Below are positions 1-64,000 of a DNA stretch of 64,000 bases, piece by piece. The notes under the pieces were generated by a model that saw nothing but the letters and a program-made list of their open reading frames with translations, did not search any database and was not told the DNA's origin. Positions within the stretch are counted from its first letter, which is position 1. The number at the start of each line of letters is the position of its first letter. This stretch comes from Centroberyx gerrardi (taxonomy: Eukaryota; Chordata; Actinopteri; Beryciformes; Berycidae): NCBI RefSeq assembly GCF_048128805.1, contig NC_136017.1, positions 14,842,307 through 14,906,306 of the forward strand, written 5' to 3'. The position numbers and the translations under genes are program-made.

Positions 1-388
1 TTTGCAATGTATTGGCGCCGCCTCCGCTCTGTGCGTAAAGACGCGTAAAGAAGTGGCACAACAACGGTGGATTATCCAGGCAGGAGTCTTCAGGAGGAGC
101 GTTACTGCGCCGCTTCTCACTGATAGTGACTGGGGGGAAGCTATGGGACCCAGCTCAGCTTTGTGTATTTTTTTTTTGACAGTGTGTCTTTTTTAAAAAC
201 TGAACCGAATTTGTCTACTTTGAGTTTTACGTACCGTGGTTACAGCGCCAGACAAAAGCTTTCCGTGACCCTTTTAGCTGCTTGTGTCGAGATGGTTTGA
301 GACTTTATTCATGGGATTTTTTTCTGCCCTGCACCGCCGGAGGACAGTTGGACAGTGAGCCTCAGTGCGCCTGGAGACTGGAGCCTGG
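1..388 (+). promoter_or_regulatory. arhgap20: 5' UTR and possible proximal promoter of arhgap20
   Basis: The stretch immediately before the chosen start codon at 389 is locally GC-richer than the intron that follows and contains a GCGCCGCC patch near 15. It most likely holds the 5' untranslated part of exon 1. I see no convincing TATA box and cannot place the transcription start. Short open frames here look like chance. Confidence 0.4.
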
Positions 389-3300
389 ATGGACAACATG
401 TCTCCACAACAACAACAACAGGACAGCTTCAGCCGAGGCGGTGGACAGCAGGAAAACAAACGGGTATCTATCTAAAAGAAATGACATGTTTTTCACATGT
501 CAACCAGCCATAGATAGATAGATAGCTATCTATCTATCTATCTATGGCTGGTTGACATGTGAAAAACATGATAGATAGATAGCTATCTATCTATCTATCT
601 ATGGCTGGTTGACATGTGAAAAACATGTCATTTCTTTTCCTTGGAGGTCACTGAGGCATTTGAATGAGTTCATTGTGAACGCGGTCCAGTCGGGTGAAGG
701 GTTAGTTCAGAGTTCAAGGCTTTCAGTGACACCTCGCCTCCCTAACGCAAAACAACTAGAGCAATCCTATAGTAAATATTAGGACGATGGTATACAAACA
801 TCACAAAAAAGACTTAAAATATCCTATAGGAATATTATAGTGATACCGTAGGAGATTAAAAAGGATACCTTAAAGTATGATAAGGTCACTATACACTCAC
901 TAATGTGTACCAGACACAAGACAATACAACTCCCTATAGCAATATTAAAGGAATATTGTAGAAATATTAGAGTGAAAACATAGGAGATAAAAAAAATACC
1001 ATTAAGTACGATAAAGTCACTACAACCCTTGAGTACAGATGCATTATAAGTTCATGTTGGAATATTTTATAGGAATTTTTCTTTCTTTGTAATGAAGTTT
1101 TATATTGTTATAGCCTTTGTATATCAGTGGTCTAATGAGCCTACATACATTTGATCCCTGCTCACTACAGGATTTGAGAAATGACAAATACATCTTACTT
1201 TAACACTTTATAATAGCAATCACTAAATGAATCATTACTTAATGTTTATTAATGATCATTTAATGGCTAAGTAACAACTAATTGATGTTTAGTTAATTCC
1301 CTATAGTAAATAATATAGTTTACATTATTTAATCTATAATTAATGACATTAATAAATCATACATTTTTGATGTATTATATTATAACTTAAAAAAATTAAA
1401 GGGGCAATAAGTAAGAATTTTTTTTTGCTCCCCCACAGCACAAAATGATGATAATATTTCTGTGGGGATTGATAGGGTTGTTGATCATTACCAATGACAA
1501 CGATTTCTTGGTTAGCTGCTGAGATTTATGGCTTTCAAAAGTCACTTTCCGACCTGTACTCTGTGTTGGAACAAAAACTCCCCATCCACTGGAGTCCCCC
1601 CCCCCCCCCCCCCCCCCCGAACACCAGCCATTTGAAACATTTTAATATCATTCAGAAAGTAACAGAACATAATAGAGGAGACACTGTCGCCTGCTCATGC
1701 ACAGACGCACATTGCACATTCATTTTAAAATGTCTGGTGTTCCCCTTTAACTGATCTATGGTAAATTTAATTTGAGGAATAAGCTCCTGTCATCACTGTA
1801 GTGGTGTTGCCATTAGGGTTAGACTGATATATCAATTTGCCGATATTGTTTTTTTATTAAATATTGGATATCAGCTAGTCGTCTCTGATATGATGGAGTT
1901 TCCTCCCTGACCACAGCTACAGAAAAACAGTCTGGAAAACCTGCAGTGACATTTTCTTTTCAGATTTTATTAATTCATTTGATTGTTCAACAATGTTCGG
2001 GGAGAGCTGGAGAGATTTAGTGTCCCATGATGGTCTAAATACTGTTTTCCACCCCGAAAAGAATAAAATTATAGGGAAAACACTGAATGCTTGTAATTTT
2101 TGGCATGGAAATTGTGAAATGTAACGATACTAAATATCGACACCAAATTTCAGCTTTAGTCCAAAAATATCAGTACTGGTATCGACCTTCAAAATCCCAT
2201 ATCAGCCATATCCTTGTCGCCATTTCAGTTTTTTACTAGAACTGAACGCTAACATTGTAAGGCTGTAAGGAATGTTTCATCACCCTGTGACCCAGCCAAA
2301 CCATTGATATTACGTTGTGAAATGTCAAAAATGTGTGGATGTCCATGTGAAGAACATCAATCTTTTTCTTGAATTTTTGAAGTGTAAGTTTTTAAGAGTC
2401 TATGTTGGCCACTTATTCCTGGTTCAGTCCACCTTGTCCAGCACCAAGCCAAAAAGACTGTGTTTGCCAGACTTCAGCCCTCATGAGAAAACTAGAAACC
2501 ATATGAAATTGAACTTTTGCCTTTTTTACAGCCATGGTAAGATCAGATCTGTGCCAAGAACTGAGTATAATATTTTCTTTTCCTGGGTGAATGCAATAGA
2601 AAATGTTTTTTTTGCATTGAGATCCTGTTTGTAAACTCAGCCCAGTTCTTTAAAGCAGGGGAACATCAGATTTAGCCTGTTATAAACCATGATGATGCAA
2701 CAGAACAGGTTCCTCCATAAATTGGCTGGCCCTGGTGTCCCTGTGGTTACACTGTTACTTGCAGAATGCCATTAATCACAAGAACACAAGGTAGACGACT
2801 GCAGTCAGATAGGCTTCACGCTGTGTTCAGGGTCGTTCACATTCGCCGGCTACAATCTGGGCAAAAGGGATCCAGAGAATTTATTTTCCTCTGCGTTGAC
2901 ACTATAATCATAATCATTCCAAAACCGCCGCTATGCCAATATGAGTCAAAATTTGTGTTTGCAGATTCAGCAGATTTCTGTTTGGGACCATGATGAGTAT
3001 TCCTTATACAATGGTTCAGTGTCACTGTTAGTGGAGAAGCTCTGGAAGTATGCCTGAAATTATTAGTATTGGTTGGGCATGGGTGTAGGGTTGAAACGAT
3101 TCCTCGAGAAACTCGAGTAACTCGATTACTAAAAATCATCGATGCAAATTCTTTGCATCGAAGCTTCGTTTAATCCATATAACTATATACACACTCAGTG
3201 TTTCGCACGGATGATTATTACTGTTGCACAACGCGCTGGAGAAAGAGAGAGAAAATAGCGAGGGGCGAAGAGAAGAGACAGGCCAGAGAAAACGACAGAA

Positions 3301-3876
3301 AGTGTCCAAAGTTTCGGATCCAGTGTTGCCAACTTGGCGACTTTGTCGCTAGACTTAGCGACTTTTCAGACCCCCCTGGCGACTTCATTTCTCAAAAGCG
3401 ACTAGCGACAAATCTGCCGACTTTTTCTGACCATGGGAAGCAATGTTAATGTGTTGAATCCCAAAGCATTTGGCAATAAATTGGTTCGGCTGATGCCGGT
3501 TTTCTCTACTTGCTTGTCTAATCCAGAGAGGTCTGACGGTCACAGCGCTTCCCACACACAGCGTAGCTCCCTCCCTCCGCTGAGAGCAGGGACTGTAGGA
3601 TAGGGTCCACTTGTAATTGCTACCGGCGTACGCCGAAACTGGCCGGGTGGGCGGAGTCAGCACTTAATATTAAAACGGGATGAGATGAAGGCTAGTAAAG
3701 AATGCACGTTAATTATGGCTATATGTAATGGCTAGTTAAGAACGTAAATCAATATGGTGGCTAGTTATGATGTCCCTAAGTTAGCTAAGTTTTGCTCAAG
3801 AAAATAACCACAGAAAATAAAATGCTGCAGTCAATTTGTGAAAGCCTGAGCTTCATTCATGTTATTATTATGATAG

Positions 3877-3921
<45 letters not shown>

Positions 3922-5996
3922 CTCCCCTCACAGTGATGCACCCCAGAAAGCAAAATATCAGGTGGTGTAAGTGGCAATTGGAGCCTAAAATGCACCAGTC
4001 CAATACAGCAGGTATATTCAGTTTAGTTTGATTGCAGTGAGTAGGGTCAGCAGGTGTAGGGCAACCCTTCAACAGAGCAAATAAATGTACATTAGCCAGT
4101 CTTATGAACTTGTATGATATTTAGGCCTAGTAATAAATATCAATAATAATTATTATTTCACCTCGTTTTCAGTAAATCACAGTGACGTATGGACAGCTTC
4201 GTGCGGACAGCTTTTCTCTTTTGTATATTTACTATTGCTCTTTAATAAAGCAAAAGTATTTCTTATCCGATTACTCGATTAATCGATGGAATAATCGGTA
4301 GAATACTCGATTACTAAAATAATCGATAGCTGCAGCCCTACATGGGTGCAAATGATTTCAAACATTTTTATTTTCAATCTTTATTTATCCATGAAGACTG
4401 TCTGAGCATGCGTGGTCTTTTCCAGCAACATCATTGCTCCATACTCACAAACTCCAAAACTATTTCTACCAGTAGATTATGAAACTTTAATGATGCCAGT
4501 GGGAACATTGGGTAGTTGCAGCAACAGATAATAGGATACAGCAAAGAAAAATATGATAGAAATAACAATACATCAAGTATATCAATATATATATATATAT
4601 ATATATATATGTATACATCAAAATATATGAATAGAAACATCTGAAAAATATATGAATTTACAGCATATATACAGGGTGTGCAAAAATCAAAACAGTAGAA
4701 CATGCTGAGGCTAGAAAATGAATTTTAAAAATTTGAAAATATGAGAATATGCACCGTGAAAATAAATGAAAGTAAAGATATACATTATATAGGACATGAA
4801 AAAATAAGAGAATATGGCAGCATGAATTTCCACTGTAGATACAGCAAATACACAGCTTCCATTTCAACCTTTCATTCTATGAGCAGTTGAACTTGTGGAC
4901 CCGTTGCCCTTTGAATGACCCAGTGGTATTTGTCAGAAATAACCTCATTGGTCGAGTTAAACCTCAGTGGGCGGAACCAAAGAACCACAGTTATTCAAGC
5001 TTCAAGCATTAGACTGAAGCCCAGTGAAAAAGCAAGAGGTAAGAGAGGAGGAAGCTAATGTTATGAAGCCTAGCGCTAAAAAAATTCAATCCAGCCACAC
5101 TACGAAATCTAGGATCCACATTCCTCTATGTTTAAGTTCCCCTGCTTCATTCTGCTACTCTTGTCATTTGGAGGCCGCAGTCACTCCTGATGCGATGATG
5201 GATGTGGTGAACATCAGGGTGGTTATGTAATGAAAGAGGAGCGTGTAAACATGACCTAAGCGTGGTGTGAACTCTTTCCACCTGTCCCAGTCTCTCTCTC
5301 TAACTGGTGGCATGTGAGACTTTTTTAATTTAAAGTTTGTGATGTGGAAATAAAATCTTTATAATTAGTAGATAGAAGTTCATGTCCAGTACTTCCAAAT
5401 TAGACATGTATCGGCTAGAGGAATGGTATGAAGAGTTCTGTTCCAAAATTCTAGATAGCTGTTTTGATAAAACATCGTTATCTAAATTAATCTTTCAGTA
5501 TCTCTAAAATATGGAGGATCCAGTCTGTAGAAGTGTTTTCTTTTGCAAAGCAAGGTCTTAAGTTGCCTCCAGTGCTGTCCTTTAAAACAGACGTCATTTG
5601 TTTTATTTTTATTGTATCACTTTTTCAAATGGTGCGTATCCCGTTTTGGAATTAAATTCCTCATGTATTTGTCATCCTGCTCATGTAATCTACTCCACTG
5701 GATACACTCTTTATCTCTTCTCTTCCTGGCTGTCATTTAGCGGACGAAGTCGCAGAGTTATCGTCGTGAGTCCGCCCCCTCTCTGGTCATCACCAAGGCT
5801 CTCACCAGGTCCAGGACTGTCTCCAGGTACAGGTCAAATAAAACATGGGGCTAATTTCACATTTGGGGATTAATAGAGTATCAAATGAGTGTCACAAAAC
5901 CAGTCGGCTAACAAGAGAAGGTAATTAAAAGTAAGTCTGTAAGTAAGTCACGATAGGTAAAACCCCATGAACATTAGTGGCAGTTATACTGACCGC

Positions 5997-6036
<40 letters not shown>

Positions 6037-7099
6037 CACACACGCCCCAGGTACAACACCGCTCGGATAGATAATCCTCCTGTAGCCAATCTTATCAAAG
6101 GATCAGGCATCTATTAATAGCTCTGGCTTTGACTGTGTGGAGCAGGGAAGGGAATAACCTCATTAAAAAGCTCCTGGAGGGGTGAGCACCCAACACTTTC
6201 TAACCCCACCCCCGGGAGCTTTGGTGTCGTTTCACGAAAAGATATGAATGGGACCGGCAGTTTATTTCCTTATGTTGTGTTACATTACTTGCACTTGCAG
6301 TTGGTCGCATTAAGTTTGACCCACATGTCCACTCTTAGATTAACACAGGACAGGTTCAATACAATTTTTTGTTTTTCTTCATATCTGCTTTAATAAACAT
6401 CTTTGGACATCATGTCCCTAAATATTAAACTTCCAAGTGTTATTTATAGTTTCAGAACTTTCATAAGTTATGTTCAATCAGAAATAGTTTGTGTTTTGCT
6501 AGGATTTTTCTATCTTTATTTTGGTTATGAAACTAGTCTCAAATTAAATTCCAGGTAGCATTAAAAAGGTCTTAAAAAGTTTTAAATTTGGCTTTCTGAA
6601 ACCTGGTGATACCTTAATGTAGAATGCAGTCAACTCTCAACCTAAACCCCATTGACTTACCCTCAGTGTAAAATAATAAAATCCACGAGGACACTATGAT
6701 CTCTTATCAGTCTCTAGTGAATCCACTAGACAACTGAGACATGGATCATGTAAACTCAGTGCAACTCAGTATTAGGATGGTCTTAATATTTTGTACTGTC
6801 AGTGATGCAGGATACCAGTACATCACTCACAAGGGGGCGGGGGGGGGGGGGGGGGGCAGAGGAAATAGACAATATGGGTGAGCTTGGGACAGACAGATAG
6901 AGAGAAAGAACACAATGTTCTTATCACTTTCTATAGACCTCCGATTCTTAGAAAGAGGCTAGAGGTAAGGAGCTGAAGAGGGAGAAGAAGAACAAAAATA
7001 GAGAAGATGAAGAGTTAGTAGAGAAGATCTTTGCGACCACCACCCACATCTGACCATACGATTTGTGGTGGTAGAGAGGAAGGGATGATGAAAGATGTG

Positions 7100-7138
<39 letters not shown>

Positions 7139-8314
7139 AAAGTGAATAATCTAATGAAGGACGTACTGACCACCCATCACGAGAAGCAGCAGTCGACTGA
7201 GGCTGTTTCCATTAAAACTGAGACGCCACCACCATTCAGATAGACTGCCACTTTAATCATCTCCTTATAATATAGAGGTTGAAAGACAGAGGAGAGAGTA
7301 GAATGTTTTCTTGTCTTGAGTTTCCTTCTTCCTTTCCAGTCCATAGATGAGCTAGTATAGAGCTAGTTCAAAGGGACAGCTTTCAGACAATTCTACCTGA
7401 AAAGTGACTTTAAGAGTAGTATTTTAACATCAATAAATCATTGCCGCATTCATTTTGAGACATTAGAACAATTACCATAAACAAACGAGACCATTGCTGA
7501 GAAGATTGTCAGCCTCTACCAGCCTCTACACTGCATTTTACATTGTTTCTCCACCTGGTCGGATTTGGCGGGAAAATCTGCTGGATCGCTTTATGGCACG
7601 AAACAGGAAGAGGGCGCTGTTCTTCCAGAGCAAACAGAGCTAACGCTTTCAGAGTTTCTGGAAACGGCAGATGGTGGAAGGAGGGAAAGACCGATGGAAA
7701 AATCACTTCCAACATGTTTATCTTCTTCAGTAAAGACAAAGAGAAAACACAAAGAAAACGGGTTTATGGGAAATAGAAACACTAGCACTAACAATGCCAC
7801 TGGTGTGAGCTGACCAATTGTTTCAGTCATTTTTTATGTAATTTTACCAAGGTGTCACAATTAATTTAACAAACATATATTGATGTCTAAAAATGCTACA
7901 TGTAGCACCTTTAACGAACTTCTCCAATCATGCAGAAGTGTTAGCTTGTAGTACATTCAAATATACATTATGAAGTAACTTTCACTTTAACTTTTCACAC
8001 CAACTTTTCGTTGGTGTGAAAACCAAGAAAAACAATCTCTAAGTGCCTTTTGATCTTTGAACTTGGAAAATAAAATAGCTAAATGGTTTGCTACATGAGG
8101 TCCATTTGTTTTGATTCCAGAGATAGCTTCCTGATTCCTGTGTGCCCAGAGACGTGCCCATTGATCCAGTCCTTCCTGGCCTGCTCTGGTAGGTCGTTTC
8201 TCCTCCATGGCCACGCCCAGCTGAAGACTGGACTGCAGACCCAAGACAGACACCTGTTCCTGTTCAACGACATACTGGTTATTGCCAAGGCCAAGTAAGT
8301 GTATATATACCGTA

Positions 8315-8350
<36 letters not shown>

Positions 8351-8531
8351 GGTCCTCACGTCTCTCTCTCTGCATTCGCAGGTCAGCCAACCACTTCAAG
8401 CAGAAGGCCCAGGCGTGTGTGTGTGAGATGTGGACGGCCGGCTGTATGGAGGAGGTGTGTGAGGGAAGCACCAACCTAGAGAGAAGCTTCGTCATGGGGT
8501 GGCCCACCTGCAACTGTGTCGCTACCTTTAG

Positions 8532-8576
<45 letters not shown>

Positions 8577-11500
8577 TACAGACACTAGGGCTAGACTGAT
8601 ATATTGGGCCGATATGATGGATATGATGCTGTTTGTTTGATTACATATTTATTGTATAATGGATCAATACTACACTGGTTGTCTATGGGAAGCCTTTAAC
8701 CTGAATTGATTCTAATGCACATTCCATGCATAAATGCACGCATAAATAAGTTTATTATTAAGATTATTATTATTATCATCCTGTTTTTAAATGGAGAGTT
8801 TTAGTGTCCCATGATCTAAAAGCTGTTTCAGAGTCTTTTCCATTCTGATAAATAAAAAAAAAGAATTCTGAAGGAAACAGTGAATACTTTTTTGGTAATA
8901 TTTCTGCATGAAAATGGTCACATAGATATTATATATTATATATTATATATATTCAAAGATATTGAATCTCGGCTCAAAATATTGGTTATTGGCATCTTCA
9001 CTCCAAATATATCTGTCGGTATCGGCCTTCAAAACCCATATCAGTCGAACCCCAACATGAACTATGTGTAGACCTAGTCCAGGAGGATCACAGGTTTTAC
9101 AGCCTCATAAGAGGCTATAAAATGTGTTTATGTTTCAGTGGTAAATATGTTGATGATGCTGATAGAGCTGTAAACTTGACCTTAAGGGCCAGAGGAAGAG
9201 AAAAATGACATTTTGAGTTGCTAGGAGGCGTCATCAGGTTTCCCCAAGCAGAAGCCAAAACACTCACAAATATTTAGGAGAAATCTGCAATACTGCATAA
9301 AAGTATTTCTCTTCACTCTTTCTGAAAACTTTGTGGTGTAACATTTTCTCCGTTATCTCTTAGCAAGCTTGAGGTGCTGCACTTCCAGGAACACATGTCT
9401 GCAATGTTCTGGTAGTTTATCCACCACAGATTAGGTAGTAATTTGATTTGGTGGCACAATGATCAGAGCAAGTTACAACAAGTATATGGTGGTGATAAAG
9501 TCTGTTTGACCACATCCTCTAATACTGCATAATCAGTTGCTGCCGTTAAGCATTCGACTATCATCCACTAACCAGATTTCCCATGTTGGCCCCTTTCGCC
9601 CCCCATAAGCCCAGGGCCTGAGAAAGCTGTTTGTGTTGTGTGCTGACACCTAATCACACACACTCTCTGAGACACACACACACAAACAGAAACACTGACG
9701 GCAGCTCCGGAGACGTCATGAGAAGTGAGATGATGTTCTCGATGTTTACTGTCCATGTTCCCCGCAGCTCCGGAGAACAGAAGGAGAAATGGCTCTCCCT
9801 CCTCAAAAGGTAAACTCTGCTAGTGTGCGTGTGCATCTGTGCGTATGAGACATATATGTAAATACAAACTGAACATACCAAACCTCGGGTCAGGAACATT
9901 GAATGATCTTTATATTCCTGATCCATCAATAGAGATCCTACATCTATCTTATCATATGCTGTTTCTCTCCTCTTCGCTTACTTTCCAGTCTAATAAAAGA
10001 AGAGAAAGAGAGGGAGGAGCCTAAAACCATTCCTCTGAAAGTGCACGGGAAAGGGATCAACACTTTTGCTGTTGTAAGTTTACTTCAACCTGTTTATAAG
10101 TAGCCTGCATGTGGCATTTATGTGTGTAAGTGTGCATTTTTTCATGTGTCCATTCATGAGTCCCTTGCAATGTACAGTGTGTGACATCCTGTTGTTCCTG
10201 TACCATGTATGTCTCTATGTACTGTGTTGTAAATGTCAATGTAAATGTAAATTGTCACTATGTCTCTGCACTAATGCCACCAAGAAGAATTCTCATACTT
10301 TTGTCTGTACTTGGCGATAAAAATGATTGTGATTCTGGCTGCCTTCTCCCCTGTTTAGACCAAAACCCTCCCAGTCAGCAACTCAGATTCAACCAATGAG
10401 GTGGTCCGACTGGCCCTGCAGCAGTTTGGCATCGCAGTGAGTAAAGTTAATCTGGCAAATACTGACCAATTGTGCTAGCTACTTTCTTAAAGCTATACAC
10501 AAGCTTTTGGGAGATTGTCCCGTTGGTCAATTTAGCTGTTAAGTGATGAGAACATAGACACCAGAATCATCCATGGGTCCCCAGTAGATCATTGGCTGCG
10601 GTGCTCCATGCTAACACTTTAGCATACACTATGTTGAGTGATAGTAGGCTCCATGCTAACACTTTAGCATACACTATGTTGAGTGATAGTAGGCTCCATG
10701 CTAACACTTTAGCATACACTATGTTGAGTGATAGTAGGCTCCATCCTGGCACTTTAGCACGCACTATGTTGAGTGATAGTAGGCTCCATGCTAGCACTTC
10801 AGCATGCACTATGCTGAGTGATAGTGACTAGCATTATCACAAAAGTGAGAAAATGAGAACATGTAGCAGCTCTAAAGCTAAATGGTAAGTAATCTTAAAT
10901 GATATGTGACTAAGTCCGGCAATTTTGTGTAGGAGATTGGTAAAATCTACAGGAAATATGATATAAAAGTAGCAAGGACTACTTTCTCTTTTTCCATATG
11001 AAAAGTGAAGGCGATGGGAGACGTTGTACAGCTAAAACTCATTACACAGTGGATGAATACATTGCACACCTGAAATAGTTACAAAAACAAACATCAGTTA
11101 CAGTATATTATAAATCTACATGCTATTAAGACCTTTTACTACTAAAAGGTCAGTCTTCTTACTTTGTAAAATGCTAGTCACCTACAATCACTCAACATAG
11201 TGTATGCTAAAGTGTTAGCAGGGAGCACCAGAGCAAATGATCTACCAGGGACACATGAATAATTTTGGTATCTATGTTCTCATCCCTTAAGGGATAAGTT
11301 GACCAACGTGACAATCTCCCAGAAACCTTTTGGCAACAATTATAACCAACAGTATTTTTTCATGACACTGCTGTTATCCAAACTGATTTGATCCCTGTTG
11401 ATAATTGCCCATATACCATCACTGTTTGTCTGGAATGGTTTTATTAGGAAAACCTTGCACTCTGCATTCAGACTGCTAGTAAACACATCACTGTGCGACT

Positions 11501-14500
11501 GTCTGATAGCTGATTTGTGCTTGCGGATTGGAAGCTGCAGTGCCGTTGATGCACTGGCGTTGTATCAACAGACGGGACATATAGCGATACTAGTGTGTGA
11601 TTGGCTACAGACAATGTTGCCCATAAGTTCAGCTGCACCAACTTTTCCTTTTCAACAGCAGGAAGCACAGTGGTTGACGAAGGATGACTTTACCACAGAA
11701 AATCCCTAGATTTATGGCTTAAGTTAACTTGTAAACACACAGCATGTGAAGGTTGGAATAGAATGACATTCTTTGTCACTCTGCTCCTCAGCACCACAGG
11801 ATTGTGTGTCTTGTTTTTTGAAGGATCTCTGCTCCAGGGTTTCACGAGTTTGTGCATATTGGTTTTTAAGGCATCTTTCTCTCTGAGTCCTTGCAGGGCG
11901 TGTGTCTTGTTTTCCTGAGTATCTTTATCTCTGTTTCCCACAGGGAAACGTGAAAGATTACCAGCTGTGGGTCATCTCCAAGAGGGACAACACGCCCTAT
12001 CCTCTCATTGGTCAGTGAGTCTCATTCAGTGGTCCGGTCCCAACCTGAGGCCCGGGACCCCGCTGGGGGCCTTCAGAGTTGTGGGGGAGACAACAAGGTG
12101 TCAGAGGATACTAGGCATGAGAATAGAAAAATTAGTGAATTCACAAAATGAGTGAACTATTGGAATTCACTCATTTTTTCATCTGTTGTTGAGTAACAAA
12201 AGCAAATGTCCTTAGACCCTGCCTTCTTCCTTTTAAATTGCTGTTGGTTCATCCAGGCAGAATTTGTTTCCTAAACAAGTTATGTGACATGATTTCTTCG
12301 ATTTCAAGACAAGACAGCTCTTTATACCCCTATCTCTCTCTCTTTCTCTCTCTCTCTCTCACAGGCATAAAACTCCTGAGCCTTGACACAGGGGTGTGAT
12401 GTTTTTTTTTCAGGGTTGAAGTTTTTTTGGAGACACTAGTACCATTCATTCCTAATGAAGACTCCGGTGTTATCCTGATCTCATTCCTGCAGGGAGGGGG
12501 GGGGGGGGGGGGGGAGGAGTCCCTGAACGCAGGCTGGCTAATAATGTGATGTGAGAGTGTGGTGTTATGTTATTTAACAACCATATCAAACCTCCAGGGA
12601 TCAATACTGTCTCTCTTTCCCTGTCCCAGGTCATGAGTTTCCCTTCAGTATCCAGATGAGTCATGTGAGGGATCTGCTGTGTCAGGGAGGCAGCAGCAGG
12701 GACGCTGTGCTGTCTCCGGACAGACAGAGGGCGCTGCAGGCGGAGCAGCTGCAGGCGGACAAGCAGTGCCAGTTCATCCTGAAGCCGCGGCCCGTCGCTA
12801 CAATACAGCAGCACGTACCTGCAGGTGATAGAGTCCTGCTATTTGATCTATTTGATCGCTGCAGCAGGCAGATCTCCCGTCAAAGCATTTGGTTGGTGTT
12901 AATTTCCCACCTTGCTATCAACACTCCAACCCATGTATGTACCTTTCCATATGGGTTGAGGATTAATTCACAGCTCTTTCTGTACTGTGACCCCCGCTGA
13001 ATCTGGAATTGGGAAAAACTGGCAGCCATCAAATTATCACTGTGTTTGCAGATGACACTTTGTCATACGTGAGACAAATTCCATTTAATCTAACCTAGAT
13101 GGATGGGTAAATAGTAATAAGTTTAGTCAGCTATATAAATTAGGTAAGGTGACACTCAGTTAACATGGTAGATAACAGAGTTGTAGCTAACGTTAGCTAA
13201 CTTAACTAATATGGCACAAAAAGGTTGCTAACACCAAAATGGCTAAAGCAGACATAGCTAACGTAGCTAAAAATAAATAAATGAATAAAATTCAAATAAT
13301 AAGTCAGCAATGCACACTAAGATCTGATGCGAACAGCCTTGAGGTGTTGCTTCACTTGTTTTTTGAAACTAGCTTTATTCTGAGTTTTAGAAATATGACC
13401 TTGAAGGGAGTTCCATTCAACCATAGCTCTATACAGCACTGCATGTTGTTTCGATTTGTTTTGGTTTTTGGAATTGTGTAGTTACCGCTGGTGGCATGTC
13501 TGGTGGGGTATGTGTGTGCATTAGAGCTAAGTGTGAGCTGCCTATACAAACAGTCAGGGATTTTCAATACATTAATGTTTTTTACAAAAGAAAGAAGTGA
13601 TGCTTTTAACCTCTCATCAACTTTCAGCCAGAAGAGTCGGTCATGCATGTCGTTTATGTTAGCTCTCAGTGTGCACTGAAGGGCAAGCCGAGCTGCTCTG
13701 TTCTGAACCCGTTGTAGCTTCCCTAGATTCGTTTTTGTAGTACCTGACCAGACCACCGGGCAGTAATCTAAGTGTGACAATACTAGAGTCTGCAGGACCT
13801 GTTTGGTCAGATGTGGTGTTAAAAAAGAAGAGCATCTCTTGACTACAGATATGTTTCTCCCCATCTTTTGCACCAATGAATCTATATGTCTTGACCATGA
13901 CAATTTACAGTCTAAAGTTACCCCAAGAAGCTTTGTTTCCTGTACTTGCTCGACAGCAACATTGTTCAGTACCAGATTCAGCTGGGGTTTAGAGCTTAAT
14001 GAGTGTTCCAAATACAATGCTCTTGGTCTTAGGTATGTTCAGGACAAGTTTGTTATCAGTGATCCAGTTAAAAACTATTTGCAACTCTTTGTTGAGGGCT
14101 GAGGTGATTTCCTTAACTGTAGGTGCAGACATGTAGAGTGTTGAATCATCCGCATACATAGACACACAGGCTTTTTTACAAGCAAGTGGGAGGTCATTTG
14201 TAAAGATCGAGAAGAGCAGTGGTCCAAATGAAGAGGATCATGTATCTGCTTTCCAGAGTCGTCTCAGAAGCCGTTCAAAAGGAGGCGTTCCCTCATCAAC
14301 TGGGCCTTCTGGCGGGGCTCCTCCTCTCACCTCAACGACTCGTCCCTGTCCCTGTCCGGTCCCGCCCCCGGCTGCCTGTTCGGACAGCCGCTCGGCGCCG
14401 TCTGTCTAGAGGAGACGCTGCCCAAGCCAGTCATGGTGAGGGGGCACAGTGACACAGCACTGACTTACATTTACATTTTAGGCATCTAGCTGATGCTCTT

Positions 14501-17500
14501 ACCCAGAACGACTTACAATTCTTCAACAGTAGCAGAAATTCCCAGTTCACGAAAAGCAACGAAAAGCAATGGAAGGGTCAAGGTCTTTATGCGTTAACAA
14601 TATTCCTGTCTCTTACTGTCTCTCTCCCCCTCCTCACCTTCCTCGCCCTCTTCCCTCTCCAGGACATGCTGGTGTTTCTGTACCACGAGGGTTCATGGAC
14701 GCGAGGGATTTTCCGGCGGCCAGCTGGGGCTCGGGCCGTCAGAGAGCTGCGGGACGCTCTGGACGGCGGGGAGTTTCAGCTTCCTCTGACACGAGACCAC
14801 GTCTTTATTATTGCTGGAGTCTTTAAGGTAGGCTTACTGCTGTGTGTGTGTGTGTGTGTGTGCCTGGTTATGGCACAGATTAGAGTTTTAGTTGTACAAA
14901 CATTTCTCAGAGGGTTAGTCGCTCTGGAGTTAGTAGGGATGAACAATTCCAAATTTTTTGGAGTCAATTCCGACTCCAACTCCTTGTAATAGAATTGATG
15001 GATTCGATTCTAAATTAAAATCAACACAAAAATTTGAACGTTTAACGACTGTGGTTCCTTGGCTCCGCCCATTGAGGTTTAACTATCAATAAGATTATTT
15101 CTGCCCACAGTGCAACTCTGCCTCTGAGAAATGTTTGTACAAGTAAAACTCCAATCATATTGTGAGCTACCACCGGCATGACATGGCACACATCTCAATG
15201 AAAACAGTAAATGTTTTGTCAAATCAGTTTTCCCCAGGTTTTTGTGACTTGGTGGTGCTGAGGTGCAGTAACTGATATCAAATGGTGCTCCTGTTGAAGT
15301 GATTTACTGTACTGTTCCATTTACATTCAGGCATTCAGCTGATGATGATTGCCAATACAGCAAGCAGTCCATAGTATGGAGTGCTTGCTGTTCATGTAAT
15401 AATATAGAATTGCTAAGAGCAAGGCAGAAAAGGGTGAAGTTTTTATAGACAAAACAGGAGCAAGATTGGCTGATTGTAGAAATTTGCTGCAAATTCACAA
15501 GCTGTTGAGGCAACACTGCTGAACCATTTGGACAGACTCCTATGTTTAGTCATCTTATGTACCAGTGGGAATGGAACCACTAAGCAATGCAGTGTAAGTC
15601 CTATAGGTTGCTGCTTTTGAAAAACTTCTACCAGACAACTGGATACAGTTTCAGGCTGGGTAGCTGCAGTGAGAATCCAGTCCCTCGCCACATTGCAATG
15701 CCGTGTGTCTTTAGCATAACAGTCTTCAAATGCTGCTCCTACTTTAATATTTTTAAATACAAGCGGACACAATTTAATATAGCCATGGAGCTTTGTTAAG
15801 AAACTTTACAACTGTTTTTGGGTGTGTGTGGTGCTGGTTTTTAAGTTTGCATACACATGTCTGTGGGTGTGTGTGTGTGCCTGCATTACCATGTCAAGTA
15901 CCTCAATGACCCATATTTGTAAGAACATATTTAATCTGCTCCATCCCATTTAGCCTTTAGTCCTAGGTGTAACATGCTATCCAGCAACTTTCATAACAGG
16001 GCTGGCTAGAGATTGGCTTGTCATTTAATCTGGATTATAATCTGTTATTATCTGGATGGATAATAGACAGCTTCCCTGCACTAATGCTTAAAACTATGTC
16101 AAGTCTACAGCAGTGATAGCACCTGTGTTAATGTGCTTTAGGTTTAGATAAAACTTTGATGCCCATGGGTCTCATTTATCAATATTCTATGTATGTGAAA
16201 CATGGAGAGATGATAAAATATTAGATCAAAACCTTCATTTTAGCAGACCAGGGCAAAATAGCAGTCAAACACATTTTGAAAACTGAGCAGTCCTTGAGAG
16301 ATGTATCAACTTTGGAGACTTTGTAAGTTTCTGCCAAGCGCTTCTCACCAGATGAACATATTTGAAACTACAGATGGAAACTTTGGGCTGCTGTCTTCAT
16401 ATCATCTCCTTAAGCCCTCATTCAAACTGACGAGTGAGAACAATTTTGCACTGACCTGGAATGAAAAGCAGTAGGAAAAAGGCTGGAGGGCTGGTGAAAT
16501 CATCATCCCCGTTTGAAACCATATTCAGATGTTTTGGTCTGGTGCGTTGCATTACATTACATCCTGACATCCAACTCTGTGTCGTCCTCAGGGATTCCTC
16601 TGTAACATCCCAATCAGCCGACTGGGATCTGACCTATATTTTTCAACTGTACACATTTTGATCCTTAATATTAAATGCATGATAGAAAAGAGGCAATAGA
16701 AACGTACAGAATTCAGGACGACAGTGCTAGTAGAGATATATGTCTGAAATATTATATTTATTTTGCATATAATTCTCCTATTTTCCTAATTTCAAAGAGA
16801 ATACCACTGAATGTAACTAATGTCTTCTCTTTTTATATGGCATTTCAATTTGTATTAGCAAACATTCATTACTGTCCCTCATAGCCAGTAATAAGAAAGA
16901 AGAGCTTGCCTTACACCAAGGCCATTAAAGGATAAGGCTGGTGTTTTTTAATGCATTGCTTACCGTCAACAAATCCTATGAAAATAACAAAATCAGCAAT
17001 GACTTTGTTTTGCCAGCAAATCTCGTCCATGTAGCCGATGCCCAATGCAGCCATGTCCCAGCAGCCATAGAACTCCATTGTATTAAAAAAACGATTAAAA
17101 ACATGTCAAAGAGCCATGCCGTTGCTCTGGGCAACATATTTCATCATCACGATGCACCGGGCCAGCCGACTTTTTCCTCAAACAACTTAATAAGCCGACT
17201 GTAAACACTTTGCGATCTCAGGAAAGTAGTTTCGTAGCACCGAAAATAGTCACCGGCGTAATGAAGAATTTGTTCCCATTTGAATTTGATTTGGTAATAA
17301 CTACAACAGTCTGACTTTTCGTGGTAACAGTTAGCGATTTTTAAAATTGAAACTTTGTGAGCTGTATTTAAAGGTTTTTAGCTTACAATTGGAGCCAGTT
17401 ACTTCCGGGTTGACGGCTAAAAACGGTACGTGGGAAGTCAGAAAGTAACGGGAGTAGAGCAAACGCATTGTCGATTTTGTTATTTTCATAGGATTTGTTG

Positions 17501-20500
17501 ACGGTAAGAAATGCATTAAAAAACACCGGCCTTATCCTTTAATTCACTAGCCATTAACAAGTCTCTATTGTTAGTGTCATAGTTATAGTAAAAGAAACAA
17601 CAATAATTGTCTAATGGTGGAAATGCCAAATCCAGATCATCACCAAAATCTAATCAATCTGTCCACCAAATTTCATGGAAATCCATTTGCACCCAGGGAT
17701 ATTTTCTGAAGAAACACTGGTACATTTTCTCATTTAATACAGTTATCACTACTATAAAGCAATATAATATACAGTATGACATCCTGGGATCTGTGTGTGT
17801 CGTCCTCAGGATTTCTTGCGCAGCATCCCGGGCAGCCTGCTGTGTTCTGAGATGTATGAGGAGTGGATGGACGTGCTGGAGGAAGAGGAGGAGGAGGAAG
17901 AACAGGTGCAGGATATAAAGAGGTAACATGCACACAGTCTAGTATTTATTTAGTAGCTGTTGATATTAACCAATATAATATCTGGCTATTCCTTATGCTA
18001 TTGAGCTTTACATTTTTTGTCACTTTTTTTTGGCATAAATTGCCAAATAGTTGTATGTTATGATGAATGAATGAGCTAAAAAGGCAAAAAAGTCATTCCT
18101 CATTTCAGTGTGACGAAGCAGAAATGCTTTAAAAATATCCGGTCACAAGAGAGGAGGATGAGTCATCTAGTCATCTTCTTTCACTCTCGTCAAAGAAGAG
18201 AGTGTTGTTAGAAAAAGATGGTGCCAATAACATTCTAATTTTACTTCCGGTTCGCCAATCACATGTGAGCAAATTCAATGAATGCTAATTGGATAGACAC
18301 TACAACTTAATGTTCAGCTTAATTTGTGATTGGAATCTTGTGAGAATTACACAAATACAGAGTCAGTCCCCAGTCAGAGGTCAGAGGAATGTGAATTCTT
18401 ATATACATATATGGTTGTGTAAGTGTTTAGTGGTTTTATTACTGTATGCTACACTATGTAGTTGTATGTATCGTCCACTGTACATAGTATGTCTTTCACT
18501 GTCACTTTGGTCCTGCTGTGTGTCAGTATGTGAAAAGTCTCCAGTGTCACCAAGACAAATCTCTGTACATGTATTGTATTTGGTGATTAAAGTGATCCCG
18601 ATGACAACAGTCCCTCTCTTTCTGCAGGCTGATAGGCCGACTGCCCAAAGAGAATGCCCTGTTGCTACGCTACCTGGTCGCCATGCTGCACGGCGTCCAG
18701 GGCAACGCCAACGACAACCTGATGACCAGCTTCAACTTATCCGTGTGCATCGCTCACAGCATGCTGTGGCCCCCTGGACCCTGTAGTCCTGAAATGGAGG
18801 GAGAGGGAGCTAAGAAGGTGAGACGCAGGGAGGGATGGAGAGAAGAAGATGAGAGGGATGGATGGATTCAGGGGTGGGTGGATCTATAATGGAGAGAAAT
18901 TAAGGACTATAAGAAAAGGATTAGGAGAGTTAAAGCTGTACTAGGCAATTTCACACATTGGCAGCCCCTAATACCCTAAATACCTGACTAATACATCATG
19001 GTATTTGACCCTGACACAGTTAGCCATTGCAACTTTAAATCTGACACCCTTTGTGTTATAATGTTGCAACATGATTATGTAAATCTGTCTGAGCCATCTC
19101 ACAGTTCATTTACAAAGAGCAGTTTGTTGTTTTGTCTGCAGTAACCAACACAGAAGTCGCCATTCAAGTAAAACAATTACGGATCAAATTCCACCTCTGG
19201 AGCTATATTTATCCCTGCTGGCCTGGGATCAGCAAACCCGGAGATTTACATGTATAAATTACATAAAAAGAAAGCCTGTGAGGAAAATTGCAACGTGGGA
19301 ATTTCACCTCAATCATCGAAATTTGTGTAATTGGGTTTGCTGTTTAGACTCATGTTGTGCTTAGAGGAGGAGTTTTACAGAACATGAAGTTATATTGTTT
19401 ACAGTATATCATCAGTAATAATGCTTATACTCATAATTATACAGGCTTGTTTTAAATTGAACAAGTCCAATATTTTAGCATGAAAAGAGCATCATTCAAA
19501 CACACTAAGTCGAGCGGACCAAGCTGGAAACTGAATGTTATTTTTGGAATGTGAACTTTGTATTTGTTAATTCGTGTGTTAAGCGGTGTAATGTAACACA
19601 TTCAAACCACGTCAAGCTTTTCTCATAGGAATGTCTCGAATCGGCTCACGGAAAAGGAGAAAGGTCTTGTCACTTAGTTTGACTTTTTGAACCGTGGAAG
19701 TGACGGGAATAGAGCAAACTCAAGAGATAATCCTCTAAACAGTTAATTCCTGAAAATAACTTTCGGTTGACGGGGCTTGTAACACAAGTTGCTGCTCAGA
19801 AATGACGCAGTTTACATGCTGAAAGCAGGAGGCAGTAAACACATGGCCCTGGAAAATGTGTAAAAAAAAAAATAGAAAAAAAGACTACAGATGTCATGGA
19901 AAACTTTTGATGCTCATGGAAAATCTGAATGTTACAGGCGCTTCTTTAAAAGTCTCCAGAAAATAACAATTAAATGGTTCTTTAAAAAAAAAAAAAAAAA
20001 AGCTGTTACTCCTCCCCCCAATTTGATCCAAAACTGTAAAAAAAAAAATATCTTAAGCAGCAAAACATCATGTGCGCCTCCACATCACCAGCCAACACAT
20101 ACACTTTTTTTCAGACTTGCTTTTACATGATCTATGGTGTGTATTCTGGTTGATTCAATTATTATAGTCCTTTTTCTTCTTTATCAGTCTTTCTCTCTCC
20201 CTCATCTTTTCTCCTCCAGGTTTGTGAGCTGGTGAAGTTTATGATTGAACACTGTCAGCAGCTAATAGGAGAGGATCCCTCCTCCCTGTATGGAGGGCCT
20301 CCGCAAAGACCCAACACTGAGGAGATGGGATCAGGTACAATACATAGGAACTGTACTGGAAAGAAATGATGTTCTCATGGCATAAAACATCCAAGCCTGG
20401 GCGTTTTTTTAATACTCTGAGAACATATTTGTGGTCATCTTTCTTTACATCACCTGTATATTTTGAAAACTTTTAGACACAAATACTGGACAAGCATCAT

Positions 20501-23500
20501 CTCTGTTAATGTGACCAAACTCATGACATAATTGTCGACTGGTGATGTTTACAAAGTTGGCAATTGAATCCCATATCGGGTTAAACCCATATGGGATTTC
20601 CAAGGCCTATACCGACACCATTGTTTTTGCAGTGAAGCTGCCAAAACGGATAGTTTGTACCAATATTTAGTATCTTTAAATGTGACAATTTTCATGCTAA
20701 AAAAAAATCAACAAATTTACTCAGATTTTTTTTTATTACTGTTAATTTATAAAAGTATTCAGTGTTTCCCCCAGAACTTTATTCTTGGCAGCGTGGAAAA
20801 GCATTTGAAAAAATTTAGACCATGGGACACTAAACTACTACTACTACTACTACTAATAATATAGGGTTAGGGTTCATGCTTCCCATAGACAACCAGTGTA
20901 ATATTGAACAATTATACTTTATCAAACAAACTGCATCATATCCTTCATAACAGAGGTGGATAACATTGACTGGACCATATCCAATTTTTTATCAAATATG
21001 AAGGGCTTTCATGTGACATAACACCTCTGGCGGTCATATTGGAGGTCCTCAGCTCTTGGCAAATAATGGCTGAGAACAGCTGATTGCGTTTCTCAACATA
21101 CAACTTTGTATGTATACTTTGTATGTAAACAGAATTTAATAGGCATGTTAAATTTCTGTGCTCTTTTTCACTGGGAACGTATAATTTCACCTTCAGGTCG
21201 ATTTTCTTATTGCAACTGATGCGCACTAGCTAATGTATCTAGGACAAGGAAACGTTAGTAGTGGCTGGTAGTCGTATTAACATTTACATTGGTTACTTTA
21301 CTAAATTAGTCTGCTAGTTAGTTAGCTAACAAAGCCACAAAAACAGCTCATTGTTCAGGTGAACTGAGCTGACTCTTCTCAAGCTACAACTCAGAGTGTT
21401 TTGGAGTAGAGACTAGAGCTAAAGACAAGACAGTTTACTGTGTCACAGTAACCTACATTTGGAAATAAATCCACCTCATCAGACCACTCGTCCTTACTTA
21501 TAACATTACTTAACTGACCTACCACAACCGTCTTTTCAGGTATCTCTATTGTTCTTGTTAGTTGTTACACATTCAGCCATTTGCACATAGCCAATTCTCC
21601 AGTGGACCTCCAAGATGCCGCTGATGTTTGCTAGGAGATTTGTGATGCAACTGCAAAGCCTCTATTGGCCCAATATGTCGGGAAACCAATATATCACTCT
21701 AACCCTAGTGTCCAGCTATGACAGCTGTCTCCAATTTAAACATTTTGCAAACATTTTGCTTTCTCACAGTCTCCTTCCCTCCATCTCATTTTGTTCTGTC
21801 ATCCTCTTCCTGTCCTCGACTCTGTCAATCTCTCCACTCTTCCATCTCTTTCTGGCTTATCAGATTCCTGGCCGTACCCTCTGACCGACTCGTCCTATGA
21901 CAGTCTAGAAAATGAGTTAGACGACTACAGCAGCAGTGGGTCACCAGCCGGCCGCACCAGAAAGGGCCGCCTTAAACCCAAACAGCTGCAGGGTAGCACG
22001 GACTCCATTATCACACTCAGCGACTACGACCAAGACACCGACCCAGATACACTCCACACGCACGACCAAACCGGCAACCTGAAATGTCTTAAGCTGCCCC
22101 AATTAGGGAGACCCAGAGGCAGGAGACAGGGCCCAGACACGGTTCTGTCCTGCCCCAACCAGGACGCGCCAACTGCGGGTACCTTGTCCACGCTGGACTC
22201 CCTGTCCCTGGAGGGTCAGCAAAGCCGGCGGAGGTGTTCCGAGCCGGCTATTGCGTACATGACCGAATTTCGGCCGCGCCTTTCGGGGAGCGCCGAGGGC
22301 CTCACTGGTGACGACGAAGAGGATGATGAAGAAGAGCTTTACACGCACGCTCACACACACTCCAGGGGTCAGAGCAGGAGGGGTGGACGCGAGTTCGGCT
22401 TGGGCCCGCATGGCGCGAGGTGGCAAGCTCTAGAAGCCAGCTCCTCCAGCCTCTCCTCTGCCGCCACCTCCCCCGCCCCGAATCGCTCCTCCCTCGACTC
22501 CCTCGACTCCCTCGACTCCCTGCATTCCCTGCACTCCCTCTGTGACCAGACCTGGCAGACCAGACGGGGGCTTTGCCCGGCTAAAGCGTACCTGCCCTCC
22601 TCCACCGCCTCCTCCTCCTTGACCGTCCCCTCCTCCTCTGGCTCCCTCTCCACCTCCCCCTCTTCTCCCTCCACCCTAGGCCCTGCTCCGGCTCCCGGCG
22701 GAGGTCCAGACCAGGGGACTTGCCCACCCAAAGAGCCTCTCTCCTGGGGGACCTTGAAAGGCAGCAGGGGCCTCCACCCAAACTCCTGGCTGAAGAAAGC
22801 CCGGAGGTTGTCGCTGACCCAACAAGACAACTTAGAGAAGGAGGAGGAGGACAAGACTGGGGTGAGTAGAATAATAGTTGTCTTACTATGGCGCTTCAGG
22901 TTTGAACATATCATTTTTAGGAGTTGTACTGTGTTTAGCACTTATGTAAAGTCATAACCTACCGACTTACGGCCTTCTGGTTCCAAGACCATGCTATGTG
23001 AATGTCTGTTCATTCTCACAGAGCAAGAGAGTCCTGTTATAACCACTGGTTTACCCTCTCTATCTGTCTCTCCTCTCTCGTCTGTCTCTGTATAAACATC
23101 TACATTCTTATATCTCAAATAGGGAGGATCCACTGATGCGTCGCTCCCTCTCAGTAAAGAGAAAGGAGTACCAGGGGAGAAAGGAGGAGGAAAATGGATC
23201 TCCACCGAGCACCCCAAGGCCAAGCCGTCCTGCAGAGCCACAAAGGAAAGAGGAGGTGGCGTGCAGGCGAGGGGGAGGTCCGGCCAGGAGCCCGCCAAGC
23301 CTCGACCCCCTAAGCACGACTCCTCCAGCCCCCCCTCGCACCACCGCTCCACGGGGAGCCTCCACTACCCCAAGTCCCCCTGCTTCCATCCCTCCGACCC
23401 CTCACTAGCCGTTCGGCAGCTCGTAGACACCCACGCCAAGGCCTCCCAGCAGCACGCCCACGTAGCAAGTGACATCACCGAACAAGCGGCGGGAAGTGAC

Positions 23501-23944
23501 GTAAATGAGCTCAAGCAACCGCCGCAGGCTATGTTTTACAAACAGAGCGGGCCGACGCTGTCCCTGTTCAAGCGTCAAAAGTCCCACTCCCTTTGCGTAG
23601 AGGAGGAACGCCAAGCCCGGCTGTGCCAACGCCGGGCCTCGGAGCCCGGGCAGGGTCTCCACAGGCAGAACGCCCGCAGGAGGCTCCCCAGCGACCCGGG
23701 ACTGAAGGTGTCCGAGGTGGACTCTCAGGGAGGGACGTCCGAGCCCCGTTTCTGCCTCTCCCCCTGCGCCACCAAAGCAGTGAGGGAGTACTTTTCGTCC
23801 CACCCGCGCAGTAACCCCAAGAGCGGCCAGCAGGTGGCGCTCGCCCTGGTGGAGAGTCGCAGGGAATGGCTGAGGAGATGCAGCGATCCCATGGCAGAGC
23901 CGGACTTTGACCAGCTCCTGTTTGCTGAAGAATCCTATGTCTGA
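389..23944 (+). CDS. arhgap20: Rho GTPase-activating protein 20 (PH-RA-RhoGAP), complete, 16 coding exons
   Basis: A GTPase-activating protein that should stimulate GTP hydrolysis by Rho-family GTPases and respond to Ras/Rap through its RA domain. Coding exons, phase-checked: 389-463, 5741-5826, 8121-8294, 8382-8531, 9768-9809, 9989-10073, 10359-10436, 11944-12010, 12630-12824, 14257-14435, 14663-14827, 17810-17922, 18628-18817, 20220-20334, 21864-22861, 23123-23944; 1,177 residues, close to the human length as I recall it. Start chosen because MDNMSPQQ resembles the human N-terminus. Exon 2 encodes an RRESAPSLVITKAL segment like human RRRSAPSLILDKAL. PH domain lies at about residues 80-185, RA at 195-300, RhoGAP at 365-545. 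Conserved tail motifs: SSYDSLENEL, TLSDYD, RRCSEP. Tail-to-tail with fdx1. Every exon edge is a prediction; extra 5' exons are possible. Confidence 0.93.
474..638. repeat. Long foldback (inverted repeat) with a duplicated right arm
   Basis: A roughly 52-bp left arm beginning AAAAGAAATGACATG and ending in GATA repeats is followed by its reverse complement. A second copy of that right arm follows, ending CATGTCATTTCTTTT at 638. Arms contain CCAGCCATAGATAG / CTATCTATGGCTGG. The structure starts 10 bases after the predicted exon 1 splice donor of arhgap20, so it would be transcribed as a strong hairpin in intron 1. Confidence 0.9.
1400..1746. mobile_element. Short TTAA-flanked non-autonomous element
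   Basis: The segment starts AGGGGCAATAAG and ends GTTCCCCT, with TTAA immediately outside both ends (1396-1399 and 1747-1750). TTAA targeting fits piggyBac or Kolobok superfamilies. It contains a poly-C run at about 1596-1618 and no coding potential. Confidence 0.55.
1814..2215 (+). mobile_element. hAT-like MITE, TAGGGTTAGACTGATAT family, copy 1
   Basis: Begins TAGGGTTAGACTGATAT and is flanked by an 8-bp near-duplication GTTGCCAT / GTCGCCAT. Shares with copies at 8586, about 20577 (reverse), 50718 and 62249 an internal TTTAGTGTCCCATGATGG block, a CACTGAAT(G/C)C block and a TATCG(A/G)CCTTCAAAA end. No protein is encoded. Confidence 0.75.
3086..4340. mobile_element. Non-autonomous hAT transposon with perfect 8-bp target duplication
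   Basis: Ends are TAGGGTTGAAACGATT and the complementary AATCGATAGCTGCAGCCCTA. The flanks CATGGGTG (3078-3085 and 4341-4348) are identical, the hallmark of hAT insertion. The 1,255-bp body has no transposase frame that I recognise and contains a (CA)n tract (3878-3919). The ends are rich in TCGATTA/TAATCGA motifs. Confidence 0.88.
4584..4610. repeat. (AT)n microsatellite
   Basis: Uninterrupted AT dinucleotides followed by ATATGTATAC; lies in arhgap20 intron 1. Confidence 0.9.
4925..4995 (-). repeat. Dispersed repeat (GGTTTAACTC...GGCTCCGCCC type), copy 1
   Basis: Reverse-strand match to segments near 15046-15150 and 25480-25600: each has a CCCA(C/T)(T/A)(A/G)AGGTTTAAC core, a nearby GATTATTTCTG and a GGTTCTTTGG/GGTTCCTTGG block. 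A three-copy dispersed family within the window; class unknown. Confidence 0.55.
5827..8120 (+). other. arhgap20 intron 2
   Basis: Contains (CA)n at about 5998-6048, a G run at about 6834-6857 and (GA)n at about 7103-7134. The part from about 7480 to 7915 has low-similarity open frames and ends in GCACCTTTAA, so it is probably another TTAA-type repeat, but I could not find its other end. No host exon seen. Confidence 0.5.
8121..9809 (+). CDS. arhgap20: arhgap20 exons 3-5: PH domain
   Basis: Three exons (8121-8294, 8382-8531, 9768-9809) encode the PH-domain core, with the strands LKTGLQTQDRHLFLFNDILV and RSFVMGWPTCNCVATF, then GEQKEKWLSLLKR. These parallel human ARHGAP20 segments LKRGLQRQERHLFLFNDLFV and KSFVLGWPTVNFVATF. 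The domain probably binds phosphoinositides at membranes. The middle exon is exactly 150 nt (50 codons), starts and ends in the same phase, and lies between a (TG)n and a (CA)n tract. Confidence 0.9.
8317..8350. repeat. (TG)n upstream of arhgap20 exon 4
   Basis: A pure TG tract ending about 31 bases before the exon that starts at 8382. Complementary to the (CA)n just after the same exon. Confidence 0.95.
8533..8572. repeat. (CA)n starting inside the arhgap20 exon 4 splice donor
   Basis: The donor at 8532 reads GTACACACAC, so the microsatellite begins within the splice-site consensus itself. Confidence 0.95.
8586..9054 (+). mobile_element. hAT-like MITE, TAGGGTTAGACTGATAT family, copy 2
   Basis: Starts TAGGGCTAGACTGATAT and ends CCCATATCAGTCGAACCCCA, which are inverted versions of each other. 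Internal TTTTAGTGTCCCATGATC block as in the other copies. Flanking 8-mers ACAGACAC / ACATGAAC agree at five of eight bases, so the target duplication is decayed. Confidence 0.75.
9989..12824 (+). CDS. arhgap20: arhgap20 exons 6-9: Ras-association domain region
   Basis: Exons 9989-10073, 10359-10436, 11944-12010 and 12630-12824 encode IPLKVHGKG, then TKTLPVSNSDSTNEVVRLAL, then DYQLWVISKRDNTPYPLIGH and QCQFILKPR. The pattern (threonine-rich strand, NEV helix, YQLWV strand, PYPLIGHE) matches the RA domain of ARHGAP20, which is reported to bind Rap1. Introns here hold a tandem-repeat element (10495-11342). Confidence 0.88.
10495..11342. mobile_element. Long-terminal-inverted-repeat element with internal 45-bp tandem array, copy 1
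   Basis: The left end has GGGAGATTGTCCCGTTGGTCAA, AGTGATGAGAACATAGACACC and AGTAGATCATTGGCTGCGG. The right end carries the reverse complements in mirrored order (GGTAGATCATTTGCTC, GGGATGAGAACATAGATACC, GGGAGATTGTCACGTTGG). Inverted repeats are about 150 bp. A second copy lies at about 33352-34015. No transposase is present, so it is non-autonomous; superfamily unassigned. Confidence 0.75.
10603..10828. repeat. 45-bp tandem repeat, about five units
   Basis: Units run from GCTCCATGCTAACACTTTAG to GTTGAGTGATAGTAG. The first three are essentially identical and the last two diverged. One unit also occurs, inverted, in the opposite arm of the same element (about 11188-11228). Because 45 is a multiple of three, frames stay open across it; this is not evidence of a gene. 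Confidence 0.93.
13270..14250 (-). mobile_element. 5'-truncated L2/CR1-type LINE, 3' half of reverse transcriptase
   Basis: Reverse-strand translation gives FTNDLPLAC and YADDSTLY (the reverse-transcriptase active site, near 14155), then NKLVLN, LLGVTLDCKLSW, LVLSHLDYCPVVWSG and LQRVQNRAARLAL. These are typical of the C-terminal half of L2/CR1/Rex1-group non-LTR elements. The frame breaks near 14017, so the copy is dead. It ends at 13270 in short (ATTT)-like repeats. It lies antisense in the arhgap20 intron between 12824 and 14257. Confidence 0.85.
14257..20334 (+). CDS. arhgap20: arhgap20 exons 10-14: RhoGAP catalytic domain
   Basis: Exons 14257-14435, 14663-14827, 17810-17922, 18628-18817 and 20220-20334. 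The linker FKRRRSLINWAFWRGSS is nearly identical to human. The catalytic arginine finger is in TRGIFRRPA (arginine at about residue 395); the exon at 18628 gives LPKENALLLRYLVAML and FNLSVCIAHSMLWPP, the usual RhoGAP lysine/asparagine helices. All hallmark residues that I can check are present, so the GAP activity is probably intact. An acidic EEEEEEEE insert sits in the exon at 17810. Confidence 0.93.
14468..14525 (+). repeat. Fragment of a common fish dispersed repeat (GGCATCTAGCTGATGCTCTTA motif)
   Basis: Contains ACATTTACATTTTAGGCATC, AGCTGATGCTCTTACC and CGACTTACAA, an arrangement seen very widely in fish genomes. A weaker relative occurs at about 15314-15345 (ATTTACATTCAGGCATTCAG). Class not assigned. 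Confidence 0.5.
14828..17809 (+). other. arhgap20 intron between exons 11 and 12
   Basis: Contains a short (TG)n next to the donor, a copy of the GGTTTAAC dispersed repeat (about 15046-15150), a near-perfect palindrome (15357-15389) and the TTAA element at 16929. The segment 15400-16900 is AT-rich with nothing recognisable. Confidence 0.5.
16929..17538. mobile_element. TTAA-flanked element with about 70-bp terminal inverted repeats
   Basis: Begins AGGATAAGGCTGGTG and ends CACCGGCCTTATCCT. Inverted arms continue inward through ATGCATT, CCGTCAACAAATCC and TATGAAAATAACAAAATC with few mismatches. TTAA flanks both ends (16925-16928, 17539-17542). The TTAA target fits piggyBac or Kolobok. It encodes no transposase. 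Confidence 0.83.
18818..20219 (+). other. arhgap20 intron between exons 13 and 14
   Basis: AT-rich. A TTAAAGCTGTACTAGGCAAT segment at about 18928 resembles the end of a TTAA-type MITE, but I could not find the opposite end. Poly-A runs at 19982-19999 and 20038-20048. No exon seen. Confidence 0.4.
20577..21707 (-). mobile_element. hAT-like MITE copy 3 (reverse), interrupted by another element
   Basis: Reverse-oriented copy of the TAGGGTTAGACTGATAT family. The right edge reads ATATCACTCTAACCCTA (ends 21707) and the left part has CCATGGGACACTAAA and CATAGACAACCAGTGTA blocks. Between about 20997 and 21655 an unrelated segment splits it, with its own inverted ends (GGCTTTCATGTGACAT...GGCGGTCATATTGGAGGTCC on the left, GGACCTCCAAGATGCCGC...GCAAAGCC on the right). 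Confidence 0.65.
21864..23944 (+). CDS. arhgap20: arhgap20 exons 15-16: serine-rich C-terminal tail
   Basis: Two large exons (21864-22861 and 23123-23944) encode about 607 residues of low-complexity Ser/Pro/Arg-rich sequence with islands shared with human ARHGAP20: SSYDSLENELDD, STDSIITLSDYD, RRRCSEPAIAYMTEF, ALVESRREW. RRxSEP islands look like basophilic-kinase or 14-3-3 sites (inference). Exon 15 contains a short coding tandem repeat (LDS/LHS) at about 22493-22540. Stop TGA at 23942-23944. Confidence 0.88.
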
Positions 23945-26756
23945 TTACGACCGGAACCTGGTGTGTCAGACCAGCAGAAATCAAACCAATGACACATATG
24001 ATGTTTTCACAGATTTGGACTACATTTGAACTACACAATCCATTTTACTACAATGTAATGATGACAAAACCCTTAATGTAGCATCTTCCAGTGTCTAGCA
24101 AGATAAACACTAGAAAGGTCAAGCACTGTCAGCTGACTGCTGTTCTGAATTTTAGCATTGAAATATCTCAGCTTTCAAAATGTCCCTCCGTGACTTTTCC
24201 AAGACCTGCTTTCTATACAAACCAGTGTTATTAGATTTTCAAAATCACGCAAGGAAATAGTAGTTGTAATTATAGTTACGCCCTTCAACTGACTGCTTGT
24301 AGGCCTTCTCTCTGACCCCCAAAATCCATTGGCCTTTCTAGTGTTAATGCACCTTCAGTTACTTGAAACCACATATTGCTATACAATTTTGCCTGGGTCT
24401 GCAAACAGGACCTGAAATTAAGAGTTTGTTTGCTGTCAGAACATACAGCGAGAAAATTAGTACATGCCAAGCAAGACTAGGGACATTTTTAAAAACACTT
24501 TGGAAACTAAGTACATTTTAAAATATGCCTAGAGCTGCACTTTTGCTGCTTTTGCGTTTAATGGCAAGTGAATGTGATTTTTAGTTTGGTTGGATTTACA
24601 CATACAGAGAGAATCCCACTTTGTGACCTTATGTGGATGGAAATTATTTTTTTATTGCGGTCTAAGCAGATGGATCGTTTGGATATCAGATTTCTATGCA
24701 CCTTAAATCGAATTTGATTCTGATCTTGGGCTATGGATTTTGTGTCAGGAAGGTCAGATTTTTTTGCCATTTAATATCTGCCAATAAAAAACGGTGCTGT
24801 CCCCTGTCATCATGAACAAATAGAGCCACTCCCATTCAAGGATAGTCATGTGGTAAATCTACAGTTGAATATGTAACATTAGGTACAGATATTGATATTC
24901 TTACAAATCTCTAACAATCTGCCCAATATGTCAGTTTAAGCCTAGTATTATTCAGATTTGCATAAGTGATGTCAGACAGGTATAAAGGAATACTCGTCAG
25001 CTGTGACTTGGTGTCCATAATTCACTGAGGAAATGTTGTTAGGATCATGGTTTGGGAATGTCACCCTTCCAACAAAATAGTTGTCAGAAGACATTTTTTT
25101 CTCCCAGTGAGCCAGTCTTGTTGGAAAGGTGACTGCAGACGTGGAAAGGCCTTCTGAGCAGCCTGAAGCAGCCTGGGTGAGTCTGGATGCTTCTGAGTCA
25201 TTTATAAGTCATTACTTATAAATCACACTCTGTTCTGTTCATTTATCCTTTAATACCAACTAAAGCATGTTTCTCTGGGTCACTGGACTTTGTGTACAGC
25301 ACAAAGGCTAATGATTAGTGGATCGTACAGCAGTGTCATCACATAAAATAATCTGTGTATTGCCTATTGACCAAATCCAACAATTAATTTGTTTTAAATT
25401 ACAAATGTTACAAAAAGTCAGCTGCTAGCTTTATTTTTTATTAGTCTGGTTTACCTTTATTAATGCATTAAACTTCAGTGGGCGGACATTGGACCACAAA
25501 AATTTTGGTTCTTTGGCTCTGCCCACAAAGGTTTAACTCAACCAATGAGATTATTTCTGCCTCTGAAAACTGTTTCTATAACTAAAACTCTAATCTTCTA
25601 TTTGAACATGCCCCTGTTTGGACATTCAAATCTGGTTTGTACCACATATTAAGTGTGTGGTATGAACAGCCTCACCGTATTATGGGACATAATCAGAAGA
25701 TCAGGTTTTGTCACTTGGCCTGCAGTGTAAATGCAGCCCCAGTACTTTTTAACTATGCATAGATCTGCACTTTGCGTTTGCTTTTTCACCAAGTGAATGT
25801 ATGAGATTATGAATAGCTTTAAGATATCTAAACCAACTTAGCTCATGTAATAAATAATACTATCACAAATATAAAAATCATTCAGGACCATCACTTCATA
25901 TCATGTTAATTAGCAGCTTACTTAAGGGAATGTATCATATCTAAGATTGTACTCACATAGAGTCGTGTTGATTAAATTCATCATCTGATTATTCAACAAG
26001 GCAAATGGAAATACTTAAAAATGTACTTAAAAACCTCAATCTGTGCTTTTTTGTGAAGTATTTACTGATGTCGGTTTGCTGTTTGCCAAGTGTTATTTTA
26101 AAGTGTTAATAATGGATGTCAGTGGTATATGAATATCATTGTTAAACTTTTCTTGCAGTAGTGAGCTTTTGCTCTGACAATATCCGGTCATAAATGATGA
26201 ATAAGGTTTCTACTGCTGATGATAGTGAGGTCACTGTTCAGTCAGAAGACCCTTTCTGTTCAATGTCTTTTTCTATCTTTTAAAGGATGTATCAGACGCT
26301 TCTTTAGTAAGCACTTGCAGTAACATTACGCTCCTTATTTTCTACTGTTGCCAACAATGTAGTTTCCCTTTTTCACAAACGCCTGTATCCATTTGAATTA
26401 TCATATCCATCATATATGTTTCTACTGTGTAAATAAGATGAACTTTATTGATCCCCAAGGGGAAAATGGGTACATTCTTAGTGTTGCATCATGTTTTTCA
26501 AGCTTCTATTTTATGCAGCTCAAACCTTTGTTTCAATAGGCTAACAGGACTGTTGCTTTCTTACATTTTCTATGCCTCCTTTCTACCATGTATTCATACG
26601 CTGTGTTAATAATTAAGCCTAAAACTCTGCGTTTGCAAATAAAATGACCCATGAGTGAAATCTGGACAATGTGCGATATGGTTATTAGGTGAGGTTTGTG
26701 GTTATTGTAACACCTAGAGACCAAGAGCTCAACACGCCGTTAGAAAGGTGATCTTT
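23945..26756. other. Region between arhgap20 and fdx1: arhgap20 3' UTR then intergenic
   Basis: No coding signal. Holds the arhgap20 3' UTR, a copy of the GGTTTAAC dispersed repeat (25480-25600) and, at about 26430-26475, a GAACTTTATTGATCCCCAAG motif that is typical of the 3' end of fish LINEs. Otherwise AT-rich and unassigned. Confidence 0.5.
24783..24788 (+). terminator. arhgap20: Candidate polyadenylation signal of arhgap20
   Basis: AATAAA lies 840 nt downstream of the arhgap20 stop codon in AT-rich sequence. It is the first canonical signal I see after the stop; a longer 3' UTR is possible. Confidence 0.45.
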
Positions 26757-26762
26757 TTTATT
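26757..26762 (-). terminator. fdx1: Candidate polyadenylation signal of fdx1
   Basis: AATAAA on the - strand is the first canonical signal I see downstream of the fdx1 stop, implying a 3' UTR of about 1.7 kb. Inferred from the motif alone. Confidence 0.35.
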
Positions 26763-28470
26763 ACATTATTTCTCACTCTATACACAGGTGTGCGTATGTT
26801 AGGTATGTACAATCACATGAAGACGAAATTATTTGGGTACATGAAAGAGTTGATCAAACTAACAACAGTAGGAGTTTACATATTTCATGGAATAGAATAA
26901 AATAAAACATGTTGGTGGATGTCAGCGTCAGCACAATCTATAAGGCAGCGTCGACAATCAGAATTACTAGTTGCGTTGGTTCACATAAACATGTTAAAGT
27001 CAGTGGATTGTATCCATAGGCTGCACTCAGTTGTCTACAAGTGTGTACCTTTTCCTTGCTTGGTGAATAATTATGGCTGCATTCACACAGAAAAAGAAGG
27101 GTCTGAATTTTATGTGATTTACTAGTTAGATGGGATAACTAATCGCCTCTCTCTTCACTCAAATCACTAATCTGACATAACATGGATTGGTGTCAGCTGT
27201 GTAAAGTACCTCACATCTTGGATTTCATCAAGAGGGGGAAAGAAATGGAGGCATAAATGGGGGCACAGGTCTTCATGTGGCCGTCTAGAGAGGGAGAAAC
27301 CACGTTGGAGCTGCTTAGACGGCCATGAGAAGGTCACATCTGTGCCACAACGGGTTTAACATCAGACTGTTTTTCTGTTCCTGTGTCAATCCAATCATAG
27401 TTACAAAGAAAGGAAAAGGAGACACTTTCACATTCTCTGGATAATCTGAATGCACACCCACAGTTGGAAGTGGACAGCAATAGCAGGCTTGACGCTGAGG
27501 GTTAATAAACGGCGTTCTTTACCAGAGCAAAAGGTCTTTCGTTTGTGTCAACTGAAGTCCACGAAGCCCCCGAAAATGATTACCTTCCATTAGTGAAGTG
27601 TGGATCGAGTATATGGAAAAAAACAGCCCAACCTTAAGAGATAAAACTGTCAAAGATAGACAGAACCCTGAATACTGTCTGGATAATAAATCACCCACTA
27701 AGTTCACAGTTACACACCACGTGAGATAAGTTTGCATTGCTAAATAACATTACATGTTTGCATAATGGAAAACTATGACACTGCTCTCCCTCCTTCCTTC
27801 CTTTGGGAAATCACTCGTCTGACATAACATGGACCGGTGTCAGATGTGTCGAGTCCCAGAAGGTCCCAGCTGAGATTTCGCAAAGGGGAGAAACCAAACG
27901 GAAGGTGTGTATTGAATGAAGTAGTGTGTGTGATACTCTGTTAGTGGTATTTTGGGGCGTAGCTTTGTCTCATCTGTTCTGTACATGCTGACTGGCTGGC
28001 TGCTGAATCCTCCAAACAACGACCACATGAATAAATAATACAGGACTGCTCCCCATTCAAGGACGGTTTAACAGGCAGGGATTCAAATGCGTTTCATGAT
28101 ATGTGGTTTCTATGGACTTCTTGCCTTGATAATCGTTATATAGTCTATAAAGTCAGTCTAAAAAGTCAGTCTATAAATCTGGCCAATGAAATATATTTCG
28201 GAAACTGAAGTGAATGGGGAGTGCAGTCCTGTATTCTTTCTTCCTGGTTATCGAGAGATGCCTCTGCTCGTCTGCGACTTGGGATTGCAAGTAAAAAAAA
28301 AAAAAAAAAAACCCAATGAGGAGAAAACAATCCTGCGGGAGCCAGTCAGAAGTGGCAGCACGGACAGATTTACACTTCCCACGGAGCCTGTGCATATGTG
28401 TCGTAACCTCAGCTCTGACCAGGCAACGCCACGCCGTCTGACGTCCTCGCCCTCAGTAGCCGGCTGCCAG

Positions 28471-30439
28471 TTAGGAGGATCCGTCGCCGCTCTGTCTGAT
28501 GTCCGCTACGCTGTCTGGGACCCGGGCCACCATGCCCTCCAGCGACTTGGTCAGACAGATCTGGCAACCCAGACGAGACCTGAGGGAGGGGAGAGGGGGA
28601 AACGGTGTGAATGTGTGGACCAAGCTGTAAAATACATTCTGCTATATTGCAAAGTGACCCATTTATCAAATTCCCTGATTTCCCCAGACAATTTATCAAA
28701 TTTTCTGACATTCCCAGTCTGGACTACACCTCTTTAATTCCATGATATTCCAGGAATTCCATGACAGATGTGAACCCTGTACTGTATATGTTTTTGGCTG
28801 GACCGCAACAGCGGGGCCAGCCCTATAAACGCGAATGTCTGTCACTCATTGACTGAGTGACTGAGTGACTGAGTGACTGACTGACTGAGTGACTGAGTGA
28901 CTGAGTGACTGAGTGACTGACTGACTGACTGACTGATGAAGTTACACCATTGGTCGGCCGTGGCACGTGGCACATCATAGGCTCACAGAACCAGAAATTT
29001 AAGTTTTGTTTTCTCCGCCATCTTGTTTCTCTGCTGAGATGGGAGCCTGTTTCTCCCACACAGTAAGCAGGCTCTGATGGGTACCAGAGCAACCGGGGCT
29101 TGGATCGGGACGATCAATGCGGGCGGCGGGTGCGGTGGAGAGGACAGCGGCGGAGAGAGGAGACGGGACATGGTCCAGCCATATACTAGGTTTTGACCTA
29201 GTCTTGTTTCCTAAGCAGCAGGATGGTTGTGGTGCTGCGGACAGGGAGGGGCTGTCATGCGTTCACACCATTGTCCCTCACTGATTAACCGATTAACTCC
29301 CCCTAATCTAATTACCTCAACAGGACTATCTAATCAGCACAATGTACTGTGGGACCACTTTCTTAAATATACGCGTGTGTGTGTGTAGCTTTCTTTCTAC
29401 TACGGACCAAAAGCCTGAGTGTAAAGTGTAACTTTAGCATTAACCTAAGCACACAGCTTACACTTTGTATTGCAAATGCTGTATATATGCTGTAAATTCA
29501 CATATTTTTTCTTCATATTCTCATATTTTTTTTATTTCTATATTTTATTTTTGTGCATATTTCTTATTTTCCATTTTGTACAACATACACATTTTTCATT
29601 CATTTCTTTGTCTCAATATGTTCTTCATAACGTACAATAAGGTCAGTATAATGTCACTAATGAATACCATAGACAATAAGAATATTATAGGAATATTATA
29701 GTGATTTTTTATTGCTGTAGCTCTGGCCCACAGAGGAAAAGGGACTGTTACGTATTTATGTGCATTTACACAGGCTTATTTACAAGTGTGTGTGTTCGTG
29801 TGTGTGTGTGTGTGTCCTCTCACGTGTCGGTGAGGCCGTAGGCCAGGTCTAGCATGTCCATCTCCTCGTCTGTGACCGGCCCCAGCTTCTTATACACGTC
29901 CTCGTCGAAGATCAGATGGCATGTGGAGCAGGCCAGCGTTCCCTCACACGCTCCTGCAGACACACACAGTTTCAACACTTGTAAACATCTCATGCATCAC
30001 ATTTACGGCATTTTCCAGACAGGCGGCCGTTCGTTGTAAATCTTATACCGTTTTCTTAGATCTACTTTAGAGAGATAAATGGGGAAAGGAGAGGAAGAGT
30101 GAAGAAGGGTGAGAGAAGGGAGGAAGAGGTGGGAAGATGGAGGGAGGTAAAGAAAGTTAGTGGGGGAAAAAAATCCACTGTTTTATACACGTTTGTGTGT
30201 TCATGTTTGCATGTGGTTGTGTGTGCGCTGCTTTAACCAAAGCTGTCACACTCAAGGTCTATGACAACATGGACTGTCTGTGCGTGTGTGTGTGTGTGTA
30301 TGTGTACCGAAGCCATCAAAGTCTAGGTCTTGGTCGATGATGACGTCTAGCAGCGAGTCTCCAGGCGACCCCTTCACTGTGACCTTCTCTCCATCTCTGT
30401 TGATGAAGTGGACCGTCACCTTATTGTCTGACCTGGGAG

Positions 30440-30534
<95 letters not shown>

Positions 30535-33500
30535 GAGTTCGGTCACAAAAATGCATTTATTTATTTAAATTGTATTTTCTTTATTAAGGCAAGACAGGAA
30601 ACAAACAGAGCCTTATATCTTGTTAAACAGCACTAACACACTAACTAACACTAAAAGATCTCAAATTGAGATATATGCCTATTATTGCAGCCCTGAATCT
30701 CTAGTATAGCAACACTGCCCTCCAGTGGTCAGAGCTGACCAGTACACTCAGTTCAGTTGAACACCACAGATAGCAGACAGTAGGCTATATGCAATTGGTT
30801 CTATATCTCACTGTGGGCAACTCAAAAAAAGTTGAAACTATACAAAGTAGTTATTGCCTTTTATAAAACAAGAATGCACTCCCACATTAGATCAGCTTTT
30901 TCATATTTTTAACTGTCAGTAAGGTAGAATCACATGGGCAGCCTTTCTTGTGGACCAGTAAAGTATTCAAACCCCTTGACATTTTCCACATTTTGTGGTG
31001 TTGCAGGCTGAATTCAAAATTGATTCAATTGAACGTTTGATCTCCAATCAAGCTGTACAGACATCTCAAGGACATTCAATTTGGAGTCACTGTAAAGGGG
31101 CTGAATGCTATTTGTAAATATAAAATCCACTTTGACATTATGGGTTATAGTGTCTAGATCAGTGTTAGAAAAATCCAATTTGAATTTAGGCTGTAATACC
31201 ACAAAGTGTGGAAAAAGGGAGTAGAAATACTTCATACAACCCCCAAAACACCAAAAACAAAACCTTGTAGAGCAGTCCAGATTAAGCTGTACAGACCAGT
31301 CCCATAGAGGACACAAAAAGACAATAGAAAACCTCAACTCCAAAAATAAAAGAAGACTAGAATCCATAGTACCTCAAAAAAAGGATAAGTACTCTACATG
31401 TCCTATATCTACCAGTTACAATAAAAAGATATTCAGATTAAAACAGACCATGACAGCATGGTTACTGTCAGATGTTAGTCACTCCCTCAATTTGAGCCAG
31501 AAATGAGTCCCAGAATTAGGCTATATCCTCTCTCCCTATCACTCTATATGTGACCCATTTTCCTCATCAATTCAATCCATTCCTTCAAAGTAAAATTACT
31601 GTGACTGGAGGATTTCCAGTGTCTGTGTTGCTCTACACCCTGTTGTTGAACAATCAGCAGCATAATCAGCAGCCAGTTGTATTCTCAACATTATACTCAG
31701 AAAATCAGCTTCAGTCTATCCAATTTACAGGGAGTCCAATAACTTGTACTGATAATCTTACATTATTTCAGCTTGTAAGCCACATTGAATAAAAGCATAA
31801 TGGATAATGGATAATAATCAGAGTTCCCCAGTTGTGAAAAGGGGAAATGTATCCACCCAGTAGGACCACATCAGTCTGTGGGAGCTTGCAAATGATCAGA
31901 TTTGCCAAACTATTTTTCAGAGGAAATTGGAAAGTTCAAATTCCCGGATGCCTCTGACCACATTGCAAAAGCCATAGAGTGGGAATGAATAGAAAGGACA
32001 CTTCCTGGTTTTTCATGGTAATCTGGTTCAGTACACTTCAGATGTCTATGATAGACATTTTGATATCATGGAAATGAACATTGTTTCCTACATGGACTAT
32101 GAATGAACTTAAATTCCTCTTGGCTGTTCAGTCAAATGATACCTCAGTGGTAACACATCAGCCTTCTGAGTCTCATGTACTGTATTAATGCTTATATGTA
32201 TTCAACATGATCAAAAGTTACATGTTAGCATCTTATTTGGCCATCTAAATTCTGGGTATATTCACATATCTTGTTGAGTTTGATTTGAAACGTTTTTTAA
32301 CATTTTCTTATCCCATCAGAACTCAAAATACTGCTCTGTTTTACTCCAGGAAAAAAACTCCCGACATTACAAGTTATGGCTGGGCATGAACTCAATATTA
32401 GCCTACCTTATATTGTCTTTCAACAGAATCATATCATGATGAAATATGATATCAAGCTATCATGGTACACACAAATTAATAATAAAAAGCAGATACTAAT
32501 TCAAATTTCACAGAATGACATTTGAAACAAATAAGGGAATATTATTTTACAACTACATACTTTTATCGTACTTTATAGTTCAATACGATGAACATCAATT
32601 TGATTATTTAATATGTGACTTTGCATATGTTAGTAGATATCAATATGAAAATAATTTCTTAGGATTATTGTGATATTTTGTCCATATCGTCCAGCCCTAT
32701 TACAAATGGCCCTATTACAAACTTTTCACAACCTTAAAATACATGTTAAACTCATATTTACCGTTATTAAAAGGTCAGGCTATAAATTGAACATAGAATG
32801 TCTTCAGTGTATTATTTTGAAGCGGCTGAACATTCCTGTCAGGAGTCATGAGGGCCATGGATGAACATTCCTCAACTACTTAGCACTGCTACAAGCTGCA
32901 GTGGAAAAGGCCACCTGCCCTCATCCTAACCATCTCCTTCAGCCACACGCTCTGATGGAGCCACTGAGTAAAGGTATTACCATGAAGAAAGTGCTGGTCC
33001 ATTATAGATAGTAAACCTACAGCCAAAATACATAGCTCTAAACCTATTCTTTACAGTGACACCAAAAGCTTCAGCACAAACACCTCCATAAGAGTTCAAT
33101 AATCACCAACATTAAGCAGTACTAGAGATCTCCTCTCAGCACTGGCATTCAAGCTTTTTTCCCCCGAATCTAATTGCAAACAGGCAAAATGAAGTAAGTG
33201 TTGCTGACTGCGGATCCCCAGAGCAGCCAGTTCTGGTGGTTGATGATTACCAAACTCCTGTGGAGGCATGTGCACCGAAAACCGAATGTTCTGACCCTAC
33301 CAAAATTAAATATCGCTTCACGCATGGAGCCAGAATAAAGGATGAGCTGGTTAAAGAAAGTTTCTGGGAGAGTCGCCCACTAGTCAACTTATAAGATGGA
33401 CATCAAAATCATCCACATGTACCTGGTAGATCATTTGCTCTGGTGCTCCCTGCTAACACTTTAGCATACACTATGTAGAGTGATAGTAGGTCACTAACAT

Positions 33501-36500
33501 TATCCAAAGTAAGAAGACTGACCTTTTAGAAATAAAAAGTTGTACGTGGTTTATATTATATGGCCTGTAGATTCATACACTTTATCATGAACTCTATGTA
33601 GCTGATGCAGGCAGGTTTATTTTTGGAACTATTTCAGGTGAACAACCACATATTCATCCGCTGTGCAGAGATTTTTAGCTGTACACAGTCCCCCATCATC
33701 CAGTACCTTCACTTCCTATGGAAGCAGGGAAACAGCATGTTATTTTTGTGTAATACTTCATGTCAATTTTACCATTCTCCTAAATAAAACTGACAGACTT
33801 ATCATTTAAGATTACTCACCATTTAGCTTAAGAGCTGCTGCAAGTTCACATTTTCTCACTTTTGAGAATGCTAGTCGCCTCGTACCACTCTGCATACTGT
33901 ATGCTAAGGAGTTTGCGTGGAGCACCTACTGGGGACACAAGGATGAGTTTGGTGTGTATGATCTCATCATTTAACAACTATGTTGACCTGTAGCCAAAAA
34001 AACCTGGTGTATTCCTTTCAGAGACCATGTTATTGACCAGTCTGCCTCTCCAGTAGGACTCCACAGAGGCAGGAGGTTTCATCAGTGCAGTAATGCTCTG
34101 TGGAAATCAGTGTCCTCTCTACTACTCAACAACAGGAGGAAAACTACAAGACACTTTTGTGGAGGGAAGCCGACTAAGTCACACCTATTAGATCCCACTG
34201 TGCACTGAAACCTGGGCCTCGCTGGGCTGAATACTGTCTGCTGTGGCTGCATTGCCCAACAACAGGCATCTACTATCCCCTTGGCTGGCTGACTGATTGT
34301 TTACGTAGATGAAGTTACACAAAGCTGTGTTGCTGTGGCTTAATTTGGCCTGTCAAATGATATATGAGCGCATACAACAGTGACACCATATTCTTTTTTC
34401 TTAAAAAAAAAGCATGCTCATTTGTGGGCCTAGGCTATGTATGATCCATATAATTGTATATAAAAAAGAAAAAAATAGCAGTTATTTGGCTGGCAAATGG
34501 CTTTCCTTTTTAAAAAACAAATATTGGTATCAGGGTTGCCACATGGCCCTGATGTAAAATGACTTTCCATAACTAAGTTGGAGCGCTTCCATTTATTTAT
34601 TTATTTATTTAAAAGGATCCCCATTAGCTGATGCCCATGGCACCACAGCTGCTTAAGTAATGCATTCTTAAATGATATTTAAATGAGGACTTGCTATTAG
34701 ATTGACGTATATAAAGGGGGCAGCTATTCCAATGATTGATGGCATTAGATTTTGGGCAAGGTAACATGATTTGGCCATCACCTGCTGTTCTAGTGAAACG
34801 ACTGTGAAAGTTACTACATTTGATAATTTGACTATGTATGAACTTGGGTTTAGTGGAATAAATGCTATTGCTGAAGAATGTGACTGTGCTTAAGGCAAGC
34901 CTTTTCTCTACTGGTAACCATAAGAGTTTATGATGCATGCTGTCTGTGTTCGTTCTTATGGGGCAATGTAAGACTAGTCTGGCAGCTCTGTTCTGGGCAA
35001 TTTGTAGTTTCCTCAGTACACTTTTTGATGCAGATGACCATACAGGTGAGCAATATTCCAGGTGGCTTAAAATTAAAGATTTAACTACTTGCCCCAGAAT
35101 GTGTGTTGGAACATAAGGAAGGCATTTTCTTGCCATGGAGATGCTGTTGCCAATTTTCCTAACAGTCGTGTCAATGTGTTCTACCCATGACAGTCGACTA
35201 TCTATTATTACACCCAGTAATTTAACCTTATCCACCTGTTGTATAGGTTCACCAGACAAGTACAGACTCAGTGTAGGCATAGATGACAGTTTATAACTAG
35301 ATCCCAGAATAATGGATTTGGTCTTTGAGATGTTTAGTACTAACTTATTTACTTTTATCCAATCAAAGACCAAATTTAACTCGAAAGATAAAACTTTTTC
35401 TAGCTCTCCACTAGTATTTGCTGCATAATACAGTGTAGAATCGTCGGTGTACATTTATATACTTGCTTTTCGCAAAACAGATGGCAGGTCATTTGTAAAG
35501 ATGGAATACAGGAGTGGTCCAAGACAGCTACCCTGTGGCAGGCCACAGTCTAGCCCTTTACAGTTAGACATGCTGCCATTGTAATACACCCTTTGTGTTC
35601 TGCATGAAAGGTAACTCTTCATAAATGAGATGGCACTAGGTCTAAATCCATAGCATTTTAGTTTACCAATTAAAAGATCATGATCTATAACATCAAATGC
35701 CACACTAAAATCCAGTAACACTGCACCTGTCATCTTAGAGTTATCCATCTCCTTTAACCAGTCGTCTGTCATTTGTGTAAAGGGCGGAACAAGTAGAGTA
35801 GTTGTGTCTATAAGCGTGTTGAAATCTTGTATTTAAACCATTACAGTAAAAGTAATCTTGTATTTGCGAATGGACTATTCTCTCTATCAGTTTACTGAGT
35901 ACTGGGAGAATAGTGATGGGTCTGCTGTTCTGCCCAGTAAATGTTAATCTGCCATCTTTAGGTAAGGGAATTATTTTGCCCTCTTTCCAGATACTAGGAT
36001 ATATACCATCCATTAGACATTTATTTAATATATGAGATATGGGACCAGAAATGTAGTCAGCTGCAAAACATAGTACCTTACTGTCCAGCGTGTCATGACC
36101 TAAACATTTTATTCCTTCTTTATCTAATACAATGAATGTGCGAAACAAGTTGTAAAATACATTTGGGTGTATGTAAATTGATCCATTTGTAAAATTCCCT
36201 GGCTTCATCTGAGAGTTTATCAAATTCCCTGATTTTCCCCGTCTGGAATACAACACAAAATTCCATAACATTCCAGAAAACCCATGACGAGTGTAAACCT
36301 GTGAACCCCATGGTTCTATGGTGAACCGTGTGATATCAGCTTTCAAAAATCCACAAGTTATCAACCTCTACTACAAATTCTACACTGCTGTTTCAAAGGC
36401 AAGAACATACAAAGACAAGGCAATGACAGCATGTCACGAACTGAATTAAACTTTGATAGAGTCCAACCGATGTTGTTTTGAAGATGATTACTGGACAGAG

Positions 36501-37721
36501 GGCCAGGGCCGGTCCTCCTCCACTGACGTGAGCACACAGGCCCAGTGTCAGCCAGGTTAAGGCCAGCCCGGCTTACCAAACCTTCAACCCAAGTGGCAAG
36601 CAGCGAGCCAGCAGAATCATTACACAATCCAACAGGTTGTTTGGCCCTGGGAAGCCTAGCCTTGGTCAAAGCCTTGTACCTGAACACAGATATAGATCGC
36701 TCTTGCCTTGATGGCATGCTAGGGCTGGAAATTAACACTTTGCAGGAAATTCTGTAGATCAACATGAATCATCCTAGACCCATTGTCAGGAAGCAATGCA
36801 ATCCTTTTTTCCTAAGAAATACTACTAGCTGAAATTCTGAATGCACTTGGCACTGTGGCTGGTTCATGAAAAAGTTAGTTTCATGGTGGCATACATCCAT
36901 ACTGAAACCACACAATTTCAGTATACTAACCAAGCTTTTCATAACACCTCAAGGCCATAGCTTAGTAATTATGCATATTTGTTATGATAGGTTACAAGAA
37001 ACCTTGATGAGTATTTTCTGGCTAGCAAGTTTTGTTTACTGAATACTGAGCACTGACAAAGCTCTCAGAGAATAACATTCACTCTGATTGACTTTTCAGC
37101 ATCTTAAACTTCTCTTTGAAAATGAGAAGACTTAGACTGTACTTGCATGGAAAAACATATGTGACAGACAACCAATACATATCTGGTAGTACATGACTTA
37201 AGACCTTTTACAAATTGCTAGGACGCACATGGGCATAAAAGCCATACCAAGCAGCACTTTATTCCAATAAAACCTCAAGTGTTAGAAGTGTTCACACAAC
37301 TCGCCACCGCCCTCCACGGTGTTTTCGGTGGGAGAACTGTGGGGATAACAAGCAAACCAATTCAAAAAGTTGAACTTTTAAATTAGTCTTGTTTGGTGTA
37401 TCTGACATATGCGAAATTGAAGAAGGACCTTAACGTTTAGTAAAATGTCTCGTTCTACCAGGTATGTAGCAAGGTCACATTAAACTGCAACATTTCTGAA
37501 TGGAGTTTAGCGTGAGGCTGTTCAAATTGCCCCCTGTATTTTGAGCACTACTTTCTCAATACTTACCTAAGAGTCTGTGTGCTGGTGGTAAACTCCCTCT
37601 GACCGCAGGTCGCTTTGTTCTGACCTGTCAGTGAGGCAGCTGAAATGACAGCCGCCGTCCTCCGTGAACTTTCTCGTAGCGTTACGTGAACCAGTCTTCT
37701 TGTCGCTGTTACCAAAGCCAT
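28471..37721 (-). CDS. fdx1: Adrenodoxin (mitochondrial [2Fe-2S] ferredoxin 1), complete, 4 exons
   Basis: Carries electrons from ferredoxin reductase to mitochondrial cytochromes P450 (steroid and bile-acid synthesis) and supports Fe-S assembly in the matrix. Exons in gene order: 37721-37567, 30432-30308, 29953-29824, 28579-28471; phases join cleanly to 172 residues. Residues 1 to about 53 are an Arg/Ser/Thr-rich presequence ([20 protein letters not shown]). The mature part has [17 protein letters not shown] and GDSLLDVI. The cluster cysteines are in [15 protein letters not shown] (exon 3) and LGCQICL (exon 4), so all four ligands are present. [16 protein letters not shown] is the acidic partner-binding helix. 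Fish can have two fdx1 paralogues; which one this is cannot be decided here. Confidence 0.97.
28630..28740 (+). repeat. Dispersed repeat shared with 36150-36300
   Basis: Both places contain a (C)AAG(C/T)TGTAAAATACATT start, two AAATTCCCTGATTT-like blocks, a CC(A)GTCTGGA block, an ATTCCAG block and a CCCATGACGAGTGTAAACC / TCCATGACAGATGTGAACC end. Both lie in fdx1 introns. Superfamily unknown. Confidence 0.65.
28846..28936. repeat. GACTGAGT / GACT minisatellite in fdx1 intron 3
   Basis: Interspersed GACTGAGT and GACTGACT tetramer-octamer repeats over about 90 bp. It sits inside a segment bounded by GGCTGGACC (28797) and GGTCCAGCC (29171), which may be ends of a mobile element. Confidence 0.85.
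30440..30530. repeat. Long (CA)n against the fdx1 exon 2 splice acceptor
   Basis: About 90 bp of CA dinucleotides with one GCA interruption. On the fdx1 sense strand this is (TG)n ending only about seven bases before the CAG of the exon 2 acceptor. A shorter (TG)n also abuts the exon 2 donor (30283-30305 on the + strand). Confidence 0.95.
30961..31232. mobile_element. Short MITE with about 40-bp terminal inverted repeats
   Basis: Left end has AAGTATT, CCCTTGACATTTTCCACATT and TTGTGGTGTTGCAGGCTGAA. The right end is the reverse complement with few changes (TTTAGGCTGTAATACCACAA, GTGTGGAAAAAGGG, AAATACTT). The AAGTATTC...CCCTTGAC...TTTTCCACATTTTGT pattern is common in fish. No coding capacity. 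Confidence 0.75.
32375..32699. mobile_element. hAT-type MITE
   Basis: Starts TATGGCTGGGCATGAA and ends ATATCGTCCAGCCCTA. Flanked by TTACAAGT (32367-32374) and TTACAAAT (32700-32707), an 8-bp duplication with one mismatch. The inside is AT-rich and non-coding. Confidence 0.75.
33352..34015. mobile_element. Long-inverted-repeat element, copy 2
   Basis: Left arm has TTTCTGGGAGAGTCGCCC, GGTAGATCATTTGCTCTGG, GCTAACACTTTAGCATACAC and AGTGATAGTAGG. The right arm has TACTGTATGCTAAGGAG, GGAGCACCTACTGGGG and ATGATCTCATCATTTAAC. The interior near 33775-33850 is the reverse complement of the interior of copy 1 near 10860-10925. Unlike copy 1 it carries only one 45-bp unit per arm. Confidence 0.75.
34590..36130 (-). 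mobile_element. 5'-truncated L2/CR1-type LINE with most of the reverse transcriptase
   Basis: Reverse-strand frames give [68 protein letters not shown], then [12 protein letters not shown] (active site), [25 protein letters not shown] and [13 protein letters not shown]. The order of reverse-transcriptase blocks is intact. A single in-frame TAA (35455-35457) lies just before the YTDD block, and a frame change lies upstream near 35760. Ends at a GGATCC(C)CATTAGCTG motif and (ATTT)n tail. Same strand as fdx1, in its first intron. Confidence 0.88.
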
Positions 37722-38907
37722 TTGAAAAACAGATAAAAAAGAAGTTGTATAACAAACTGAAAACGACTTAACAAATATGCTGGATACCTTCACAAGTTTT
37801 AGGTACACAGCCTTTTTGGTCGAGAGAGTGATTTACACCGCACTGTGACACCGGAGACCGACACAGTCCTGGTTGTTTGACTTGAATTTGGCTAGCCGAG
37901 CTAGCTAACTAGCTTCTTTTAGCTACGGCAAGTCACTCTGTCACTGTCACTTTCATTGCATAACACGTAACTAAACCTATGGCAACGGCTCGTTGTTTGA
38001 GATAACTATTGTGCAAGTACAAGTATCCAAATGGAATAACTTGATTGGCTTGCAGAAATTATAAAAACAAAGTAGGCAGACGTTATAGGCTACTGTTACA
38101 GTGACCGGTGTTGTGTGGTCAATCAGCAAATGCGAGAGATCCCGAGGTATTTCCTGCATAGAACAAACACTGTCAAGCTCGCCAGAATACAAAAGAAAAC
38201 GTCCTGTCATAAAACAAAACTTCCCGTCGTAGCTTTCTAAATAAAACATTTAGTGACCAACATGCGTTGCAATCGTTGAGAATAATACAAAGCTTCAAAG
38301 TGAAAATGAAGAATGTATTATTTAAGTAGTGCTCTGTAGTAAAACAACATATTTTTTGCAAAAATAATGTTGTTCTGCACATACTGATACTTAATATTTT
38401 CTTTCATGTTCAAAGGTGACAAATGTTATGCTTTTATTTTGAAGGCCAACTCGCCTAACGCCTTGTAGTATCTGGTTAACTATCGCTAGCTTGATGCCGC
38501 TGAAAACCTGCGCATGTGTTAGCTTACGTTGGCCAATCACGGCATGTTTAGAATTGTGTTCGTTTTATGCCAAGACGCCACCTCGATGAGCGGAGTTAAA
38601 GCCTTTGTTGCTAATGGGACGATTCAAAAGGAGAATCTGCCCGCTCAGCTGGATAACAGCACTCTGTTAAATCGAAGAAACCCAATGTGTTGCTCAATAA
38701 GGGTTACAGCCTTCACACACTTCGACCTTCATACTCTTGCTGCTGCCAAATGCGTCTGAGGAAACAAGCACCAAGCTTTATGCAGAGGCCTAAATGTTGT
38801 TCAAGAAAGTGACACGCCTCGTTATTAGCGCTTTATGATTTAATTGTGATATGGGGATTGGTTGAAAAGCTCAAGTAGGACAAAACATTCATTAGATAGG
38901 ACTGGGG

Positions 38908-38953
<46 letters not shown>

Positions 38954-40099
38954 GTACGTACACCAGGTGGAGCCAGAGATAGCATCATTCGCCACCTCTA
39001 TTACAGTAGGATCGATATGACCTGTCTACAATGTTCTCACACTTCCTTGAGTTTTCTTTGTATGTCTTTTAACAGCAGACATCTTGAAGTTAAAAGATGC
39101 ATACTTTGTTTGACTGCTTGTAAAACGAACACTGCTGCTAAATAGTCTACACCCTACAACATCAAAATAGCCTTGCACTCAATTTAGAAATTCATATTAT
39201 CCAGGAGAGTTCACTTAATGTTTCCCTACCTAAAAAAAATCCTTTAATATGCCTATAGGGACCTATATGTCTGTATTTTTTACACCTCCTGTGGTATCCT
39301 ATTCCTATAGTATTCCTTTAGATAGTCATAATTTTGCTGTGGCATTTGGATAGTATGTTTATAAAAAATTACTACTGGATTACTATAGTTCTTTTCAAAA
39401 TTGTTCGAATCGGCTAGAAACCAGAGAACTAATACTGGAAAGTGTAATGGCATGGAAAACTGAATCTGCTCCACACAGGATCTTTATTTTTTTTTATTCA
39501 TTTAAAACTTACTCTACCCAAGTTTTAGAGCTTATTATTATATTAGTATTATGAGAATTATTATCAGTTCTTCATTTATGCACCAGAAAATATCCCCTTA
39601 TACCCAGAAGAAAAACACCTGGGGTTTCCTTCACAGTCACCTTTACCATCTTTTCACATGTTCAAATCTCTGTTCGCTCTCTAGTTTCTGGCTTTGAATT
39701 GCCCATGTTCACAAATATTGATCGAGCTGTCCTAGATTAAACTAAGTGCCATTCCCCTTTAACATACTTGCAAGACCAGGACAATATACAGTAGCTTATA
39801 TTATATAGCATGGGGTCTCTGAAAACAGGTCATTTTTTCTAATAACTTTCCATTACAGGTCAACTGTTGATAGCCTGCACATTATTATCAAAATATTAGA
39901 ATATATCAGCACCTGCCATGTGTTCACCTTTATCGGGCTACTGACCTGAGGGCAAAGTGCATCACATTTCAGCAATCAGTGCATCAAAGTAGGGCTATGA
40001 GATGCAGATTAATCAATAATCTCTCTCAATTGATAAAAATTGTTGGTGGGTGAGGGTTTATGACCGAGGCGGTGACATATTTACAGGCGGACTTGTCTC
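37722..40099. other. Intergenic region between fdx1 and the lectin gene
   Basis: Divergent spacer that should hold the fdx1 promoter (just right of 37721) and the lectin gene promoter (left of about 40100). Contains (TG)n at about 38911-38950 and an AT-rich block with CCTATAG motifs (39240-39320) related to sequences at 760-1040 and 29640-29705. A 76-codon open frame at 38529-38759 is unassigned. No TATA box was confidently placed. Confidence 0.45.
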
Positions 40100-40156
40100 T
40101 CTGACTTGCTCAGTCTCCCAAGTGTTCATCACATCCAACGAACACTGCTGTCTCAG
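40100..40156 (+). other. Probable 5' non-coding exon of the lectin gene
   Basis: CTGCTGTCTCAG followed by the strong donor GTGAGT at 40157, then (CA)n. The next exon starts at 40422, one base before the start codon. The left edge of this exon is not determined. Confidence 0.45.
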
Positions 40157-40162
40157 GTGAGT

Positions 40163-40198
<36 letters not shown>

Positions 40199-40422
40199 TA
40201 CACATACTCAGCTGGCCTAATAGTAAATGTGGCAATAGTAGTAGACTTAACAGAAGATAACAGAGAAAAACCTAGAACAAGCAGGTAACAGCATTACAGG
40301 TCGATGTGGGATAATGAGTGTGTGTGTGGTGGAGGGAAACAGAGAGAGAGAGCTAAACTGAGTGAAAGACTGACCGACTTGTGTATGAAAAGCTGCTTTC
40401 TGTCCATTCTGGTGTCCGCAGG

Positions 40423-43400
40423 ATGCTGAAGTTAGTGCTGCTGTGCCTGGCACTGTCAGGTAAGACCTCACTCTCTTCTTCCTTCATTGACAAATATTCA
40501 TCAAATACCTTGAGTAAAGTATCAATAATTGTGTCATAATGTATAAACAGGCATTTCATTTCATGTAATTACACAGTTTTGTTCAATACTCAATTCTAGT
40601 TGGCCAGTGAAAGCATAACAGCATTTTTGTTGATTTCTAACAATTTTTTTTTTTTTTTTGATGATGATGTAACATATTTCCATCACAAAAAGAGAAAAAA
40701 ACAATGACAAAGTCCAGGGGCTATAGGGCAAATGTAACCGTAAAAATTATTCTGTCTGCCTTATGAGCAGCATTAAAGCAGAAGATACTGAGACATTTAA
40801 GGGATTTAAAATCATTTACAAAATCTATTATGAATAAAGTACATGAGGGCTTGGTATTTTTCCACTTGCACAAATGAATATGGTATTTACCCATAATGAT
40901 AATCACATTAATTAAATCAGAATATATTCAATAATATTCAAACACTGTGATAGCAGTTAATTTTAAAGATATCCATGTATGGTTATCCTTCCAGAATTGG
41001 TTGGAAAAGGCACAAGAAAAAATATGATGCTCCAGTGACTCAACACTGAACCTGTTTTGCAAAAAAAACCCAACAGGCTATATGGATGTCATGATTTTGA
41101 AATTAGTTTGTTTAGCCTTTGGGTTGATTGGGTAAGATGTAGCCTACCATGAGAAAGAGCTTGTTGTGTCAATGGGTTCCAACAGTCCAGTTCTGATCAA
41201 ACTATCTAGTGCCACCTGGTGCCATAAAGACGTTACTCCTTGGTTACTGCAGACAAACACTCAGCTAACTGAGGTTCAAAACATGCAAGACTTTTACAGT
41301 TTTTCTTTTGATTCATTTGGAAAGCAGTAAACTTTTCATTGTATGGAAGACTCTACCTCTACTTGACCATATTCAAACAGCATTTTGACAGGGTATTAGT
41401 TCTTGTGGGTTAGGGTACCGTGGGTGAACTAAGGCATACCTTGAGATTTAGCTCAGATATAGAGGAAATCAATGTCAAACAAACTTTTACTCCACTAAAG
41501 TTAATTTCAGTAGACTCATCAAAACCTGTCCCACCAAGTTGAGGCAAGTTTTGGGCTGAGTCATTTCTGTGGAAACTACTTGCTGACATTTTCACATCAT
41601 CAGTTTGCCTTTGCATGTTGTTGTTGAATGTTGTTGTCTTGGCAGCAAAAATGTGGAGAATGACTCTAGCAAACAATATTGTAATACAGTAATTGATGGC
41701 CTCAAAGAACGCGTGTATAGAGAAATTAGTCTTTGACCTTTATTGATTTATTACACTGGTAAAGAAAAGCTGTACATATTTTTCTGGCACAATAGTTAAT
41801 GATTGAAGAAACATCTATCTGTGAACTGGAAAAGTTTATGGCTTGATCCCTTGGAAGTCCAAGGTTGCTGTGTGTGTGCATTCATAAACTTTCACTATGC
41901 CTCCCTTTCCGCCTGTACATGAGCATCTGTGTTTCCCCCTGCCATCGAATAAGTCTTTTTACCCTGGAAATACATTCTAATTGTAATAGTATTAACCCTC
42001 ACAGGCCTCCAAGCTGTTCCCCTCGGACCAGCCAGAGGTTTGGACAAAACAAGAGCTCTCCCTTCTGGGTTCAGACAGGGTACCGAACCCTCAACCCACC
42101 GACTCCCCAATGGCTTTCAGCAGGGCACCGAACCCTCCGCCGTCCATAGATTTATCCCCGATGGCTTTCGCCAGGGCACCGAGCCCTCCAGGCGCTTCCT
42201 GGTCGACCTCAACACCGGCCTGGTGAAGGAACACATCAGTGAGATGGACCGGAGGGCAGGTGGGTAAACTGTAACTCATTTCTACCTCCATGTTTTGGTT
42301 TGCTGTTGCCAGGTCGGGAATGTTAGATAGGAATTCCACCCGTTATTCTGTGCAGAAAGGATTTCCACTTTTCTGCTTTTACAAAACATAAAAGTTCTCT
42401 TGTGCTTTCCCTCTTCCACAACTCCCTGACTCATTCTCCATCTCCTGTTTTATTTTTCCCAGCCCTGCTCCGTCCTCTGGGGAAAGGATTCGGAGAGATG
42501 GAGAGGAGACACTGGCTGACAAATCAGGGTGAGGGAGAGAAAAAGTTAAATGGTCAATTTGTTGAAATCCAACAAGAATGCTTGAGCTATTAACTCATTA
42601 GCATTGCCAATTTTCTATTTATCTTACAATTACAACTCAAACACATTTTAAGCTCCACTACCCTGGAGATGTCTTTTGAACTTTTTAGTGCCTAGGACTG
42701 AGCTCAATCCATGTCTGTGAAACCAGCCCATACATATATTTTGACTCTTTCTTTTATTACTGAATAAACAATAATAGTAATAATATACTGACTAACCTAA
42801 AGGCCCTCTGTTCCCCAGCTCCTGTTGATGTTCCAGCCCAGAGGATTGGTGGTGGTTGGGTCAGAGTGGAGGAACCATCTGCTCCGGCTCTCCCAGATGG
42901 TTTTAGACAGGGAACCGAACCCATGATCTCCATCCCAGAGGGTTTCAGACAGGGAACCGAACCCTTTCTTCGTATCCCAGAGGGTTTCAGACAGGGAACC
43001 GAACCCTTTCTTCGTATCCCAGATGGTTTTAGACAGGGAACTGAACCCTTTCTTCGTATCCCAGATGGTTTTAAACAGGGAACCGAACCCATGATCTCCA
43101 TCCCAGAGGGTTTTAGACAGGGAACCGAACCCATGATCTCCATCCCAGAGGGTTTTAGACAGGGAACCGAACCCCTTCTTCGTATCCCAGATGGTTTTAG
43201 ACAGGGAACCGAACCCCTTCTTCGTATCCCAGAGGGTTTCAGACAGGGAACCGAACCCTTTCTTCGTATCCCAGATGGTTTTAGACAGGGAACCGAACCC
43301 ATGATCTCCATCCCAGAGGGTTTTAGGCAGGGAACCGAACCCTTTCTTCGTATCCCAGATGGTTTTAGACAGGGAACTGAACCCATGATCTCTATTCCTG

Positions 43401-46215
43401 ATGGATTCAGGCAGGGAACCAAACTCTCCACCTCCAGGCTCCAAACAGAGACTGTGGTGTGTGAAGGGGAGATCATCAATGGAAACTGCTACCAGTTCAA
43501 TCCCACTCCACTGGCCTTCCAGGACGCACAGGTTAGACACAAATACCCATCATTGAATAGATAGGAAAGGCCATGCTCCCTAATGAAACTTTCACCCTGC
43601 TTAACAGATTCACACTACTTTTAGTATCACATGGTCTGCTTTTTTTCAATGGCTGAAAAACTACAAACTAAACCTTTTATGTGTGTGTCTGTGTGTCTCC
43701 AGTCCACCTGCAGAGCCCTCGCCCCAAATGCTGACCTTGCATCGGTAACCAATGGTGATCTGCATTCCCGCCTGGTTTCCATGGTGACCAAGGGCGGCAC
43801 GACCAGCCCTGTGCTGACCTGGCTGGGAGGCGTGGTCAAGGCAAGTTGCTCGCTCCGCCCGTCCATCACCCACATTTTGGAAGAGAAGGGAGATCAAAGT
43901 TTTTTTTTTGTCCTGAAATTATGTCCCACAGTATTTTACATGACAAAGGACATAAGGAAACACAAATATGAAAAGAATTCATTACAAACTGAGATAAATA
44001 CTATTTGAATAACAACTCAGCAAAATTATTGGCTGGCAAGTAAAACTGATCAATTTAATAACAACCCATTGAAAAAATTAGATACATTCAGCCATTTACT
44101 TCTGCATTAAAACAAAATGTTGAGCAATGAATGAATATCAGGTAATAATTCTCAAGCAAAATGGACATACAGCATTTTGGAAAGAAACAAGAGAAAAAAA
44201 AGATTTAAATCAAGGAACATAGCAGGAAAGGAAACTGTTATCACTGTTATGTTTATGTTAACAAAGTAGTCAATCCTTTTACCCTCAACACCCCGTATCC
44301 CCACAGCAGGGATTCCCAAAAGCATCTTGAGTCTAAGTTCATCTTTATTCTGTCGTAAGTGAAAGGAGTAAAGATGAATTTAGGCTGAAGATCTTTTGGG
44401 AAACTATCTCAGTACTTATTGGAGGCCAAGGAGACTGTGATCAGATAAGTTATCAGCAGGACAGACTGTGCTGTGCTTACCTCGGTACCCTTTGAACTGT
44501 GTCATTATTTAAAAAGGTTCTATATGTTTCTATAATGGCATCAAATGTGATTATTAATGTCAGGAGGTGAGCAATATGAGGGTAATTCAGTTCACAAGGT
44601 GCACAAAATGATCACTGTGGATACAACAAGGCTGAACCAGAGGCTCTCAATTTGGGGTTAAGGTTTTTTTTGGGAGGGTAGCGGTCACAGAATGATAAAT
44701 CATATTTCTAACATTGAACTATATTATTATGTCTCTAGTCTTTCAAAAATACTTTCTTGTGAAATAATGACTGTTTTTCAATCTATGATAATATTACTAT
44801 AAAGAGCCACGGAGCCGAGGACTCTATACCGCCGATTACAGGAGAATATGAGAGATTGCGTGGGCGTAGTTGTGCACATAATGTACCCGCATGCTTAAAT
44901 AAGTGTATGTGTGTGTGTTGCATCCCTCAGAAACAGCAGGCAGCGTGGGTAGATGGGTCGGAGTGGGGGTACAGCGACTGGATGCCGGGTCACCCCAACA
45001 TTCACACTGACAAACCGGTCTGTCTGGAGATGTTCAAGATAGGTAAGGCCTGGACTCACACACTCATGTCTGATTTATGGCTGAAGAGCTATAAAATGAT
45101 GTCAGCATAGGCTCAAAATTAACAAGGGAAAGTCAAATCTAACCTTCCACTGTTATGATTCCCCCTTTAAAGCCAGGTTACAGAAAGGTGATGCAGATCG
45201 GCTGTCTCTTTAACAGCAGCATCTATTCATTACACTTCAGCAGGGGTGATAAATATTCCTATGATGTCTATATTGCTTCATATAGTCGTGGCCATTAGTT
45301 AGTTACATAAATGTACAGTTGGAGAGACACGTGTTGCGAAATGACACCTTTGGCTCCTACTGCATGATAATATTGTAAGGGTTATAGATCAGACAGGCTT
45401 AGATAGGAAGAACCAAACGAACTGGCACACTGATCAAATAACTGTCGCATATTGGACATTTTTGCCCCGTGGCATTAAAGGAAACCTTAATGTTTTGTTA
45501 TTTTTTTGGAAATCTTTAAATCCTCCATTCCTTGTTTCATTGTAGTGACTTGCCAAGAGTGGGTACAAGCTACCTCTTGTGTCCCCTAAACAGTTACCAC
45601 AGCTCCAGTATAGGCCTATCCTTGCTGGATACATTTACTGCTTTTCAGATTGTGGTTCATATCACTCTGACAATGCATACAACTCCCAGAATATCGTCTT
45701 GCATCTACAACAGCAGTTCCCAACCTGAAGGTTCGGCCCCTCAGAGCAGAGTCTGAAGATCTGAGGGGAAACCTCAGGCAATTTGAGGCGAAGGAATTGT
45801 GAACCTGGGGCAAATAAGTGTCATACAACATTTTTAGAGAACTATAAGGGCATAAGTGAGGAAAAGTAGATGTAAATGGCCTTGACAAAATTCGGACATT
45901 GCTTCGAGCGGTCCATGAGTTGACCATTGAAGGTAGACATGAGTGTCTCAGTGTCAGGAACAAAACAAGCCTACAAGCTGACATATAGACGCTCTCTTGT
46001 CTCTTGCAACGTTAAGTCTGGGAATACCTTAACAGTCTGTCAAAATGTCCATTTACTACTGAGAAATAGCTTACAAAAAAACAGATGAAATGTCTCCCAC
46101 TTTTCAGTTTCACCACAACCTTGACTGTCTGTCCCCTTTAGATGAGAGCTGGTGGACGGCGGCGGACTGTGAGCTGCAAAGAGCGTCCATCTGCTCCTAC
46201 CCACTGGCTGCATGA
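40423..46215 (+). CDS. Secreted C-type-lectin-domain protein with GFRQGTEP tandem-repeat stalk, complete
   Basis: I do not recognise a named orthologue. Exons 40423-40459, 42005-42259, 42463-42528, 42819-43531, 43703-43840, 44931-45042, 46142-46215 join in phase to 464 residues. Residues 1 to about 16 are a signal peptide (MLKLVLLCLALSGLQA). Residues about 28-75 carry three diverged GF(R/Q)QGTEP repeats; residues about 143-325 carry 13 near-identical 14-residue repeats; residues 334-461 form a long-form C-type lectin fold with cysteines in VVC, GNC, STC, PVC, ADC and SIC, plus WLGGVV and WVDGSEWGYSDW. There is no transmembrane segment, so it is probably secreted. The intron after exon 43703-43840 uses a GC donor. 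The fold resembles teleost lectins and eosinophil major basic protein relatives; the repeat stalk I cannot match to any family. Confidence 0.9.
42889..43427 (+). repeat. 42-bp coding tandem repeat, 13 units (lectin gene exon 5)
   Basis: Each unit encodes IP(D/E)GFRQGTEP plus a variable tripeptide. Tripeptides between successive units run MIS, FLR, FLR, FLR, MIS, MIS, LLR, LLR, FLR, MIS, FLR, MIS. Only two unit types exist (MIS or F/LLR) with very few other changes, which indicates recent unit duplication or gene conversion. Unit length is divisible by three, so copy-number change keeps the reading frame. Confidence 0.96.
43432..46212 (+). CDS. C-type lectin domain exons of the repeat-bearing gene
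   Basis: The 3' end of exon 5 and exons 43703-43840, 44931-45042 and 46142-46212 encode the lectin fold. In place of the usual EPN or QPD calcium/sugar motif the sequence reads GHPNIHTDK, and in place of WND it reads WWTAADC. Canonical calcium-dependent sugar binding is therefore doubtful (inference from motif absence). The six cysteines fit a long-form domain. Confidence 0.88.
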
Positions 46216-46369
46216 ACACCACTACGAAACACAGAGACGGAGAAACAGAATGGCTTTCCTGATTCATTCGAGTCTCAATCATGGGCATAGAAATAATAAC
46301 AGCATAGATACACCTTTTCAGATCTACAGCTGAGCTACACTCTTCTTTTAGACTGCTTGTATCTCCTTG

Positions 46370-46375
46370 AATAAA
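46370..46375 (+). terminator. Candidate polyadenylation signal of the lectin gene
   Basis: AATAAA lies 155 nt after the stop codon (TGA 46213-46215). A short 3' UTR would keep the gene from overlapping the convergent neurobeachin-like gene. Confidence 0.55.
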
Positions 46376-47465
46376 AATCTTGGCATGTTACACCTTCTGT
46401 TTCATACCTGTGCATCTGAATATCACCTGGAAAAAACAGCAATTATTACCACAACCTCAACCACATCAGTCCGTCTTCATTCATATTATTAGTACAGCTT
46501 GTTTACATTACAAGACCTCAGAAAAACCACAAATCCCTTCAAGCCATTTAAATTTAGACAAGACTTTAATGATCATTTTCCACTTGTGTATACAAAGCAG
46601 TTTGTACAGATCAGGGAGACAAGTTAAAACAATTTGTTACAATTTAGTACCTGGAAAGTGCAAAAGTACATTTCAAATACATTGAAATAAAAATCATGCT
46701 GTACATTATATACTGTATTCATAAATAATCACAGATATACACACATCCATTTGGTGACAGTCACAGAGAATGTAGCTAAGACACAAAATAGTACTTTTTC
46801 ATTGATTCAGATTTCGCTTAGAAGTCCTATATTCTTGGTTCCCGTTGAAACTGTGATGTTTGTTATCTTCTGGAATGCTGCTTTGATTTAAGGTCGGGGG
46901 GATAATAAGCTTCAGTAATGAGAACAACCTAGTTCTACGGTGATACCACACTGGGATAAAAAAGGCACTCCATTTGTTGCAGTCGCGGAAGTCGGTTTAA
47001 AAACTCCTCTGACAGTGGTCTCTTGTCTGAACGACAAACACGGACGAACAAAACGAGAAAAGAAAAAAAAAAAATCACTCCATTGGAAAAACATTGAATG
47101 AAACCTTTCACAGAAAACGATTAAAGATGTATGTTTTTGAGACATACATGCCCGCCGAAACAAAGTGTAAAAACCTCTTAAAGAAGGACACGACTTGGTC
47201 TTCGCGCTGAACCATGTAGTACATTTATGTCACACATGTTAAATAAATCGACGAGAAACAAACGAGAACCGTTTTGAGCGAACCCTGTGTTCAATGCCAA
47301 ACCCACGACTGAGCCGAGAAAACAATCAGGGGGCCGCCATGGTACATTGAATCGGAGACACCATATCGACATCTATGATGAAATCGAGAAATTTGGCATA
47401 AAAAAATAAACACATGCAAACATCCGCATGTCCACACACATACACACAGTCACACATACACACAG

Positions 47466-47525
<60 letters not shown>

Positions 47526-49294
47526 ACGGTGCAAAAATATGAATCACACAAAATCTTATCCACAGGAGCTTCATACTGTGGCATTTGCGTCATTCTGGTA
47601 TTACAGAGTTGGAGAGTGAAGAAATCGCATTCAAACACACATTTCCCAAGCACTTCCCAAGGCATGCAAACGCGCTTGATGCTCCATTACTGTTACTGCA
47701 TGAAGGAAAAACTCACTTCAAAATGAGCGGGAAGGAGGAGAGTGAGATATATATATAAAAAAAAAAGGATGAAAGGCTCGAGGCAATGATGGGAGCTGAA
47801 GGCAGCTGGGGGGTGGGGGAGTTGGAGGGGGAGGCGGGGGGCGTCTCCCATGGCGGGTTGGGTCACGTCTACTGTCCCTGTCCAAAAAGCTATAGGAAGA
47901 CTGGAGATAGAAGGGTTGGAAGCGTCGACCGGCGCCGGAGGAAGGAGCTGTATTGCTGTTAACACTGACATCTCGTGAAGCCCTTGAGGATGATCTCCTC
48001 TCTCCTTCTTCCGCGGGCGGCCTGAACAGTCACAGGAGTTGCAACACGAGAGAGAGAGAAGAGAAAATATGCCCTACTGGATATCTGTGGTCAAGTTGCG
48101 CGATAAATAAACATGGATTCAAGTAACTTAAAAACATTCGATGAGGCGCAGGAGAGCCGAGTGTTATGCGACGTCGATGAGCGGCCGCCGTCCTACGGTC
48201 CGACCTTTGTCTGTACTGCTGTGATCGGCTTGTAGTGTGTGAGGGCGTAGTGTTTTGCTTGTAGTGAGAATTAAAAAAAACGATATGCTTTAAATGACAC
48301 GCCCTTAGTCTCCAAAAGCAAGTCGGGTGTAAATTCACAGACCAAAAAAAAAAACTGCGTCGGTACGTTTTGCTACTTAATCTCAAAATGGATCAAAAAT
48401 GCCATGCGGAAAACGACAGACGCCGAGTTGCCGGGCGCATGCATACATTTGTCGAAACAAAAACGACAACAAAGAAAACCCACGATAAAACATAACAAAT
48501 GAAAAATCGCAAACATACGTATATAAAAGACACACAGGTGTAGTGGGAGATGGGGCCGTCCTACTGCATAAGGCTGCTGTGCTGTGTGGCAGCTTTGAGG
48601 CAACCATAAAAAACATAAACTTCGGCCTACAAAGCTCAGGCCCGACTGTCTGCATCCAAGGCAAACTAAGAGGGGACAGAAAGGCCACTTGAAAACAGAA
48701 CTGGACACAGAGATAGAGCACGGCAACACACACACATACACACACACACGAGCAGGTCGGCAACACACAGAGGCTCGTGTCTCTGCATAGGGGCTCCGGG
48801 CTGAGAAACAATACACTGACCATGTAGTGTGATATAATGATGATGATGATATTGGGGGATGAAGAGGGCAGCAGTGTTGAGGAGTGGCGGGCAGCGGTGT
48901 GGCGGTGGCGATGGCGATGGGGCCGTGTGCGGAAGCTGCTTGAGGATCTGAACCGCGGCGCCTGCGCCGGACGGTCAAATCCTAACCTGCTGCGCACACA
49001 GGCGCACACCGAAACCACACACACACACATACACACACAAGCAAAAACAAACACGCGGACATGCAGTCTTTCTGATACTCCGTGCTCTCGCCCCCCCGAA
49101 AACCACCGTCCACCCCGCCATCCACCTTCAAAACTGTGGGAAGGCGCGGGAGGATGGGTCCTAAGAACAGTCGATCAAAATGAGGCGACCTGATTGGGGG
49201 AAGGACGGGGTGATTGGCGGGGGGGATTTGAGGAGCGCTCGTGCAGCCGGGTGAGAGGAATGTGGGGGGGGATGTGTGGAGGGGGTTCGGGGTT
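46376..49294 (-). other. Probable long 3' UTR of the neurobeachin-like gene and short convergent spacer
   Basis: No splice-supported exon. On the - strand this lies directly after the stop codon at 49295-49297. A variant signal ATTAAA on the - strand near 46563-46568 is a possible end. Contains (CA)n at about 47468-47521. Open frames of about 200 codons on the - strand here have no family signal and are taken as chance. Confidence 0.4.
47468..47521. repeat. (CA)n microsatellite
   Basis: Roughly 27 CA units preceded by imperfect CACACATACACACAGT repeats. Confidence 0.93.
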
Positions 49295-63807
<14,513 letters not shown>

Positions 63808-64000
63808 TCACACACACTTGCGTTCTCCCTCTTTCTGCTGCGTATCACATTATTACTCAGCACAACAAACAAAGAGGTAAATTTAAGGTGTATATGCACA
63901 GTACTGCTATTTTTGTAGAAAAAGTGCTGCCTCAACCACATGTTGCACTGATAAAAAAGTAGGTCACATGACACAAACTTCATTTCCACATTGACTCTCA

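Follow-up and report, generated by a model that had tools for sequence, protein, structure and literature searches.

The locus analysed here raises the question of what is conserved in a secreted protein that carries many copies of a short motif next to a C-type lectin-like domain (CTLD): the motif, the stalk that its copies build, or the domain. The window, i.e. the whole stretch of 64,000 nucleotides of Centroberyx gerrardi DNA under analysis, contains at 42005..43531 a region that the original prediction described as part of an unrecognised secreted lectin with a recently expanded, regularly spaced repeat stalk. These limits coincide with the exact start of one exon and the exact end of the exon bearing the repeats.

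Organization of the gene and of its repeat array

Seven coding exons on the + strand are spliced into an open reading frame for a protein of 464 residues, unbroken up to the stop codon. A probable untranslated first exon was recognised by eye from splice consensus (40141..40156, + strand, donor GTGAGT at 40157); only its 3' end at 40156 is placed, 40141 not being taken as its true start. Because this exon apparently ends at 40156, the exon numbers of the original prediction exceed our coding-exon numbers by one. Coding exon 1 (40423..40459) provides the ATG and MLKLVLLCLALS, a hydrophobic N-terminal stretch judged by eye to resemble a signal peptide, and the start of the protein is similar in many relatives. 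Coding exon 2 (42005..42259) carries three diverged motif copies at 42067, 42112 and 42163, coding exon 3 (42463..42528) encodes a linker without repeats (KGFGEMERRHWL), and coding exon 4 (42819..43531) comprises a VPAQRxGGGWVRVE segment, the array and the beginning of the CTLD up to FQDAQ. The CTLD continues in coding exon 5 (43703..43840, from before C1 to WLGGVVK, with a spliced length that fits the relatives), coding exon 6 (44931..45042, the domain core with GHPN and C2) and coding exon 7 (46142..46215, ESWWTAADC...ICSYPLAA and the stop), and a polyadenylation signal AATAAA lies at 46370..46375 on the same strand. All six introns between coding exons end in AG and five of them start with GT; the remaining one, within the CTLD, has a GC donor at 43841 (AAG followed by GCAAGT), with which the spliced length of relatives agrees. 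The protein minus its first 16 residues is about 50 kDa. This seven-exon frame and a Pfam Lectin_C match of 35 bits (cut-off 22.6) bear out the proposal that one secreted-looking protein joins the repeats to a CTLD. As a gene it is ordinary: a real, well-formed member of a widespread, uncharacterised teleost family.

The counts of 16 motifs first given for this gene hold. GF(R/Q/K)QGT occurs three times in 42005-42259, not at all in 42463-42528 and thirteen times in 42819-43531, where the thirteen motifs follow each other from 42899 in steps of exactly 14 residues, or 14 codons, and form an array of 42-bp units GFRQGTEP(MIS/FLR/LLR)IP(D/E) (42899..43444, + strand). Twelve of the thirteen units are complete, with a mean pairwise DNA identity of 0.863 (range 0.738-1.000), while unit 13 keeps GFRQGT and then diverges (KLSTSRLQ), so that 'nearly identical' is a little too strong for all thirteen. 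None of the other Tandem Repeats Finder rows, 34 in all for the window, scores as high as the two of the array, 708 with a 42-bp and 831 with a 168-bp period; chance is of no concern. Both predicted unit types, MIS and F/LLR, are present; since they are not arranged in significant blocks along the array (p of 0.083 or more at every lag from 1 to 8), the window by itself does not establish ongoing unequal exchange, and it is the unit differences found in other species, described below, that speak for it.

In the core, which spans eight codons, pN/pS is 0.12 for the full set of thirteen units and 0.06 once the incomplete unit 13 is set aside. The three old copies give 0.07 when compared with the twelve young ones and 0.11 when compared with each other, whereas the six flank codons of the twelve complete units have a pN of 0.24 and a pS of 0.34; the pairs compared are not independent. 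A core ratio this low relative to the flank is the pattern expected of selection on a protein motif.

Relatives of the gene in teleosts

Three protein searches returned 193, 197 and 49 matches, of which the best 120, the best 120 and all 49 were listed. The named relatives among them, as far as read, are teleosts ranging from herring, carp, catfish, characin, pike, salmon and smelt relatives to cod, squirrelfish and percomorphs. No eel, gar or tetrapod was noticed among the names of the matches listed (120 of 193, 120 of 197 and 49 of 49), and viral contigs scanned with the CTLD profile yielded no relative. Their labels read 'uncharacterized', 'lectin-like' or 'wu:fa56d06', or are misnomers such as 'RNA-binding protein 12B-like'. 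The best full-length match among those listed (P0003) is 72% identical over 100% of the query. The gene can therefore not be called unrecognised, many teleosts having annotated relatives; the companion claim that no such protein has been described stands, the database and literature searches having found no characterised orthologue. A search of the open literature for fa56d06, RQGTEP and locus numbers, supplementary files lying outside it, found no paper describing the family. A 'pan1-like' gene listed in a study of cold stress in tilapia (PMC10464439, available in part) was dropped as a candidate for the same gene, only the name being shared with the Sander entry P0001.

The window protein has the signal-like start, the RQGTE-type repeats and the CTLD of the teleost wu:fa56d06 family in the same order, and we assign it to that family; its relatives in many teleost orders are apparent orthologues, orthology and membership both being judged by sequence and without a tree. 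Entries that bear the name wu:fa56d06 itself differ from the window gene by their long units, about 36-77 residues apart instead of 14, and the carp-type ones by their lack of the CTLD. Two unnamed jgi contigs, P0006 (509 residues on 2086 bases) and P0052 (394 residues on 1426 bases), look like spliced transcripts since they are too short for a gene this intron-rich, and their lengths support the spliced frame.

PF27023 is precomputed for some relatives; the window protein and five relatives scanned locally against Pfam gave no match to it. Within the repeats, Pfam matches to the unrelated families 40S_S4_C, CotJA (26.8 for a family cut-off of 25, in P0014) and SelB-wing_3 (32.1 for 23.2, in P0101) were rejected because these scores are sums over repeated short stretches, none of which passes alone. 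Seven isoforms are listed for LOC126402052 of Epinephelus moara (P0043, P0046, P0059, P0064, P0066, P0070 and P0081), several with different repeat numbers; their differences may be read-mapping artefacts of the array and not splicing.

Conservation of the motif relative to its spacing and flanks

Among 153 proteins, the commonest step from motif to motif is 14 residues in 101, 42 in 32, 41 in 8, 77 in 8 and another value in 4, with a step of 23 residues in one goby. The 14-residue form is that of cod, squirrelfish and percomorph entries and the long form that of older orders. A stalk with regular spacing, as originally envisaged, is thus not what is conserved: the commonest step varies from 14 to 77 residues while RQGTE stays. 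Multiples of 14 (42 = 3 x 14) were considered as a structural period and discarded, as steps of 36, 48, 54, 63, 66 and 77 occur too.

Constancy was counted over 1054 units of 88 arrays, taken at 14-residue steps between anchors with the units in between left unconstrained. The core is highly constant (G 88%, F 96%, R 91%, Q 96%, G 95%, T 93%, E 94%, P 90%), the commonest residue at flank positions 9-11 reaches 21, 35 and 54%, and positions 12 and 13 (I, P) are fairly constant and core-like at 83 and 88%. Over the 88 arrays, core identity is 0.893 within arrays and 0.870 between them, while flank identity is 0.640 within and 0.414 between. When the search pattern prescribes G, Q and G and restricts two further positions to F/Y and T/S, core identities come out at 0.96 within and 0.95 between (80 arrays); these values and a census of 971 units overstate constancy, since the pattern itself fixes residues. 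Judging from these alignments, flanks are homogenised inside each array and drift between species while the core barely differs, and the constant part of the family is the motif, not the stalk. Some copies do drift, to RKGTQN in 40 matches and to KHGIEY in 4, and isoleucine takes the place of threonine in some clupeiform copies.

Origin of the repeats and apparent changes in copy number

Two types of long unit (177 and 147 units, from proteins P0099-P0153) have RQGTE in common and, of the 25 other consensus positions, agree at 9, a number matched by 0 of 20000 shuffles; Ser7, which counts among the nine, is imposed by the search patterns. By this resemblance both types look like copies of one ancestral unit. 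In the window, one long unit (RQGTEPSRRFLVDLNTGLVKEHISEMDRR) is retained after the third motif of coding exon 2, with 24 of its 30 residues as in the long-unit consensus, and the linker of coding exon 3 is perhaps the remnant of a second one, to go by the corresponding region of relatives. A long unit is likewise retained within the first 170 residues in 66 of 101 proteins of the 14-residue type, the misses pooling truncated models and real changes. The simplest reading would be that acanthomorphs re-amplified just the core of an older repeat of ~42 residues. The earlier suggestion of an old motif recently re-expanded was right. Part of the tongue sole array, as read from its sequence, has units of about 27 residues. 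A separate 16-residue amplification of a variant core (EYQHGIEYARSQISLD) occupies residues about 72-165 of an anchovy protein (P0113, Engraulis encrasicolus), with HGIE at positions 76, 92, 108, 124, 140 and 156, and is distinct from the acanthomorph 14-residue array.

Entries from the same species point to changes in unit number. Two Gadus morhua entries of 556 and 486 residues are 5 units apart, with 122 of 126 residues of the N part and 130 of 131 of the CTLD alike, and two croaker (Larimichthys crocea) entries of 481 and 425 residues are 4 units apart with both ends identical. Pairs from Sparus aurata (5 units apart), Nothobranchius (5) and Trematomus (7) may be models or isoforms from one assembly, and in the Pleuronectes platessa pair the arrays are 51 residues apart in length, which is no whole number of units, one model ending inside a unit. 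Altogether, full length differs by whole units in 7 of 11 pairs picked by eye (5 same-species, 2 between species), and the other 4 have N ends of unequal length as well. Array length thus appears to change by whole units between same-species database entries, with collapse of the array in assembly, as opposed to real polymorphism, a live alternative.

Features of the C-type lectin-like domain

The Lectin_C score above cut-off, the six cysteines of the long form and the fold place the domain in the CTLD superfamily; structure comparison confirmed the fold and singled out no subgroup. Profile matches to PDB chains include herring antifreeze protein (53.2 bits), lithostathine (41.4), EMBP (40.3) and many others. 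The domain is acidic (pI 4.79), unlike mammalian EMBP, which is basic. Its introns fall past FQDAQ (before C1), past WLGGVVK and past CLEMFKI (between C2 and C3), the same three places (upstream of C1, downstream of WIGL and between C2 and C3) that the available part of PMC514892 gives for the soluble CTLDs of the type II antifreeze-like, group VII (lithostathine/Reg) and group XII (EMBP) genes. A glycine at the fourth WIGL position, reported in EMBP and most type II antifreeze proteins (PMC514892, in part), is also shared: the window protein reads WLGG, and glycine occupies that position in 128 and alanine in 38 of 166 aligned CTLDs. What sets the window gene apart from these groups is its RQGTE-type array, of which their descriptions in the accessible part of PMC514892 hold none. 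The repeat region is not strongly acidic (pI 5.09), as against a pI of 3.62 for the neck of a Fugu EMBP-like protein in that partial source (PMC514892). Zebrafish eslec (si:dkeyp-75b4.10), an eosinophil-specific lectin, is a further CTLD gene and has been compared to mammalian EMBP by the authors who described it; the excerpted description in PMC10821951, by which alone it is compared with the window gene, contains no such repeats.

The designation as a lectin is doubtful. The usual motif set for calcium-dependent sugar binding includes WND, and at the sugar-site positions the window protein has HPN and WTA in place of EPN/QPD and WND, which sets it outside the calcium-dependent sugar-binding C-type lectins. 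Neither EPN/QPD nor WND is found among the listed variants, which cover 162 and 151, respectively, of the 166 aligned CTLDs, and QPN or QPS occurs in 16 of the 166 (24 of 189 CTLD matches were too short and left out of the alignment). Our doubt stems from this replacement of the usual calcium and sugar residues both in the window and in the listed variants; the label 'lectin' given to these teleost genes is thus without support from the usual site residues, although sugars could still be bound through another surface of the CTLD. The domain is 82-95% identical to its 11 nearest counterparts and, being well conserved where present, is no mere leftover.

Apparent loss of the domain in carp-type fishes

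Of 202 fetched proteins, 189 have the domain according to the CTLD profile. The remaining 13 are one Dallia entry, which may be a broken gene model, and 12 carp-type entries from 9 genera (Carassius, Onychostoma, Puntigrus, Cyprinus, Ctenopharyngodon, Culter, Rhinichthys, Pseudorasbora and Garra) that keep 8-13 motifs. Eleven of these 12 stop soon after an RQGTEY/RQGTER unit, at a place where loach relatives continue into the CTLD; the twelfth, P0129, ends earlier and is probably a broken gene model. All four sucker and loach entries keep the domain. No short CTLD protein named from a carp-type fish is among the 49 matches of the third search, which was aimed at such proteins, about twenty of the matches being nameless. 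Judging from database gene models alone, the CTLD was likely lost in carp-type fishes. Zebrafish, a relative of carp, may by inference have the repeat-only form.

Possible roles of the repeats

We tentatively favour, at somewhat less than an even chance, a secreted, disordered chain that displays its motif multivalently. The working part of the protein would be a flexible chain with many copies of (F)RQGTE(P), each most likely docking the same partner; if every copy does so, copy number would set avidity. The CTLD would act as a fold-stable tether or as a second binding surface, not through the usual calcium-dependent sugar site, and duplication and loss of whole units would alter copy number while selection holds the motif. 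In the predicted structure of a Myripristis relative, repeat residues 17-195 are under pLDDT 50, which is weak evidence for disorder, and the CTLD is folded (ten-residue means of 68-95, the last 59); the model of the salmon protein failed altogether (mean pLDDT 33). A motif kept while spacing, flanks and apparently carrier domain change points to a binding or modification site used many times. Binding is preferred over modification because the threonine and the glutamine are each replaced in some copies (RKGTQN, KHGIEY), and because the local sequence misfits the transglutaminase 2 preferences published in PMC9363462, as far as that source was available.

Alternatively, though we consider this unlikely, the repeats would serve as a spacer, glycosylated or extended, by which a sugar-binding head is kept off a surface or several heads are kept apart. 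The array does lie directly before the CTLD and is predicted to be disordered, and repeat necks of varying number are known in receptors of the DC-SIGN type. Like these, the window protein has tandem repeats beside a CTLD, in a single exon and in variable number. The necks of DC-SIGN and DC-SIGNR are, however, membrane-bound coiled coils of 23-residue units carrying a sugar-binding head, whereas here there is no visible membrane anchor, the chain is predicted to be disordered, each unit is 14 residues long and the residues usual at the sugar site are missing. A spacer needs length and not an exact short motif, yet it is the core that is kept while flank and spacing vary, and the 12 carp-type entries have repeats and no CTLD to hold off. 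Glycosylation is no general explanation either, since the window protein minus its first 16 residues lacks any N-glycosylation sequon and some clupeiform copies have isoleucine in place of the threonine.

Cleavage at basic residues could instead free QGTEPS-type peptides, perhaps with N-terminal pyroglutamate, from a multi-copy precursor. The long unit of older lineages, RRQGTEPSRRFLVDLNTG...DRR as read from the sequence, has basic pairs around it, and R9 and R29 are kept in 97% and 95% of 177 long units, a count that leaves out the R preceding the unit and is based on a search pattern prescribing residues 1-8. A precursor is nonetheless quite unlikely: in the window array a lone arginine precedes the motif (GFRQ), and neither dibasic pairs nor RxxR sites occur there, F and R stand before Q in 96 and 91% of the 1054 fourteen-residue units, and the consensus of the second long-unit type lacks basic pairs.

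That the array is a neutral coding minisatellite, a mutational by-product tolerated within a disordered linker, would fit the whole-unit differences between same-species entries and the similarity at a distance of two units, which is above the mean of shuffles in 40 of 45 arrays (30 at one unit, 21 at three and 26 at four; species not independent). We judge it very unlikely in view of a core nearly as alike between arrays as within them, where the flank is not, of the low core pN/pS of the window (0.06-0.12) against its flank, and of the presence of this core, unchanged or as a variant, in repeats of other construction (16, 23 and about 42 residues). Finally, a scaffold cross-linked into a covalent matrix by transglutaminase through a donor glutamine in each unit, a kind of array known in other extracellular proteins and one that would suit the least variable residue of the 14-residue unit (glutamine, 96.4% of 1054), is highly improbable, since the motif has Arg at -1 and Glu at +3 where transglutaminase 2 prefers Gln and Ile/Val, respectively, and where, at +3, four other isozymes favour a hydrophobic residue (PMC9363462, the part seen excluding fish enzymes), and since Lys replaces Gln in many cyprinid second-type units (RKGTQN).

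Multivalent display of the motif remains the reading we prefer. A broader proposal, possible but more doubtful than not in our opinion, is that RQGTE is an undescribed multivalent extracellular motif of teleosts, in which the repeats would be essential and the CTLD a tether that can be dispensed with and would have been lost in carp, the core having been re-amplified at 14, 16, 23 and ~42 residues and avidity evolving by unit number. Natural variation would separate motif, copy number and carrier domain, through same-species lengths, lineage-specific spacing and the apparent domain loss. The evolution of the family is unusual enough to deserve testing, mainly since zebrafish may carry the repeat-only form.

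Other features of the window

A probable RhoGAP domain is encoded by + strand open reading frames at 14453-14989 and 21740-22957 (PF00620, 23.6 bits for a cut-off of 24.5), the latter being mostly without Pfam match. On the - strand, 63427-63807 matches DUF4800 (154 bits) and 54437-54772 weakly matches NBCH_WD40 (20.4 bits, cut-off 50), which suggests pieces of a neurobeachin-family gene. Broken reverse-transcriptase-like open reading frames, recognised by eye at 13352-14038 and 34624-36367 on the - strand, are probably LINE remnants. A 45-bp tandem repeat at 10603-10825 has five copies with 94% matches.
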